Of a DNA stretch of 64,000 nt, positions 1 to 64,000 are shown in pieces. A program made the position numbers and the translations under genes. The DNA comes from Planctomycetaceae bacterium (GTDB taxonomy: Bacteria > Planctomycetota > Phycisphaerae > Sedimentisphaerales > UBA12454), in NCBI GenBank assembly GCA_021371795.1, contig JAJFVK010000013.1, forward strand, positions 248,001 through 312,000. Reading direction: 5' to 3'. The stretch's first letter is position 1, and every line of letters begins with the position of its first letter. Below the pieces are notes generated by a model. It saw nothing but the letters and a program-made list of their open reading frames with translations, was not told the origin of the DNA and ran no database searches.

Positions 1-159
1 GATAGAAAAACCAATCAGTAAAAATCATCCGTCGGAAAACCACCAAAATTAAGTTAAAGCACATTGCCCCTTTTGCCCATTTTCACATCCGATAAAAAAC
101 AATTTATTATTTAATTATTTTCTTTAAATGAACGATAAATGTAATTAGTATAAGTATAT

Positions 160-263
160 AATACCGCAGGTATTTTTTAATTGCGCGTCGAATGATTGTT
201 ACGTCATTACGCCGACTTCGCTAAGCCGCGAATTACAATCGCAATTATTTAAGCCCGTTGGTA
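160..263 (+). repeat. 104-nt structured leader element, copy A
   Basis: First of three copies (others at 19890-19993 and, on the minus strand, 43281-43384), each exactly 104 nt. It opens with a mini-hairpin (AATACC, loop GCA, GGTATT, 160-174) running into a T tract. AATTGCG (179-185) can pair with CGCAATT (240-246) as a closing stem around a conserved core GTCATTACGCCGACTTCGCT. It ends in CGTTGGTA (256-263). It lies directly before the ATP synthase operon, so it is probably in that operon's 5' leader. Family unknown to me; a cis-regulatory RNA is inferred, not shown. Confidence 0.7.
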
Positions 264-295
264 TAAGTTATGCAAGGATGCGGGTCAGCGGTATT

Positions 296-519
296 ATGGA
301 TAAGAACAAAACGTCTGACAAGAATTCCAAAGACGATAACGATTATCTCAAATGGTCGAACATTGGATTGGAATTCGGCGGGGTAATAGCGGTTTTCTGT
401 TACATTGGGTATAAGATTGACGCTGTTTTAAACTCAAGTCCTTACTTTCTTCTTGGCGGTTTTTTTGCTGGTTTTATAGGAATGTTCTATCTGATTTATA
501 AGCAGATGAACAATAAGAA

Positions 520-523
<4 letters not shown>
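296..523 (+). CDS. atpZ: AtpZ/AtpI-family ATP synthase accessory protein
   Basis: Small membrane protein of about 75 residues. A charged N-terminus rich in Lys and Asp is followed by two hydrophobic segments separated by a short loop (roughly residues 24-42 and 50-68), as in AtpZ/AtpI proteins that head F-type ATPase operons and are thought to help c-ring assembly or ion supply. The ATG at 296 is preferred; an in-frame ATG at 278 adds six residues and has AAGG close before it, so the start is uncertain. Its stop overlaps the ATGATG start of atpB. The element at 160-263 precedes it. Confidence 0.8.
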
Positions 524-1624
<1,101 letters not shown>

Positions 1625-1641
1625 ACAAGACAGGATTTAAA

Positions 1642-2211
1642 ATGAATAAAAGAATCATAACAGCAATTTCGATTGCGTTATTGTTCGGCGGCACTGTTGT
1701 CGCGTCCGAAGAGGCCGCACCTGCACAGGAAGGCATCTTCAGCGGCTCTTACGCGGATGCCCTTTGGACAGTTATTGCTTTCGGCACACTGGTCATTGTT
1801 CTTGGCATTTTCGCATGGAAGCCCCTGCTTAGAAGCCTCAAGACCAGGGAAGATACTATTCAGCAGCAGTTATCCGATGCCGAGAACGCAAAGTCAAAGG
1901 CAGAGCATCTGCTCGATGAGCACAAGCATAAAAGCCTTGATATAATCGAGCGGGCCAACAAGTATGCCAATCAGACCAGCAAGGAAATTGTCGAACAGGC
2001 ACGCAAAGAGGCACTGGCCATTACAGACAGAGCCAATGCTGAAATTGCCGGCGCACAAGGCATCGCATCGCAGCAATTGTGGCATATGGCTGGTAATATG
2101 CTTATTAATATCAGCCAGGAAGTGCTCGGACGAAGCATTACGCCGGAAGATAACAAGAGACTTATTCACGAAGCTATTGGAAAGCTGCAGGAAGAAAGCC
2201 TTAACAAATGA
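1642..2211 (+). CDS. atpF: F1Fo ATP synthase subunit b
   Basis: Peripheral stalk subunit of 189 residues. The ATG at 1642 follows AGGA; a longer reading from 1591 would run into atpE. The N-terminus looks like a cleavable signal sequence (hydrophobic run ending near VVASEEAAP), then one membrane helix (about residues 34-55), then a long charged coiled-coil rich in Ala, Lys and Glu. The stop overlaps the atpH start by four bases (ATGA). The extra N-terminal hydrophobic segment is seen in some bacterial b subunits and may be removed. Confidence 0.94.
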   Translation: MNKRIITAISIALLFGGTVVASEEAAPAQEGIFSGSYADALWTVIAFGTLVIVLGIFAWKPLLRSLKTREDTIQQQLSDAENAKSKAEHLLDEHKHKSLDIIERANKYANQTSKEIVEQARKEALAITDRANAEIAGAQGIASQQLWHMAGNMLINISQEVLGRSITPEDNKRLIHEAIGKLQEESLNK

Positions 2212-2786
2212 TATCTTCAAATTTTTTATATAATTTGGGCGAAATTTACGGCCATGCACTTTTTGAACTCGCGGCCGAACGAGGCGAAGCGGACACTGTC
2301 AAAGATGACCTGGATGAAATTGACAGATTTATGTTCGCAGAAGGCGATTTCCACGCCATTATGTCTTCTCCTTTTCTCTCGGCCGAACATAAGAGAAAAC
2401 TTGCTGAAACTTTGTTTACCGGCAGGGTCTGCGAATTAACTTTAAATTTTTTACTTGTCGCCGGTTCAAAGAATCGTTTGAGTGCGATATCGTATATGAT
2501 CAAAAAATATGATAAACTTTACAGAGAATCCAAAGGCTACAAGGACGTGTGGATGACCATTTCGCACGCTATCGAACAAAGCGAAAAAGACGCGATAAAG
2601 GCATCGCTGACCGAAGCTTTCAAAACCGAAAATGTTACATTGGAATTCAATGTCGAACCGGCCATTATCGGCGGCGCTGTTATTAGATACGAAGGCAAGA
2701 TGATTGACAATTCAATCCGAACCAGATTGCATCGAGCGGTCGATACAGTCATTTCTCGAGGCAGGAATTCAGGAAAAAGTATATGA
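2208..2786 (+). CDS. atpH: F1Fo ATP synthase subunit delta
   Basis: Links the peripheral stalk to the top of the F1 head. 192 residues, normal length. The N-terminal helical domain carries the family pattern around [11 protein letters not shown]. The C-terminal part has the conserved stretch [20 protein letters not shown] (about residues 161-180), the usual delta/OSCP signature. ATGA overlaps join it to atpF upstream and atpA downstream. Confidence 0.95.
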
Positions 2787-4297
2787 AATTTGATATTAGT
2801 GAATTAGGCGGAATCCTCAAACAGGAAATAAGCCAGTATAAAAATAAGCTCGACGTTACTGCAGTCGGCCGGGTCGTTGAAGTCGGCGACGGCATCGCCA
2901 GAATCTACGGCCTGCAAAACGCTATGTCCGGCGAAATGCTTATGTTTGAAAACGGCGTTAAGGGCGAAGTATTCAACCTTGAGGAAGACTCCATCGGCGC
3001 GGTTATTTACGGCGATTATGTTAAAATCAAGGAAGGCTCCGATGTTCACTCTACCGGTCAGCTTCTGTCTGTTCCTGTCGGCAAAGAGCTTCTGGGCAGA
3101 GTTGTCAATCCGCTTTGTGAACCTATCGACAGCGGCCCTACGATTCAAACATCCTCGACAAGATACGTCGAATCCGACGCTCCTTCAATTTCGCAGAGAC
3201 AGCCGGTAAAGAAACCTCTGCAAACCGGCATTAAAAGCATTGATTCAATGATACCAATCGGCCGCGGGCAGCGTGAGCTGATTATCGGCGACAGAAAAAC
3301 CGGCAAAACAGCAATCGCTATTGACGCAATAATAAATCAGAAACAGGAAAACGTTGTTTGCATTTACGTCGCCATCGGCCAAAAGGAATCAACGGTCGCC
3401 GAAGTAATCGAAACTTTCCGCAAACACGGCGCTATGGAATACACAACGGTTATTACCTCCCCTGCTTCGGACATCGCATCGCTGCAATACATCGCACCGT
3501 ATTCAGGTTGTGCGCTGGCTGAATATTTTATGTATGAACATCAGAAAGACGTTCTGATTGTGTACGACGATTTGAGCAAACACGCCGTTGCGTACCGTCA
3601 GTTAAGTCTGCTTCTTCGCAGGCCGCCGGGCAGAGAAGCGTATCCGGGAGACATTTTCTATCTGCACAGCAGACTGCTCGAACGCAGTGCAAAACTTTCC
3701 GACAAACTTGGCGCAGGCTCAATTACAGCCCTGCCGATAGTTGAAACTCTCGAAGAGCAGGTTTCAGCTTATATTCCGACAAACGTTATTTCAATCACCG
3801 ACGGCCAGATATATCTGAAAAGAGATTTATTCCTTTCGGGTATCAGACCTGCTGTTGACGTTGGCACAAGTGTCAGCCGTGTAGGCGGCAACGCACAGGT
3901 CAGCGCTATGAAGAAAGTCGCCGGCAGATTAAGACTGTATCTGGCGTCATACAATGAATTGTTGAACTTCGCACGTTTGGGCACCGAACTGGACGCTGCG
4001 TCACAGTCGCAGTTGGACAGAGGCGCTCGAATGGTCGAACTGCTCAAGCAGCCGCAGTTTTCACCCGTTACCGTAGGCGAGCAGGTCATTACTATCTTTT
4101 TGGGACTAAGCGGCCTGCTGGACGATATTGCCATTAAGAACGTTGCGAAATTTGCGCAGTCGTTTACACAAAGATTAAAATCCGAACACGGCGATTACAT
4201 GGAAGAAATCAACAAGAGCGGAAACTTCAGCGACGACCTTGCGGCAAAAGTTACCGAAGAAATCAAAAAATTCAAAGAAGCTAATGCGTTGATTTAG
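2783..4297 (+). CDS. atpA: F1Fo ATP synthase subunit alpha
   Basis: Non-catalytic nucleotide-binding subunit of F1, 504 residues, full length. It shows the N-terminal beta barrel, the P-loop GDRKTGKT at residues 169-176, and the C-terminal helical bundle. The alpha signature [14 protein letters not shown] is present. The start overlaps the atpH stop by ATGA. A 38-base gap containing TTAGT-type simple sequence separates it from atpG; this is the largest gap in the operon and carries no visible promoter. Confidence 0.98.
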
Positions 4298-4335
4298 TTG
4301 ATAGTTGTTAGTTAATAGATTCAGAATAAAATAAT

Positions 4336-6646
<2,311 letters not shown>

Positions 6647-6647
<1 letters not shown>

Positions 6648-7078
6648 TGTCTGAATCAAAAAACATGTTCAAATGTACAATTGTTTCGCCGGCAGGCAAA
6701 CTGCTCGACTGCTCGGCATCGAGCGTCATCTTTATCGCGCACGACGGCAGCGTAGGCGTTATGAGTCATCACATGCCGATGCTCTGTGAACTTGGCATTG
6801 GCATTATGGAAATTAACTTACCGCATACCGACACATCCGAGGCCGGTAAAAAATTCGCATTGATTGACGGCGGTTTCGCGCTGGTTCACTCCAATGTTGT
6901 CCACATAATTGCCGCCGACGCCGTCATCGGCTGGGACGCCAAAAAAGACAAAATTAACATACTTGTAGACGCCAACAAGCGAAAGCTCAAAGATACACCT
7001 GAAAAATCCCCGCAACACGCGCATCTGCTGAAAAAGAATATTCTTTTGGAACAATTGTTGACTTATCATAGTGCGTAA
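6647..7078 (+). CDS. atpC: F1Fo ATP synthase subunit epsilon
   Basis: Last gene of the operon, 143 residues. The N-terminal beta-sandwich is recognised by FKCTIVSPAGKLLDC and GSVGVMSHHMPMLCELG. The C-terminal helical part is short and Lys-rich, so its inhibitory arm may be reduced or absent (inference). The start ATG shares a base with the atpD stop. A stem-loop with a T tract 20 bases after the stop probably ends the operon. Confidence 0.92.
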
Positions 7079-7097
7079 GCGATTTGTACACCTGTGC

Positions 7098-7131
7098 AAG
7101 CCTTTTACATACCCTAAACCAGGCTTTTTTT
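7098..7131 (+). terminator. probable terminator of the atp operon
   Basis: AAGCCT (7098-7103) pairs with AGGCTT (7121-7126) around a 17-nt loop and runs into a stretch of T. The loop is longer than ideal, so strength is uncertain, but the position directly after atpC and before a new promoter fits. Confidence 0.6.
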
Positions 7132-7152
7132 ACTTTGCTTCCTCTCATTTTC

Positions 7153-7161
7153 TGCTAATAT
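7153..7161 (+). promoter_or_regulatory. extended -10 promoter of the beta-mannosidase gene
   Basis: TG-C-TAATAT is an extended -10 box ending only 7 nt before the ATG at 7169; TTGCTT lies 15 nt upstream as a poor -35. Transcription would begin at or next to the start codon, giving a leaderless mRNA. There is no ribosome-binding site before the ATG, which agrees. Confidence 0.5.
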
Positions 7162-7168
7162 TTTGTGC

Positions 7169-9688
7169 ATGGCGACGAAAACACATAATTTATCCGGAAA
7201 ATGGCAGTTTAAACAATACCCTGTTTCAGCACGAAGGATGCGCGACCTCAACGAAGGCAGCTGGCTCGATTGCACTGTCCCGGCTTCGATTTTCTCGTGC
7301 CTTATCGATGCGCAAGTCATCGACCGCAAAAAACTGGAAAATAATCCCAACGATTTTTATCAGGTAAGTGTTGACCCGTGGATTTTCAAAAAAACATTTG
7401 ATGCGCCAGAAGATTTCCTGCAATCAGAAAAAATGGAGCTTGTCTTCGACGGCCTTGATACTTATGGTCGAATCTGGCTCAACGGAAAACTGCTCGGCAA
7501 TACAGATAATATGTTTTGCCAGTGGCGTTTTGATGTCGCAGAACTGTTACAACCGAAAGATAACGAACTTCTTGTAAAATTCGATTCCGCAACCGAAGAA
7601 GGTCAGCGTCTGATGAACCGCTTCGGAAATTTCTATCCGACCGCACTGCCCGAATGTTCGCTGCTGATGCGGCCGTATGTTCGGAAATCACAGTGCCAGT
7701 TCGGCTGGGATTGGGCGCCGACAATGCCCGGCTGCGGTATCTGGCAGCCTGTCCGACTTGAAGCGTTTGACAAAAGCTGTATCCGTGATATCCAAATCGC
7801 AACGATAGACTGCGATAAATCAAACGCTGATATAAAAATTTCGGTACAGACGGATAATTTTGCGAAAAAACACATTAGCTGCGATATCAGCATTTGCGAC
7901 TCCGACGGAAATATCGTTACATCGACAAGATTGGAATTGCCGAATAACCAAAACAACGCCTCGACAGTAATAAAAATCCAGCAGCCGCAGCTTTGGATGC
8001 CGCGAGGTTACGGCGAGCAGCCTTTATATAAACTCGAAGCCCGCCTTGTTTGCGATGACAGGCAAATTGATACGACCCTGAAAACTTTCGGCATAAGAAC
8101 GGTGAAGATAAACCAGACTCCCGACGAATTCGGCACGAGTTTCCAGTTCGAAATCAACAATCAGCCTGTTTACGCCAAAGGTATTGATTGGATTCCCATT
8201 ACGCTCTTCGTCGGCTCGGCGACGGAGCAGGATTACGAAAAGCTGCTCGAACTGGCAGTTGACGCTAATATAAATTTCATCCGCGTTTGGGGCGGCGGAT
8301 ATTACGAAACAAATACTTTCTATGATATCTGCGACAGACTCGGCATTATGGTCTGGCAGGATTTTCTGTTCGCCTGCTCTCACTATCCAGACCGCCAGTG
8401 GTTTATGGATATTGTAAAAAAAGAAGCGACGCAAAACATTATCCGTCTACGCAACCATCCGTCGCTGGTAATCTGGTGCGGCAATAATGAAATCGACTGG
8501 CAGCAGGCAATGCACACTCGCAAAGGCCAGAAATTCTACGGTAAAAATATTTACCATTCGCTTTTGCCGGAACTTGTCCGCGAGCTTGACCCGAATCGCG
8601 ATTATATTAATTCTACGCCATTCGGTCCGTCCAAAGACCCAAATACGCCGAAAAGCGGAACCATTCACCAGTGGGACGTTTGGGCATGTATGAAACATAC
8701 GGACAATTATCTTAGCACGATTCCGCGTTTTGTTTCTGAATTTGGTTTCCAGGCTCTGCCGTGCAAAAAAACACTGGAAGAACTTTTTGATATTGATGCT
8801 GCGCATACCGCCGCCGATTCGCTCGAAAAACATAACTATATGATAAACGGCATGAACAGACTGCTTTATTATATTAACGAACTGTTCCCGATGCCGCAAA
8901 ACATCGATGAATTTATTTATCTGTCGCAGGTGGCGCAGGCTCGCGCGATTCGCAAATATGTCGAACATCTCCGCCGCAATTCGCATATCAACTCCGGCGT
9001 TTTGTACTGGCAGTTTAACGATTGCTGCCCGTCGATAAGCTGGTCTGCACTTGATTATAAGAATCGCAAAAAAGCGTTATACTATCACACTCGCAAATTT
9101 TACGCTCCGGTCGTCGTTTCCGCGTCAGCACAGATTACACGCCATCGCCCGCAGCATAAAACTATCGATGCGATTACAGCATCAGCCGTGAACAACTCGC
9201 TTTTACAGCAGACCGCATTGCTTGTGTGCAAACTTACGGATACGAATTTTAATGTTATAGATGAATTCAGCAGACCGTTATCTATTGGCCCCGGCTGCGT
9301 GGAAAAAGTCCTGCTGCCAAAGTCGTTCACTGCTGAAAAGAACCAGAACGACACGTTTATTCATATCCAGCTCCGCGGCGACAAAGAAATTTTAGCTGAA
9401 AATGTATTTTTCTTCGTGCCGGATAAATATTTTAATTTCACACCGGCAAATATCACGGTTAAAACTGAAAAAGTTGATGCGTTGAACTGGAATTTGATTT
9501 TAAGCAGCAAAAATTTAGTAAAAGATGTTCACATTGACTGCGCGTTCGATGCTGAATTAAGCGACGACTATTTCGACATATTGACGAACGAACCGGTAAA
9601 TATTAGAATTAAAACAGATAAACCAATGGAAGAAATATTAAGTGGAATAAAGTTTGAATCTGTTAATTGTTTTATCGCGAATAAATAA
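7169..9688 (+). CDS. glycoside hydrolase family 2 beta-mannosidase
   Basis: Probable exo-acting beta-mannosidase of 839 residues that removes terminal beta-linked mannose from mannans or N-glycan-like sugars. Domain order: sugar-binding jelly roll with FGWDWAPTMPGCGIW (about residue 170), beta-sandwich, then a TIM barrel. The acid/base glutamate is E441 in WCGNNEIDW and the nucleophile is E524 in FVSEFGFQ. No signal peptide is visible, so it acts in the cytoplasm unless exported otherwise. The ATG at 7169 is chosen over an in-frame TTG at 7163. Overlaps the next gene by one base. Confidence 0.92.
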   Translation: MATKTHNLSGKWQFKQYPVSARRMRDLNEGSWLDCTVPASIFSCLIDAQVIDRKKLENNPNDFYQVSVDPWIFKKTFDAPEDFLQSEKMELVFDGLDTYGRIWLNGKLLGNTDNMFCQWRFDVAELLQPKDNELLVKFDSATEEGQRLMNRFGNFYPTALPECSLLMRPYVRKSQCQFGWDWAPTMPGCGIWQPVRLEAFDKSCIRDIQIATIDCDKSNADIKISVQTDNFAKKHISCDISICDSDGNIVTSTRLELPNNQNNASTVIKIQQPQLWMPRGYGEQPLYKLEARLVCDDRQIDTTLKTFGIRTVKINQTPDEFGTSFQFEINNQPVYAKGIDWIPITLFVGSATEQDYEKLLELAVDANINFIRVWGGGYYETNTFYDICDRLGIMVWQDFLFACSHYPDRQWFMDIVKKEATQNIIRLRNHPSLVIWCGNNEIDWQQAMHTRKGQKFYGKNIYHSLLPELVRELDPNRDYINSTPFGPSKDPNTPKSGTIHQWDVWACMKHTDNYLSTIPRFVSEFGFQALPCKKTLEELFDIDAAHTAADSLEKHNYMINGMNRLLYYINELFPMPQNIDEFIYLSQVAQARAIRKYVEHLRRNSHINSGVLYWQFNDCCPSISWSALDYKNRKKALYYHTRKFYAPVVVSASAQITRHRPQHKTIDAITASAVNNSLLQQTALLVCKLTDTNFNVIDEFSRPLSIGPGCVEKVLLPKSFTAEKNQNDTFIHIQLRGDKEILAENVFFFVPDKYFNFTPANITVKTEKVDALNWNLILSSKNLVKDVHIDCAFDAELSDDYFDILTNEPVNIRIKTDKPMEEILSGIKFESVNCFIANK

Positions 9689-10824
9689 TGTTTACATGTC
9701 CAAACTGCCAGACCGAACTAAAGAGGATTAAGAGCAAATTCGGCATGTTCTGGTATTGCCCTTCCTGTAAAGGCCGGGCTGCCACGCTCGAACTTTTGCG
9801 AAAAATAATCTCCGGCAACTCTACAAGTAAACTATGGCAGCGGACAATTTCCGGCCAATATCCGCAAAAACGAAAGTGTCCATCCTGTGCAAGTCCGATG
9901 GCCGAAGTACCAATCATAAACGGTGAATACACCGTTTATCTCGATACGTGTAAAAGATGTCGTATGGTATGGTTCGACAACAATGAATATCAGCAGCTTC
10001 CAAAAATAAAACCGGAAGCAAAAATCACTGACAAACTCACGATGGAGCAGCGTGAAAAACTTGCTCTTGCAAGGTTGGAATTTGAAAAAGAAAAACAAAG
10101 AGCTGCAGATATCGGCTACTCGTCAGATGAAGCACCTGATAATTATGTACAAGTATTACTTGGATTTGTAGGGTTTCCAATTGAATACGACGATGAAAGA
10201 ATCAAAAATACACCTTTTGTTACATGGACTTTAACCGCTGTAATAGCTATTGTAAGTTTTTTTGCTTTCTATAATCTGAGAGAAACAATAAATAATTGGG
10301 GCTTGATTCCTGAATATTATTACCGCCATTCGGGATTAACGTTAATCAGCTCTTTTTTCTTACACGCAAATATTTTTCACCTTGTCAGTAATTTATATTT
10401 TTTAATTATCTTCGGCGATAATGTCGAAGATTTTCTCGGCAGATTCAAATATATAGTATTAATAATTCTTGCGGCCTTGGTTGGAGATATTACTCATATA
10501 TTATCCGACCCGCATTCATTAACTCCGTGCATCGGAGCAAGTGGCGGCATTTCAGGAGTTATCACTTATTACGCTTTAAGATTCCCTCACAATCAAATTG
10601 GAATGATGTGTGGCTACAGATTCTTATTTAGATGGATTCGTATGCCGGCTATCTGTCTGTTTGCTTTATGGATACTGATGCAAACAGTGGGCGCAATTGC
10701 CCAATTCCACGGGTTTAGTAATGTCTCTGCACTTGCACATTTGGGCGGCGTGGCAACAGGTTTTGTTTTCTGGCTTTATACTCGGCCAAAAAATAAGGCT
10801 TCAGAACATTCTGAAGCCTTGTAA
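9688..10824 (+). CDS. rhomboid intramembrane serine protease with two zinc ribbons
   Basis: 378 residues. The N-terminus carries two zinc ribbons, with cysteine pairs C4/C7-C24/C27 and C64/C67-C88/C91; the second resembles TFIIB-type ribbons. A charged helix follows (115-145), then six or so membrane helices. Rhomboid catalytic serine S285 lies in GASGG and the histidine H351 in AHLGG; HANIFHLVSN is the conserved first-helix motif. It should cleave membrane proteins within the bilayer. The last ten codons also form the terminator of the opposing tRNA gene. Substrate unknown. Confidence 0.9.
   Translation: MFTCPNCQTELKRIKSKFGMFWYCPSCKGRAATLELLRKIISGNSTSKLWQRTISGQYPQKRKCPSCASPMAEVPIINGEYTVYLDTCKRCRMVWFDNNEYQQLPKIKPEAKITDKLTMEQREKLALARLEFEKEKQRAADIGYSSDEAPDNYVQVLLGFVGFPIEYDDERIKNTPFVTWTLTAVIAIVSFFAFYNLRETINNWGLIPEYYYRHSGLTLISSFFLHANIFHLVSNLYFLIIFGDNVEDFLGRFKYIVLIILAALVGDITHILSDPHSLTPCIGASGGISGVITYYALRFPHNQIGMMCGYRFLFRWIRMPAICLFALWILMQTVGAIAQFHGFSNVSALAHLGGVATGFVFWLYTRPKNKASEHSEAL
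10788..10820 (-). terminator. terminator of tRNA-Ala, inside the rhomboid gene
   Basis: A perfect 11-bp stem (AAGGCTTCAGA / TCTGAAGCCTT, loop ACAT) followed on the minus strand by six T's. It sits five bases beyond the 3' end of the tRNA and is encoded by the final codons of the opposing rhomboid gene. On the plus strand there is no T tract. Confidence 0.75.
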
Positions 10825-10895
10825 TGGAGATGATGGGAATCGAACCCATATTTCCGCGATGCGACCGCGGTGTGCTCCCGTTACACCACATCCCC
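10825..10895 (-). tRNA. tRNA-Ala (anticodon CGC)
   Basis: On the minus strand the acceptor GGGGATG pairs with CATCTCC, including the G3-U70 pair that marks alanine tRNAs. The anticodon arm CCGCG-GTCGCAT-CGCGG gives anticodon CGC (codon GCG). The T arm ATGGG-TTCGATT-CCCAT is intact and the discriminator is A; CCA is not encoded. The D stem includes a G-U pair. The gene begins right after the rhomboid stop codon on the other strand. Confidence 0.93.
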
Positions 10896-10935
10896 TATAC
10901 GAGAAAATTCGAAATCCTAATATCTAAATCCGAAA

Positions 10936-11448
10936 CTACAGTTGCCATTTTTCATAGCATACAATTTTTTCGACACTCTCGCGAGGTCTGTGCACTTCCT
11001 TATCGGTCGGGTAACCGACAGGCATAATTTCAATTATTTCCACTCGGTCGGGAATGCCGAGAATGGGTTTAAGTTTTTCTGGATAAAACGAGCCAATCCA
11101 GCAGCTCGCCAGTCCTTCGGCCGTAGCCGCCAGCGCGATATGCTCCATAGCGATAGCGACATCTATCGACGCAATCGCCAGACCGCACCGCATTTTATAA
11201 TCACTGTTGCTGCATCCGACAATAATCGCCGGTGCCGTGGCGATAAACATCTGCTCATTGGCCGCCATAGCGACTTCCTTACGCAGTTTTTCATCAGTAA
11301 CGACAACAAACCGCCAGTCCTGCAGATTCTTGGCCGATGGCGCGAGCCTTGCCGCTTCGATTATCCTGTCGAGTTTGTCCTTTTCGACCGGTTTTGAAGC
11401 ATAGCTTCGACAAGCATACCGTTTTTTTATTGCTTCGTATAAATCCAT
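10936..11448 (-). CDS. nitroreductase family protein
   Basis: FMN-dependent oxidoreductase of 170 residues starting at MDLYEAIKKRYACRSY, the usual N-terminus of this family. The flavin-binding pattern RLAPSAKNLQDWRF and the core GLASCWIGSFYPEKL are present. It would reduce nitroaromatics, quinones or flavins with NAD(P)H; the true substrate cannot be told. A TTG eight codons upstream lies inside the -10 region of the promoter and is rejected as start. The mRNA appears leaderless. Confidence 0.9.
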   Translation of the reverse strand: MDLYEAIKKRYACRSYASKPVEKDKLDRIIEAARLAPSAKNLQDWRFVVVTDEKLRKEVAMAANEQMFIATAPAIIVGCSNSDYKMRCGLAIASIDVAIAMEHIALAATAEGLASCWIGSFYPEKLKPILGIPDRVEIIEIMPVGYPTDKEVHRPRESVEKIVCYEKWQL

Positions 11449-11457
11449 AAGGCGGCT

Positions 11458-11485
11458 ATTATAATCGGTCAATTTTTATCGTCAA
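11458..11485 (-). promoter_or_regulatory. promoter of the nitroreductase gene
   Basis: TTGACG, 16-nt spacer, TATAAT, with the -10 box only nine bases before the ATG at 11448. The predicted RNA start is 2-3 nt before the ATG, so the message is practically leaderless. Confidence 0.75.
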
Positions 11486-11540
11486 GAATTAAGAAAGAGA
11501 AATGACAAGATTAAATTGTGCAGGTTAACATATTTAAAAT

Positions 11541-11572
11541 AAAAAGGCCGATATCAAATGTCGGCCTTTTTT
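11541..11572. terminator. bidirectional terminator
   Basis: AAAAGGCCGA pairs with TCGGCCTTTT around a nine-base loop, with T tracts on both strands. On the minus strand it ends the PEP-CTERM gene at 11592-12362. Confidence 0.85.
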
Positions 11573-11591
11573 GTTAATCTTTGTTATATTA

Positions 11592-12362
11592 TTACTTTTT
11601 TCTCAAAAGCAAGCCGCCCAAAGTCAGAAGCAGAACTGTTGTTGGCTCTGGAATAACCAGCGATACTGATGCAGCTCCTACTACTCCATCCGCGAATACT
11701 ATTCCGCCGCGATATGTAGTTTCTGTCGAAATATTCAAAGTGGTTTCAGTTGCACCATTTAAATCTATCTGCAGCACTACCAAGTCGGATAAATCCAATG
11801 GAATCGAATTGGAATTTGCGTACATTCCTAAATCGAGTAGATTAACAATCCAATCAAGATTAATATCTCCCGCACTAAAATCGCCATTTATCAGCCAGTT
11901 TTCTACAACCACTCTCAAATCAAGCAAATCAACAAACCCGTCATAATTCAAATCTAATTCCGGAAGATAATCATCGTATCCAGCTTCGCTGCAAAGAATA
12001 TCCGCTGCCATTTCAAGAGTTATTGCGTTTGTCCCCAGACTTCCATATACTCCAGGATAACCAACCGGCGAAACCGGCGTACCCCAACTGGTTACAACAC
12101 CAGACATATCCATCATAATTGTACTGGGGTATATTGGAAAATATGAACTTGCTGAAACCAAACTGGTAAAAGTTGCGCCATTCGTCAAAGTTGCATTTAA
12201 CGCGATTCCCACAGGAACATTTAAACTATCTGCCCCACTGTAGCCGATTGCAACTTTTCCATCACCAAGATTGATTGCCGTAAGCTGAAAACCAGCGGTT
12301 GCAAAAAGTGATGAGCTTAAAGTGATGATACAACAACACACTAACCTCAAAGATACCTTCAT
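11592..12362 (-). CDS. secreted protein with dockerin-like repeats and PEP-CTERM anchor
   Basis: 256 residues: signal peptide (1-23), a beta-rich domain, two dockerin-type calcium loops near residues 135-180 (DLNYDGFVDLLDL and DINLDWIVNLLDL), then a short beta region and the PEP-CTERM signal IPEPTTVLLLTLGGLLLRKK at the end. Dockerin repeats bind cohesins in cellulosomes; in planctomycetes they are common in surface proteins without a clear partner. Combining a dockerin-like pair with a PEP-CTERM anchor suggests an exosortase-processed surface protein. The ligand is unknown. Confidence 0.85.
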   Translation of the reverse strand: MKVSLRLVCCCIITLSSSLFATAGFQLTAINLGDGKVAIGYSGADSLNVPVGIALNATLTNGATFTSLVSASSYFPIYPSTIMMDMSGVVTSWGTPVSPVGYPGVYGSLGTNAITLEMAADILCSEAGYDDYLPELDLNYDGFVDLLDLRVVVENWLINGDFSAGDINLDWIVNLLDLGMYANSNSIPLDLSDLVVLQIDLNGATETTLNISTETTYRGGIVFADGVVGAASVSLVIPEPTTVLLLTLGGLLLRKK

Positions 12363-12457
12363 TTTCCTCCACCTCCAAAAAAAAATAATTTCTTCACCGA
12401 ATCAACTAAGGGTTAAGTATATTCAAGAATACAACTTTGTCAAGTCTAAAATACCTC

Positions 12458-12485
12458 TTTACATTACAATAAAAAATGGTATATT
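12458..12485 (+). promoter_or_regulatory. promoter of the PTS-IIA/CBS gene
   Basis: TTTACA, 16-nt spacer, TATATT. The predicted leader is about 20 nt and contains AAAAGGA before the ATG at 12513. Confidence 0.65.
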
Positions 12486-12512
12486 AATTCCATAAGCATA
12501 GAAAAGGATGAT

Positions 12513-13448
12513 ATGGCAGGAAATAACAAAGTACATCCGGTTCAATTCGCATCACTGTTTAAGCCCGCTTATGTAGTCTGTCACACACAAAAAACCGACC
12601 GCGATTCTGTTCTGCGCGAACTGCTGACCCAGCTTGCTTATCAGGCCGGAATTGGCAATGTGGACGAGGCCTTCAAGGAAGTGCAGCATCGTGAAAACGA
12701 AATTCCCACAATCGTCGGTCCGGGCATCGCAATGCCGCACGCAAGACTCGACAGCATCGACAAAATCATCGTCGGCGTGGCAACCGTAAAAGACGGTTTC
12801 GTTTACGCACCGGAACGCAGCAATAATACAGTTAAACTTATAATTCTCACACTCGCGCCAAAGATTGCCCCCGGCCTGTATTTGCAGGCGATTAGTTCTG
12901 TCGCGAAAATTTGTCAGGCTCCGGCCACTGCCGACACCGTTGCCAAATTAGACACGCCGGAAAAAATATGGTCGTTCTTCCAGACAAACGGAGCGACCCT
13001 GCCGGAGTTTCTGCGAGCCTGCGACATTATGGAACCTGTTACCGTAAAACTTCAGGAACACGATACGATGGAGCGTGCGATTGATTTATTTATCCGACAC
13101 CTTGTCAGCGAAGTGCCCGTGATTGACAAAGATGGTGAACTCATCGGCGTGGTCTCTACGCACGAGCTGCTCCGCGTTTGTCTGCCGGATTATGTGCTGT
13201 GGATGGACGATTTAACGCCGATTATTAATTTTGAGCCTTTCGCGCAAATCCTGCGAAAGGAAAGCCAAACCTGGCTGGCGGAAATTATGACATCCGATTA
13301 CGCAACCGTTGACGAAAACGCCCCTGCCGTACAGGTCGCAAAGGAAATTTCACGTCAGCAAACTGATATCGCGTATGTTATGCGAGGCAAAAAACTGATT
13401 GGCATTGTTTCGCTTGCGACATTTTTAAGCAAAGTGCTTCGGGAATAA
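12513..13448 (+). CDS. PTS EIIA-type domain fused to a CBS pair
   Basis: 311 residues. The N-terminal 160 residues are a PTS EIIA type-2 (fructose/mannitol) domain with the phosphorylatable histidine in GIAMPHARLD. The C-terminal half holds two CBS motifs (around DIMEPVTVKLQEHDTMERA and EIMTSDYATVDENAP), which usually sense adenine nucleotides. No EIIB or EIIC partner is nearby, so a regulatory rather than sugar-uptake role is likely. It ends three bases before the transporter gene, suggesting it controls that transporter (inference). Confidence 0.88.
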   Translation: MAGNNKVHPVQFASLFKPAYVVCHTQKTDRDSVLRELLTQLAYQAGIGNVDEAFKEVQHRENEIPTIVGPGIAMPHARLDSIDKIIVGVATVKDGFVYAPERSNNTVKLIILTLAPKIAPGLYLQAISSVAKICQAPATADTVAKLDTPEKIWSFFQTNGATLPEFLRACDIMEPVTVKLQEHDTMERAIDLFIRHLVSEVPVIDKDGELIGVVSTHELLRVCLPDYVLWMDDLTPIINFEPFAQILRKESQTWLAEIMTSDYATVDENAPAVQVAKEISRQQTDIAYVMRGKKLIGIVSLATFLSKVLRE

Positions 13449-13450
13449 AA

Positions 13451-14941
13451 ATGACAGAGCAGGAAATAAAAAAACAGAAAATCAAAAATACATTATACCT
13501 CTGTATTATGCTCGCAGTAAGCGGCGCCGTCGGTCTGCTCGCGCATTCTCTCGATTTCAACAGACAGCAGGCGATGTCGTGTTCGATATTCATTATGATT
13601 ATTATGGCCACGCTGCTGTTTTGGCAGTTCCGCCTGGCGATTGCGTTTGTCGGCATCGGCGTGCTTATGGGCACAAACGTGCTCACGCTGCCTACATTTA
13701 TCCGTGAATGTAAAATCGATGTGATTCTGTTTCTCGTCGGGATGATGGTAACTGTCGGTGTACTGAAAGAGCTTGGCCTTTTTACATGGATAATTCAAAG
13801 CGTAATCACTATTCCGCACATCACCGGCAAAACATTTGTCATTATCATCGCCGTACTCGGCGCGTTTATGGCCTGCGCGGTTGACGAAGTTACATCCATC
13901 GTTTTCATCGCCACGCTGATTTTTCAGGTCTGCGATACGCTGAAAATCAAACCCACACCTTTCGTCATCATCGGCGTACTGGCCACAAACATCGGCTCTA
14001 CCGGCACAATGCTCGGCAATCCTGTCGGTATTCTCATCGGACAAAAAGCGAATCCGCCTTTGAGTTTCGTTGACTTCATTACGTGGTCATTTCCGATAAT
14101 GCTCGTAACGCTCACGGTCTCCATCATTCTTTTAATGATGATATACAGAAAAGACATAAAGCTGATGACAGAACGCCTCAACGACCGCAGGCAATTAGGC
14201 CTTGGATTGGGGCCATTGGTGAAAGTCCCGTATAAAAGCGGCCTGGCAGTGCTCGTTGGAATGATTACGTTCATCGCTCTGCATCACCATATCGAAATCA
14301 AACTCGGCCTTGCCCCGAATACAGTGCTGATTGTCGCGCCGCTGGTCATTGCGGGTCTGCTGATGCTCTGGCGGCACGAACGCGCACGCCATTATATCGA
14401 AGCCGACGTCGAATGGTGGACGCTGCTTTTCTTTATGATGCTGTTCGCAGTCGCAGGCACACTCGAAGAAACACACGTCTCGAGCAAAATCGCCGGCTAT
14501 TTCCAACAGGCCTTCGGCGATAAGCCTGCACTTTTGACACCCGTAATAATTGGTGTTGCAGCTATTGGCTCTGCATTTGTTGACAATATCGTTTTCGTCG
14601 CGGCCTTTATGCCGATTGTCAACGACCTCGGCCACACGCCTCTGCTATGGGCATTGCTTCAGGGCGCGTGCCTTGGCGGCAATATTACAATGATTGGCTC
14701 GACCGCAAACATCGTTGCACTTGGTATGCTCGAAAAAAGGTACAAAGCGCACATTTATTTCTTCGAATGGCTAAAGGTCGGCGCGGTCATTGGCATCACA
14801 TCCTGCATTATCGCATGGGGCGGAATTGCCCTTTTATCGCCTTATATGCCCACAAAACAGCAGCGGGAAGAAATGCGTCAAACACTCGAAAAGAAAACCC
14901 TCGAACTTCATCCGAGTTTAATTGGCGATTCTAACAATTGA
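13451..14941 (+). CDS. SLC13/ArsB/NhaD-type ion transporter
   Basis: 496 residues with about twelve membrane helices. The paired motifs TNIGSTGTMLGNPVGILIG in the first half and GGNITMIGSTANIVALG in the second are typical of the ion-transporter superfamily holding NhaD Na+/H+ antiporters, ArsB and SLC13 carriers. AVDEVTSIVFIA and FVDNIVFVAAFMP are the matching acidic repeats, closest to NhaD-like antiporters. The N-terminus is cytosolic and Lys-rich. Co-transcribed with the PTS-IIA/CBS protein. Substrate cannot be fixed from sequence alone. Confidence 0.85.
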   Translation: MTEQEIKKQKIKNTLYLCIMLAVSGAVGLLAHSLDFNRQQAMSCSIFIMIIMATLLFWQFRLAIAFVGIGVLMGTNVLTLPTFIRECKIDVILFLVGMMVTVGVLKELGLFTWIIQSVITIPHITGKTFVIIIAVLGAFMACAVDEVTSIVFIATLIFQVCDTLKIKPTPFVIIGVLATNIGSTGTMLGNPVGILIGQKANPPLSFVDFITWSFPIMLVTLTVSIILLMMIYRKDIKLMTERLNDRRQLGLGLGPLVKVPYKSGLAVLVGMITFIALHHHIEIKLGLAPNTVLIVAPLVIAGLLMLWRHERARHYIEADVEWWTLLFFMMLFAVAGTLEETHVSSKIAGYFQQAFGDKPALLTPVIIGVAAIGSAFVDNIVFVAAFMPIVNDLGHTPLLWALLQGACLGGNITMIGSTANIVALGMLEKRYKAHIYFFEWLKVGAVIGITSCIIAWGGIALLSPYMPTKQQREEMRQTLEKKTLELHPSLIGDSNN

Positions 14942-14965
14942 CACACGCCAAATCTTTGGTATTCT
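14938..14965 (+). promoter_or_regulatory. promoter of rpe, overlapping the upstream stop codon
   Basis: Perfect TTGACA (containing the transporter's TGA stop), 16-nt spacer, TATTCT. Only six bases separate the -10 box from the rpe ATG at 14972, so the transcript should be leaderless. Confidence 0.72.
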
Positions 14966-14971
14966 AACAAT

Positions 14972-15652
14972 ATGGCAAATAAAAAATTACCAAAAACCGG
15001 AACGATTGAAATAGCACCATCAATTTTGAGCGCAGACTTTTCACGTCTTGGCGATGAAATCGCACAGGTCGAAAAGACCAGCATAACAATGCTGCATCTT
15101 GACGTAATGGACGGTCATTTCGTGCCGAATATTACGATTGGCCCTGTTGTCATTTCAAAAATCCGCAAATGCTCGAATCTTTTCTTTGACAGTCATCTGA
15201 TGATTAGCGAACCGGGAAAATACGCCGATGCGTTTATAAAAGCAGGCGTAGATAATATCACGTTTCATATTGAGGTTGTTCCGAATCCAACGGACTTCAT
15301 AAAGAAACTGCACGATGCCGGTGTTTGCGCAAGCCTTTGTTTGAATCCTGAAACACCGGTTTCGGCGATAGAAAAATACGCGCCGCTGGCGGATATGATT
15401 TTAGTAATGACGGTTCACCCCGGCTTTGGCGGCCAGAGTTTCATTCACGAAGCCGCGAAGAAAATCAAACCGATTCGACAGATTGTCGGCCCGAATATTA
15501 GAATCGAAGTCGATGGCGGAATAGATGCGAAGACCGCACCGATAGTTACACAGTTAGGTGCTGATACACTTGTCGCCGGCAACGCTATTTTTGGTCAATC
15601 TGACCGCACTGCCGCGATTAATGCTATAACCAACGCTATTACAAAAAAATGA
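14972..15652 (+). CDS. rpe: ribulose-phosphate 3-epimerase
   Basis: Pentose phosphate enzyme interconverting ribulose 5-phosphate and xylulose 5-phosphate, 226 residues, TIM barrel. Family signatures: APSILSADFSRLGDE, LHLDVMDGHFVPNITIGP (metal-binding His and Asp), VMTVHPGFGGQSF and EVDGGIDAKTAP. Length is normal. No ribosome-binding site precedes the ATG, in line with a leaderless mRNA. Its stop overlaps the start of the following fragment by four bases (ATGA). Confidence 0.97.
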   Translation: MANKKLPKTGTIEIAPSILSADFSRLGDEIAQVEKTSITMLHLDVMDGHFVPNITIGPVVISKIRKCSNLFFDSHLMISEPGKYADAFIKAGVDNITFHIEVVPNPTDFIKKLHDAGVCASLCLNPETPVSAIEKYAPLADMILVMTVHPGFGGQSFIHEAAKKIKPIRQIVGPNIRIEVDGGIDAKTAPIVTQLGADTLVAGNAIFGQSDRTAAINAITNAITKK

Positions 15653-15861
15653 CAGAAGAGCCTGATGTGTATCTTATTCCTTTCAATGGTTTTTCGGATA
15701 TCGATGCCTCGCAGCTTTCAGTCGTACTTTCCCAAGATTTGAACATTGTCGTAAAAGCTACCGGATGCATGTCTGTCCCAAACGACTCATATGATCCTCT
15801 ACGACAACAGCATGTTGCAGATAGATTTGGCTACTGTATACATTTGCCTTTTCGCTATTAG
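15649..15861 (+). pseudogene. truncated archaemetzincin-like protein
   Basis: 70 residues resembling only the N-terminus of archaemetzincin-type metalloproteases: VYLIPFNGF, then a short helix-strand region, then VPNDSYDPLRQQHVADRF, which matches the family's Tyr-Asp-x-x-Arg-x-Gln pattern. The zinc motif HExxHxxGxxH and the C-terminal cysteines are missing, and none of the three forward frames downstream to 16.4 kb supplies them. Coupled to rpe by ATGA overlap. Best read as a 3'-deleted gene; a short functional protein is possible but less likely. Confidence 0.5.
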
Positions 15862-15949
15862 TTTTTTCACTTCAACCCCCCTTGTGGGACTTGAAGAAAA
15901 AAAACAGAGGGGGCGGATGTGTTAATTCGTGGTTCTTGAGCCGCAGCGA

Positions 15950-15970
15950 AACCCCTTCGGGGTTCTTTTC
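15950..15970 (+). terminator. terminator-like stem after rpe
   Basis: AACCCC-TTC-GGGGTT followed by CTTTTCTT. The T tract is interrupted, so it is weak, but it is the first candidate after rpe and the archaemetzincin fragment. Confidence 0.5.
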
Positions 15971-15992
15971 TTCGTGAAAATAAAGAGAGGGC

Positions 15993-16073
15993 AAAAAAAA
16001 TCCCGCATTAGGAAATGCGGGACAGGGCAAAAAGGGAACCAAAAATTATTTCAAATTGTATTCAACTCTTATA
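15993..16073 (-). ncRNA. candidate small RNA of about 80 nt
   Basis: On the minus strand a promoter (TTGGTT, 17 nt, TATAAT at 16080-16108) is followed about 60 bases later by a strong terminator: a 9-bp stem TCCCGCATT / AATGCGGGA (16001-16022) with eight T's. Nothing else on the minus strand needs this terminator. The predicted RNA is AU-rich before its terminator. It is a prediction only; no family is recognised. Confidence 0.45.
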
Positions 16074-16079
16074 AACAGG

Positions 16080-16108
16080 ATTATATCGCAATCATCCTTT
16101 AAAACCAA
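16080..16108 (-). promoter_or_regulatory. minus-strand promoter of the candidate small RNA
   Basis: TTGGTT (16103-16108 complement), 17-nt spacer, perfect TATAAT (16080-16085 complement). Confidence 0.5.
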
Positions 16109-16326
16109 ATCGCGGAAACTGAATTTCTGAAATTTGAATCATAAAGACCTTCGGCAGTCTGCTGCCTGTCTTTTTATAGGACGGTTACCGAAAAATTTTT
16201 CGATTCGCATTGGTTTCGTTACTGTGAAAATAGGAAAAATTTTCCAGCAAAGGTACGATAATAACCGGCTTTAAATACTGCCGCCCTGCTTTTCGCCCCA
16301 TTTTACACAAAAGCACTCTCGCAAAT

Positions 16327-16355
16327 TTGTTTTTGGAGCGAATTTTTGATATAAT
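16327..16355 (+). promoter_or_regulatory. promoter of the first PEP-CTERM gene in the array
   Basis: TTGTTT, 17-nt spacer, TATAAT. The predicted leader to the ATG at 16438 is about 75 nt and ends with GAAAGGGG. Confidence 0.6.
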
Positions 16356-16437
16356 CAATTTCGTAATTGGGGTAGTAACAGCACTGATTTTCATCGCGAA
16401 TCATTTGGGAACTATAAAAAACGAAAGGGGTTTATTG

Positions 16438-17148
16438 ATGGTAAGAAGAGTTATAACAATTTGTGTATTAATGGTCGTTTTAAGTTCAGTATCAGCGTTT
16501 GGGGCGGTATATTCACAGGTTCAGAGTTTCGCCGGCACTCCGAACATCAACAACACATTTACATTTAATCAGTTCAACACTTCTTTGGGAACATTAACCG
16601 GAATTCAGATTACATTAACGGTAAATTCCCAGGGCGGCATATATGTGCTTGATAACGATAGCGATTCAGCCGCAACCGGCACATTTGAATTCGGCGCAAT
16701 GGGCAGCATGTCTTCGACTGATGTGATATTACTAAATTCGATGTTCGCTTCAATCCCCGGCAATGTCGGCGCGTATCAGACGCAGACGTTTTCACTTGCC
16801 GCGGATAATGGCGACGGCATTGGCAATTTGGATTCAACTGGCCCGGACGGAATGGCATATATCGGCCATAGCGAAAGCGGCTCCGGCACAGGAACTGTAT
16901 CGAATATGTTATGGTCAATGGGTACCAAAGGTTTCCTCGGAACAGGCACATACAATATTCTTTGCAACATTATGCAGTGGTCGAACTTAACCAGTACCGG
17001 CGGCGTAGAATATTCAGTAACACCGGTAACTGCGAGCGGTTCGGTACAAGTAAGCTACATTTACGATGCTATACCAGAACCGGCAACCCTTGTAATACTC
17101 GCATTGGGAGCGTTGATACCAATGAAGAAAAGATTCAGAAAAGCCTAA
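16438..17148 (+). CDS. PEP-CTERM protein, choice-of-anchor E-like
   Basis: 236 residues from the ATG at 16438 (GAAAGGGG upstream; a longer reading from 16327 runs through the promoter). Signal peptide ending near SAFGAV, then a beta-rich domain with QFNTSLGTLTGIQITLTVN, typical of choice-of-anchor E proteins, and the anchor IPEPATLVILALGALIP with a basic tail. It should be exported, and its C-terminus processed by an exosortase. Clearly paralogous to the protein at 18246-18956 (shared FSLAADNGDG and KGFxGxGTYNIL). Function unknown. Confidence 0.86.
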   Translation: MVRRVITICVLMVVLSSVSAFGAVYSQVQSFAGTPNINNTFTFNQFNTSLGTLTGIQITLTVNSQGGIYVLDNDSDSAATGTFEFGAMGSMSSTDVILLNSMFASIPGNVGAYQTQTFSLAADNGDGIGNLDSTGPDGMAYIGHSESGSGTGTVSNMLWSMGTKGFLGTGTYNILCNIMQWSNLTSTGGVEYSVTPVTASGSVQVSYIYDAIPEPATLVILALGALIPMKKRFRKA

Positions 17149-17177
17149 AAAATGGGAAGAGTTCTCATATATGAAAG

Positions 17178-17205
17178 AAGCCTCGAAAATCGGGGCTTTT
17201 TTCTT
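17178..17205 (+). terminator. terminator after the first array gene
   Basis: AAGCCTCGA-AAA-TCGGGGCTT with six T's, a 9-bp stem including one G-U pair, 29 bases after the stop. Confidence 0.85.
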
Positions 17206-17225
17206 GCGCCAACGGCCTGAAATTT

Positions 17226-17335
17226 GTAACACTTTAGCCGTACAATTTTTCGTAGGGGCAGACCCATGTGTCTGCCCAAAGGGCGAACACGTAGGTTCGC
17301 CCCTACATTTGGCTAAAGTGGTACAAAAATTAAAT
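17226..17335. repeat. palindromic intergenic element (MITE-like)
   Basis: Nested inverted repeats: outer ACACTTTAGCC with GGCTAAAGTGGT, inner GTAGGGGC with GCCCCTAC, and between them two hairpins, GGGCAGAC...GTCTGCCC and GGGCGAAC...GTTCGCCC. The whole unit folds into one cruciform-like structure of about 110 nt. No ORF. It resembles GTAGGGGC-type intergenic repeats known from many bacteria; no second copy lies in the window. Confidence 0.65.
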
Positions 17336-17346
17336 ATATTTTTCTC

Positions 17347-17374
17347 TTGCATTGGCTGTTTTTTGTGGTATAAT
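17347..17374 (+). promoter_or_regulatory. promoter with long structured leader (copy 1)
   Basis: TTGCAT, 16-nt spacer, TATAAT, preceded by TCTC exactly as at 18991. The leader runs about 210 nt to the ATG at 17594. Confidence 0.75.
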
Positions 17375-17381
17375 GCCTGTT

Positions 17382-17593
17382 GAATTTTGGTTGGGAGAAA
17401 GTATTTCAGCACCGGATTAGAAAACTCACATAGTTAGCTTACAGTGTTAGTGTATGCGTGTTTGGAGGCACCACTTTTATTTTTCAGGAGATTAAGTTAT
17501 TCAGCGCAGAAATTGCGCGCGTTTTAAAGCAACGTATTTAGTTTAGTGTTCGTTTTAAACAGAAAGACTTAATTTTTGGAAAGTGAGGCCTTT
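17382..17593 (+). repeat. long leader of a PEP-CTERM gene, homologous to 19026-19276
   Basis: Non-coding leader of about 210 nt. Shares with the leader at 19026-19276, in the same order: GTTGGGAG near the 5' end, a CTCACATAGTT-like stretch, TTTGGAGGCA (17461-17470), AAGTTATTCAGCG (17494-17506) opening a hairpin (GCGCA/TGCGC), and the 16-mer GCGTTTTAAAGCAACG (17519-17534). Hairpin bases differ between copies while pairing is kept. Probably regulatory at RNA level (inference). Confidence 0.6.
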
Positions 17594-18238
17594 ATGAAAA
17601 AGGCGGTATTACTGACGTGTGTATCACTTCTCATCGCAGTTGTGCCGGCGTTCGGCTTAACAACTATTCCACAGGTATTCACCTTTGGCTCTTCTGCTAC
17701 GTACTGGACAAATCCTCTGGTTGTAAATCAATTCGATAATTCTTTGGGAACATTGACCAGCGTTCGGATTTCTATCGACGGCGATATGAGCGCACTGCTG
17801 ACCATCGTCAACAACTCAAAAAAGAGTAAATCCTCTACCGGCAACGCAAACGCCGAAGTGGAAATCGAACTTACAGGGCCGAGCGGATTGACACAAACAT
17901 TGAATCTCACAAACAATGACGGCATTGATTATATGCTTGGCGCAGGAAATTCCCTTGTTTCTTCTACTCCTCTGACAGGCAGCGGAAATGCTATCGCAAC
18001 CTGGGACACTGTTGCGATTCTTGCAGCGTTTACAGGCAGCGGCACTGTTAATTTGACTCTCGACGCATCAGGCGCAACTAATCTGTACAACACAGGCGGT
18101 TCGACTTACATCAGTGAAGATTCGACTATAGCCGCTGGTTCGAACGTATCAATTGCATATACTTACCATGTTCCCGAACCGGCCACCATTGGTTTGTTGG
18201 GTATTGGCGCTTTGGCATTTCTTCGAAGAAAAAAATAA
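17594..18238 (+). CDS. PEP-CTERM protein, choice-of-anchor E-like
   Basis: 214 residues from the ATG at 17594 (AGTGAGG seven bases upstream). Signal peptide ending near PAFGL, a beta-rich body with VNQFDNSLGTLTSVRISIDG as in its neighbours, an unusual Lys/Ser patch (NNSKKSKSSTG), and VPEPATIGLLGIGALAFLRRKK at the C-terminus. Exported and presumably exosortase-processed. The body is more diverged than the 16438/18246 pair. The next gene starts eight bases after its stop, so the two are likely co-transcribed. Confidence 0.85.
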   Translation: MKKAVLLTCVSLLIAVVPAFGLTTIPQVFTFGSSATYWTNPLVVNQFDNSLGTLTSVRISIDGDMSALLTIVNNSKKSKSSTGNANAEVEIELTGPSGLTQTLNLTNNDGIDYMLGAGNSLVSSTPLTGSGNAIATWDTVAILAAFTGSGTVNLTLDASGATNLYNTGGSTYISEDSTIAAGSNVSIAYTYHVPEPATIGLLGIGALAFLRRKK

Positions 18239-18245
18239 ATAAAAA

Positions 18246-18956
18246 GTGTATTTCAAAAACTTGCTGCTCGTGGCCATGGTTACGGCCTTCGCTTCAATAG
18301 TTGAAGCTGCTGAAATTAAGCAAACACGGAGTTTGAGCGAAACTGCGGTTTTCTCGCAGTTTGACAGCAAGTTAGGCAATCTTAATTATATAAAAATAGA
18401 TGTTCTTTTAAATATCAGCGACGGACAGTTGTATTACGATAACGACAGTTCTTCACCGGCATCCGGAACTCTGCAGTTCGGAAAAGTTGTAAGTATTACA
18501 TATACAACAGATGTAATTCTGAAAAATTCCGCCGCCCAGATGATTTTGGGCGATGGCAAGATTTACGGTTGCAATACCTTGAACTTCAGTCTTGCCGCTG
18601 ACAACGGCGACGGAAAATACAACTATGATTCCACTTCGCCTGACGGCAGCGTTTTTTCGGGAAGCAGTTTGACATTCTCTGATTCCGGTTATATCGCAGA
18701 TGGCTATTGGAATCAGGGCACGAAAGGCTTTATCGGTGCAGGTACGTATAATATTCTTTATTCCGTGAGCCGGTGGATTAACTTTTCCGGGAATAATATA
18801 AACGATATCGAATATTATTGTTCGCCTGCGGTTTCGTCGAACGGCAGCATTAGCGTAATATATTCTTATACCGCTGTTCCGGAACCATGTTCGTTTTGTT
18901 TGATTAGTGCAGGCTTTGCTTTAATTATGAAGAAAAGGCAAAAGCCAAAAAGATAA
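18246..18956 (+). CDS. PEP-CTERM protein, choice-of-anchor E-like, GTG start
   Basis: 236 residues. The GTG at 18246 gives a proper signal peptide (YFKNLLLVAMVTAFASIVEA); no ATG serves and there is no strong ribosome-binding site, so coupling to the upstream gene is likely. The body repeats the 16438 protein's motifs (FSQFDSKLGNLNYIKIDV, FSLAADNGDGKYNYDSTSPDG, KGFIGAGTYNIL). C-terminus VPEPCSFCLISAGFALIMKKR has cysteines in the membrane part of the anchor, which is atypical. Function unknown. Confidence 0.82.
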   Translation: MYFKNLLLVAMVTAFASIVEAAEIKQTRSLSETAVFSQFDSKLGNLNYIKIDVLLNISDGQLYYDNDSSSPASGTLQFGKVVSITYTTDVILKNSAAQMILGDGKIYGCNTLNFSLAADNGDGKYNYDSTSPDGSVFSGSSLTFSDSGYIADGYWNQGTKGFIGAGTYNILYSVSRWINFSGNNINDIEYYCSPAVSSNGSISVIYSYTAVPEPCSFCLISAGFALIMKKRQKPKR

Positions 18957-19276
18957 TTTTAAAAATTTGTGTTTTATGACCAGTTTTCTCTTGCATTTTT
19001 AATTATGCAGGATATACTTGTTTTTGTTGGGAGACAGGTCAAAACACTTTTTTAAGTAAATAAAATTCAGCAATTCACACAGTTGAGTTTTTTAGTTTGT
19101 TTTACAGGGGACGAGTAAGTAGTTATTCAGCGAACTGGTAATTCGCGCGTTTTAAAGCAACGCAGTACCAATTTGGAGGCATATCGTTTTCACGGAGTCA
19201 AGTTATTCAGCGCAGGTATAGCGCGCATTGTATGTTTAAAATTATTTTGGAAACGTTATCAGAAAGGTACTTAAGG
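18957..19276 (+). other. intergenic region: promoter and long leader, no gene
   Basis: Contains the promoter at 18991-19018 and a leader of about 250 nt with two copies of the AGTTATTCAGCG hairpin unit (19121-19146 and 19200-19224), the shared 16-mer GCGTTTTAAAGCAACG at 19147-19162 and TTTGGAGGCA at 19172-19181. No ORF with a plausible start. Confidence 0.65.
18991..19018 (+). promoter_or_regulatory. promoter with long structured leader (copy 2)
   Basis: TTGCAT, 16-nt spacer, TATACT, with the same TCTC before the -35 box as the promoter at 17347. Confidence 0.72.
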
Positions 19277-19891
19277 ATGAAAAAATTACTTACAATCAGT
19301 TTAGCTCTAATGCTTGCGGCTTCAACAACGTATGCCGTAACAATCACTTCTATAAACGCTAATAACGCGATTACGAATTATGATTACGTAACAGGCAAGC
19401 TGACCATGACCGGCACAAGCGGCGGCAGCGTTCAATTTGACAATACAACGAACATGTCTCTTGGCGGCTCATTTACACTTAGCCTGTATTTGACAGATGC
19501 CTCTTTCGGCACAACAGCGGCGGCAAATCTTGATACATCAAAAGCCGCGACATTCTCATTTTACAATGGCAGTACTGTTTATCTGGCAGGCACAATTTCC
19601 AGTTTCAATCTTATTGAAGCATTCGACAACGGCGGTATGCTCGCAGGTCAGGGCGCATTCAGCGTCGATGCCGGCAGTACATTACTGTCAGCTTTTGGCA
19701 ACACCGGCAATATCGTTGATATTACGTTCTTTGCTCCAGCAGCTTTGAACAATTTTAACACAATGAATTTTTCGTCAAGTCCGCAGACTCTTTCAAATTT
19801 CACAATCACATCCGTTCCGGAACCGGCAACGATGGGGTTGTTGAGTCTTGGCGCTTTTGGTCTTTTAAAAAGAAGGAACGTTAAAAAGTAA
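19277..19891 (+). CDS. PEP-CTERM protein
   Basis: 204 residues from the ATG at 19277 (AAGG just upstream). Signal peptide MKKLLTISLALMLAASTTYA, a Ser/Thr/Gly-rich beta domain without a family I recognise, and the anchor VPEPATMGLLSLGAFGLLKRR. Expected to be exported and exosortase-processed. Expressed from its own promoter behind the second long leader. Its stop codon overlaps the first bases of the 104-nt element copy B. Confidence 0.85.
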   Translation: MKKLLTISLALMLAASTTYAVTITSINANNAITNYDYVTGKLTMTGTSGGSVQFDNTTNMSLGGSFTLSLYLTDASFGTTAAANLDTSKAATFSFYNGSTVYLAGTISSFNLIEAFDNGGMLAGQGAFSVDAGSTLLSAFGNTGNIVDITFFAPAALNNFNTMNFSSSPQTLSNFTITSVPEPATMGLLSLGAFGLLKRRNVKK

Positions 19892-19993
19892 TGCCACGGG
19901 CATTTTTAAATTGCGCGTCGAACGGCTAAATAAGTCATTACGCCGGCTTCGCTGAGTCGCGATTCACGAACGCAGTTTTTAGTACCGTTGGTA
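19890..19993 (+). repeat. 104-nt structured leader element, copy B
   Basis: Same architecture as copies A and C. Mini-hairpin AATGCC-ACG-GGCATT (19890-19904), where the third base pair is G-C instead of A-T, so pairing is kept by covariation. Closing stem AATTGCG (19909-19915) with CGCAGTT (19971-19977). Core GTCATTACGCCGGCTTCGCT and end CGTTGGTA (19986-19993). It starts on the upstream stop codon and leads into the gene at 20116. Confidence 0.72.
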
Positions 19994-20115
19994 AAAATCA
20001 GGAATCCTTGGAGAGTCAATAAGAAGAAGTTATTAGGCGTTAGTAATCGAAGAAGAATTCTTATTGAAATGCCGCAATCGGCAATTTATTCGCCGACAGG
20101 CAACAAGGATTAAAA

Positions 20116-20664
20116 ATGTTACGTTTCAACCTTCTTACAATTTGTATTTGTATTGCATTCTTTTCGTTCTGCGGAATTTCTGTTTATGGCAGCTATGATG
20201 TCTATATGCAGGAAAGCCCTCCCGGTTCAGGCGTTATTATGCCGGGCGTTGGTATGCACACCTTTCAAGACAAGGAAAACATTACGCTGACTACCGCTCC
20301 GAAAGCGGGTTATCGTTTTGTCGGCTGGCTCGGCGATGTCAGAGACCCCTCGGCTAATAGAACAAGTTTGGTCGTCGATGGTCCGAAGATTATCATCGCG
20401 GTATTCGAAAGAGATGAATACGCTTTCGAAGAAAAGGACCCGCAAATCAGCGTCGGCCCCGAAGCTTTGTTCCCCCGTTCCGATACTTACACCAACAGTA
20501 TCAGTACATGGAGCGAGCCGTATGACCCGTATGACCCGGACTATCCAGAGGATCCTGAAGACCCAGGTGACGATCCGCCTGTTCCAACTCCGGAACCAAC
20601 GACAATGGTACTTCTCGGCATAGGCGCGTGGCTTGCGAATAAACGCAGAAACGATTCGAAATAA
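20116..20664 (+). CDS. PEP-CTERM protein with an InlB-type beta repeat
   Basis: 182 residues. Signal peptide (1-25), then one compact repeat resembling bacterial InlB/Listeria-type B repeats (TTAPKAGYRFVGWLGDV ... SLVVDGPKIIIAVFE), then a Pro/Asp-rich linker (YDPYDPDYPEDPEDPGDD) and the anchor PEPTTMVLLGIGAWLANKRR. The linker looks like a wall-spanning spacer. AAGGA precedes the ATG. It is the only array member behind a copy of the 104-nt element. Confidence 0.85.
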   Translation: MLRFNLLTICICIAFFSFCGISVYGSYDVYMQESPPGSGVIMPGVGMHTFQDKENITLTTAPKAGYRFVGWLGDVRDPSANRTSLVVDGPKIIIAVFERDEYAFEEKDPQISVGPEALFPRSDTYTNSISTWSEPYDPYDPDYPEDPEDPGDDPPVPTPEPTTMVLLGIGAWLANKRRNDSK

Positions 20665-20862
20665 AGTTAAGACAAACTTATAGAGATTGTCTTTGTAAAA
20701 CTGCTTTCCAGTTTAATCGGATAAGCGGGAGTAACGCTTGTATAGCTTTTGAAAAAAGTTTTGCGCAGCGGAGTGTTTCCGTTTGCACAGAGCTATAGAG
20801 GTATTGAGTGAAGTTTCATGTATATACGAAATGAAATAATAATTTTATTGAAAGGTAAAAAT

Positions 20863-21504
20863 ATGAATAAAAGAAATCGCTTTCTAACGTGCATTGGGGT
20901 GGTTGTCCTGATGGTTACGCTGCAGACTACTCTATTCGGCGGATATTTTCTGCCCGCAAGCGACATCTGGCAGGGTTCACGTAATGTCAACATCAGCTCT
21001 GGCACTGCTTATGTCGAATATGCTGTGTATGATGCAACCGACTTACCAGATGAAATAGACATAACAACAACTGATAAATACGTTTATGCCTATCAGATTT
21101 TCAATGATCAGCCGGGCGACTACGATTTGCCGATAGCATCTATGATACTATCCGGCGGCAACACATCTGTGGCTCACAACATCGGCTCTTTAACTGACGG
21201 CACTACATCGGGCGTTTCACCAGACTATTCTGCAATCAACACTACAGACAGCACTTTTGTCTGGGAATTCCAAAATGGCCTTCTTGTGGAATACGCACAT
21301 TCTATGTTCCTAGTATTCACCTCCGATTACGCTCCTAAAGCGGGAACTATCGCACTGTCAACTGAATATGGCGATGACATCCCAGTCAATGGTGATGGCA
21401 CAACTACCGGAGATTCGTCTGCATCAGCTCCAGAGCCCACAACGATAGCGTTGTTGTCTATTGGCGCCTTTGGTTTATTAAGAAAAAAAGTGAAAAGAAG
21501 TTAA
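20863..21504 (+). CDS. PEP-CTERM protein
   Basis: 213 residues from the ATG at 20863, which has GAAAGG before it; an in-frame ATG at 20818 adds a poor N-terminus. Signal peptide ending near TTLFGG, a beta domain with YVEYAVYDATDLPD and YAYQIFNDQPGDYDLPI, seen in planctomycete secreted proteins of unknown role, a Gly/Thr/Ser linker and APEPTTIALLSIGAFGLLRKK. Preceded by about 198 non-coding bases with internal pairing (ATAGCT...AGCTAT), probably its leader. Confidence 0.83.
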   Translation: MNKRNRFLTCIGVVVLMVTLQTTLFGGYFLPASDIWQGSRNVNISSGTAYVEYAVYDATDLPDEIDITTTDKYVYAYQIFNDQPGDYDLPIASMILSGGNTSVAHNIGSLTDGTTSGVSPDYSAINTTDSTFVWEFQNGLLVEYAHSMFLVFTSDYAPKAGTIALSTEYGDDIPVNGDGTTTGDSSASAPEPTTIALLSIGAFGLLRKKVKRS

Positions 21505-21618
21505 TTGTAGGGCGACCTCTAAAAGCCAGTCCTCACGAAATTTGTCCTCGATCTGGTCGGGGAGTGAGTGGTGCTTTGGGAGTTCGTCTTAAAAAATCCT
21601 TGAGAAAGATTTTTTGGA

Positions 21619-21657
21619 AAGCCCTGCGAATACCAACAGTATTTTCAGGGCTTTTTT
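21619..21657 (+). terminator. terminator after the gene at 20863
   Basis: AAGCCCTG pairs with CAGGGCTT, extended inside by AATA/TATT, then six T's. Confidence 0.88.
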
Positions 21658-21699
21658 ATGCGCTGTTAATGTAGTTAAAATTGATGATGAATTTTCCGC

Positions 21700-21728
21700 T
21701 TGACTTAGTCCCTTTTATCAGATATAAT
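21700..21728 (+). promoter_or_regulatory. strong promoter of the double PEP-CTERM gene
   Basis: TTGACT, exactly 17 nt, TATAAT: the best sigma-70-type promoter in the array. Confidence 0.82.
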
Positions 21729-21978
21729 GCCGCCCAATCATTGGGATTTGGGGCGGAGAAAACATTTGGGCAGCCAACCGACTGGAGGGTTGGAAGGCTG
21801 GACATCAGTTAGTCAGGTCGAGAAAACGCGTAGCAGTGGTTTTTGCGCGTTCATTTCGCATATAATCCACTATTTCGGAGAAAACGGGCTGTTTTTCTGC
21901 GCTTTGTGCGTATGAAAGAGTCTTTGGCTTGTTTTCTGTAATTTGGATTTTGGAGTTATTTTGGAAAGAAGTTGTTGT

Positions 21979-23325
21979 ATGGACTTGAGAAGAAATGTTA
22001 TTGCGCCAATTCGTTCAGGCATTCCCCGTTTTCACCTGATTTTAGCCATCCTTATGCTTTTTGCCGTCCAGTCGCAGGCCATAATCTATTGGTCAGCAAG
22101 CAGCGGAAGCGGAACGGGCTTTACGTGGGCAAACGGAGGAAGCGATAAAGGCCTGTATGGCAACCCGGAAATAAACGGAAATACATTCGAGTTTACTCCC
22201 GGCACAGACTTCCAGGCAACAAGCAACGGTAATACAGTACTTACTTATGACCGGTTGCAGTTCGACATAACCGTTGACCCCGGCCAGACAATCCTTGGCG
22301 TAAAGATTGCCGAGCAGGGAGAATACAGCATTACAGGCACAGGCAGCGTCAACGCTTTCGGTGCAATCACCATTATCAATTTGGACCAAAACAATAAAAT
22401 TACATCTTCGTTCCAGACCGACCCGACAATGAGCATTACTTCGGGAAGCGGCGAATGGAACGGACAAGCCGAAGTTGCCCTTACCGGCTGGTCACACATC
22501 AGAGTTATCATAACAAACTATCTTACTGCATCCAGCCCGGCAGGCTCTTCGTCTTATATAAGCAAAAATAAATTCGGCGCAGGCACAGATGACGATTCCA
22601 TAAACGTCGAAATTCTGATTCCTGAACCGGCCACGCTGGCGATTTTCGCTTTGGGAATTTTAATTTTCCCTGTTACTAAAAGGCACAGCAGGCATATTGC
22701 GATAATTGCAATTTGCGCAATGGCCTTTATGTTCACAAATTCAGCCGACGCGGCTATCGACTGGGACACACCGAGCGGCTCATCGACGGCATTCGATTGG
22801 GAAAACGGACAAAGCGATAATGGTCTGTTCGGCCAGCCTCTGCTTGACACCGACGGAGCGTTTATTTTCGCACCAACAAACTTTTACTCAACATCTGCAA
22901 GCGGCAACGCTAATGACTCTCTCGAGTTCGATATAATTGCAAAGCCGGGCTACGTAATCACCGGAATCGGCGTTATCGAATCAGGCGAGTATGTAATTAT
23001 CGGCGATGGTCAGGCTGAAGTAATCGCAAGTATTACAATTCAAAATCTTGTCGATGGCAGCAGTGTTCCTACCGCGAATATCAATGTGCCGATTTCAGGA
23101 GAAGGTTACAGTTTTTGGGATGGTTCGGTTTCTTTGACAGATCTAAATCTGACTCATATCAGAATCGCCATTGCAAGTTATTTAAATACTTCCGCTGTTG
23201 ACGGCTACGCAGCATTGGTTAAGACAACTTTCGCGGTACCTGTTACCGTTCAGGCTCTTCCCGAACCGGCAACAATCGCCCTGCTGGCGTTCGGTTCACT
23301 GGCGTTCACCGTAAAAAAGAAATAA
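21979..23325 (+). CDS. in-frame fusion of two PEP-CTERM proteins
   Basis: 448 residues. First unit: signal peptide, beta domain, and a complete anchor IPEPATLAIFALGILIFP followed by TKRHSR at about residues 214-238. Directly after comes a second hydrophobic signal-like segment ending NSADAA (about 239-260), then a second beta domain homologous to the first (FDITVDPGQTILGVKIAEQGEY versus FDIIAKPGYVITGIGVIESGEY style) and a second anchor LPEPATIALLAFGSLAF. No stop, start or ribosome-binding site lies between. It looks like tandem duplicates joined by loss of a stop; the product could be a polyprotein cut by exosortase and signal peptidase. Confidence 0.88.
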   Translation: MDLRRNVIAPIRSGIPRFHLILAILMLFAVQSQAIIYWSASSGSGTGFTWANGGSDKGLYGNPEINGNTFEFTPGTDFQATSNGNTVLTYDRLQFDITVDPGQTILGVKIAEQGEYSITGTGSVNAFGAITIINLDQNNKITSSFQTDPTMSITSGSGEWNGQAEVALTGWSHIRVIITNYLTASSPAGSSSYISKNKFGAGTDDDSINVEILIPEPATLAIFALGILIFPVTKRHSRHIAIIAICAMAFMFTNSADAAIDWDTPSGSSTAFDWENGQSDNGLFGQPLLDTDGAFIFAPTNFYSTSASGNANDSLEFDIIAKPGYVITGIGVIESGEYVIIGDGQAEVIASITIQNLVDGSSVPTANINVPISGEGYSFWDGSVSLTDLNLTHIRIAIASYLNTSAVDGYAALVKTTFAVPVTVQALPEPATIALLAFGSLAFTVKKK

Positions 23326-23349
23326 AACAGGCAAAACACACTTTTTATA

Positions 23350-23381
23350 AGCCATTCGAAACCATTGGAATGGCTTTTTTT
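23350..23381 (+). terminator. terminator after the PEP-CTERM array
   Basis: AGCCATTC pairs with GAATGGCT, then seven T's. Confidence 0.87.
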
Positions 23382-23438
23382 ATGCGCAATATTTATTGTG
23401 GATTTATTCTCGATACTATTATAGAATAATATCCCGGT

Positions 23439-25169
23439 ATGGATATCGTTTACAAAAACAAGACGCTTGAGCGAATACTGATACTCACGAATATTACGGT
23501 AACAATTGTTGTCGTGCTTGTCGCCCTTGCGCAGCTCGGCTTTCACAATCCGCTTTTATCAACAAACACAATGTACGCGATACTCATCGCCTCGACGGTA
23601 TCATTTATAGCAGACCAGTTTTTGAGATTTTTCAATGCACGTTCCAAAATGGACTACCTGCAGATATTCTGGTTTGGTTTCATTTCGATAGCGGTTCTTG
23701 TTGTCCTCTATTTTATTTCCGGCCTGTTCGCTGCACTTGGTTTTTATCTGCTTTTGCAGATTATCACAAAAGTATGCAGAACCATCGTCAATCTGGCCGC
23801 TTCGGGCAAAAGTCCTGCGATTGTTTTCGTCAGCAGTTTCATCGCCATCGCATTCGTCGGCTCAATTCTGCTGATACTGCCAAAAAGTCATACAGTGCCG
23901 ATGAGTTTTATTGACGCTATGTTCAGCGCGACAAGTGCAACCTGCGTTACAGGTCTGACCGTTAAAGACACCGGCAAAGACTTTACATTCGTCGGACAAA
24001 TTATCATTCTTTGCCTGATTCAGCTCGGCGGGTTGGGCATTGTAATTTTCGGTACAGTTTTCGCATTGTTTTTCGGTCAGACGCTTGGAATGCGTCAGAC
24101 TGTCGCGATGCAGGATTTGCTTAGCGAACGAACTTCCGGAGTAATTGCGCATTTCATTCGTTTTATTTTCCTGACAACGATGATTATTGAAACGCTTGGT
24201 GCGATATTCCTCCACAATATGTGGACACAAGCCGCCCCGCTGCCGCGACACATCGACAACTTGTGGTTCTGTTCGGTATTCCATTCCATCAGCGCATTTT
24301 GCAACGCAGGTTTCGGTTTATTTTCGGACAACCTTATAAAATACAGTTTCAACTGGCAGATATATGGCGTTATATGTCCGCTGATTATACTTGGCGGTCT
24401 TGGTTTTGGCGTGTTGCATAACATTACTGATTTTTCCTGGTATAAATTTAAAGCTATTTTCATACACTGGGCAAAATCGCCCGGCCGTCAGATTGTTCCT
24501 GAAAAAATTCAGCTTCAGACGAAAATCGTTTTGCTTGCGACAATCATTCTTATCGCCGGCGGTATGATTGGGTTGCTCGTTCTCGAAAACAATACCGGCA
24601 ACGGACATTTCGATTTGCCGACCGCGTTTTTTCAGTCTGTAACAGCCAGAACCGCGGGCTTTAATACCATAGACATCGCTTCGCTTTCAGCGCCTTCAAA
24701 AATGCTGCTGGTAATTCTTATGTTCATCGGCGGCTCACCCGGCGGAACAGCAGGCGGACTAAAAACCGTTACGTTGGTGATTATCATTATGGCTGTTTAC
24801 GCTACCGCACGCAGAAGAGCCGAGGTGGAAATGTTTAAGCGTTCTGTTCCGCTCACTGCAGTTGGAAACGCGATTACTGTCGTTTCTCTGTTTATGCTTG
24901 TGTTTTTAACAGCAACGTTTTTATTGGCGATTACTGAACGGCATAACAATTTCGATTTCATCGATATTATGTTCGAAACGGCTTCGGCTTTGGGAACTGT
25001 CGGTTTGTCGGCGGGTATTACATCGTCTTTGACAACCGCGGGAAAATTCATTATTATTATAACAATGCTCATCGGCAGATTAGGCCCGCTTACATTGCTG
25101 GCCGCGATGACATTTAACATTAGACCGGCGCGTTTTAATTATCCCACTGAACCGGTAGTTGTAGGATAA
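23439..25169 (+). CDS. TrkH/KtrB-family potassium transporter subunit
   Basis: 576 residues. About four extra membrane helices lie at the N-terminus before the TrkH core. The core shows the four P-loops of the K+ filter: SATCVTGL, SAFCNAGF, TARTAGFN and SALGTVGL. It imports K+ with the cytosolic subunit encoded next. The downstream gap of 123 bases contains an 11-bp hairpin without a T tract. TATAGA and TAATAT lie close before the ATG, so a short or absent leader is possible. Confidence 0.93.
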   Translation: MDIVYKNKTLERILILTNITVTIVVVLVALAQLGFHNPLLSTNTMYAILIASTVSFIADQFLRFFNARSKMDYLQIFWFGFISIAVLVVLYFISGLFAALGFYLLLQIITKVCRTIVNLAASGKSPAIVFVSSFIAIAFVGSILLILPKSHTVPMSFIDAMFSATSATCVTGLTVKDTGKDFTFVGQIIILCLIQLGGLGIVIFGTVFALFFGQTLGMRQTVAMQDLLSERTSGVIAHFIRFIFLTTMIIETLGAIFLHNMWTQAAPLPRHIDNLWFCSVFHSISAFCNAGFGLFSDNLIKYSFNWQIYGVICPLIILGGLGFGVLHNITDFSWYKFKAIFIHWAKSPGRQIVPEKIQLQTKIVLLATIILIAGGMIGLLVLENNTGNGHFDLPTAFFQSVTARTAGFNTIDIASLSAPSKMLLVILMFIGGSPGGTAGGLKTVTLVIIIMAVYATARRRAEVEMFKRSVPLTAVGNAITVVSLFMLVFLTATFLLAITERHNNFDFIDIMFETASALGTVGLSAGITSSLTTAGKFIIIITMLIGRLGPLTLLAAMTFNIRPARFNYPTEPVVVG

Positions 25170-25173
25170 TTTA

Positions 25174-25199
25174 CTCAAACTGACCAAAGTCAGTTTGAG
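25174..25199 (+). other. intercistronic hairpin between the two Trk genes
   Basis: Perfect 11-bp stem CTCAAACTGAC / GTCAGTTTGAG with loop CAAA and no T tract. It may stabilise or process the mRNA rather than end it. Confidence 0.6.
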
Positions 25200-25292
25200 A
25201 GTCATTAGTCGTTAGTTTTTAGTCGTTAGTTATTGAACCCCGCCTTTGCCGGGATACTGATTTTAATGCCCTTGATTTTTGGGAGTACCGAT

Positions 25293-25976
25293 ATGAAAAA
25301 ATTTGCAGTTATTGGCCTGGGTCGTTTCGGCAGAAAACTCGCTGTATCGCTTACTATGAGCGAAGCGGAAGTAATCGCTATCGACCAGAATCGTGAAATT
25401 ATCGAAGACATCCGCGACGAAGTAACGCACGCGGTAAGACTCGACTCCACGGATGACGACGCTCTTCGCGCACAGGGCGTTGACAAAGTTGACGTCGCAA
25501 TCGTCGGCATCGGCCAAAGCGGCAGAGGCTTTGAATCGTCTATTCTAACGGTCGTAAATTTAAAGGCAATGGGCGTTCCGCGTGTTTACGCTCGCGCTGA
25601 AACTATGGTTCAGGGACAGGTGCTCGCCAAAGTCGGCGCAACTGAAGTGATTTATCCTGAAATCGAATCAGCAAACAGATGGGCCGGCAAACTTATCACT
25701 CCGCAAATACTTGACAAAATCGATTTGACGCCCGGCTATTCTCTTGCCAGCGTAATCGCTCCGAGTAGTTTTCACGAAAAAACCGTTCTCGATTTGCAGC
25801 TCCGCCAGAAATACGGCGTTAATCTCGTTTCGATTAAAAGAGGCGATAACGTCGAAGAACAGAGCCAGAAAGGTGAAATCATTAATGTACCGTTCCCGGA
25901 AACAGTTATTTATATGGGAGATACACTGATGGTTACCGGCTCGGATGAGAGTCTGTCCCAACTGCCCGAAAAATAG
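25293..25976 (+). CDS. TrkA/KtrA-family potassium gating subunit
   Basis: 227 residues from the ATG at 25293 with GGGAG upstream; the longer reading from 25233 has no support. RCK domain: Rossmann motif VIGLGRFGRKLA at the N-terminus and the acidic end of strand 2 (VIAIDQNRE). A TrkA-C domain occupies the last 80 residues. It gates the TrkH-type channel in response to nucleotides. KtrA-like size, single RCK unit. Confidence 0.94.
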   Translation: MKKFAVIGLGRFGRKLAVSLTMSEAEVIAIDQNREIIEDIRDEVTHAVRLDSTDDDALRAQGVDKVDVAIVGIGQSGRGFESSILTVVNLKAMGVPRVYARAETMVQGQVLAKVGATEVIYPEIESANRWAGKLITPQILDKIDLTPGYSLASVIAPSSFHEKTVLDLQLRQKYGVNLVSIKRGDNVEEQSQKGEIINVPFPETVIYMGDTLMVTGSDESLSQLPEK

Positions 25977-26074
25977 TATTGGGTTCTCATTTCAATCCTT
26001 ACTTTTTATTACCGATAACATTGCCGGCAGTAAGTGAATTGCAGCAGGACGGACTTTGCGCAGAACTATTGAAA

Positions 26075-26132
26075 AATCATGCTCGCGGAGCGGCCAATGC
26101 AATTACAGGTTTGCGGAACGCATCGCATGATT
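26075..26132. other. palindrome between convergent genes
   Basis: AATCATGC and GCATGATT face each other across 42 bases with further short pairing inside; it overlaps the last codons of the DksA-like gene. No T tract, so terminator function is doubtful. Confidence 0.4.
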
Positions 26133-26640
26133 AATCGAGTTCGATACCTTCAGGCACAGATTCGCCTTCTCTGACGATGCCCTTTTCGACTAATTTAGCA
26201 TATTCGATGCAGTACCTTGCCCATGGTCTGGCTTCAAGTCTCGCTTTGGAAATGCCTCTGCCGGTTACTTCGCAGATTCCGTAAACTTCGTCTTCAAGAC
26301 GTCCTATGGCAAATTCGATTTCGCGAAGAATTTTTCGTTCGCTGTCCAAAAGCCCAAGTGAAAATTCCTGTTCGTAGTTATCGGTACCGATATCAGCCAT
26401 ATGGATTGGCATACTTGAAAGGTCGCCGCTGGCGTCGAGTCGGGATTTTTTCAGAGCTTCATCTTCAATATGGTTCAGGTCGCCCATAATTTCTCGTCTC
26501 TTTTCACTAAGCAGTTCACGGTAATGCGTTACTTCTGCTTCGGTAAGGTATTCGCTGGTTTTCGTATAGACCTTAGCCGGCTCACTTTTTGCGACAGCCT
26601 GCTTTACCGTACTCTTACTTGTGTTTACCTTTTTTTTCAT
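26131..26640 (-). CDS. DksA/TraR-family protein with degenerate zinc finger
   Basis: 169 residues. A Lys-rich N-terminus precedes a coiled-coil (about 35-110) and the DksA-type C-terminal finger in YGICEVTGRGIS and ARLEARPWARYCIEY. Classical DksA has CxxC and CxxC; here only the first cysteine of each pair remains (CxxT, CxxY), so zinc is probably not bound in the usual way. DksA proteins act in the RNA polymerase secondary channel with ppGpp. AAGGA precedes the ATG. Confidence 0.85.
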   Translation of the reverse strand: MKKKVNTSKSTVKQAVAKSEPAKVYTKTSEYLTEAEVTHYRELLSEKRREIMGDLNHIEDEALKKSRLDASGDLSSMPIHMADIGTDNYEQEFSLGLLDSERKILREIEFAIGRLEDEVYGICEVTGRGISKARLEARPWARYCIEYAKLVEKGIVREGESVPEGIELD

Positions 26641-26769
26641 CGTATCCTTTTTTTTTATTTATACACCGCGTACACCACTTTTGAGCTACTCTATTGGATT
26701 ATAGGTCCTAAAAAAATTGCCTAAATCCGCAGTTTTGAAGAGCAGTAATATAGTCAGCCGCCCCAACGT

Positions 26770-26812
26770 TTGCAAGACATTTTAATTTTTAATACAACCC
26801 TTTGTCTTGCAA
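26770..26812 (-). other. hairpin after mutL
   Basis: TTGCAAGACA pairs with TGTCTTGCAA (10 bp) around 23 bases, five bases after the mutL stop. No T tract; possibly a 3'-end structure. Confidence 0.4.
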
Positions 26813-26816
26813 TGCC

Positions 26817-28622
26817 TTACGTCCTCTTGAATTGCTTTTCAAGTTCTGCCAGCGAAAATTTAATCGCTGTCGGTCTCCCATGCGGACATCTGCTGGCACG
26901 CTCGATTGCCTCTTTATCGGCTAAAAGTTGATGCATCTCAACTTGGTTTAATTTTTGTCCTGCTTTGACAGCCGCTTTACAGGCCGTCATATCAAGAATT
27001 TTGTGTAAAAGCCTTTCAGTATCCAATTTACCATCTGTCGCATCCAGAATGTCAAGCAAATCGGTAATAAAATCGACGGGGTTTACCTTTGCCAACAGTG
27101 TTGGAAATGATTGAACCGCCCACAGTCCCGGCCCAAACGGCTCAACGACGATTCCCAGCTTGTCTAATATGTTTTCAGCCTTATTAAGAGCGTCCTGCCG
27201 AGTTGGATTGACCTCAAAAGTCTCCGGAATGAGTAGCTTTTGAGACTCTAATTTAGAACCTGCATCGCTCGCCAGTCGTCGGCACAAATCTTCATAAATT
27301 ATGCGTTCGTGAAGAGCGTGCTGATCGATGATTAAGAATCCTTCGTCAGTCTGCACTATTATATAACTGTCGTGAATTTGGAAATATTCGGTTTCAGGCA
27401 ATTTTTGCACCGCCGCTGGTTCTGAATAAAAGTTATCACGATGCTGTGTTGCTGTAAAATCGCTTTTCTTCGCGAAATCTGAAAAATTGAACCTCGGCTG
27501 TGAAGACGATTGTTTGGCCGCATTGAAAAATCCCGCAATCGCGCCGGTTATCCCCTGTGATTGAGGATATATGCTTTTGTCCTGCGGCAAGGTAGCCGTT
27601 ACATCCAAATCCATCGCGAGCATTTTCTCACGAATCAGCCCAAGCACCTGCGAGTAGATGAGATTTGCGTTATCGAATCGGACTTCGATTTTTGTCGGAT
27701 GCACGTTGACGTCAAATTCGTCAGCTGGCAATGTAAAAAATATGAACACGACCGGAAATTTATCAGGCTCTATAATGCCTCTATAAGCGTCTCGTACAGC
27801 CGCTGAAAGAAATTTGTCGCGTATAAATCTTCCATTGAGAAAGAAATACTGAAATTTCGTATTCGCTCTGCCGTTTTCCGGTTTGCAGACAAACGCCGAA
27901 ACGTGCATATTTTTTTCAGTGCTTTCGATATGCAAAAGTGAGTCAGCCAAATCGGCAGAAAACAATTTAGCGATTCGTTCTTTTACGTTCGCACCTGTGT
28001 TTAATTTATAAAGCTGCCTATCGTTGTGAAACAAACTGAACGTGATATTGGTGTTAGCAAGCACGATTCGTATGAACTGCTCGACAATGTGCGTAATTTC
28101 CGTGTTAGCTGTTTTGAGGAATTTTTTTCTTGCCGGCAGTTTATAGAACAAATTGCGTATTTCAATTATTGTGCCGACATTTGCGCTGCACGGCTGAATC
28201 TGCCCTTTTGTGCCGCAATCGATTTCGATTTTATTCCCTGCCAGTGGTGAGCCTGTCGAATCCACGATAGACTCCTGCGTTCTGCTGGTAACAGTAACTT
28301 TGGCGACCGAAGCGATACTTGCCAGAGCTTCGCCGCGAAAGCCCATTGTAGAAATGTTTAATAAATCGGCGCTGGATTTGAGTTTGCTTGTCGCGTGAGC
28401 CTCGAAAGCTACGGACAAATCCTGCGCATCCATTCCGCCGCCGTTGTCGATTACACGGATAAGTGCTTTGCCGCCGTCTTCAACGTAAATAGCGATTTCC
28501 GTCGCGCCTGCATCGATGCTGTTTTCGACAAGCTCCTTGACTACACTGGCTGGTCTTTCGATAACCTCGCCTGCAGCAATCATATTTATCGTATTCTGGT
28601 CAAGTACTTTTATTTGACCCAT
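26817..28622 (-). CDS. mutL: DNA mismatch repair protein MutL
   Basis: 601 residues. GHKL ATPase domain with VENSIDAGATEI, DNGGGM and MGFRGEAL; transducer domain; C-terminal domain with the endonuclease motif DQHALHERIIYE and the matching ACKAAV and CPHGRP motifs. It should therefore nick DNA itself, as in bacteria lacking MutH. No mutS in the window. It lies 23 bases after gpmI and is probably co-transcribed with it. Confidence 0.96.
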   Translation of the reverse strand: MGQIKVLDQNTINMIAAGEVIERPASVVKELVENSIDAGATEIAIYVEDGGKALIRVIDNGGGMDAQDLSVAFEAHATSKLKSSADLLNISTMGFRGEALASIASVAKVTVTSRTQESIVDSTGSPLAGNKIEIDCGTKGQIQPCSANVGTIIEIRNLFYKLPARKKFLKTANTEITHIVEQFIRIVLANTNITFSLFHNDRQLYKLNTGANVKERIAKLFSADLADSLLHIESTEKNMHVSAFVCKPENGRANTKFQYFFLNGRFIRDKFLSAAVRDAYRGIIEPDKFPVVFIFFTLPADEFDVNVHPTKIEVRFDNANLIYSQVLGLIREKMLAMDLDVTATLPQDKSIYPQSQGITGAIAGFFNAAKQSSSQPRFNFSDFAKKSDFTATQHRDNFYSEPAAVQKLPETEYFQIHDSYIIVQTDEGFLIIDQHALHERIIYEDLCRRLASDAGSKLESQKLLIPETFEVNPTRQDALNKAENILDKLGIVVEPFGPGLWAVQSFPTLLAKVNPVDFITDLLDILDATDGKLDTERLLHKILDMTACKAAVKAGQKLNQVEMHQLLADKEAIERASRCPHGRPTAIKFSLAELEKQFKRT

Positions 28623-28645
28623 TATAACACCGGCTTTTATTTAAA

Positions 28646-30217
28646 CTATTTTACGAACAAGCTTTTTCCGGTCATTTCAGCCGGCTGCGGCAGTTTCATC
28701 ATTTCCAGCAATGTCGGCATAACATCGGCAAGGCTTCCGCCGTTGCGTAATTTTTTATTTTTGTTTAGTTCATCGAAAACAATCAGCGGAACATCGCCGG
28801 TTGTGTGCGAAGTAAACGGATTGCCGTCTCCATCGCTCATCTTTTCAAAATTGCCGTGATCGGCTGTAATAATCGCCGCTCCGCCAAGCTGTTTAACTTT
28901 TTCGAGAATCTTGCCAACGCAGCTATCGACGACTTCAGCCGCTTTAACCGCTGCGGACAGAATACCGGTATGGCCGACCATATCCGGATTGGCGAAATTA
29001 ATGACAATCACGTCATATTGATTCGCTTCGAGTTTCTGCATAACGACATCGCAAACTTCAAACGCGCTCATTTCTGGCTGCAAATCATAAGTTCTGACCT
29101 TCGGCGAGGGAACAATCTGCCGGTCTTCGCCGGGGAATGGTTTTTCGGTATAGTCATTGAAGAAAAATGTAACGTGTGCGTATTTTTCAGTTTCCGCGCA
29201 TCTGAACTGTGTAAGGCCAAGCTGACTGAAATAATCAGCGGCGATATTTTTCATCTTCGGCGGCTTGCGGAAAATAACCGGAGCCGGAATACTTGCATCA
29301 TATTCCGTCATACAAAGATAATACGTCTTCGGCCTTACAGTTCTGCTGAAACCTGTAAACGCATCATCAACGAATGCTCTGGTAATCTCACGCGGTCTGT
29401 CGCCTCTGAAATTAAAGAACACAACGCCGTCGCCATCTTCAACTTTCGCCAAAGGCTGGTCGTTTTCACCCACAATACAAACCGGCTCAATAAACTCATC
29501 GGTAATTTTCTTATCGTAACTTTCCTGCATCGCCTGCTGTGCGGATTTCGCTCTGCCGCCTTTGCTCTGCGTCAGACACTCATAAGCGCGCTGCACTCTG
29601 TCCCATCGGCTGTCTCTGTCCATCGCGTAAAATCTGCCCATAATGGTCGCGATTTTGCCGACGCCCTTTTCAGTCATCTTCGCTTCGATGTCAGCAAGGT
29701 ATCCTTTGCCGCTGTCAGGCGGTGAGTCTCTGCCATCAGTAAAAGCGTGCAGATAGACCTTTTTAAGATTATTGCTTTTAGCGAAATCGAGTATGCCGTA
29801 AATATGTTCGAGAATAGAATGAACACCAATATCACTGCACAAACCGAACAAGTGAAGTTTGCCATTGTTCTTCTTGACATAATCAGCCATCTTGAGCATT
29901 TCTTCAATTTTGAAGAACGAGCCGTCACGCATCGCCTTGGTGATTCTGACGGTTTCCTGGTCAACGATTCTGCCGGCACCCATATTCTGGTGGCCGACTT
30001 CGCTGTTGCCCATCGTGCCCGCAGGCAGGCCTACATCTTCGCCGGAGGTATGAACCAGACAATTCTGATACTGACTCATCAGCATATCATCCGTCGGCAC
30101 TTTGGCCTGTTTTATTGCGTTGCACTTATCATCAGTGGGATTGGGATTGTAACCCCAGCCGTCACGAATAATTAAAACAAACGGTTTTCTCTTTAATGTA
30201 ATTTTTTCTTTAGCCAT
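28646..30217 (-). CDS. gpmI: cofactor-independent phosphoglycerate mutase
   Basis: Interconverts 3- and 2-phosphoglycerate in glycolysis; binuclear Mn enzyme of the alkaline phosphatase fold, 523 residues. Family motifs: LIIRDGWG, the phospho-serine in MGNSEVGHQNMGAGR, DGRDSPPDSG, and the metal-binding TADHGNFE. AGAGG precedes the ATG. It has its own promoter after the secretion operon. Confidence 0.97.
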   Translation of the reverse strand: MAKEKITLKRKPFVLIIRDGWGYNPNPTDDKCNAIKQAKVPTDDMLMSQYQNCLVHTSGEDVGLPAGTMGNSEVGHQNMGAGRIVDQETVRITKAMRDGSFFKIEEMLKMADYVKKNNGKLHLFGLCSDIGVHSILEHIYGILDFAKSNNLKKVYLHAFTDGRDSPPDSGKGYLADIEAKMTEKGVGKIATIMGRFYAMDRDSRWDRVQRAYECLTQSKGGRAKSAQQAMQESYDKKITDEFIEPVCIVGENDQPLAKVEDGDGVVFFNFRGDRPREITRAFVDDAFTGFSRTVRPKTYYLCMTEYDASIPAPVIFRKPPKMKNIAADYFSQLGLTQFRCAETEKYAHVTFFFNDYTEKPFPGEDRQIVPSPKVRTYDLQPEMSAFEVCDVVMQKLEANQYDVIVINFANPDMVGHTGILSAAVKAAEVVDSCVGKILEKVKQLGGAAIITADHGNFEKMSDGDGNPFTSHTTGDVPLIVFDELNKNKKLRNGGSLADVMPTLLEMMKLPQPAEMTGKSLFVK

Positions 30218-30259
30218 AATACCTCTGCAATATTCAAATTTAATATATTTTAGACAGGT

Positions 30260-30288
30260 ATGGTAAAAAAACAGGGTGTGAAAGTCAA
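30260..30288 (-). promoter_or_regulatory. promoter of gpmI-mutL
   Basis: TTGACT, 17-nt spacer, TACCAT on the minus strand; leader of about 35 nt. Confidence 0.55.
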
Positions 30289-30303
30289 TTCAATTAAGTT
30301 TAA

Positions 30304-30810
30304 TCACTGATAATATATAAACCGTACATCGGCTTTCCAGTTGTCTTTTTCGCCTTTGATTTTGGAAAGCGTAACGTTTGTGCATTGCAGGTTCGACCAC
30401 CGCATATGCATAATCGAGAGGAATTTCGTGAATTTCTCAATGTCAATCCGTTCTATTGTCATCGAGGCGTCTTCGCTCGACTGGCCGCCTTTGACTTTTC
30501 GCTGCGGACTTGTACTCAATCTATAACCCGTCGGCAGAATTTTGCACAACTGCGAAACCTGATTGATGGCGGTGATAAAATCAAACCCTTCGCCGGCTTT
30601 TTTCTTGTTCGCATAATCGAGCCGCTGCGGGTCAAGTTCGCCAAGTATCAGTTGGATATGCTTTTGACCCTCGACGTAATCCTTCATTGAATTATCCAGC
30701 CGACCTTTAATGCCGGGGATTCCGACAATCAAAAGCCATACCGGCCATAAGCCGACCAGCACCGGCACAAGCACATAATAAAATATTGGTCTTTTGTATA
30801 TCTCTTTCAT
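30304..30810 (-). CDS. GspM/PilO-like type II secretion protein
   Basis: 168 residues. One N-terminal membrane helix (FYYVLVPVLVGLWPVWLLIVG), a coiled region, and a small ferredoxin-like periplasmic domain. Position directly after the GspL/PilM-like gene and topology match GspM or PilO of the inner-membrane platform. Sequence similarity is too low for a firm name. Last gene of the secretion operon. Confidence 0.65.
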   Translation of the reverse strand: MKEIYKRPIFYYVLVPVLVGLWPVWLLIVGIPGIKGRLDNSMKDYVEGQKHIQLILGELDPQRLDYANKKKAGEGFDFITAINQVSQLCKILPTGYRLSTSPQRKVKGGQSSEDASMTIERIDIEKFTKFLSIMHMRWSNLQCTNVTLSKIKGEKDNWKADVRFIYYQ

Positions 30811-30821
30811 TCTCTGGAATC

Positions 30822-32273
30822 CTATTTCAATTCTATTGTAAGTCTGAAATTGTCTCTGCCGTCTTTTGCCTCATAAGTCGCCGAGCCTCTGCGCAGTTTC
30901 GGATGCTTATCGGCGGCTCCGAACAGTTGCAAATTTCCGCCGAGACTTGTACTGCCGGTAATGTTCATTGTCTTTGTAGTTACCGCAATTTTGTCAATGT
31001 TAATATCAACGTTTGACGGAACGCTATTAAGCATTTCGAACAGGTAAGTAAGTTTCGCTTCTATCGAATCCTCGCCCGATGCGCTCAACAATCCGCTTTT
31101 AACGTCTTTGATTTTATTTATTTCTCTTTTCAATTTTTGAACCGCATCGTGTGAGGCGGTATATTTTCCGCCCGGCATCGCGATAACATATTCAGTTTTG
31201 AATTTCGCGTCGATTTTTTTGATATCTTTGCCCGCGGAAAAATAGTGCATTTGCAGCAAAGCGCCCAATACTATGAACAGAGCCGCAAGACTGACGCCGG
31301 CGATTTTGATTGTCTTTTCGATGACGGCTTTTTTGCCCTGATAAGGCATAAAGTCTGCGCGGAAATCGACCTTGTCTGTTTTGCCCGTAAGTCCCGCCGC
31401 TGCGCCTGCTGCTATAATAAGTTCGAGCGATTCACCAGCCTGCAATTCCGCATTGACCGGCAATGATACCTTTTGAGTAATATCGAGCTTATCGGCAGTC
31501 ATCGAGGTTTGGGCTGCCAGAGCGGTTAAATCCAGTTTGTCTGTCGTATCGTAAACTTTTATCGCAGCCGCCCTGCCCTGGGCCGCAAGCGAAGACATAG
31601 ACCGCATAATCTGGCCTGCGAAAAGCGATGTCTTGTTTTGTGCCGGCGAAGTCAGAAACGCGCGAACAATAGTTTTGCCCTCGCTGCCGGCCGGACAAAT
31701 CATAAAACATTTCGTCTGCGAAACGGCGGCAATAACTGCGCCGCTGCCCGCACTATCTATAACTCTGCGCAGACATATCGAATCAGGCTCGATTGTTACC
31801 GGGTCGATTTTGTGCGTCTGGAGAGATTTAATAATTTCTGTAATCAAATCCGCGCCTGCCGCAAACGCCGAGACATCCGAGCCGGACATTTGTTTGCCGA
31901 GCATCTCGAAAGCTATCGCCGTTTGAGAAGCATCGACCGCCAGCGCCTCTTCAGCGTCAAACTTTACCGTTTGTGCGATTTGGCGGTAGTCCTGAAATTC
32001 AGAATGAAGTTTCTGCTGCCTGTAAAGCCTGCAATCAATAGCGACAGCCGCATCGGTGAAAACGAAATTCTTTTCAGCACAAAGCGACGCGATTTTGGCC
32101 GCGGTGTCGGAAAAGGAAAACTTCTTTGCCTGCGGCTCCGCCCCGGCAGCTGGCGCTTCAGGCGTTACAGTGAAATAATCCGATATTTCGATTCTGTCCG
32201 CCATTTTAGACGCAAGAACTACTGTCGTCTTGTCAGACGCGACATATATACCAAGATATTTATTTTGTTCCAA
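30822..32273 (-). CDS. GspL/PilM-like type II secretion platform protein
   Basis: 483 residues. N-terminal actin-like (PilM/GspL) domain beginning YLGIYVASDKTTVVLA, then one membrane helix (IAGVSLAALFIVLGALLQM) and a periplasmic domain. It would couple the GspE ATPase to the pseudopilus machinery. The TTG at 32273 is chosen because GGAG lies seven bases upstream; a TTG five codons earlier has no such site. A palindromic repeat at 32290-32385 separates it from gspK. Confidence 0.72.
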   Translation of the reverse strand: MEQNKYLGIYVASDKTTVVLASKMADRIEISDYFTVTPEAPAAGAEPQAKKFSFSDTAAKIASLCAEKNFVFTDAAVAIDCRLYRQQKLHSEFQDYRQIAQTVKFDAEEALAVDASQTAIAFEMLGKQMSGSDVSAFAAGADLITEIIKSLQTHKIDPVTIEPDSICLRRVIDSAGSGAVIAAVSQTKCFMICPAGSEGKTIVRAFLTSPAQNKTSLFAGQIMRSMSSLAAQGRAAAIKVYDTTDKLDLTALAAQTSMTADKLDITQKVSLPVNAELQAGESLELIIAAGAAAGLTGKTDKVDFRADFMPYQGKKAVIEKTIKIAGVSLAALFIVLGALLQMHYFSAGKDIKKIDAKFKTEYVIAMPGGKYTASHDAVQKLKREINKIKDVKSGLLSASGEDSIEAKLTYLFEMLNSVPSNVDINIDKIAVTTKTMNITGSTSLGGNLQLFGAADKHPKLRRGSATYEAKDGRDNFRLTIELK

Positions 32274-32289
32274 CCGTTTACTCCGCAAT

Positions 32290-32385
32290 TATTAGAAACC
32301 GCCTGCGGCGGAAACCATTTTACACTGGATTCCCCCACAGGGGTTTCCGCTAATGCTTCAACCGCCTCGCGGGAATGACAAGGTC
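32290..32385. repeat. intergenic palindromic repeat in the secretion operon
   Basis: Contains the hairpin CCGCCTGCGGCGG (also near 54148), CCCCCACAGGGG, and a CCTCGCGGGAATGACA tail related to the CTCGCAATGACA modules at 46792 and 55563. Confidence 0.5.
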
Positions 32386-32386
32386 A

Positions 32387-33757
32387 TTATTCTATGATTA
32401 TACCAATCTGTTCGATTTTGTCTTTTTCTTTTTTTACTGCCGCTGTTGCACAGACTCTGGCGACTCCGCTGGTCGCCCTGACCCTTATCGAATAACAATC
32501 GCTCAATGTAGTAATATACGGCGTTGATTTCTCGATTGAGCTGTAATAGCTTACGAGCCGTTTTTTCAAATCGTCGATACTCGCGAAAGGCTTTATTCTT
32601 CTTTCGTCAATAATTTTCTGCGCGATATCCGGCGCATCTCCGCCATAGGTAAATGCCGCTTCAAGCACGTGCCGCGGCGCAGAATTAATGTTTACCTTCT
32701 GCGTTCCCCACAGGCTGATGTATTTTAGAGCCGATTCCGGGCGAGTTTCATCCTCGTTGACAGGTTTTGCAAGCAAATCAAGATCAACCATCGGACTGTG
32801 CAGAATTTTCGCAAAGTCAAGTGTGTTCGCCGACGCGGGTCTGGTTTGCGTAACGGTTTTTGAAGCAGTTCTCTTCTGCCGCAGCCTGCTTAATCGTCTG
32901 GATGTTCTGCTGTTCGCTGCCGTCTGCTTGCTTGTGTTTGCGTCTGCTGCCTGTGTGGTCGTTGTGGTAACTTCTTTTAACGCCAGACTGAACGGCTTGA
33001 CTTCCTTTATATCATCGAATTCAGTCTGCAGAGTCGCGATATCGCTTTGCGTCATCTGCATCCATTCGCAGAATGTTTTAACCGCGGCTTTTGATTCGTC
33101 TTTGTCATTGGCGTCCGTACTTAGCGCCCAGACCATCGGCAGCTTGGCGTTTTCATCGAGTATTTCAACTTCGATTTTCGCTGTGCCGAATTCTATTTCG
33201 ATTGGTTTGCTCACGTAAGGCCACTGCGGCCCATAAGGCCCGCGAACATACATATTGTTCATATCATTAATATCTGTCATGGCCATACTGTTATAATCAT
33301 TTATATCAACTGTGTTATAATCATAAGAATTATTGATATCGTTGACGTCGTTGGCATCCAAACGATTCAAATTAATAGCAGATGCTTTTGTAAAATCGCT
33401 GAAGCTCAAACCATTTGGGTCGGTCTGCGAAGCCAGTGTTACCGCCCATTGGCGCATCATATCCTTGTATTCCTGGTCGCTCATCGTGAAAAGGTCTGAA
33501 AAATCAGGCTCGTTCGGCCGTGAAATACAATTTGGGTCTAACCCCTGCATAGACGCAATCGCATATTTCAATCCCGATTCGCAGGCGTACCGCGCATTCT
33601 GATAATCAATCATATACTGCATTCTGTGCTTCCACTGGCTGACGGCCGCGCTTATCCGATAGACCAGCGCAGTCAGCAGCACCAGCACAATCACAGTAAA
33701 AATCAGTGCGACGCCGGAGCGTTGAGTTTTTATCAGGTTTTTATTTGCGTAAAGCAT
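32387..33757 (-). CDS. gspK: GspK-like minor pseudopilin
   Basis: 456 residues. Prepilin-type N-terminus RSG/VALIFTVIVLVLLTALVYR, lacking the glutamate at position 5 as usual in GspK. Large periplasmic domain with a helix-hairpin-helix-like C-terminus (KVNINSAPRHVLEAAF). Near residues 130-165 lies an Asn/Asp repeat of the type VNDIN and INDYN, and there is a Thr/Arg-rich linker further on. Starts with a one-base overlap of the gspJ stop. It would cap the pseudopilus tip. Confidence 0.82.
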   Translation of the reverse strand: MLYANKNLIKTQRSGVALIFTVIVLVLLTALVYRISAAVSQWKHRMQYMIDYQNARYACESGLKYAIASMQGLDPNCISRPNEPDFSDLFTMSDQEYKDMMRQWAVTLASQTDPNGLSFSDFTKASAINLNRLDANDVNDINNSYDYNTVDINDYNSMAMTDINDMNNMYVRGPYGPQWPYVSKPIEIEFGTAKIEVEILDENAKLPMVWALSTDANDKDESKAAVKTFCEWMQMTQSDIATLQTEFDDIKEVKPFSLALKEVTTTTTQAADANTSKQTAANSRTSRRLSRLRQKRTASKTVTQTRPASANTLDFAKILHSPMVDLDLLAKPVNEDETRPESALKYISLWGTQKVNINSAPRHVLEAAFTYGGDAPDIAQKIIDERRIKPFASIDDLKKRLVSYYSSIEKSTPYITTLSDCYSIRVRATSGVARVCATAAVKKEKDKIEQIGIIIE

Positions 33758-34584
33758 TAAGTTCTTTTGGTTGATGTATCTGTCAGACTATTTACATCGT
33801 TTATATCGTTCGGCAGATTCACATCATTAATATCGTTGATGTCGCCGATTTCGTTTGCGTCGCCAAACTCTTTATAGACAAAAGTATAAGGTATCTGCCT
33901 GAAACGGTTCACCGCGACAATTCTTGTTTTCACGGATTCTTCCGATACGGTCATATTGCCCAGAGCGTCCTGCCAGCGAGGCTCGAACGAAATGGAAATC
34001 TTCACCGCTTGCGGCAATTCCGCGTTTGTCCAGTCGGCTGCTGCGGATGTTGTTACAATATTGGGGTCGGAATTACCGTCAGTAACTTCAATCGCGAACA
34101 TCGTAACGCCGCTGCAAACGGGAATGTACATTTCCCTTTGATATTTTTCCTTGCCCTCTTCGAGCATTTTATCTTCCATAGAATAACCGCTGTGCGCACG
34201 ATAGATAATCAACTGATTGCCGTCGGCGGCGACTCTGCTTTGCCAGATAATTTTCTCAAAAGTCTGCGGCTGATTATCCTTGTCGTAATATTTACTCTCG
34301 ATAATCATCTGCGAAATCCTAAACCCTTCGATGTCGAGCTTGTTTTTGATTGACATTGTTACGTCAGACGACGGCAGCGCGAGTCGGTCGATGTCTTCGG
34401 ATATCCGCTGAATAATTTCCGTTGCGGTAAAGCCTTCCTTCAGCCGTCTGTCGATGGAAAACTGTGCCTTTCTGACGGTAGAATACACCGCAACAGCCGC
34501 AGCCATAATCATCATCGCGATAACCAGAGCCGCAAGCGTCTCGGCAAGAGTAAACCCGTAATTTTTATTATTTATATATTTCAT
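33757..34584 (-). CDS. gspJ: GspJ-like minor pseudopilin
   Basis: 275 residues. Prepilin motif NYG/FTLAETLAALVIAMM with glutamate at +5. The C-terminus ends in a repeat of DIND(V/I)N units (about residues 245-268), matching the Asn/Asp repeat inside gspK next door. Overlaps gspI by four bases (ATGA). Confidence 0.82.
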   Translation of the reverse strand: MKYINNKNYGFTLAETLAALVIAMMIMAAAVAVYSTVRKAQFSIDRRLKEGFTATEIIQRISEDIDRLALPSSDVTMSIKNKLDIEGFRISQMIIESKYYDKDNQPQTFEKIIWQSRVAADGNQLIIYRAHSGYSMEDKMLEEGKEKYQREMYIPVCSGVTMFAIEVTDGNSDPNIVTTSAAADWTNAELPQAVKISISFEPRWQDALGNMTVSEESVKTRIVAVNRFRQIPYTFVYKEFGDANEIGDINDINDVNLPNDINDVNSLTDTSTKRT

Positions 34585-35195
34585 TGCTGTGTGTTTAAGC
34601 TGTTTTCCAAAATTTTAAATAATTGATCCGCCGGCACTTCATCCCAACTGTTATAACCTTCCGGCACAGGCCCAAGCGAGTTTTGACTGTCGGTATTATT
34701 CCCCTGATTTTCACCGTCCTGCGAAGAATCCTCGCCCACAGTCTCGGCATAAGCCTGTTCACGCTGCTGCTGTTCCATAATCTGCATAATTTGCTTTTTT
34801 GTCAGACTCGTCAGCCAGTGCGTCAGTTCGATTTTCTGGTCGATGCCGTTGCTGTCTTTAAATTCCGATGTGCAAACCGCCCGCATCCACATCTGATTTG
34901 AAACAGGCTCATAAAATGATTCTACCGTTGTTTCCCATGTTATATCAGGATTGGTTTCGCTTGTTCCGTATTCGAGTTTATCGCTCAAAGACTTTTGCGC
35001 GAGCAGTTTTTCCATATTGTCTCTGGCAATTTCAAATGCCACCATTTTCGTCTGCCAGTCGCTGACAGTTTCCAGCGCACGATTGATTACTGTAAAGACC
35101 GCGGCGATAATCATACCGAGAATCACTATCGCAACAGACACCTCGATGAGAGTGAAAGCATTCCTAACAGCAAATTGTTTTTTTGTCGCAACCAT
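34581..35195 (-). CDS. gspI: GspI-like minor pseudopilin
   Basis: 204 residues. Prepilin motif VRNA/FTLIEVSVAIVILG; the residue before cleavage is Ala rather than Gly, which some prepilin peptidases accept less well. The C-terminal third is Gln/Glu/Asn-rich and looks disordered. Part of the tip complex with GspJ and GspK. Confidence 0.8.
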   Translation of the reverse strand: MVATKKQFAVRNAFTLIEVSVAIVILGMIIAAVFTVINRALETVSDWQTKMVAFEIARDNMEKLLAQKSLSDKLEYGTSETNPDITWETTVESFYEPVSNQMWMRAVCTSEFKDSNGIDQKIELTHWLTSLTKKQIMQIMEQQQREQAYAETVGEDSSQDGENQGNNTDSQNSLGPVPEGYNSWDEVPADQLFKILENSLNTQQ

Positions 35196-35214
35196 AAATC
35201 ATACATTGAAGATG

Positions 35215-35296
35215 GAAGAATGAAGATTGAAGATTGCCTGACAAATTGGCCTACGGGCGATTAAAATCTTCAATCTACAATCTTCAATATTCAATC
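35215..35296. repeat. AT-rich inverted repeat between gspH and gspI
   Basis: GAAGATTGAAGATT faces AATCTTCAATCTACAATCTTC, a simple-sequence palindrome with no ORF. Confidence 0.5.
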
Positions 35297-35297
35297 G

Positions 35298-35873
35298 TCA
35301 GAATCCCATTTCTTCGGCCGTTCTTGGCTCGACGATTACAACATCGCCTTCGTAAAGTTCAATCATTCTGTTCAATTTGTTTATTATAAGCGTGTATTCG
35401 TTTCCGCTTTCATCCAGCAGCGAAATTTTCCCGCCATACTGCCAGCCGAATTTGCCGACTCTGAATAACGCCGGCTCCGAGTTCGTCCAGTCGCCATCGT
35501 CGAACAATACATACGCCGGCTGGAATCTGTCGCTGAATTCGCCAGTCTCGATGATTTCTTCTTCGAGGATGTCTTCGACAGCAACAAGACCTGTTGTTAT
35601 TTCGCGCAGCGTATAGGTATATTGCGTAAAGTCTATGATAATTTCATAGCGTTTGCCCGTTTCGGCCGCGCTGGTTGCCGCCATTTGAAAGAGCCTGACA
35701 AGTTTATTCGCCCTGCTTTTGAAGCTGTCTTTGGCCAGTGCCCCTGAAAGATTCATCATCGCCATCGCAGTAAACAGCGAGATAATGAAGACCACCATAA
35801 TGACCTCGGCCAAAACCGCGCCCCGCGGCGGCAGGCATTTTCGGAAAGCGAGTTTTTTATTCCTGGTCAACAT
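35298..35873 (-). CDS. gspH: GspH-like minor pseudopilin
   Basis: 191 residues. Prepilin-like N-terminus PPRG/AVLAEVIMVVFIISLF with glutamate at +5. The rest resembles GspH-type beta domains only loosely. Overlaps the end of gspG by 17 bases. Confidence 0.75.
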   Translation of the reverse strand: MLTRNKKLAFRKCLPPRGAVLAEVIMVVFIISLFTAMAMMNLSGALAKDSFKSRANKLVRLFQMAATSAAETGKRYEIIIDFTQYTYTLREITTGLVAVEDILEEEIIETGEFSDRFQPAYVLFDDGDWTNSEPALFRVGKFGWQYGGKISLLDESGNEYTLIINKLNRMIELYEGDVVIVEPRTAEEMGF

Positions 35874-36306
35874 CTGTGCTCAACAGGTCTTTATTAAGGT
35901 CTTCGCCACCTTCCTGTCCGTCAGCTCCGTAACTCATAATCAAATAAGGTTTGCCGTTTTCAGGATACAGGACATAAACAAAATCATGTCCCCACGCATC
36001 TTTCGGCACAGCCGATGAATCGATATAGCCGCCTTCCTGATAATTTTTAACATCGCTTGGCTGCTCGATTAAAACGGTCAGCCCTTCTTCCTCGGTCGGA
36101 TATCTGCCGGTATCCATTTTAAACTGCGCAACGGAGTTATGCAGCATTTTCAGATTCGCTCTTGTCGTGGTAACGCGTGCCCTGTCAGTTTGGCCGAGAA
36201 AGTTCATCGCACCGACCGCGGCGAGCAGACCGATAATGATAATAACCGCCATAATTTCGATAAGAGTAAAACCGCTTTTCCGTTTGTTTTCTTTTCTTTG
36301 TCTCAT
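35857..36306 (-). CDS. gspG: major pseudopilin GspG
   Basis: 149 residues. Classical type II major pseudopilin: KSG/FTLIEIMAVIIIIGLLAA, then NLKMLHNSVAQFKMDTGRYPTEEEGL split over the conserved helix, and the calcium-site region DAWGHDFVY. A short acidic tail is added. It builds the periplasmic pseudopilus. Confidence 0.93.
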   Translation of the reverse strand: MRQRKENKRKSGFTLIEIMAVIIIIGLLAAVGAMNFLGQTDRARVTTTRANLKMLHNSVAQFKMDTGRYPTEEEGLTVLIEQPSDVKNYQEGGYIDSSAVPKDAWGHDFVYVLYPENGKPYLIMSYGADGQEGGEDLNKDLLSTDVDQE

Positions 36307-36309
36307 TCT

Positions 36310-36380
36310 AAACCTTTCGTAAGAATTTATAATTCATTATCTTCCTTTGTGCCTTAGCGTCTTTGTGGCTATTTTTGTTT
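36310..36380. repeat. intergenic spacer with a common CTTTGTG-type repeat
   Basis: Contains CCTTTGTGCCTTAGCGTCTTTGTGGCT, of a kind often seen scattered in environmental genomes (general knowledge). No gene. Confidence 0.35.
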
Positions 36381-37595
36381 TTAAAAATTGCCGGCAGAAA
36401 AACGCAAAATCGGCAGCAGTGCCGCCAGCGCAATCATACCGACAAAAAACGCCATCACAACGATAATCAACGGCTCAATCGCTGCGCTCAATCTGTCTAT
36501 TACAATATCCGAACTCGATTCAAGACTTTCACTTATGCTTTGCAGCATTTTCGTCAATTCGCCGCTTTTCTCGCCGACCGAAACCATGTGCGCAATCGCA
36601 GGCGAAATTACGCCGCTTTCACGCAAAGGCGTGGCAATATCAGCACCGGAAAGAATCCTGTCACGCGCTTTTTTTATCGCGTCAACCATTATCACATTGC
36701 CGGTAACCTCGGCGACAACTTTCAGCGACTCGGCCATACTCAAACCGGAACCGAGCAGCGTCGAAAGCGTAGAAGCAAAACGCGAAACGACGCCCTGCTT
36801 TACTAACGGTCCAAATACCGGCAGCGACAAAAGCGTTTTGTCCCGCAGGTACGCGCCTCTTTCGGTTTTCAGGAATTTTCGTACCATCACTACGATTATT
36901 ATGATGCCGATTATAACAGCGTACCAGTAATGAATCAGAAAATAACTTACCGCCATGAGAGCTTCGGTTATCCAGGGCAGTTTCATACCGGCTTTTTGGA
37001 GCTGTACGATAATTTTCGGCAAAACATAAGTCGTAAGAAAAATAATCGCCGCGAAACCAATCGTAACAATACACGCCGGGTAAATCATCGCGGTCATAAC
37101 TTTGGATTCGATACGCCGGCGTTTTTCCATAAAACCGGAAATTGTTTCCATTGTTTTGCCCAGCGTTCCGGTCGCTTCGCCGACTTTAATCATACTTATA
37201 TAAATAACGTCGAAAAATTCAGTATAATCGCCCAGTGCCTCGGCGAAAGATTCGCCGGTTACGACTCTGTCGCGGATATCGGTGATAACATTTTTGAATC
37301 GCGCATCCATAATCTGCTCAATCATTACTGAAAGCGAATCGGTGAGCTTAATTTCAGAGTTAAGCAAAATGGACATTTGTTTTGTAAACTCAATGATGTG
37401 CGTTTTCTTCGTCCTGACCAGCAGGCTCATAAAACCGCTCTTAACTTCGCTCTCGGCGGCAACCTGGCTTACGTCGGTCGCGTGAATTCCGCGTGCGCGA
37501 AGCTGCTTGCGGGCAGAATACGGATTTTCCGCGGTAACCGTTCCCTTGACGGTCTTGCCGTTTGAACCTAATGCTGTATATGAATATCTCGGCAT
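36381..37595 (-). CDS. gspF: type II secretion inner-membrane protein GspF
   Basis: 404 residues, normal length. N-terminal YSYTALGSNGKTVKGTV, two T2SSF domains, each with membrane helices, and the repeated signature VSVGEKSGELTKML / KVGEATGTLGKTM. It forms the rotor-like platform beneath the pseudopilus. Confidence 0.94.
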   Translation of the reverse strand: MPRYSYTALGSNGKTVKGTVTAENPYSARKQLRARGIHATDVSQVAAESEVKSGFMSLLVRTKKTHIIEFTKQMSILLNSEIKLTDSLSVMIEQIMDARFKNVITDIRDRVVTGESFAEALGDYTEFFDVIYISMIKVGEATGTLGKTMETISGFMEKRRRIESKVMTAMIYPACIVTIGFAAIIFLTTYVLPKIIVQLQKAGMKLPWITEALMAVSYFLIHYWYAVIIGIIIIVVMVRKFLKTERGAYLRDKTLLSLPVFGPLVKQGVVSRFASTLSTLLGSGLSMAESLKVVAEVTGNVIMVDAIKKARDRILSGADIATPLRESGVISPAIAHMVSVGEKSGELTKMLQSISESLESSSDIVIDRLSAAIEPLIIVVMAFFVGMIALAALLPILRFSAGNF

Positions 37596-37615
37596 AAAAA
37601 TTTAAAGATTTACCA

Positions 37616-38046
37616 ATTTAAAATTTAACGATTTACTTCTTCGTATTCATAGTTCGTTTTGCTGAATAGAAAATTGCTCGAAGTTCCTTAGCCTCTTCGA
37701 TAAGACTTTTTACTTTTTTCTCCTGCATCATTTTCTCTTCAACCGCAAATTCAATCCAAAATAAACTCTCATCTGCTTCTTCAAGAACAATACTAAGTTT
37801 TGATTTAAAATGTGCCTTTGACTGTGCCAGACAACTCGCCCTGTAATTTGCCGCAACAGATGTCGAGCATCTTATCAATTGCCCTGCAATATGATTGCCT
37901 AATTTTGTCCCTTCGATCGCTAATGCAAATTTCACACAACGATGTGCAAATTTATTTGTCCTTAATTTTAGCATTTCAGAATTCAACATATTTGTAATCA
38001 CCTTAAAATTTATCAATTTTAAATTTTAAATCGTTAAATTTTAAAT
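37616..38046. mobile_element. inverted-repeat-bounded insert in the secretion operon
   Basis: ATTTAAAATTTAACGATTTA at 37616-37635 is the exact reverse complement of TAAATCGTTAAATTTTAAAT at 38027-38046. These 20-bp repeats enclose one gene (four-helix-bundle protein) between gspF and gspE. No transposase is inside. No target duplication was recognised, as the flanks are too AT-rich to judge. Confidence 0.5.
37633..37989 (-). CDS. four-helix-bundle (23S rRNA intervening sequence-type) protein
   Basis: 118 residues from the ATG at 37989 with AAGGTG upstream. Family pattern: KFAHRCVKFALAIEG, then GNHIAGQLIRCSTSVAANYRAS and EEADESLFWIEFAV. These small helical proteins were first found inside 23S rRNA insertions and also occur alone; their role is unclear. 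It has no known part in secretion. Its stop codon lies within the left inverted repeat, suggesting gene and repeats arrived together. Confidence 0.85.
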   Translation of the reverse strand: MLNSEMLKLRTNKFAHRCVKFALAIEGTKLGNHIAGQLIRCSTSVAANYRASCLAQSKAHFKSKLSIVLEEADESLFWIEFAVEEKMMQEKKVKSLIEEAKELRAIFYSAKRTMNTKK

Positions 38047-38048
38047 AT

Positions 38049-39743
38049 TTACAGGTCCGCCTGGGTTACTCTCAAAACTTCGGCAATCGTCGTCGCGCCT
38101 GCCAGAACTTTTTTCGCACCGTACATTCGCAGCGTTTGCAGACCCTTATCAATCGCTTTTTGTTTTATCGCTCCGGCAGTCTGACGAACGTTTATCATCT
38201 CGCGAATTTGTTCGTCAACCATCATCAACTCATAAATGCCTGTTCTGCCTTTGTAGCCGGTGTTGAAACACTTGCTGCATCCTGCTCCGATGAAAAATTG
38301 TCCGCTGTCAGCTTCTAATCCCAGTTCGCGAAGTTCGCCTTCTGTCGGATGATATTCCTGCCTGCATTCCGGACAGATTCTTCGCACAAGTCTTTGCGCA
38401 AGAACAGCAATCAGCGATGAGCTTACGAGATACGGCTCGACGCCGAGGTCTAAAAGCCTGCTTATCGCACCGGCTGAATCGTTCGTATGCAAAGTGCTGA
38501 ACACAAGGTGGCCGGTCAGCGACGATTGAATCGCCATTCTGGCGGTTTCCTCATCGCGAACTTCGCCGACCATTATAACATCAGGGTCCTGCCGCAAAAC
38601 GTGCCGCAGAGCCGTTACGAACGTCATACCCTTTCGAGTCGCAACCTGCATCTGGCTAATGCCGCCAAGCTGATATTCGATTGGGTCTTCGATAGTGATA
38701 ATATTTTTTTCGACCGCATTCATTCGGTTAAGCGCGGCGTAAAGCGTAGTACTTTTTCCACTGCCTGTCGGGCCTGTTACGAATATGACTCCGTGTGAAC
38801 GGTCAAGCAGCGAATCGAAAACCTTCAAATCTTCGTCCATCATGCCAAGCTCTGAAAGACCTAACAGACCGGTGCTCTTGTCCAAAAGACGCAGCACACA
38901 TCTTTCGCCGTAACTTGTCGGCACGGTACTGACGCGAAGGTCGATTTCACGATTGCCAAGACGTACCGAACATCTGCCATCCTGCGGCATTCTTCGCTCG
39001 GCGATATCCATTCCGGCCATAACCTTAATACGTGAGACGACAAGGGATAGAACATTGCGATTTAAACTTAGCGTATCGTATAAAATGCCGTCGATTCTAT
39101 AACGGATTTGAATTTTGCCTTCGTAAGGATGAACGTGAATATCGCTTGCCCGCAGTTGCAGAGCGCGAAAGAGAATATCATTGACGAGCCTTATCACAGG
39201 CGGACGGTTCACGACGTCGAGCAAATCGTCTGCTGTTGCGACCTCATCGACAAGCTGGTCGAGATTTTGGGAGTCAAGTTCCTCGGCAACCTCATCGATA
39301 ACAGTGCTTTTCTGTTCGTAAGCGGTATCGATTGCCGCGGTGATTGTCGCCTTGGTCGCAAGCGCGATATTAACCGCGCATCCAGTAAGCCTTGAAACAT
39401 TATCAGCCGATTCGGTATCGAATGGATGTGAAAGAACAACTGTGATTACGCTGTCGTCGCCGGGCGTTTTTACGCCGATTAGATAATGATGCTGCGCATA
39501 AGTGGGCGGAACATTTTCTATGAATTGCTTTGGAACGTTAGCGGTGTCGATTTCGGAATGGAACTCTATTTTCAGTACTTCGGCAAAAAGCCGTAAAACC
39601 GCCTCTTCGGTGAAATGCGGACAGGTAAGCAGTATTTCATCAAGTCTTTGCGGACTTGAGGCGCTTTGCTCAATAAGATTTGCGAGCATATCTGCATTAA
39701 CAAGCCCTGTCCTTTGGGCGGCTTTTATCAATAAATCTTTCAT
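38049..39743 (-). CDS. gspE: type II secretion ATPase GspE
   Basis: 564 residues. N-terminal MshEN-like domain, then the ATPase core with Walker A GPTGSGKST, Asp box, Walker B DPDVIMVGEVRDEETA and the His box. The four-cysteine zinc site is CPEC...CSKC near residue 480. It powers pseudopilus assembly from the cytoplasm. Separated from gspD by about 90 AT-rich bases without a visible promoter. Confidence 0.95.
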   Translation of the reverse strand: MKDLLIKAAQRTGLVNADMLANLIEQSASSPQRLDEILLTCPHFTEEAVLRLFAEVLKIEFHSEIDTANVPKQFIENVPPTYAQHHYLIGVKTPGDDSVITVVLSHPFDTESADNVSRLTGCAVNIALATKATITAAIDTAYEQKSTVIDEVAEELDSQNLDQLVDEVATADDLLDVVNRPPVIRLVNDILFRALQLRASDIHVHPYEGKIQIRYRIDGILYDTLSLNRNVLSLVVSRIKVMAGMDIAERRMPQDGRCSVRLGNREIDLRVSTVPTSYGERCVLRLLDKSTGLLGLSELGMMDEDLKVFDSLLDRSHGVIFVTGPTGSGKSTTLYAALNRMNAVEKNIITIEDPIEYQLGGISQMQVATRKGMTFVTALRHVLRQDPDVIMVGEVRDEETARMAIQSSLTGHLVFSTLHTNDSAGAISRLLDLGVEPYLVSSSLIAVLAQRLVRRICPECRQEYHPTEGELRELGLEADSGQFFIGAGCSKCFNTGYKGRTGIYELMMVDEQIREMINVRQTAGAIKQKAIDKGLQTLRMYGAKKVLAGATTIAEVLRVTQADL

Positions 39744-39836
39744 TCAACTGCATATCGAATTTAAAATTACACAACCGGTTTGCGGATGGTTAAAAATTTT
39801 AAATCTTAAATTTTAAATATTAAATCTGTTCATGCT

Positions 39837-42800
39837 TTATTTCGTCAAGATTTTCTGCGGTTCATTCGCATCATCCTGTTCGAGAACTTTTTCCGGATCT
39901 ACTGTCGGGTCTTTTATACCAGGGAAGCTTTCGTGCTTTTGAAATTGTGCTTCATGGCGTTCAAACTCAATCTGATTCTTCTTTGATATTTGTTTCAACT
40001 GATTCAAACTGCTCATAGCATCCGGCCTTGATATATTTGCTTTAACAAATACATAGAGCCTGCTTTCTTTGTCAGAATTATTCACATTTCGGAAAAGAGC
40101 GCCTGCAACTGGTATATCACCAAGAAATGGGGTTTTTCCACCACTCTTGGATTGGTTCAGTTTATTCAATCCGCCGAGAATAATCGTACTGCCGTCAGGA
40201 ACTGTTACTACCGTTTTTACATTGCTGGTTGTCATATCCGGAGGAGCTCCCGCCGGCTGGTTGCCAAAATCCTCACGAGTCATTTCGATTTCAAGCCGTA
40301 ACAATTCGCCTTCACTAATTTGAGGAGTGATTGCAAGTTTTATTTTCGCACTGTAGTCTTTCCATGTTTGCGTTGTAACAGGTATTGGCGTACTGCCGGT
40401 GGTAGTACCGGGATAACTTTGTGTTTCTTCAGATACATAAGTTTTGTTAGTAGTCTCGATAGTACCCTCTTCGTTATCATTGACTAATATCTTGGGTTGT
40501 GCCAGAACTCTGCCGTAGCCTTTGGTATCAACCAATTTCAACAATGCTTGTATCCTGTCGGCGCTGTAATAGCCGTGTGTTGTACCACTGTCCAATTTGG
40601 CTTCTATATGGTCGCCGGTTGCAGCATTCAACACGGCGGTCGTGGTGCCTACGTTGTTAGTTACAAAATCCTTGGCGTTTGTTACAACGTCCAAATCAAA
40701 CTGAAACGCATCGTTCTTTGTAACTTCCACAAGTGAAACGTCAATCAGTACTTGCGGCCTGCGTGTATCAAGGGTGTGTATAAGATTTCCAATCCAGTCC
40801 TGATTCTTTTTGCTCGCGTAAACGATAAGAGAAAAAGTTGCGACATCAGGAACTATAACAATATTATCTTCAGTATATTTTACAGTCTGCTGAATTTTGC
40901 CTTCTTTATCCTTTACCGTTTTTTCCATAAGACTGTTAAGCGTCTCGGCCAGTTTTTCAGGGTCCTGATTTTCAAGCCTGTAAATTCTGTATGGTATCGC
41001 CGTCTCAACCGGTTCGCGGTCAATGTAAGCAATTATCTGCGAAATCTGTGTATGCTGTTCCGGTGTTGCGTTTACCAGCAGAGAATTTGTCGATTCGAGC
41101 ATAACCACCTGCGGCTGGTCGAGCAGATTGGCACCGGTTGCGCTGTCACCGGTCATTTGTTGTGTCATTGCAGGCTGTGGTACTGCGTCGCCACCGGGTC
41201 TGGTTACAGTCTGTCTTCTGCTTGTGCTTGTACTTGAGCCGGTGTTGGTTGTGCCTTCGATAATGTTCAGTTCTTTCAGCGCATCAACGATTTGCATAAT
41301 ATCGATGAATTGAATTTCGTATTCGCGAATAGTCCGCAAATCCTGCTGTGGCACATCTAAAGAATCGATGATTTTATCGACCGATTCCAATTCCGTCGGA
41401 AGACCTATCATTAAAATTCGGTTCGTGCGTTTGTCGAAATCAACATATACGCTTCTTGCTGTCGTTTCGCCGGTAGTTGTCGTGCCGGTCGGCACACCCG
41501 GCTGCGGTGTCGGCCTTACAGGTCTTGTTACACGCCCCGGTATCCCGCCGTCAGTCGCCGCGGTTGAAGTCGCTCCGATTGTTATATCTACTGTTCCCAT
41601 CTGCTCGGCAAGCGCCTTAATTTTCGTTACAAGACTTTCAGCAATCGTATATTTCAAAACGCGGAGTTTGAAATCTTTCGGCGCACCCGGCACATCGACC
41701 AGCGCCAGCAGGTCTTCGATTCGCTGCATACGGAACGCATATTCGGTGATAACCAACGTACCGATTTCCGGAATTTCAGTGATATTGGAACCGAGTTTCA
41801 TTTCCGTCAGTAATTTTCTCGCTGTTACGGTGTTGATGTATTTTAACCGCATTACTTTTGTTACCGCGATATCACCCGGCCGGATATTTCCGTCAACAAG
41901 CGTTGGGTCCTGATCGAGCGATTCGGCAACAGGAACGATTGTAACGAGATTACCTTTTCTGCTCATGGAAAGATTTTTGAATTTCAAAACCGATTCAAGC
42001 AGCGTGTAAAGTTCGCCAACGCGGATTTTACCCTGAACCTTCACGCTGACAGCGCCCATTACTTTAGTTTCATCGTAAAGATAATTCAAATTCAGATACT
42101 TGCCGACAAGCTCTATTAGCGTAACGATTTCGAGTTTGTCCGGCAGATTAAGCTCAAGTATTTCATCCCTGTTTGGAATATTCACCTCGTTTATCGCGGG
42201 CGTTTTTGTCTGTGCCGTTTGTTGCAAAACATCGTTAACTTCCGGCGTTAGTGTAACAACAGTCTCTGCCGTCTGCGGCTGTTTTTCTGGCTCGACAGGT
42301 TTTGCCTTATTAGCATCCTGTTGCGCTTTTGTAATTTCAGCCTGTGCCTGCCTTAATTGCTCGTCAAGTTTTGCTGCCTCTTGCTTTTCCTTATCCGCTT
42401 TTGCAGCAACGGCAAGCTCACTCATAAATTCGCTTAATCCGTCAACATCGGTTGCGGCTTCCTTTGCTTTAACGTTTTCCGTATTTGTTGCGGTCGCATT
42501 AGCCTCAACAACCGCCTGCGGCTCAACCGCAAAATTCGGTTCGCTGTTAACGCTCGCGTTAACGTCTGCGATGTTAGCATCTGCGGTTTTTGCTTCCGCG
42601 ACGACTGGAGCGATTGCCAATTCATTTATTATTTTTATAATGGCTTCTGTTTCTGCTTTTGGCGCAATAACTACGGGCTGACCATTTATTTTATCGATGA
42701 TGACTTTTACAGCCTGTGAATTTGCGTTGCCTTCAAGCAGATTGCCAACAGAAAAATTTTTGCCTAACTTTTCCCCAACCGCCTCATTGGTCGGCATTTG

Positions 42801-43139
42801 TTTGCCGGCCGCAATATCGAAAAATCTGATTTCGTAAGGCTCATTCTGGTCAACCAATTTCAGCAAATTGCCTGCGTACACAAGCATCTGCGGGTCCGTT
42901 GTTACTGACAATGCGCTGGTGCCGGGAATTATAACTGCCGAGCCGGGTATCTTACTTGCCGTGAGAAAATCTTTGGCCTGCTGGGCGGTAATATTTCGCA
43001 TCGAAAAAATTCGAACGCGAACCGGCTCATTAACTTCAGCCGCCAAAAGCGGTAATGAACAGAAATTCACTGTAAATATTAATACAAACAGCAGCGGTAC
43101 AAACACCCGCTGCCTTGTAATTCTTACATCAAAAGGCAT
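39837..43139 (-). CDS. gspD: type II secretion secretin GspD, unusually long
   Basis: 1100 residues from the ATG at 43139 (GGAG upstream; earlier in-frame starts lack a signal peptide). Signal peptide, an N-terminal domain with QQAKDFLTASKIPGSA, a long Ala/Glu/Lys/Thr-rich linker (about 190-320), several secretin N domains, then the beta-barrel gate with VPDGSTIILGGLNKL and TPFLGDIPVAGALFRN. Typical GspD is about 650 residues; the extra length is the linker plus extra N domains. The C-terminal tail is charged. It forms the outer-membrane channel. Preceded by the 104-nt element copy C. Confidence 0.92.
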   Translation of the reverse strand: MPFDVRITRQRVFVPLLFVLIFTVNFCSLPLLAAEVNEPVRVRIFSMRNITAQQAKDFLTASKIPGSAVIIPGTSALSVTTDPQMLVYAGNLLKLVDQNEPYEIRFFDIAAGKQMPTNEAVGEKLGKNFSVGNLLEGNANSQAVKVIIDKINGQPVVIAPKAETEAIIKIINELAIAPVVAEAKTADANIADVNASVNSEPNFAVEPQAVVEANATATNTENVKAKEAATDVDGLSEFMSELAVAAKADKEKQEAAKLDEQLRQAQAEITKAQQDANKAKPVEPEKQPQTAETVVTLTPEVNDVLQQTAQTKTPAINEVNIPNRDEILELNLPDKLEIVTLIELVGKYLNLNYLYDETKVMGAVSVKVQGKIRVGELYTLLESVLKFKNLSMSRKGNLVTIVPVAESLDQDPTLVDGNIRPGDIAVTKVMRLKYINTVTARKLLTEMKLGSNITEIPEIGTLVITEYAFRMQRIEDLLALVDVPGAPKDFKLRVLKYTIAESLVTKIKALAEQMGTVDITIGATSTAATDGGIPGRVTRPVRPTPQPGVPTGTTTTGETTARSVYVDFDKRTNRILMIGLPTELESVDKIIDSLDVPQQDLRTIREYEIQFIDIMQIVDALKELNIIEGTTNTGSSTSTSRRQTVTRPGGDAVPQPAMTQQMTGDSATGANLLDQPQVVMLESTNSLLVNATPEQHTQISQIIAYIDREPVETAIPYRIYRLENQDPEKLAETLNSLMEKTVKDKEGKIQQTVKYTEDNIVIVPDVATFSLIVYASKKNQDWIGNLIHTLDTRRPQVLIDVSLVEVTKNDAFQFDLDVVTNAKDFVTNNVGTTTAVLNAATGDHIEAKLDSGTTHGYYSADRIQALLKLVDTKGYGRVLAQPKILVNDNEEGTIETTNKTYVSEETQSYPGTTTGSTPIPVTTQTWKDYSAKIKLAITPQISEGELLRLEIEMTREDFGNQPAGAPPDMTTSNVKTVVTVPDGSTIILGGLNKLNQSKSGGKTPFLGDIPVAGALFRNVNNSDKESRLYVFVKANISRPDAMSSLNQLKQISKKNQIEFERHEAQFQKHESFPGIKDPTVDPEKVLEQDDANEPQKILTK

Positions 43140-43280
43140 TAAATTCTCCAAAAGCACCATTGCATAACTTTGAAGCGGTATATAAGGTTTTATCGGACAA
43201 ATAGTCATAAAATGTTTAAAAATAATGCGTTAGAAGTATTGTTCCTGCCTCCGTGCAGCTCGGGCAAATTTTATTGCCCA

Positions 43281-43384
43281 TACCAACAGTCTTAAACAAC
43301 TGCGTTCTTGATTCGCGGCTTAGCGAAGCCGGTGTAATGACTTATGAACCGCTCAACGCGCTATTAAAAAATACCTGTGGTATT
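43281..43384 (-). repeat. 104-nt structured leader element, copy C
   Basis: Minus-strand copy. Mini-hairpin AATACC-ACA-GGTATT (43370-43384), core GTCATTACACCGGCTTCGCT with a perfect inner stem CGGCT/AGCCG, closing-stem halves AATAGCG and CGCAGTT (one mismatch), and end TGTTGGTA (43281-43288). It starts at the stop codon of the GspC-like gene and lies in the leader of gspD, about 140 bases before its ATG. Confidence 0.72.
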
Positions 43385-44358
43385 TACTTTTGTGTCCTGA
43401 CTCTTCTTATTTTTACTGGTTCGGCCGGTTTGTTCGGCTCGCTATTGGCTGGAGCGGCACCTGCCGGCTGTGTTTTTTCTTCAACTTTAGGCTGCGGAAC
43501 TGTGTCGGCCTTGGGATTTGGAGTATTCGTATCTCCAGTCGCAGTCTGCTGTTGCAACTGCTTGGCTTCGTCTTCCAGCATTTTCAGCATTTGACCTAAC
43601 CCATCAAGTTCGTTTGCTTCAGAATCAGACATTCCAGCATTCGGGTCACTCTGCATCTGCTTAAGCCATTCGATATTATTCTGTGTGTTTTTGAGCTGCT
43701 CTTCCGGCGTGAGTTCAGGCTCAATCTGTGCCGGTATCTGGTTGACAACAGGGATTTCTGGAGTGGTTGCGCTGGTAACTTTTTCGCTGTTTGCCGACAA
43801 GATAACAGGCACGGATTTTTCGAGTTCGCCGGTATAAGATTTAACCAAGTCGAGCTTGTCTTGTCGTTCGGCAACAAGTTCGTATCTCCTGCCGTTATCA
43901 TTAATTAGAACGCTTCCGTCGCCGACTTTCTCAATGTTCAAATGGCCGACTTTGCTGCCCTGTTTGACCCAATGCAGCCCCTTGCCAACCTCATCTATTA
44001 ACGCCCATGACTGGGTCGTATCGCCAAAATGATAACTGGTGCCCAATAACTTAAACGCGGCACTTACCTCGACTTTTGGACGAATCGGCCTGTTGTCAGC
44101 CGTTGGCTGCTGAACCGGCTGCGGTGGCGGCGGAGGATTGATTCGTAACGCAAATTTTTTCGCCTGAACGACCAAAGGCGTGTCCTGCTGGCCGTCATAA
44201 GTTGTTTTGCCGGAATAACTTGTCTGCATCTGCTCGGCTACTCCCGGCTTAGACAAAATATCCTTTAAACCCGGCTCGGCAGCAAAAGACACTGAATTCA
44301 GCGCAACGGCCCCCACAACCATCATTGCCGTCGTTAATTTAATATGTCTGAAGTCCAT
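43384..44358 (-). CDS. GspC-like periplasmic secretion protein
   Basis: About 324 residues from the ATG at 44358 (AGGTAAG upstream; ATG 44364 also possible). Signal peptide ending SVSFAAEPG, a Pro-rich stretch (NPPPPPQPVQQP), then a small beta domain (VSAAFKLLGTSYHFGDTTQS ... VKQGSKVGHLNIEKVGDGSV) that resembles the homology region of GspC/PulC. The long C-terminal part is Gln/Glu/Pro/Thr-rich. First gene of the operon, before gspD, as GspC usually is. GspC identity is inferred from position and fold pattern. Confidence 0.6.
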   Translation of the reverse strand: MDFRHIKLTTAMMVVGAVALNSVSFAAEPGLKDILSKPGVAEQMQTSYSGKTTYDGQQDTPLVVQAKKFALRINPPPPPQPVQQPTADNRPIRPKVEVSAAFKLLGTSYHFGDTTQSWALIDEVGKGLHWVKQGSKVGHLNIEKVGDGSVLINDNGRRYELVAERQDKLDLVKSYTGELEKSVPVILSANSEKVTSATTPEIPVVNQIPAQIEPELTPEEQLKNTQNNIEWLKQMQSDPNAGMSDSEANELDGLGQMLKMLEDEAKQLQQQTATGDTNTPNPKADTVPQPKVEEKTQPAGAAPANSEPNKPAEPVKIRRVRTQK

Positions 44359-44461
44359 AATCATCTTACCTGCCAAATCGAGAAACAATCTTACTTAATT
44401 TGACATCGGATAATCGGATAAGTTCCCATTAAATTAAAATAAAACAATCCCACTGTCGTCT

Positions 44462-44491
44462 ATTATAATACATGCAAGTTTTATAGTTCAA
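44462..44491 (-). promoter_or_regulatory. promoter of the type II secretion operon
   Basis: TTGAAC, 18-nt spacer, TATAAT on the minus strand; predicted leader of about 95 nt. Confidence 0.65.
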
Positions 44492-44994
44492 AACTTTCGT
44501 CAAAACACGATTTTGCTGAACTTATAAACGATTTTGGACAAAATAAGTTTGCGCACATTTTAAATGAAAATCATTCTAACTATTTTGCTCACATCAGATT
44601 ATCGTTTTTTGTCGTTTTTTAATTTTTTATCAAAAACAGTGTTTAATGTGCGCACGTTTCAGAGTTTTTTCGTTTTTTCGGCCAAAATCCGCGTCAAAAA
44701 TCGAATTTTTCGAAAACTCGCAACATCCGCGCAGGTTTTCGCTTGCGCAAATTTTCGCAGACACTACATATAGTTGTCAGGTATTAGCTGATAGTCGATA
44801 GTGCGCTTTCTTGAGTGCAAGAATGTGCAAGGCGCAAGTTTTGGTGGTAACAAAATGAATGAAAAAGTATTTAAAATGCACCAAACAGAAGTGAATCAAC
44901 ATCAAACGGAAGTAAAATCGCAGGAAATAACAAAAATGGAAAATTGGCCTCTGCCAAACCTGCAACTTTTTACTCAGCCACTCAACGAAAAAAC
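44492..44994. other. intergenic region without a supported gene
   Basis: AT- and T-rich (several TTTTTT runs), with two GCGCAC boxes (44551 and 44652 areas). A plus ORF at 44855-45049 has a HQTEV duplication, but its end runs through a strong terminator, so it is not called. Confidence 0.6.
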
Positions 44995-45033
44995 AAAAAA
45001 CCCGTCGAGATTAACTCGACGGGTTTTATTTTT
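44995..45033. terminator. bidirectional terminator after tig
   Basis: CCCGTCGAG-ATTAA-CTCGACGGG, a perfect 9-bp stem with A/T tracts on both sides; on the minus strand it follows the trigger factor stop by about 50 bases. Confidence 0.9.
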
Positions 45034-45078
45034 AACTCTTTACCCCTAACTTACATTCGGGACTCTGAAGCTGACCAA

Positions 45079-46641
45079 TTATTTTTCTTTTTTCTTGGCC
45101 GGTGCTTTGCGGACTGGCTTTTCGTGTTTGTGATCGTGATGCTCTTCTTTATCAGCCTTCTTTTCCGCTTTCTTTTCAGTTTTTTCCGCCTTCTCGGCAC
45201 TTTCTGTTTTTTCAGCTTTTTCAGCTTTCTTTACAGGTTTGACTTTTGCAGCGGCTTTCTCTGCGGCCTTTTTCTGTTTTTCTTCGATTTTTTTCGGCTC
45301 AATTTCTGAAACTTTTGCCGTCTCGAGAATTTTGTCTATGCACTTGAGTTCGCGAATTTCGAGGGCTGCTTCAGTCAATGAACCGTCACGAGCCATCTGC
45401 TCACGAAGTTTTTCCGGACGAGTCTGGCGGTACATCGCAGCCTGTGCGATATAGCCGTTGATTTCTTCTTCGGTCGCTTCGATGCTCAGCTTCTTGGCGA
45501 CTGCATCCATAACAAAGAACGCTTTCAACTGCTGCTGTGCCTGCTGCTCGCTTGAATCCTTGAGCTCTTCCATCTGCTTTGCGACTTCTTCGGCCTTTGT
45601 GCCCTGCAGCAACATTCTTGTATATTGACGCTGGAGAATATTTCTTGACTGGTCTGCGACAACATCCATCGGCAGTTCGAAATCAACCTGTTCATTCAGG
45701 TAATCACGAACTTCCTGACGCATAACTTCTTTCTGCTGACGTTCGATATTCTTTTCATTTCTCTCGCGCAGGACTTTCTTCAGTTCGTCAACGTTCGCAA
45801 CGCCGATTCTCTTGAAGAACTCTTCGTTCATTTCCGCCGGCTCGAGTTTCTTTACATCGTTTACTTTAATTTCAATTTCGACTTTTTTGCCGCGATATTT
45901 TTCATCGTAGAATGTCGCAGGAACATCTGTGCTGGTGGTTTTTGTATCGTTCGCCTTTGCGCCGACCAGAAGTTTATCCAAACCTTCAACGAAAACCTTC
46001 GCTACTAAGCCGCGTTCGTTAACGTTAATTTCAGTATTTCTAATCACTTCCATCTCGCCGCCTTCAGGCTTCAATACGACATCAGCGATAACCTGATCTT
46101 CGAGTGCGATTTTGCCCTCTTTTGGCTTATATGTGCCCAGACGGTTTTGAAGCTCTGTGATTTCCTTATCAAGCATTTCGTCTTTAACTTCGATTTTCGG
46201 CTTGTCAACGGATATGCCTTCGAGTGCCGGCAGTTCAAATTCCGGACGAACTTCGATTTCAAATTCGAATTTCATCGGGCCTTTTTCCGGCATCTCAACT
46301 TTTTCGTGTTCGATGTTCGGGTCGCCGATTGAATTGAGACTGTTATCCTTCAGTGCCGCTTCGCTGGCGTCCATCATCAGTTTCAGCTTTACCTGCTCTG
46401 TGGATTCCTTGCCGTAACGCTTCTCGAGAAGCCTTCTCGGCGCCCTGCCTTTGCGAAAGCCGGGAACGATAGCGTCTTTTCTCAACTGCTCATATTGTTC
46501 ATCGAGAGCTTTGGTGATTTTCTCCGCTGGAATTTCAATCGAGACTTTCTTTTTGCATGGACCTGCATCGGAAATTTCGACGATGTTTTTGATTTCGTCT
46601 TTTGTTTCAGTTTGATTTGCTTCTTTTTCTTTTTTTGCCAT
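45079..46641 (-). CDS. tig: trigger factor with long Lys/Glu tail
   Basis: Ribosome-bound chaperone, 520 residues. The ribosome-binding signature PGFRKGRAPRRLLEKRYG is present, followed by a middle domain that does not look like a standard FKBP PPIase, and the helical chaperone domain. The last 80 residues are a low-complexity Lys/Glu/Ala tail with a histidine cluster (EEHHDHKHEKP). Typical trigger factor is about 430-450 residues; the extra length is this tail. Confidence 0.9.
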   Translation of the reverse strand: MAKKEKEANQTETKDEIKNIVEISDAGPCKKKVSIEIPAEKITKALDEQYEQLRKDAIVPGFRKGRAPRRLLEKRYGKESTEQVKLKLMMDASEAALKDNSLNSIGDPNIEHEKVEMPEKGPMKFEFEIEVRPEFELPALEGISVDKPKIEVKDEMLDKEITELQNRLGTYKPKEGKIALEDQVIADVVLKPEGGEMEVIRNTEINVNERGLVAKVFVEGLDKLLVGAKANDTKTTSTDVPATFYDEKYRGKKVEIEIKVNDVKKLEPAEMNEEFFKRIGVANVDELKKVLRERNEKNIERQQKEVMRQEVRDYLNEQVDFELPMDVVADQSRNILQRQYTRMLLQGTKAEEVAKQMEELKDSSEQQAQQQLKAFFVMDAVAKKLSIEATEEEINGYIAQAAMYRQTRPEKLREQMARDGSLTEAALEIRELKCIDKILETAKVSEIEPKKIEEKQKKAAEKAAAKVKPVKKAEKAEKTESAEKAEKTEKKAEKKADKEEHHDHKHEKPVRKAPAKKKEK

Positions 46642-46821
46642 TTTGAATTGCTCCGTTAAAAAATATTAATTTTCGCCCAAGCCCCTGCCGTAATCGGCAA
46701 AGACTGACCACTACATTCTTGTCCTTGTCAGCCTCTAAAACTTGAGATTGCTTCGTCGTCCCGCTTCGCTAAAAGCTACGCAGGACTCCTCGCAATGACA
46801 GAGGCGGTAAAACATATAAAC
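46642..46821. repeat. intergenic region with an ATTGC/GCAATGACA repeat
   Basis: GAGATTGCTTCG ... CTCGCAATGACA (about 46743-46801) is the same module type as at 55538-55573. No gene. Confidence 0.5.
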
Positions 46822-46863
46822 AAAAAAACTTCAGTACCACCTTTTAAGGTAATATGCCTGAAG
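46822..46863 (-). terminator. terminator downstream of tRNA-Gly
   Basis: CTTCAG ... CTGAAG with inner ACCTT/AAGGT, then seven T's on the minus strand. It lies about 140 bases beyond the tRNA 3' end; the stretch between has no ORF and could be a long tRNA trailer or a small RNA. Confidence 0.75.
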
Positions 46864-47003
46864 CCGATTCACGACCAAAAAATCCTTTTTGGCGGCTTTA
46901 TGACATATCAGCAACCTGCGCCAGACTGACTTCAGCCGGTACCTTACTGATACTTTGTTTCGTTAATTTCAGACGCCACAAGAGCTTACATCCATTAACA
47001 AAA

Positions 47004-47074
47004 GCGGGTGATGAGGGTCGAACTCACGACATTCACGTTGGCAACGTGACGCTCTACCACTGAGCTACACCCGC
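47004..47074 (-). tRNA. tRNA-Gly (anticodon GCC)
   Basis: Acceptor GCGGGTG/CACCCGC, D arm GCTC-AGTGGTA-GAGC, anticodon arm TCACG-TTGCCAA-CGTGA, T arm GTGAG-TTCGACC-CTCAT. CCA is not encoded. Confidence 0.97.
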
Positions 47075-47087
47075 AATGGAAACGGAC

Positions 47088-47116
47088 AGTATAAATGAAA
47101 CTTATAAGATTTTCAA
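47088..47116 (-). promoter_or_regulatory. promoter of tRNA-Gly
   Basis: TTGAAA, 17-nt spacer, TATACT, ending 13 bases before the tRNA 5' end. Confidence 0.75.
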
Positions 47117-47216
47117 GTGATTTTTTGCGAGTTTTTTGGGGAATTTCCGTATTCGCAACCATCTAAAATTACCCACGCTTTAAATTTACCTGCGATAAAT
47201 AAAAGAAGAAAGTGTT

Positions 47217-47528
47217 TTATGCGCTTGCTCTGTAAACTATTTTGCCCTGCCTGATAACATTTGCGAGAAATCCGCTTTTGTCCATTGAACGGCACAACAG
47301 AACCGGCTCTATCAGGATATTCACATCACGGACAAGACCAAATAAATCCGCGCTTACCTTTAGATAATCGCCTTTGAATTTATCCACTACAACGGCAATA
47401 TCAATATCGCTGGACTTTTTAGCCGTACCTCTGGCGTGCGAACCATAAAGTATGACCATCTCGACCGGCATATAATCCAGGACTTTTTGGGCGTAAAGTT
47501 TGGCTATTTTAACAATTTTTTTATCCAT
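47217..47528 (-). CDS. MNT-type minimal nucleotidyltransferase
   Basis: 103 residues. The nucleotidyltransferase motif is YGSHARGTAKKSSDIDIAVV, with the GS start and the paired aspartates. Such proteins pair with HEPN proteins; in studied modules the MNT partner AMPylates and silences the HEPN RNase. It overlaps the HEPN gene by 25 bases and is translated after it. Confidence 0.9.
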   Translation of the reverse strand: MDKKIVKIAKLYAQKVLDYMPVEMVILYGSHARGTAKKSSDIDIAVVVDKFKGDYLKVSADLFGLVRDVNILIEPVLLCRSMDKSGFLANVIRQGKIVYRASA

Positions 47529-47899
47529 GTATAAAAGCCTTTAGTGCGTTTATATATCTCCGCACATTTTTTACTATTCAAAGACTTCAGCAAAAGCTGT
47601 TTATCTTCAGGATAACGAGCCTGAATATTAAGAGGCATAAGTTCGTTTAAAAGCGATAGATAACGTTTATCAACCTTTGCTGTAATTCCGCTTTTTTCAG
47701 AAAGTATAAGCAGATTATGAATATAGGGCGGTTCAGTTTTTTGAGTGTGCCAAAAATAAGCCTTCAACGACTTTTCCACAACCTGATGGCACAAAAAACC
47801 AACGTACAAATATCTCTTCTTGTCCAGCATTGCTTTTGCGCTGACTATGTCATAATGTGCGGTATCCATCCAATATTCAATTTTTTGCTGCACATTCAT
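47504..47899 (-). CDS. HEPN domain protein
   Basis: 131 residues, all helical. The N-terminal helix pair has YWMDTAHYDIVSAKAML and the conserved HQVVEKSLKAYF. The C-terminal helix lacks a clear RxxxxH RNase motif, although NIQARYPEDKQ is near that place, so toxin activity is uncertain. Ribosome-binding site GGAAAGG. Forms a two-gene operon with the MNT partner and diverges from the methyltransferase. Confidence 0.88.
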   Translation of the reverse strand: MNVQQKIEYWMDTAHYDIVSAKAMLDKKRYLYVGFLCHQVVEKSLKAYFWHTQKTEPPYIHNLLILSEKSGITAKVDKRYLSLLNELMPLNIQARYPEDKQLLLKSLNSKKCAEIYKRTKGFYTWIKKLLK

Positions 47900-47975
47900 A
47901 TTTCAACCTTTCCGTTGTATTTTCTACGATTTGGGTCTTTTTGTCAAAACTATTTTTCAATCTAAAACATCCTGC

Positions 47976-48003
47976 TTGCATTACCATTAGTATGCGCTAA
48001 AAT
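47976..48003 (+). promoter_or_regulatory. promoter of the DNA methyltransferase
   Basis: TTGCAT, 16-nt spacer, TAAAAT; only six bases (GAGAGG) separate the -10 box from the ATG at 48010, so the mRNA should be leaderless. Confidence 0.62.
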
Positions 48004-48009
48004 GAGAGG

Positions 48010-48948
48010 ATGGATGAACTTCTTAACAAAATAATCGAAGGCGATTGCATCAAGATACTCGGCAGCGTTAAAGAGCCGTTTGCGGATTTAATCTTTGCCG
48101 ACCCGCCCTTCAACATCGGCTACAAATACGACAAATACAACGACAAACAAAAAAAGGAACATTATCTCGACTGGACACGAAAATGGATGGCCGCCTGTGT
48201 TAATGTTCTCAAGCCAACCGGTTCATTCTACATCGCAATCGGCGACGCTTACGCGGCAAACATAAAAGTCATCGCTGATGAACTCGGCCTGTTTACGAGA
48301 AACTGGATTATCTGGCACTACACTTTCGGCCAGCAGACGAAAGATAAATTCGCTCTTTCGCACACTCATATTTTTTATTTTGTCAAAGACAAAAATAATT
48401 TTACATTCAACGATTATGCTGTACGAACGCCGTCCGACAGGCAATTAATCTACAACGACAAACGCGCAAACTCTGTCGGCAAAAATCCGGACGATGTGTG
48501 GAAATGCTTTTCACGAGTGTGCGGAACATTCAAAGAACGCATGGGCTGGCATCCGTGCCAGATGCCGGAATTACTTCTCGCAAGGATTATCGCGGCCAGT
48601 TCAAACACAGGTGACTGTGTGCTCGACCCGTTTAACGGCTCCGGCACTACCGCTGTTGTCGCGGCCAAATACGGCAGGAAATATTGCGGAATCGACATTT
48701 CAAAAGATTATGTGAAAAAAACAATCGAACGAATCGGCAAAATATGCAATCAATCTTCTGATATGGAAGCCGACGAGATTAAAAGACTGTTCGTTGAAAT
48801 GGGAATCGATAAAGCAAAACTTTTAAGCAGCGAAAAATTGATGGGAATTTTCGCTAAACAATTTGTTATTAGAATGAACAACGGCAAAGAATATGATAAG
48901 AAATATATAGCGTCTGTTATTGAAGATTTTTCCGAAAGTAAAAAATAA
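48010..48948 (+). CDS. orphan site-specific DNA methyltransferase (beta class)
   Basis: 312 residues. Motif IV is FADPPFNIGY near the N-terminus and the SAM motif VLDPFNGSGTTAVVA lies near residue 205, the order of beta-class adenine-N6 or cytosine-N4 enzymes; DPPF favours adenine. A C-terminal extension of about 70 residues has no family I know. No restriction gene is adjacent, so it may be regulatory or epigenetic. Recognition sequence cannot be predicted. Confidence 0.88.
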   Translation: MDELLNKIIEGDCIKILGSVKEPFADLIFADPPFNIGYKYDKYNDKQKKEHYLDWTRKWMAACVNVLKPTGSFYIAIGDAYAANIKVIADELGLFTRNWIIWHYTFGQQTKDKFALSHTHIFYFVKDKNNFTFNDYAVRTPSDRQLIYNDKRANSVGKNPDDVWKCFSRVCGTFKERMGWHPCQMPELLLARIIAASSNTGDCVLDPFNGSGTTAVVAAKYGRKYCGIDISKDYVKKTIERIGKICNQSSDMEADEIKRLFVEMGIDKAKLLSSEKLMGIFAKQFVIRMNNGKEYDKKYIASVIEDFSESKK

Positions 48949-48984
48949 TTAAAAGTTGAACGTTCGAGGTTCAGAGAGGTTTAT

Positions 48985-50631
48985 ATTAAGAAATTAACTT
49001 ACATATTATACTTCGCATTATCTGCCCTTCTGCTGACAGTTATTCAGCAGCCGTTTAATTTGTCGTTTTTTGCGTGGATTGCGTTTGTGCCGTTTGTATT
49101 GGGCAGTTTATCAAATGAAAAAACAAAAAAAACTGTTCTGTTTGCATACATCGTCGGCGTTATTTATTGGCTGGGCAATCTCTATTGGCTGTTTCCAACT
49201 ACACCACTCGGCTGGATTGCAGCCTGTTTATACTTCGCTGTTTATTGGCCATTGGTCGTAATCGCACTGCGGTTTTGCACCGAAAGAAAAATCCCATTAT
49301 GGTTTTCAGTTCCAATTTTAATCGTCGGCGAAGAAACACTTAGAGGTTATTTATTTAGTTGGCGGTTTCTTGCGCACAGTCAATTCAGCAATATTTCATT
49401 TATTCAAATTACCGACATATTCGGCACGGCAGGAGTAAGTTTCGTTATCGCAATGGTCAATGGTTTAATCGCCGAAATAATCATCACCTGCAAAGAAAAA
49501 AGAAAAACTAATCTTATCATTGGTACCTCAATAACATTAATCATCATAGCTGCGGTAATTTCTTACGGCCGACACAGAATCAATCAAACGCCTGAATGTA
49601 CCGAAGCCGGGCCGCGAATCGGTATTGTACAATCGAACGTGCCTGTAAAAGCAGGCGAAGATATGATACCGTTTGAACAGGTTTTTCTCGACCAGCTTGT
49701 TGACAGCAGACACGCATTCATTCAGGCTGCGCCGTCATTAATCATCTGGCCTGAAACGATGGTCGAGTCAGTACTGTCTGAAAATTATTTAAAACTTGTC
49801 GCCGACGGTTACGCATCAAAGGTTATTAACGGTTATCTTGTTCAGCACGCAAACGAAGGAGTGAATATCCTTGTCGGCGCGTTCGCGGCGGACGCGGCAG
49901 TAGATGCGAATAATAACATAAAACTCAACACCCGTTACAACACGGCGTTTTTATATGAACCCAATCAGCCTTACGCCCGCCAGCATTACAGTAAAATTCA
50001 TCTCGTGCCGTTTGGCGAATACATACCTTTGAAAAAAGAACTGCCGTTTCTTTTTAAATTTCTGCTTTCGATGACGCCTTATGATTTTGACTACACGCTT
50101 GACGCCGGCAGTGAATATACGAATTTCAAAATCGCTGCCAACGGAAAAAATTATAATTTCGCGACATCGATATGTTTTGAAGATACCGTGCCGGAAGTTT
50201 GCAGAAAACTAGTAGCTGAAGACGGCATCAAACAGGCAGACTGGCTTGTGAATATCAGCAACGACGGCTGGTTTGTCCGGCCAAAGGGAAAAAAACTTAA
50301 AGCCAGCACTGAACTGTCCCAGCGTATGGCTATTAGTGTTTTTCGCGCGATTGAAAACCGCGTGCCGATGGTTCGATGCTCAAATACCGGCATAAGCTGT
50401 ATGATAGATTCGGTTGGCAATATTGAGGATGGCTATATCGCGGGCACACTAAATCAAAAGGCCGCAAAACGCACCGCAGAGGCAGGCTGGCTCGTTGATA
50501 CTGTTAAAATAGATAAGAGAGTTACCGTATTCAGCAAAAATCGACAGTTTTTACCAATTGTCTGTGCCATAAGTTTGATTTTATCGGTTGTTATGTCGAT
50601 ATATAAAAAGAAACTTAAAAATCAAAAATAA
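48985..50631 (+). CDS. lnt: apolipoprotein N-acyltransferase, probable ATT start
   Basis: Transfers an acyl chain to the N-terminal cysteine of lipoproteins in the inner membrane; 548 residues. N-terminal membrane helices, then a carbon-nitrogen hydrolase domain with the triad in WPETMVES (Glu), YSKIHLVPFGEY (Lys) and TSICFEDTVPE (Cys). A TTG at 49060 would cut off the first membrane helix. In frame upstream, ATT at 48985 follows AGAGAGG and gives KKLTYILYFALSALLL, so an AUU start is inferred. Confidence 0.88.
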   Translation: MKKLTYILYFALSALLLTVIQQPFNLSFFAWIAFVPFVLGSLSNEKTKKTVLFAYIVGVIYWLGNLYWLFPTTPLGWIAACLYFAVYWPLVVIALRFCTERKIPLWFSVPILIVGEETLRGYLFSWRFLAHSQFSNISFIQITDIFGTAGVSFVIAMVNGLIAEIIITCKEKRKTNLIIGTSITLIIIAAVISYGRHRINQTPECTEAGPRIGIVQSNVPVKAGEDMIPFEQVFLDQLVDSRHAFIQAAPSLIIWPETMVESVLSENYLKLVADGYASKVINGYLVQHANEGVNILVGAFAADAAVDANNNIKLNTRYNTAFLYEPNQPYARQHYSKIHLVPFGEYIPLKKELPFLFKFLLSMTPYDFDYTLDAGSEYTNFKIAANGKNYNFATSICFEDTVPEVCRKLVAEDGIKQADWLVNISNDGWFVRPKGKKLKASTELSQRMAISVFRAIENRVPMVRCSNTGISCMIDSVGNIEDGYIAGTLNQKAAKRTAEAGWLVDTVKIDKRVTVFSKNRQFLPIVCAISLILSVVMSIYKKKLKNQK

Positions 50632-50644
50632 AAAATCAAAATTT

Positions 50645-50693
50645 CGTCCCGAAGGGATCTTCGCTTCGCTTCGAGAGTCCGACTTCGTCGGAA
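50645..50693 (+). repeat. dispersed hairpin repeat, copy 1
   Basis: TCCCGAAGGGATCTTCGCTTCG plus a second hairpin CCGACTTCGTCGG. Partner copy at 57637-57684; the second hairpin differs in sequence (TCGGCTGCGCCGA) but stays paired. Flanked by ATCAAAAAT-rich DNA in both places. Confidence 0.65.
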
Positions 50694-50727
50694 CTATTTT
50701 TATTTTACTTGTGAAAGGCTGATTCTA

Positions 50728-51693
50728 ATGAAAAAAATTGCAATAATTATGAGCCTATTATTTTTTGTTAATTGCTGCTTTGCTGAAGCTGATACGAAAG
50801 CGTTGCTACTGGAAGCCAAAGGAATAATCGCCGCCGGGATGCGAAGCACTGACGAAAGAATTCGTTCAAATGCGGTTGAAGCGGTGTCGGCAAGCGGAGA
50901 TTCAAAATTAGTCGGCGAAGCCGCTGCGCTTTTGGTTGACCCGTCAGTAATTGTAAAGTTTTCCGCCGCAGTCGTAATAGGCGACATGAACCAGGCACAA
51001 TACAAAGAAAAATTAGTCGAACTGACAAAAGACAAAAATTTGAACGTTGTGCTGGCAGGCAGCTATGCCCTTTGCAAGATGGGCGATGAAACCTATTTTA
51101 AGAAAATAACAGAAATCGCAGAAAACAATAAAGACCAAACTGTAAAAGCTAACGCGGCGATGCTTCTTGGTAAATTAGGAAGAAAAGAATCTCTGCCGAT
51201 CCTTTATGGAATTAAGGACAGCGCGGACTCCACAAATACCGCAGCTTTCAACGCGACAGAAGCAATTGCCAGAATCGGCGATGAAAAAATCTATAAAAAG
51301 ATTTGGGCAATGCTCATAAGTGTTTACGCAGACGATAGATATATGGGTGCTCAAGCGATGACAGCCTTTGGCGGAACCAGAGGCGCAGGCGCTTTGGCTT
51401 CCCTGCTCGATGACGATGCAAATGAGGTCAGATTGACAGCCGCCGGCCAGCTCGGTACTTTGGGCGACAAGAGCGGCAGCGGTACCGTAAAAAAATACCT
51501 TTCAGGTCCTGTACCAGAACCAAAAGAGGTTGCCGATAGATGTAACGTATTGGCGGCAATAGCGATAGGACAAATTGGCAATGAGGAATTGGCAAGCTAT
51601 TTGCCAAAAATGCTCAAAAATAGTAATCCTTTTGTGCAAATTGCCGCAGCAAAGAGCATATTGATGATTGATAACGCCAAAATGTCAAAATAG
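50728..51693 (+). CDS. secreted HEAT-repeat protein
   Basis: 321 residues. Signal peptide MKKIAIIMSLLFFVNCCFA (a lipoprotein cysteine is possible at 16-17, but the box is poor), then about eight HEAT-type helical repeats such as VKANAAMLLGKLGRKESLPI and VRLTAAGQLGTLGDKSG. HEAT arrays are protein-binding scaffolds. Located between lnt and the cell-shape genes; partner unknown. Confidence 0.8.
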   Translation: MKKIAIIMSLLFFVNCCFAEADTKALLLEAKGIIAAGMRSTDERIRSNAVEAVSASGDSKLVGEAAALLVDPSVIVKFSAAVVIGDMNQAQYKEKLVELTKDKNLNVVLAGSYALCKMGDETYFKKITEIAENNKDQTVKANAAMLLGKLGRKESLPILYGIKDSADSTNTAAFNATEAIARIGDEKIYKKIWAMLISVYADDRYMGAQAMTAFGGTRGAGALASLLDDDANEVRLTAAGQLGTLGDKSGSGTVKKYLSGPVPEPKEVADRCNVLAAIAIGQIGNEELASYLPKMLKNSNPFVQIAAAKSILMIDNAKMSK

Positions 51694-51798
51694 TATCGCA
51701 GGGACATAAACAGACTCTGTGAATCTGTAATTATACTGTTTTTTTGCTGACTTTTTGTATAAATCAAGCTGAACACTAAACATAAGTCTAAAAAGTAC

Positions 51799-51827
51799 TT
51801 GACCTTCGGCGGTAATATGCGTAAAAT
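51799..51827 (+). promoter_or_regulatory. promoter of the coiled-coil gene and possibly the mre operon
   Basis: TTGACC, 17-nt spacer, TAAAAT; leader of about 85 nt to the ATG at 51921. Confidence 0.7.
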
Positions 51828-51920
51828 CTGGTCAAGCATTGTATTACTAATGTCGATTAAAAAGATTATTGATTATGTTGTTGTAATCAGCCTGAAAGAA
51901 ACCGCAGCGAAAGGAGTAAG

Positions 51921-52769
51921 ATGAGTACTCTTACGAAAATCTTAATAGTGTTATTAACGTTCTTATCCGTATTTTTATGCAGTATGACTGTCATTTATGT
52001 AATGACGGCAACCAACTATAAACAAGCATACGAGTCTCTGCAGACAGACTACGCAGGATTGCAGGAAAAAAGCAATACCTACGAACAGCAGGTTGTCGAA
52101 AAGACTCGTCAAATCGGCGAACTGTCTAACAAACTCGATGCAGAAATCTCTTCTCTTAAGGCTGACAAGGCCAAAATTGAACAGGATTTGAAAAATATTA
52201 CGCGCGAGAAGGCAGACCTCGATGAAAGAGTAAAGACCCTTGCAACGGCGGCTTTGAAATTTGAAGAAACCGTTGGCGGAATGCAGGGAAACCTTACTCA
52301 AACAAGAAACGAACTTGAGCAGGCACGCGGCGAAAGCATTAAATTGAGCAAAAATCTCGATGAAATCACACAAAGCCTCGATGAGAAAATGGCGCAGCTC
52401 GAATCAGCAAACAATGAGAAGAAAAGACTGCTCGAAGAAAAAGACAAACTCGAAAAACAAATCTCCGGCAAAGTTGTTGATTTCCAGCCGGTTACTTCAA
52501 CAGAAAACGGGCCGGCAGTACAAGCTATCGAATCCGGCAATCCGGTATCACTTCAGGGCAAAGTTACCGCTCTCGAAGGCGCACTGGCGACCATTTCCAT
52601 TGGTTCTGCTGATGGCGTTGAAAAAGGAATGGTATTCCACGTTACCCAAAACGACAACTTTATATGCGACATCAAAATTACCGACGTTGACACAGAAGTA
52701 TCGGCCGGCACGCTGGAATTAGTGCAGCAACAGCCAAGGGTGGGCGATATCGTTTCTACGACCTGGTAA
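51921..52769 (+). CDS. membrane-anchored coiled-coil protein
   Basis: 282 residues. One N-terminal membrane helix (LIVLLTFLSVFLCSMTVIYVM), a long coiled coil (about 35-190), and a small C-terminal beta domain (LEGALATISIGSADGVEKGMVFHV ... VGDIVSTTW) resembling the FlgT-C/MreC-like barrels. Topology matches MreC, which lies two genes further on, but it is not MreC itself. AAGGAG precedes the ATG. A role in envelope growth is inferred from context. Confidence 0.72.
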   Translation: MSTLTKILIVLLTFLSVFLCSMTVIYVMTATNYKQAYESLQTDYAGLQEKSNTYEQQVVEKTRQIGELSNKLDAEISSLKADKAKIEQDLKNITREKADLDERVKTLATAALKFEETVGGMQGNLTQTRNELEQARGESIKLSKNLDEITQSLDEKMAQLESANNEKKRLLEEKDKLEKQISGKVVDFQPVTSTENGPAVQAIESGNPVSLQGKVTALEGALATISIGSADGVEKGMVFHVTQNDNFICDIKITDVDTEVSAGTLELVQQQPRVGDIVSTTW

Positions 52770-52829
52770 TTTGGATAAAATACGAAATTCTAAGACGAAT
52801 TCCGAAATAAAATTTGACAGGAAATTAAA

Positions 52830-52994
52830 ATGAGCGCATTACAAACAAGCAGCAATGTAAAACCTGCAAGCAACCTTTTCACGGCCTTGCTGGCACTAGC
52901 CTGCTTAGTAGTTGCAGGGGCCGCCGCTCTGGTTACATACAAAAACTTCTTCGATTATGGCACGCTATTCAAAATCATGGAAGTTTTTCAATAG
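52830..52994 (+). CDS. 54-residue single-span membrane protein
   Basis: MSALQTSSNVKPASN, then a hydrophobic helix (LFTALLALACLVVAGAAALVT), then KNFFDYGTLFKIMEVFQ. AGGA lies eight bases before the ATG, and the spacing fits between the coiled-coil gene and mreB. No family recognised. Probably part of the same transcript as mreB. Confidence 0.65.
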   Translation: MSALQTSSNVKPASNLFTALLALACLVVAGAAALVTYKNFFDYGTLFKIMEVFQ

Positions 52995-53049
52995 ATTATA
53001 AATAGCAAACAGATTATACTGCGGTCGCTATAGTTTGAAAGGATTTGAC

Positions 53050-54105
53050 GTGTTTCTGGACCCACTGCTGGGCTGGTTTAGTATGGATATGGGAATCGAC
53101 CTCGGTACCTGCAATACTTTGGTATGCGTGCGCAATGAGGGTATCGTTCTCAATGAGCCAAGCGTAGTCGCAGTCCGAAAAGGCACCAACATCGTTCTCA
53201 ACAACGGCGAAGCTGTCGGTCTTGTCGCTCGCGAAATGCTCGGCAAAACTCCTGGAAGTATCTCCGCAATCCGTCCAATGAAAGACGGCGTTATCAGCGA
53301 CTTCGAAATCACCGAAGCAATGCTTAGTTATTTCATCCGCAAAGTTCACGGCAGAAACAGCCGACTAATCAAACCAAGAGTTGTTATCGCAGTGCCAAGC
53401 GGTATCACCGCTGTCGAAAGACGCGCTGTTATAGATAGTGCCGAACGTGCAGGCGCACGAAAAGTTTTCATCGTTAAAGAACCAATGGCAGCAGGTATCG
53501 GCGCAGGTCTGCCAATTACTGAACCGACCGCATCGATGATTGTCGATATCGGCGGCGGAACAACTGAAGTCGCAATTATGAGTCTTGCCGACATCAGCAC
53601 GTGCGAATCCGTTCGCATCGGCGGCGACGATATGGACGAAGCAATTATCACTCATCTCAAACGAACATACAATCTGCTCATCGGCGAACCTCGTGCAGAA
53701 CAAGTAAAAATCCAGCTCGGTTCAGCCGCGCCTCTGCCAGAAGAATTGACAATGGAAATCGCGGGCAGAGATACGATTTCAGGTCTGCCGAGAAAAATTG
53801 TCATCACGAGCGAAGAAATACGCGAAGCTCTCAAAGAACCAATCGCAGGCATAATAGAAGCAGTAACACGAACACTTGAAAAGGCCGAGCCGGAACTTGC
53901 GGCAGACCTGATTGATAACGGTTTGCATCTTGCCGGCGGCGGATCGCTGCTTCGCGGGATGGACATAGTTCTTGCCAACGCGACAGGGCTGAAAGTTATT
54001 CGCGCAGACGAGCCTTTGACCTGTGTTGCCAGAGGTACCAGCGTTTATCTTGAAAACTTGGAAATCTGGAAAGACACAATGGACAACAACAGCGGATGGG
54101 AATAA
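53050..54105 (+). CDS. mreB: rod-shape protein MreB, GTG start
   Basis: 351 residues. The GTG at 53050 is chosen because AAAGGA lies seven bases upstream and FLDPLLGWFSMDMGIDLGT is the standard MreB N-terminus; a TTG at 53035 lacks a site. Actin-fold motifs: GIDLGTCNTLV (phosphate 1), VDIGGGTTEVAIM (phosphate 2), HLAGGGSLLRGMD. It guides cell-wall synthesis along the membrane. Followed by mreC and mreD. Confidence 0.96.
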   Translation: MFLDPLLGWFSMDMGIDLGTCNTLVCVRNEGIVLNEPSVVAVRKGTNIVLNNGEAVGLVAREMLGKTPGSISAIRPMKDGVISDFEITEAMLSYFIRKVHGRNSRLIKPRVVIAVPSGITAVERRAVIDSAERAGARKVFIVKEPMAAGIGAGLPITEPTASMIVDIGGGTTEVAIMSLADISTCESVRIGGDDMDEAIITHLKRTYNLLIGEPRAEQVKIQLGSAAPLPEELTMEIAGRDTISGLPRKIVITSEEIREALKEPIAGIIEAVTRTLEKAEPELAADLIDNGLHLAGGGSLLRGMDIVLANATGLKVIRADEPLTCVARGTSVYLENLEIWKDTMDNNSGWE

Positions 54106-54109
54106 AAAA

Positions 54110-54174
54110 AAATTAAAAATCAAAATTCAAAATGCAAAATTTTTGAATCCGCCTGCGGCGGAGATTTTTAGCGA
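54110..54174 (+). repeat. AT-rich spacer with a CCGCCTGCGGCGG hairpin
   Basis: Simple A-rich sequence followed by TCCGCCTGCGGCGGA, the same hairpin as at about 32302. GGAG within it may serve as the mreC ribosome-binding site. Confidence 0.45.
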
Positions 54175-54978
54175 ATGGCACGGACAAAATTCAAACCATC
54201 GAAATTAACGCTTTTCATAGGTCTTTTTTTGACGGGTATTATCCTTCTGCTGCTTCCGCAAAGTATTACATCAAAAGTCAATTTCACGTTCATAGACATT
54301 TTCGATTATTTTCTTAATATGGGTTCGGCTGCGCAGAAACAGCGAATCAATGCCCCCGAAAGCTATGTATCAAAGCAGGAATATCAAAGACTGCAAACGG
54401 CTTTCGCCAATCTCGACCAACAGCACACAGAGTTGAAACAACAATTCGAAAAACTGAGCAAAGTCAGACTCACCGAGCCTGACCCGTCAAGCGGTCTTGT
54501 AATAGCTAAAATTGTAAACAGAAAAGAACATCAGCTAATTATCAATCGAGGCTCAAAAGACGGACTTGCCGCAGGCCAATACGTACTCGGCGATAACGCG
54601 GTAATAGGCCTTATCGAACAGGTTGCCGACGACATTTCAAGCGTGCAGCTTATCACAAGCGCATCCTGTAAAATGCCGATAAAAATTTCCTCGCCGGAAA
54701 TAAACTCGTATTTTAACGGCACAATGCAGGGCGACGGCAAGGCGGCCGCGAAAATATTCAATATTCCGCAAAAATATAAAATCAAAACAGGCAATACCGT
54801 TTACGCGGCTGAAAGGCCGGGACTGCTGGCGTCGGCACGAATCATCGGAAAAATTTCCAAATGCAAATTGGGCGCAAAAAGCGCAGTCGTATGGGATATC
54901 GAAGTCGAACCTATTTATAATTTCGAAAATATAACCTACGTCGCAATCGTTATTATAAAAATGCCGGAGTTCAAATGA
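54175..54978 (+). CDS. mreC: rod-shape protein MreC
   Basis: 267 residues. N-terminal membrane helix (LTLFIGLFLTGIILLLLPQ), coiled coil (about 60-100), then two beta domains with the pattern GLVIAKIVNRKEHQLIINRG and SVQLITSASCKMPIKI. It links MreB to the periplasmic synthases. Stop overlaps the mreD start. Confidence 0.92.
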   Translation: MARTKFKPSKLTLFIGLFLTGIILLLLPQSITSKVNFTFIDIFDYFLNMGSAAQKQRINAPESYVSKQEYQRLQTAFANLDQQHTELKQQFEKLSKVRLTEPDPSSGLVIAKIVNRKEHQLIINRGSKDGLAAGQYVLGDNAVIGLIEQVADDISSVQLITSASCKMPIKISSPEINSYFNGTMQGDGKAAAKIFNIPQKYKIKTGNTVYAAERPGLLASARIIGKISKCKLGAKSAVVWDIEVEPIYNFENITYVAIVIIKMPEFK

Positions 54979-55499
54979 AATGGCTTAGATTTTCATTACT
55001 GATTCTGGCGACAACCGTCATCGGCTCAAGCGCTCTGATGGACGTTATCTCGCTGACCGAGCAGCACATTAAACCAAATCTGCTGTTGATAATGCTGGTC
55101 TATTTCGCGATAAACTGCAACAGTTACGATGCGATTATATGCTGCTTTTCCATCGGTTTGGCCGCCGACCTGACGGGCACGTTAATCGGTCCGTACTTTT
55201 TGAGCTACGGCATTATCGGCACTGCGCTTGCACAAGTTCGAAAATTTATAATTCTCAAGACAACCACTCAACAGGCTTTAGCAATTTTTGTTACAGGGGT
55301 TGTGATTCATCTTGTCGCAGTTATACTAATGAAATTTAAAATGTCGGACGCAACCGTTGCCGGTTTTTCCGTAACCTTCACGGCAAGTATATACTCGGCA
55401 ATTTTATGGTTCCTGCTGAAAATGCCAGTGCAGGCATTGGGCAAATGGCTCGGCGTAGGCGTTTACAGATTCGGCAACCGTGTGGAAGAAAGAATATAA
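54975..55499 (+). CDS. mreD: rod-shape protein MreD
   Basis: 174 residues, five to six membrane helices. Recognised mainly from its place after mreC, the ATGA overlap, and the pattern KPNLLLIMLVYFAINCNSYD with DLTGTLIGPYFLSYG. Integral membrane partner of the elongation complex. Confidence 0.86.
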   Translation: MKWLRFSLLILATTVIGSSALMDVISLTEQHIKPNLLLIMLVYFAINCNSYDAIICCFSIGLAADLTGTLIGPYFLSYGIIGTALAQVRKFIILKTTTQQALAIFVTGVVIHLVAVILMKFKMSDATVAGFSVTFTASIYSAILWFLLKMPVQALGKWLGVGVYRFGNRVEERI

Positions 55500-55534
55500 A
55501 TAAACTTAAACTCAAACTGACCGATTCAGCGGTT

Positions 55535-55578
55535 GAGATTGCCACGGCTGTCTGCGGACAGCCTCGCAATGACAATTA
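55535..55578 (+). repeat. intergenic GATTGC/GCAATGACA repeat
   Basis: GAGATTGCCACGG-CTGTC-TGCG-GACAG-CCTCGCAATGACA forms a hairpin and matches the module near 46743-46801. Confidence 0.55.
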
Positions 55579-55627
55579 GGCATTTGTCTGTTATTGCGAA
55601 GAATAAAATGACAAAGCAATAAAAATT

Positions 55628-57604
55628 ATGTCGGACAAACGATTAAAAATTTTTGCTTTTTTTTGCATCATCCTTGCAGGCGTACTAATACTGCGCCTTG
55701 CGCACATCCAACTAAATCCAAAGTCAGCCTGGCAGAGTCAGCTTGAAAAAATAAAAGTCAATAAAAGTACAATGCTTGCCTCTCTTCGCGGCAAAATCCT
55801 CGACCGAAACGGAAAACTACTCGCGGACAACCAGGCATGTTTTACGGTTTGTATAGATTATAAACTTTCAAGACTTGCTGATGAAAGATTCTGGATAGCA
55901 CAATCGCTGCGGTACACGACAGAAGAACAAAGGCAGCGAATTAAGGAAAAATATCAGGAAGACTTCAACAGTTTAAATGAGGCAACTATTAAACTTGCCG
56001 AATTTAAAAAATGCACGCCGGAACAAATCACAGAGCAAATCAATACTCAAATTAACGACCCGATATGGAAACTGCGTCTTTATCTGGCGGGCAAACGAAA
56101 ATATCCCAATAAAAATTTTGAGCAGGAAGTACCGGATGCGAATGAAAGACTGCAAATCGCTTCTGAAGTCGATATCGCTGAAATGCACCAGCCGCAGTCG
56201 CTGCTTAAACTTGAAACTGAAGACGAAGTTGTCGCAGCACAAATGAAATTTATGAATATTGACGGTTTGGATGTGCTACCTTCGGACAGTCGAGTTTATC
56301 CTTATAAAAATACCGCCAGTCAGCTTATCGGCTGGGTCAGGCCGTGGAATCCGGACGACAACGAACCGAACGACCACTCGCTGGGCGATATGATCGGCTT
56401 TTGCGGAATTGAATATGTTTGCCAGCCGGTGCTGCGAGGCAAATCGGGAAAAATTGTCTATGACATAGACGGCGAAATTGTCAGCCGTACCGAAAGACAA
56501 CTCGGCACTGATGTTCAGCTAACTATCGATATCGAATTGCAGAATAAGATTGAAAATCTTTTGAACAATCCGAATCTCAATCCAAAATTCGGCAGCGCGG
56601 TAGGAATTGTAGTCATCGACGTAAATTCAACCGACATTCTGGCGATGGTTTCTGTTCCTGATTTCGATTTGAATACTGCAAGGCAGGATTATGGCAAATT
56701 AATACAAGACAAAAATAAACCGCTGCTCAATCGCGATATATTAGAAGTTTACCCGCCTGGGTCTTCAGCCAAACCGATAATGCTCGCAATGGCAATGGCA
56801 GAAAAAAAAATAACGGCCGACGAAATAATTTCCTGCCCTTCCCATTCTGCTCCAACCGGCTGGCCAAATTGCTGGATATTCAGGCAGTGGAACTATGGAC
56901 ACGACAGCCAGTGGACTTATGACGGCGGCAATAAGGCACGAAACGCAATCAAGGGAAGCTGCAATATTTATTTCTCGCACATCGCGATGCGAATCGAGCC
57001 GCGAGTTATGCAGGAATGGCTGTCTAATTTCGGATTTGGCGAAAATGCGATGGAAATAAAAATTTCCGACAGAATGATTTACCAGTCGCCGGGCAACATA
57101 ACCAGCGGCAGACCGACAAAAGATTATATTCCGCAAATCGAACCGGCAGAACGAAGATTTTTCGGAATCGGTCAGGGCAGCTTCCGCGCAAATCCGCTTC
57201 AGGTCGGAAACGCTTATGCTGCGCTGGCACGCAACGGTTATTTTCAAAAATCCAGAATCATCGCAACAGACCCTGTCGATAAAGGGCATAGTCTGCATTT
57301 AAATAATGACACCCTGGCGACCATTTACGACGGTATGTGGGCGGTGGTAAACGAAACGAACGGCACAGCTTCGTCGCAATTCGCGGGAGCGGGTTTTGAA
57401 TCACAAGGCATAAAAGTTTACGGCAAAACAGGTTCGACTGAAAGACCCTATCACGCGTGGTTCGCAGGATTCGCAAAAGATACTTACGGGCATGTAATCG
57501 CATTTTCAGTTGTTGTCGAGGGCGGCCAGCATGGCGGCTCTGACGCGGGGCCAATTGCACGAGATATTGTGGCGATGTGCGTTGAAAATGGCTATTTAAA
57601 ATAA
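55628..57604 (+). CDS. mrdA: penicillin-binding protein 2 (elongasome transpeptidase)
   Basis: 658 residues. N-terminal membrane helix, PBP dimerisation domain with an insert (about 120-190), then the transpeptidase domain: SxxK in PGSSAKP, SxN in GSCNIYF, and KTG in YGKTGST. It crosslinks wall during elongation, matching its position after mreBCD. No rodA in the window. The leader is AT-rich without a ribosome-binding site; coupling is unlikely because a repeat separates it from mreD. Confidence 0.93.
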   Translation: MSDKRLKIFAFFCIILAGVLILRLAHIQLNPKSAWQSQLEKIKVNKSTMLASLRGKILDRNGKLLADNQACFTVCIDYKLSRLADERFWIAQSLRYTTEEQRQRIKEKYQEDFNSLNEATIKLAEFKKCTPEQITEQINTQINDPIWKLRLYLAGKRKYPNKNFEQEVPDANERLQIASEVDIAEMHQPQSLLKLETEDEVVAAQMKFMNIDGLDVLPSDSRVYPYKNTASQLIGWVRPWNPDDNEPNDHSLGDMIGFCGIEYVCQPVLRGKSGKIVYDIDGEIVSRTERQLGTDVQLTIDIELQNKIENLLNNPNLNPKFGSAVGIVVIDVNSTDILAMVSVPDFDLNTARQDYGKLIQDKNKPLLNRDILEVYPPGSSAKPIMLAMAMAEKKITADEIISCPSHSAPTGWPNCWIFRQWNYGHDSQWTYDGGNKARNAIKGSCNIYFSHIAMRIEPRVMQEWLSNFGFGENAMEIKISDRMIYQSPGNITSGRPTKDYIPQIEPAERRFFGIGQGSFRANPLQVGNAYAALARNGYFQKSRIIATDPVDKGHSLHLNNDTLATIYDGMWAVVNETNGTASSQFAGAGFESQGIKVYGKTGSTERPYHAWFAGFAKDTYGHVIAFSVVVEGGQHGGSDAGPIARDIVAMCVENGYLK

Positions 57605-57752
57605 AATCAAAAATTAAATATCAAATATCAAAATTGAGTCCCAAAGGGATCTTCGCTTCGCTACGAGAATCGGCTGCGCCGAGATAAAACAATAAAACTT
57701 CTGGCCGAAGGCCATTCCACATTTTTGATTTTTTATTTTTGATATTTGATTT
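57605..57752. repeat. imperfect palindrome between convergent mrdA and ftsI
   Basis: ATCAAAAATTAAATATCAAA-type sequence on the left and its near complement (GATATTTGATTT) on the right enclose dispersed hairpin repeat copy 2 (57637-57684: TCCCAAAGGGATCTTCGCTTCG and TCGGCTGCGCCGA). It probably also serves as a two-way terminator. Confidence 0.6.
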
Positions 57753-59430
57753 ACAGCTTGAGGTAGTTCATCGTTTGTTCGATGATTTCTTTTGCGACCG
57801 GCGCGGCGGCGGCACCGCCGGTGTAACCTTTTCCGAGGCTTCTGTTGGGTTTGCGAATTGAAACCATTACAACTATCGCAGGTTCCTTTGCAGGACAGCC
57901 TCCGATAAACGACGCGACATAATTTTGCTCATCGTAATGGCCTTTGTCGGCGATGTTCGCCGTTCCTGTTTTGCCCCAGACGGTTCGTCCTTCCACGGCG
58001 GCCTTTTTGCCTGTGCCCTGCTTGACAACATCGACTAAAGCTTGCTCTATAACCCATCGAGCGGCCTTTTCACTTATGATATAATTGCCTGTCTGGCCTG
58101 ACCCCTGCAGTTTTATTTTATTGCCTTTGCCGCTGACAATCGCTTTGACAAGATGCAGTTTCGCAGGCCTGCCGTGATTTGCCAATATACAAAATGCGTT
58201 GGCCATTTGCAGCGAAGTAGTACTTATTTCGTGTCCGAACGGAACACGTGCAACGCTGTAACCGCTCCAGAATTTCAGCGGCCAAACAAGTCCTGAGTCT
58301 TCACCCGGCAGGTCGATGCCTGTCCTGCTTCCAAAGCCGAAAAGTTTTGCCCCTTCGTATATTTTTTTCGCGCCCATTTTCTGGCCAATTTTCGCCATAC
58401 CGATATTGCTCGAATGCTGCAGAATTTCACTGATAGATAGATTGCCGTAACCCTGACGATATTCGCCGATTGTACCGAAGCCTTTGCCGCTGTAACTTCC
58501 ATTTTCGCAAAAGATAACATCGTTCGGTCTAATAGCGCCGCACTCAATCGCCCAAGCGACCATAACGGGTTTTATAATGCTGCCCGGCTCGAACGGGTCG
58601 CTAAGAATATGATTGCCGAGGCTTTCCTTATCGACTCCCTTCAAATTCGAAGGGTCAAAATCCGGCAGCGATACATACGAAAGAATCCCGCCGGTACAAG
58701 GGTCGATTACCATCGCGACTCCGGATTGAGCCTGATATTCAGTTACCTGTTTTTGCAGAGCGGTACGGGTGATTTCCTGAATCGTCGCATCAATCGTCAA
58801 TACGACATCGCAGCCATCCTGCGCAAAACCTTCAAAGCTGTTAATCTTTACAGGCCTTCTCGCAGCGTCAGCATAAAAAGTTCCGCCGCCGGTTTTTCCT
58901 TTGAGTACACTATCATATCCGAGTTCCAGGCCCGCAAGTCCTTCGCCATCGGTGCCGGTAAAACCGACAACGTGAGCGGCGACGCGGCCGAGCGGATAAA
59001 ATCTCCGCCATCTGCTCTCGATGCCTATGCCGTCAATTTTAGCTATCTGTTTGCGGTCTTCTTCGGTTAATCGTATGTCGTTAATAATCGTAGCATAGCC
59101 GGCGTTGCGGGAAGTGAGAATGGCCTGGCTGATTTCATTCGCACCCAGTCCGGTGATTTGCGAAATCGCCTGCGCGGCCTCTTTGGTCTGCACAATTCTC
59201 GGCTCGGCAAATATCGAATCGGAAACATAACTTGCGGCAAGTATTCTTCCACAGCAATCAAGTATCGCGCCGCGTTTGGGCTGCTGGGTAAAACTTGAAC
59301 GCTGCGCTTTGACGGATATCTGCTGGAAATAATCCTTTTTGTAATACTGGAGATAAAAGCAGCGAACGGCAACCCCAATAAAACCCAGGCCTATCAGTGA
59401 GAGCAGAAATAAAGCTAATTTTTTTCGCAT
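57751..59430 (-). CDS. ftsI: division transpeptidase FtsI (PBP3)
   Basis: 559 residues from the ATG at 59430; an in-frame TTG at 59448 adds six residues. N-terminal membrane helix (LALFLLSLIGLGFIGVAV), PBP dimer domain, transpeptidase with SxxK in PGSIIKP, SxN in SSNIGMA and KTG in WGKTGTA. No PASTA domains. Septal crosslinking enzyme, placed after the ftsL-like gene as in dcw clusters. The usual mur genes do not follow; the gene meets mrdA head-on. Confidence 0.93.
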   Translation of the reverse strand: MRKKLALFLLSLIGLGFIGVAVRCFYLQYYKKDYFQQISVKAQRSSFTQQPKRGAILDCCGRILAASYVSDSIFAEPRIVQTKEAAQAISQITGLGANEISQAILTSRNAGYATIINDIRLTEEDRKQIAKIDGIGIESRWRRFYPLGRVAAHVVGFTGTDGEGLAGLELGYDSVLKGKTGGGTFYADAARRPVKINSFEGFAQDGCDVVLTIDATIQEITRTALQKQVTEYQAQSGVAMVIDPCTGGILSYVSLPDFDPSNLKGVDKESLGNHILSDPFEPGSIIKPVMVAWAIECGAIRPNDVIFCENGSYSGKGFGTIGEYRQGYGNLSISEILQHSSNIGMAKIGQKMGAKKIYEGAKLFGFGSRTGIDLPGEDSGLVWPLKFWSGYSVARVPFGHEISTTSLQMANAFCILANHGRPAKLHLVKAIVSGKGNKIKLQGSGQTGNYIISEKAARWVIEQALVDVVKQGTGKKAAVEGRTVWGKTGTANIADKGHYDEQNYVASFIGGCPAKEPAIVVMVSIRKPNRSLGKGYTGGAAAAPVAKEIIEQTMNYLKL

Positions 59431-59454
59431 ACACAACCAATGGCGCAAGGTGCG

Positions 59455-59685
59455 TTAATTTGACTTTTTAACATTTTCTTTGACAACTTTTGATACCGCA
59501 GTAGGACTAATACTATTTTCCAGTTGAAGCTGTTTTTGCCAGAGCTGCTGCTTGAGACGAATTGTCTTCACTTGACTGGTTCTGAATTTATAAAATTCGC
59601 AATTTTCAGTTCGGCGAAGATACACCGCGGAAATCAAAACAAAAAACATAACCAGTATAACAAATATGTAACGATATAGACTCAC
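59455..59685 (-). CDS. FtsL-like division protein, GTG start
   Basis: 76 residues. Short cytoplasmic tail, one membrane helix (YIFVILVMFFVLISAVYL), then a periplasmic helix with heptad-like pattern ending in a Lys-rich tail. Size, topology and position between rsmH and ftsI match FtsL; the sequence is too short for certainty. GTG at 59685 with GGAAAAC upstream. Confidence 0.7.
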   Translation of the reverse strand: MSLYRYIFVILVMFFVLISAVYLRRTENCEFYKFRTSQVKTIRLKQQLWQKQLQLENSISPTAVSKVVKENVKKSN

Positions 59686-59712
59686 TGTTTTCCACTTTCC
59701 GGCCGAATCAAA

Positions 59713-60627
59713 TTACTTGGCAGGCAACTTTATTTTTGTTCCGACAACAAGATGGTCCGGATTGATAGTTTTGTTCAATTGCGCTATTTCATCATACCTG
59801 TTGCCGTCGCCCAAATATTTAACCGCTAATTTCCAAAGAGTGTCGTTCTCTTTGACTACATAATCTTTCAATGCTTTTGAATCTTTCGCCGCTGCGTCTT
59901 CGGTTTTTTTGGCGTCTGCTTTAGTAGTCTCTGTTTTCTTTGCTGCGGCAGCGGTCTTGGGCGTTTCGGTCGTCTTTTCAAAGAGTCCCGTATTTACCAG
60001 CTCCTGCTCCTTATCGCTCAATTTTGGAATTATCAGCTTTTGACCGATTTGCAGCGAATCCCTCGTTTTCATCGTGTTCTTGTTCGCTTCGTAAATATTC
60101 TGTATGTTTGCGTACTTACTGCCGGCTTTCGGCCCATAAAATTTTTGCGCAATCGAAACCAGACTGTCGCCTTCGGCTACTTCATAAGTTTTCCCATCAA
60201 CTTTCGCAACCGCAGCGGTATCATTTTTAACCGACTCAACAGCCGCAGAAGCAGCGGTCTGGACATCTGTCGTTACAGGCTGCTGCGGAACTGTCGTTTG
60301 CGGTGCGACATTCTTTACCGCTTCGCTGGCGGCTGGAATAATGGCCTGCTGATAATTTTCGCCGCTTTGTGTTGTGTTAGTCTCTGCAACCGGTTCAGAA
60401 ACCGGCGCGGACACTATCGTCTTTTTGTTCAGCAAAGCCGCGGCCTCCCTGCTGCTGCGGTCTATAATGCCCGGCTCTTCCGGCTTGCTGTAATGACCAA
60501 TATAAGCGCCTGTTAAGTCCGGCTTGTCCTTCTTGCTTAGAAAGTCCGGCAGGCCGTTAATTACAAATGTGATCGCCACAATAAATACCAACGCTAAAAG
60601 CAGTCCTATCTTTGCATCGGTTGTCAT
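59713..60627 (-). CDS. membrane-anchored protein with two LysM domains
   Basis: 304 residues. N-terminal membrane helix (IGLLLALVFIVAITFVING), an Ala/Thr/Val-rich linker, LysM 1 at about 145-200 (YEVAEGDSLVSIAQKFYG ... QKLIIPK), a Lys/Ala/Thr-rich linker, LysM 2 at about 256-303 (YVVKENDTLWKLAVKYLG). LysM binds the GlcNAc-MurNAc backbone. AAGGAG precedes the ATG. It sits between rsmH and ftsL in the division cluster, so a wall-binding role at the septum is inferred. Confidence 0.88.
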   Translation of the reverse strand: MTTDAKIGLLLALVFIVAITFVINGLPDFLSKKDKPDLTGAYIGHYSKPEEPGIIDRSSREAAALLNKKTIVSAPVSEPVAETNTTQSGENYQQAIIPAASEAVKNVAPQTTVPQQPVTTDVQTAASAAVESVKNDTAAVAKVDGKTYEVAEGDSLVSIAQKFYGPKAGSKYANIQNIYEANKNTMKTRDSLQIGQKLIIPKLSDKEQELVNTGLFEKTTETPKTAAAAKKTETTKADAKKTEDAAAKDSKALKDYVVKENDTLWKLAVKYLGDGNRYDEIAQLNKTINPDHLVVGTKIKLPAK

Positions 60628-60673
60628 TGTTCAAACTCCTTTTTCCAATCCTCGCATCAGCGAGGCCGGATTC

Positions 60674-61570
60674 CTAAATTTTTGCAGCTATTCTTAGTTT
60701 AGCACTCCGCGAACGTGGGTTTTCAATTTCCTCCGCTCGCTCGGCAACAATCGGTTTCTTCGTAATTATATCATAAACTCCGGAGGTTTTGTTATTTCTA
60801 AAATTATTTTTCACTAATCCGTCTTCCAGACTGTGAAAACTAATAACAGCCGCCCGGCCGTTCTTTTTCAGCAATTTTGGAATAACATCCAGAAAAATCT
60901 CAAGGTTGTCAATCTCCTTATTTACAGCGATTCGCAACGCCTGGAATGTTTTGGTCGCCGGGTGAATTTTGCCTTTTCGCGAATTCGGGTCGCAACCCAA
61001 CGCACTACAAATAATATCCACCAGTTGGCCGGTTGTTTTAATTTTTGCCCTGCGAGTGTATTCAACGACGGAACGGGCTATCCTCCGTGACGCCCGCTCC
61101 TGTCCAAAATTAAATATCAGGTCAGCTAATCCCTTTTCGTCCCTGCTGTTGACAATGTCGGCGGCTGTAACGTCCAATCTGTCGTCGAGCCGCATATCCA
61201 ATTTCATATCCTGTCCAAAACTCAAGCCCCTGTCCATATCCGCAAGCTGACCGGAACAAACTCCCAAATCCGCGAATATCAAATCAACGGCCTGAATACC
61301 ATTTTCCCGCAGCACATTCGCTATCTCTGAAAAATTAGAGCGAACCAGCAAAACTTTACACCGAACGCCTGTTAAATTCTGTTTTGCGACCTCAAGGCAT
61401 TTCGAATCGACATCCATACCGATTAGCATACCCTGCTCGCTTAACTGCTCGGCGAAAATCCTGCTGTGGCCGGCGAAGCCGACAGTTCCATCGACAACTA
61501 TCGCATCGCTGTTAAGTTTCAGCTCTTGGCTGATGTACTGGGCCAATACTGGTTTATGTTCGGCAGGCAT
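60674..61570 (-). CDS. rsmH: 16S rRNA m4C1402 methyltransferase RsmH
   Basis: 298 residues. Family motifs: HKPVLAQYISQELKL, VDGTVGFAGHSRIF (SAM site), GMDVDSKCLEVAK, LGVCSGQLADMDRGLSF and AVISFHSLEDGLVKN. Methylates C1402 in the ribosomal decoding centre. Second conserved dcw gene after mraZ. The stretch before the ATG is AT-rich and lacks a ribosome-binding site. Confidence 0.96.
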   Translation of the reverse strand: MPAEHKPVLAQYISQELKLNSDAIVVDGTVGFAGHSRIFAEQLSEQGMLIGMDVDSKCLEVAKQNLTGVRCKVLLVRSNFSEIANVLRENGIQAVDLIFADLGVCSGQLADMDRGLSFGQDMKLDMRLDDRLDVTAADIVNSRDEKGLADLIFNFGQERASRRIARSVVEYTRRAKIKTTGQLVDIICSALGCDPNSRKGKIHPATKTFQALRIAVNKEIDNLEIFLDVIPKLLKKNGRAAVISFHSLEDGLVKNNFRNNKTSGVYDIITKKPIVAERAEEIENPRSRSAKLRIAAKI

Positions 61571-61616
61571 TTATTAACTTGTAAAAAAAATTCCAACAAA
61601 TAAATGATAACCACGT

Positions 61617-61823
61617 TTAACTTATCGCAAGAATCGATTCCTGCTCAATAAGAGCCTGCACCTGCGGCGAAAATTCCACGCTTAATAAACTGGGGTGCAA
61701 TCTCTGTACATTATGCAGTCTGTCAGCTAAAATATTGATAGATGCGAATGTGTGTTCGTCAGTCGGTCTCTTGCCTGTGAGACTTTGCTGAACCGTCGCG
61801 CAATGATCGATATCCGTAAACAT
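61617..61823 (-). CDS. small protein of 68 residues between mraZ and rsmH
   Basis: Strong site AAAGGAG eight bases before the ATG, so translation is likely. The sequence (FTDIDHCATVQQSLTG ... LSVEFSPQVQALIEQE) has no membrane segment or known motif; it looks helical. Placement within the mraZ transcript suggests a division- or wall-related role, but none can be assigned. Confidence 0.6.
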   Translation of the reverse strand: MFTDIDHCATVQQSLTGKRPTDEHTFASINILADRLHNVQRLHPSLLSVEFSPQVQALIEQESILAIS

Positions 61824-61859
61824 TCACTTCACTCCTTTAAGAAACAAACTTCAAAAAAA

Positions 61860-62333
61860 TTAAATTTCTTTTCCCTGTTTTGCGAGCACAGCCTGCCTTG
61901 CCTGCATAGTCTGCTGCTGGAATTGCGAAGAATGGTCATTAACATATTTTTCCCAGTCCTCAGTGTTCCACAACTCGATATGATCCCTCACACCGAGCAG
62001 CGTCAGGTCGTTGTTTAAATTCGCCCGCTTCCTAATTCTTTCACTTATTAAAAGTCTGCCCTGCCGATCCAGCTCTACCCTGCCGGCCAATGCGAAATTC
62101 ATTCGTTCATACACGACTGCCTCGTCGGGGGCCACCGTCCCTGGCGACTCGGCAAGGGCAATTTGTTTAAAAGAATTTTCGGGATACAGGCACATAATTC
62201 CGTTTGCGCCCACCGATAAATAGAAACCGCTTCCGTGCTCCCCACAGTCTATCTGACTACGGAGTTTGTTTGGGATGAAGACCCGTCCTTTTTCATCCAC
62301 AGTGCCTTCGTATTCACCTGTTAGTAAAAGCAT
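61860..62333 (-). CDS. mraZ: transcriptional regulator MraZ
   Basis: 157 residues with two SpoVT/AbrB-like halves: LTGEYEGTVDEKGRVFIPNK and the second unit around LAGRVELDRQGRLLIS. MraZ binds short direct repeats before its own gene and represses the dcw operon. Exactly such repeats overlap its promoter here. The ATG is preceded by a small hairpin (AAAGTG-GTA-CACTTT) and no ribosome-binding site. Confidence 0.95.
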   Translation of the reverse strand: MLLLTGEYEGTVDEKGRVFIPNKLRSQIDCGEHGSGFYLSVGANGIMCLYPENSFKQIALAESPGTVAPDEAVVYERMNFALAGRVELDRQGRLLISERIRKRANLNNDLTLLGVRDHIELWNTEDWEKYVNDHSSQFQQQTMQARQAVLAKQGKEI

Positions 62334-62335
62334 GG

Positions 62336-62350
62336 AAAGTGTACCACTTT
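62336..62350 (-). other. hairpin two bases before the mraZ ATG
   Basis: AAAGTG-GTA-CACTTT, a perfect 6-bp stem within a predicted leader of about 29 nt where a ribosome-binding site would normally be. Confidence 0.55.
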
Positions 62351-62362
62351 AATAAATTTACG

Positions 62363-62387
62363 CTCCAAATCCTACCACACTCCCCCA
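62363..62387 (-). promoter_or_regulatory. MraZ operator (three direct repeats)
   Basis: On the minus strand: TGGGG, five bases, TGGTA, five bases, TGGAG. The 10-base period and the TGG-type repeats match known MraZ boxes (TGGGN). They lie across the spacer and -10 box of the mraZ promoter, so binding would block transcription. Confidence 0.8.
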
Positions 62388-62397
62388 CCTCGGTCAA
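62369..62397 (-). promoter_or_regulatory. mraZ (dcw) promoter
   Basis: TTGACC, exactly 17 nt, TAGGAT on the minus strand, overlapped by the three MraZ repeats. Confidence 0.75.
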
Positions 62398-62627
62398 TAA
62401 ACAATCCAGATTTTCTTTAAAAATATTAAAAATAGTTAAAAAAACATTATCGGATGTTAACAAATTAAAAGAATATTGATTGGGTATTAATAGAAAAACT
62501 TATCACAGCTTAACCATATTCGCTATTTTGACAAATATTTACATAAATAACTATTTTGGTGGATTGCACGAACAAAACATATTATTATATGTATATATAT
62601 ATAATGATATATACCAAGGAACATGAT

Positions 62628-62921
62628 ATGGATAAGAAAATTGCTCAAAAGGTCGCAGAAGTACTTAAGGCAGTTGCTCACCCAATTCGGCTGCAAATTA
62701 TAGAAGCCCTTGAAAAAAAAGAGCTTACGGTAACAGTTCTGACTGAAACTCTGCTCGTTCAGCAGGCCGTTGTCAGCCGACATCTGGCGATTATGAGGGA
62801 CAAAGGTATTCTGGATTGTCAGAGGGATGGTTTGAATGTATACTATCACATCGCCAACCCTAACGTAATTAATCTGCTACATTGCGTCTATCCTCATTGT
62901 GATAGCCAAAATTCAACTTAA
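62628..62921 (+). CDS. ArsR-family regulator
   Basis: 97 residues from the ATG at 62628 with AAGGA seven bases before it; a longer reading from 62556 crosses AT-rich promoter-like DNA. Winged helix: VLKAVAHPIRLQIIEALE, recognition helix around LVQQAVVSRHLAIMRDKGIL, and wing RDGLNVYYHI. One cysteine near the end (LHCVYPHC) could take part in sensing. Probably once controlled the efflux operon whose scar follows. Confidence 0.85.
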   Translation: MDKKIAQKVAEVLKAVAHPIRLQIIEALEKKELTVTVLTETLLVQQAVVSRHLAIMRDKGILDCQRDGLNVYYHIANPNVINLLHCVYPHCDSQNST

Positions 62922-62979
62922 AGAGTGAGAACAAGATTAATTTATTTGATATGGAACAGATTTTATAAGGGAGTTTTTT

Positions 62980-63342
62980 ATGAAATCATTTCGAGACGGT
63001 GTTGTAGATTGGTCGCTTGAACATTACAAGTTAGTAACATTTCTAATGATTATCTTTGTTGCTGTGTGAACACCATACGCCACACGCGATGAGTATCGTC
63101 AACTGCTGACGTTCCGTTTGACCAAGCTGATGATAAATCAAAATCTGCGGCTGTCAATGTTCACATATTTTTCGCCGACAGACCGTGATGTCTATCTGCG
63201 TCCCAATGCTAATTATAAATTCACTGACAATTTATCGTGGGAGGCTGGTGCCAATATCTTTTTTGGCGACCACCCGTATACCTTTTTCGGCCAATTTGAA
63301 GACAACTCCAATATTTATACTGCAGTGCGATACAGCTTTTAG
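62980..63342 (+). pseudogene. deletion scar joining an RND permease start to a beta-barrel end
   Basis: GGGAG and ATG (62980) open MKSFRDGVVDWSLEHYKL, then a hydrophobic run typical of MMPL/HAE3-type RND permeases, stopped by TGA at 63067. In the same frame the sequence goes on as TRDEYRQLLTFRLTKL ... DRDVYLRPNANYKFTDNLSWE and ends VRYSF, the C-terminus of an outer-membrane beta-barrel of the DUF1302 sort found beside such permeases. Thousands of bases between the two genes appear lost. Confidence 0.7.
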
Positions 63343-63429
63343 GGGTTGCCTTAAATAAAACTGCCGTAACTTTTTGAAGACGCTGTACATAGGCAACTTT
63401 CGAAAGATGATGTTATAGATAGACAAAAA

Positions 63430-63473
63430 GCGGGCGATGAGAACCGAACTCACATGACCAGCTTGGAAGGCTG
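63430..63473 (-). pseudogene. 3' part of tRNA-Gly(UCC), likely attachment site
   Basis: On the minus strand: CAGC-CTTCCAA-GCTG (anticodon UCC), T arm GTGAG-TTCGGTT-CTCAT and the acceptor half CGCCCGC, followed by TTTTTG. The acceptor 5' half and D arm are absent; upstream sequence does not match. This is the pattern left at one end of an element integrated into a tRNA gene. Confidence 0.7.
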
Positions 63474-63543
63474 TGTGAGGCGAGATATAAACATTGTAAA
63501 CACAAAGACTTACGCTTGGGACAATCTGCGATTGCAGTAAACC

Positions 63544-63572
63544 TTGCAGTTAGTTATAGAATGTTGTATAAT
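63544..63572 (+). promoter_or_regulatory. promoter of the glycosyltransferase gene
   Basis: TTGCAG, 17-nt spacer, TATAAT; leader of about 160 nt to 63741. Confidence 0.6.
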
Positions 63573-63740
63573 GAAAATGGTGATAAGCTCTCGTTTTCAC
63601 GCAAAAGAAACGGAATGCCAGAACAAAAAAGTCGTGAAAAAAACATATTATTGTTATATTATCATCCCTACTTTCGAAATTGGTCCAGTTTTGAACAGGT
63701 AAACAAGGAATACACATAAGTTTTGTTGTCTAAAAAGTTT

Positions 63741-64000
63741 ATGCAAAGATTGATTGAAAAAACGGATTTTAAAAATATTACAATTTTAACGCTGGTTAAT
63801 CTGATAATTGGCATTTATTTAATTGCCACAACAGTTTTAATTTCAAAAGATGGCACATTATATATTAATAGCGCAAAACAATTTACCATCCAGAATTCAA
63901 TTGAAGCAACACGCAATATAGAAATTTGCCCTGCATATCCATTTTTGATTTATTCAGCACATAAAACCGCAGGACTTTTTACTCATAACGAATCTTTACA
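63741..64000 (+). CDS. membrane glycosyltransferase, ArnT/GT39-like, cut by the window edge
   Basis: First 86 residues only. MQRLIEKTDFKNI, one membrane helix (LTLVNLIIGIYLIATTVLI), then KDGTLYINSAKQF and PAYPFLIYSAHKTAG, the pattern of the first periplasmic loop in dolichyl-phosphate-mannose-type transferases (acidic residue, then a PGYP-like motif). A TTG start at 63726 is also possible. Lies on the predicted island side of the tRNA remnant. Function inferred from the N-terminus only. Confidence 0.6.
   Translation, partial: MQRLIEKTDFKNITILTLVNLIIGIYLIATTVLISKDGTLYINSAKQFTIQNSIEATRNIEICPAYPFLIYSAHKTAGLFTHNESL

What the first reader, a model, noticed from the sequence alone, without database searches (positions are those of the whole stretch)
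21979..23325. Two complete PEP-CTERM proteins fused in one reading frame
An internal anchor (IPEPAT plus helix plus basic tail) is followed at once by a second signal-peptide-like segment and a second homologous domain with its own anchor. No stop or start lies between. This could be a surface polyprotein cut by exosortase and signal peptidase, yielding equal amounts of two proteins.
Basis: partly seen in the sequence, partly recalled or inferred. Interest (0 to 1): 0.7.

Follow-up and report, generated by a model that had tools for sequence, protein, structure and literature searches.

The report
Conserved two-protein fusion of surface proteins
In a planctomycete and two related species, two related surface proteins, each with its own export signal and its own exosortase anchor, are encoded as one continuous chain that is probably cut apart at the membrane, an arrangement rarely seen in bacteria and useful for testing how exosortase works.

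Summary
Window 21979-23325 (+) is one 448-codon frame: signal peptide, β-sandwich domain, PEP-CTERM, short basic loop, second signal-peptide-like segment ending in ADA|A, paralogous β-sandwich domain, second PEP-CTERM. It is not a sequencing error. Two congeneric species carry the same fusion in the same place, at about 42% identity. N-halves and C-halves each form one clade, so one ancestral fusion explains them; other relatives keep separate tandem genes. The internal anchor is as conserved as the terminal one and more conserved than the domains. One relative (G001) has gone further: its next gene, a secreted protein that is separate in the sister species, is also fused behind the second anchor. 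An unrelated fusion (F5/8C repeats + PEP-CTERM + signal peptide + LamG + PEP-CTERM) occurs in a distant member of the phylum. All five stop-free junctions found have the same build: PEP-CTERM, positive loop, hydrophobic stretch, (A/S/V)-x-A. The genome has one exosortase with its Cys/Arg/His motifs and signal peptidase I. The best reading is a polyprotein cut by exosortase and signal peptidase. Cleavage itself is inferred. Internal cutting by the related archaeosortase is published (HVO_0405), so this is a new variant of a known kind.

The parts
21979..23325 (+). whole fused gene, 448 aa plus stop
   Evidence: homologous fusions in G001 and G004
21979..22080 (+). N-terminal signal peptide (SQA|IIYW)
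   Evidence: sequence; hydrophobic peak at residues 18-32
22081..22617 (+). N-half beta-sandwich domain
   Evidence: AlphaFold2 model mean pLDDT 83.5, all-beta; fold matches
22618..22692 (+). internal PEP-CTERM: IPEPAT, transmembrane helix, basic loop TKRHSR
   Evidence: PF07589 in this frame twice; 12 of 23 columns invariant in the three fusions, against 75 of 300 in the domains
22693..22752 (+). internal signal-peptide-like segment, predicted cut after ADA (residue 258)
   Evidence: hydropathy 2.21; (A/S/V)-x-A in all five junctions
22753..23259 (+). C-half beta-sandwich domain, paralogous to the N-half
   Evidence: alignment and tree; beta strands in the whole-protein model
23260..23322 (+). 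terminal PEP-CTERM
   Evidence: PF07589 residues 428-447
23350..23386 (+). likely intrinsic terminator after the gene (AAGCCATTC, loop, GAATGGCTTTTTTT)
   Evidence: seen by eye; not reported by the scan, which allows loops of 3-8 only

Best explanation
The gene encodes a surface polyprotein. It arose when the stop codon between two neighbouring, tandemly duplicated PEP-CTERM genes was lost, with both sorting signals kept. The chain is exported by Sec. The first PEP-CTERM helix stops transfer with its basic tail in the cytoplasm, and the next hydrophobic segment, led by that same basic loop, acts as a second signal peptide and restarts export. On the outer face of the inner membrane, exosortase is expected to cut at the internal PEP motif and signal peptidase I after ADA, leaving a short two-helix hairpin behind. 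This gives two separately anchored beta-sandwich (lectin- or CBM-like) surface proteins in a 1:1 ratio. Shown: the frame, its conservation, the conserved signals, the fusion history, and the presence of the enzymes. Inferred: topology, both cuts, stoichiometry and sugar binding.
For: Open frame with two PEP-CTERM matches. Same fusion in two congeneric species, next to the same kinds of PEP-CTERM genes upstream in both and the same trkH-like gene downstream in G004. N-halves one clade 99/99, C-halves one clade 98/99. In G002 a near relative of the N-half (gene c) and a plausible relative of the C-half (gene b) stand in the same order and frame, separated by TAA and a ribosome-binding site. The internal anchor is as conserved as the terminal one (12/23 and 11/21 invariant columns; domains 75/300; Fisher P 0.007 and 0.010). 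Codon positions 1 and 2 of the internal anchor differ in 20% of pairs, position 3 in 58%. Second fusion in G001 at the second anchor, where G004 still has stop, RBS and ATG. Unrelated fusion in G214 with the same junction build. Of 125 distinct PEP-CTERM ends in fetched loci, all five followed by more than 46 residues lead straight into a signal-peptide-like segment. One exosortase with EACSG, NIVR and HD motifs; S26 signal peptidase domains at two loci. Published precedent: archaeosortase A cleaves the centrally placed site of HVO_0405, itself a fusion of two genes (PMC7157517).
Against: No direct evidence of cleavage. The internal signal segment is poorly conserved residue by residue (2 of 18 columns), although hydrophobicity and the -3/-1 rule are kept. 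To my knowledge bacterial exosortase cleavage is itself little demonstrated. Haft 2006 (PMC1569441) suggested that PEP-CTERM sequences far from the C-terminus may be non-functional. A helical hairpin without cleavage would look the same at the topological level.
Confidence: 0.66

Rival explanations
1. The chain stays in one piece: the internal anchor and signal segment form a membrane hairpin and display two linked domains on the outside (a two-headed surface protein).
For: Two adjacent helices with a 5-7 residue positive loop in the shared fusion fit a hairpin. The internal signal segment's sequence has drifted.
Against: A hairpin needs neither the conserved PEPAT motif nor an (A/S/V)-x-A end; both are kept in all five junctions, including two further independent ones, and the internal anchor is as conserved as the terminal one.
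Confidence: 0.19
2. Only one of the two sites is cut. Signal peptidase frees the C-half while the N-half keeps its anchor plus the leftover helix, or exosortase cuts while the C-half stays tethered by an uncleaved signal anchor.
For: The two sites evolve differently: the anchor is conserved, the signal segment only loosely.
Against: Both motifs are present in all fused versions.
Confidence: 0.1
3. The two halves are made separately by internal translation initiation, so the in-frame link matters little.
For: In-frame ATG/GTG/TTG codons exist in or near the hydrophobic stretch.
Against: None has a Shine-Dalgarno sequence, they are not at matching positions, the G000 ones inside the stretch would give an 8- to 11-residue signal peptide, and ribosomes finishing the first half must read on.
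Confidence: 0.03
4. Sequencing or assembly artefact that hides a stop codon.
For: The genomes that carry the fusion are draft assemblies in many contigs.
Against: Three separate species with about 42% identical proteins show the same open junction.
Confidence: 0.01

Closest known systems
HVO_0405 of Haloferax volcanii (archaeosortase A substrate with a central cleavage site)
   Same: Fusion of two formerly separate genes with a tripartite sorting signal in the middle; cut by an enzyme of the exosortase/archaeosortase superfamily, shown by immunoblot (PMC7157517).
   Different: Archaeal PGF signal, not PEP-CTERM. The passages read do not report a second signal peptide, a second anchor, paralogous halves or repeated fusions.
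MXAN_5598 of Myxococcus xanthus (internal MYXO-CTERM)
   Different: Other tag and protease (myxosortase); second half is an outer-membrane beta-barrel/OmpA part, no second tag is mentioned; described as an atypical case.
PEP-CTERM/exosortase proteins
   Same: Signal peptide, domain, PEP-CTERM; each half fits (PF07589).
   [quoted passage not shown] PMC1569441).
FbcH cytochrome b/c1 precursor of Bradyrhizobium (from memory; no paper found in the library)
   Same: Bacterial two-protein precursor separated by signal peptidase at an internal signal sequence.
   Different: No sorting tag or exosortase; unrelated proteins.

Membership tests
PEP-CTERM protein | PEP motif, hydrophobic helix, basic tail recognised by PF07589/TIGR02595 | tested here: met
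   two stretches, 34.4 bits against cut-off 20.7; TIGR02595 31.2 bits against 16
PEP-CTERM protein | tag close to the C-terminus | tested here: not met
   met for the second tag; the first tag is 234 residues from the stop, so the N-half is an ordinary member only if it is released
PEP-CTERM protein | cognate exosortase encoded in the genome | tested here: met
   one EpsH, E 2.4e-54, with Cys, Arg and His motifs
PEP-CTERM protein | N-terminal signal peptide | tested here: met
   hydrophobic segment and small-x-small end before both domains; no trained predictor was available
polyprotein (one chain processed into separate functional proteins) | two complete proteins in one frame without stop | tested here: met
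polyprotein (one chain processed into separate functional proteins) | proteolytic separation in the cell | not testable with these tools
   needs proteomics or immunoblot
NCBIfam THxN (NF038125) and other named PEP-CTERM families | score above the family cut-off | tested here: not met
   27.7 bits against 85 for THxN; all others but the generic TIGR02595 are below cut-off too

The most novel reading that the evidence does not exclude
Planctomycetota repeatedly build exosortase- and signal-peptidase-processed polyproteins, with two and even three surface proteins in one chain, as a way to fix the ratio and order of cell-surface parts.
Probability: 0.4. Interest if true: 0.72.

Novelty: new variant of a known kind. 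Interest (0 to 1): 0.57.

Why it matters
Cellular bacterial polyproteins are rare, and PEP-CTERM tags are described as C-terminal. A conserved internal tag followed by a second export signal argues that the tag works in the middle of a chain. It also gives a natural reporter: cleavage would turn a chain of about 47 kDa into two products of about 20 kDa, so exosortase cutting in bacteria could be read on a gel, as was done with HVO_0405 for archaeosortase.

Tried and rejected
Scan of genome contigs with the whole protein: no relative found, because the exact peptide patterns are too strict for this fast-evolving family. Sequencing error: rejected by two relatives. Internal start codons: no Shine-Dalgarno sequence. 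Named NCBIfam PEP-CTERM families: all below cut-off. Fold search: only a general beta-sandwich; best Bd1399 (8okh, Z 11.4, rmsd 3.3 over 150 residues, 9% identity), then sugar-binding F-box and CBM61 chains at Z below 8, too weak for a function. The whole-protein model is of low confidence in the junction (pLDDT mostly under 50 there), so it does not settle topology. A search of the paper library for PEP-CTERM with polyprotein gave nothing. The wider scans for stop-free junctions scored only some candidates per genome, used strict cut-offs, and one search listed only part of its matches, so they give a lower bound, not a rate.

Full report
What is there. Window 21979-23325 on the + strand is a single frame of 448 codons. 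In order it holds a signal peptide, a domain of about 180 residues, IPEPATLAIFALGILIFPV plus TKRHSRH, a second hydrophobic segment IAIIAICAMAFMFTNSADA, a second domain of about 170 residues and a terminal PEP-CTERM. Pfam PEP-CTERM matches twice. The two domains are homologous (in alignment A4 the C-half is 35% identical to the N-half). Of 62 PEP-CTERM matches in this 2.85 Mb genome, this is the only frame seen to carry two.

It is not an error. Two other species of the genus carry the same fusion: G004 (454-codon frame, matched over residues 26-447) and G001 (577-codon frame, matched over 22-448), with no stops. Overall identity is 42-43%. The neighbourhood is also shared: the same kinds of PEP-CTERM genes lie upstream in both, and in G004 the same trkH-like gene follows (the G001 contig ends soon after the fusion). 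G006, G009, G011 and G002 have single-module genes, in G002 and G011 as tandem sets.

How it arose. In a tree of 16 modules the three N-halves form one clade (99/99) and the three C-halves another (98/99). This fits one fusion in a common ancestor. The nearest single genes of the N-half are G006_a and G002_c; the exact partner of the C-half is not resolved. In G002, gene c is followed by gene b in the same frame, separated only by TAA and a ribosome-binding site; c also has an unusually long tail of 46 residues from PEP to stop. Loss of a stop between such neighbours is a simple route, though the precise event is inferred.

It happened again. In G004 a small secreted protein follows the fusion as its own gene, with TAA, AAGGAG and ATG. 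In G001 the corresponding sequence (28% identity, E 0.0014, same place) is fused behind the second PEP-CTERM, with no stop and no ribosome-binding site, but with a basic stretch, a hydrophobic stretch and VQA|L. A scan of 392 genomes of the phylum also gave G214, from a distant family: F5/8 type C repeats, PEP-CTERM, RRRRRAK, GAAIAVLVLFVALFPVAAQA|S, a LamG domain and a second PEP-CTERM in one 988-codon frame that runs off the contig end. That contig is GC-rich (68%) and the genome only 61% complete, so this case needs resequencing. Scans of 98 genomes of the order and 248 of the class showed no further stop-free junction spanning both signals among the matches listed; these are lower bounds.

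Are both signals still working? The internal PEP-CTERM has 12 of 23 invariant columns in the three fusions, the terminal one 11 of 21, the two domains 75 of 300 (Fisher P 0.007 and 0.010; internal against terminal P 1.0). These tests treat columns as independent and rest on three sequences. Codon positions 1 and 2 in the internal anchor differ in 20% of comparisons, position 3 in 58%. The internal signal segment drifts in sequence but keeps its hydrophobicity (peaks 2.2-2.7) and the -3/-1 rule. All five stop-free junctions have a loop of 5-13 residues with 3-7 Lys/Arg and no Asp/Glu, then a hydrophobic stretch, then ADA, AGA, SKA, VQA or AQA. In the fetched loci, a sample enriched for this feature, the median distance from PEP to the stop is 22 residues in 125 ends; the five that exceed 46 all run into such a segment.

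Enzymes. The genome has one exosortase, with EACSG, NIVR and HD motifs, beside frames that I read as EpsI-like and Wza-like (the latter two by eye). Signal peptidase I domains occur at two loci.

Domain. The N-half model (mean pLDDT 83.5) is an all-beta sandwich. The best structural match is Bd1399 of Bdellovibrio (Z 11.4, rmsd 3.3 over 150 residues), followed by sugar-binding chains with Z below 8. A lectin- or CBM-like surface role is plausible but not shown.

Mechanism. From the general rules of Sec export, the first anchor helix ends with its basic tail inside, which is also the proper start for a second signal peptide. Both cut sites then lie on the outer face of the membrane. Cutting both releases two anchored proteins in equal amounts and leaves a hairpin. 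The main rival is an uncut two-headed protein. It does not explain why the PEP motif and the small-residue cut site are kept in five junctions of three origins.

Comparison. Internal cutting by the related archaeosortase is established for HVO_0405, also a gene fusion (PMC7157517). An internal MYXO-CTERM in MXAN_5598 was proposed to be processed (PMC11980579), and that paper cites LPXTG and archaeosortase work for tags in mid-protein. Haft 2006 regarded PEP-CTERM sequences far from the C-terminus as possibly non-functional (PMC1569441). What is new here, as far as the searched library shows, is the complete double unit with its own second export signal, its conservation across species, its extension to a third protein, and an independent origin. 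I file it as a new variant of a known kind.

Noticed in passing
window 16327-21504: Six further PEP-CTERM genes stand in a row upstream of the fusion; similar genes lie next to the fusions in G004 (L028) and G001 (L029).
   Followed up: partly
window 20116-20664: 182-aa PEP-CTERM protein with an InlB-like repeat (GYRFVGWLGDV...) that looks much better conserved between species than its neighbours.
   Followed up: no
L026 5890-6720 (-): Single-module gene c of G002, near the N-half in the tree, has an unusually long tail (46 residues from PEP to stop) and is in frame with the next gene.
   Followed up: partly
L033 (G000:C7): Single exosortase gene beside frames that look like EpsI and a Wza-type polysaccharide export protein.
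   Followed up: no
L107: Nearest named relative found through the downstream trkH-like gene: Planctomycetes bacterium GWF2_42_9, 77% identity; its contig starts inside that gene, so the fusion site cannot be seen there.
   Followed up: no
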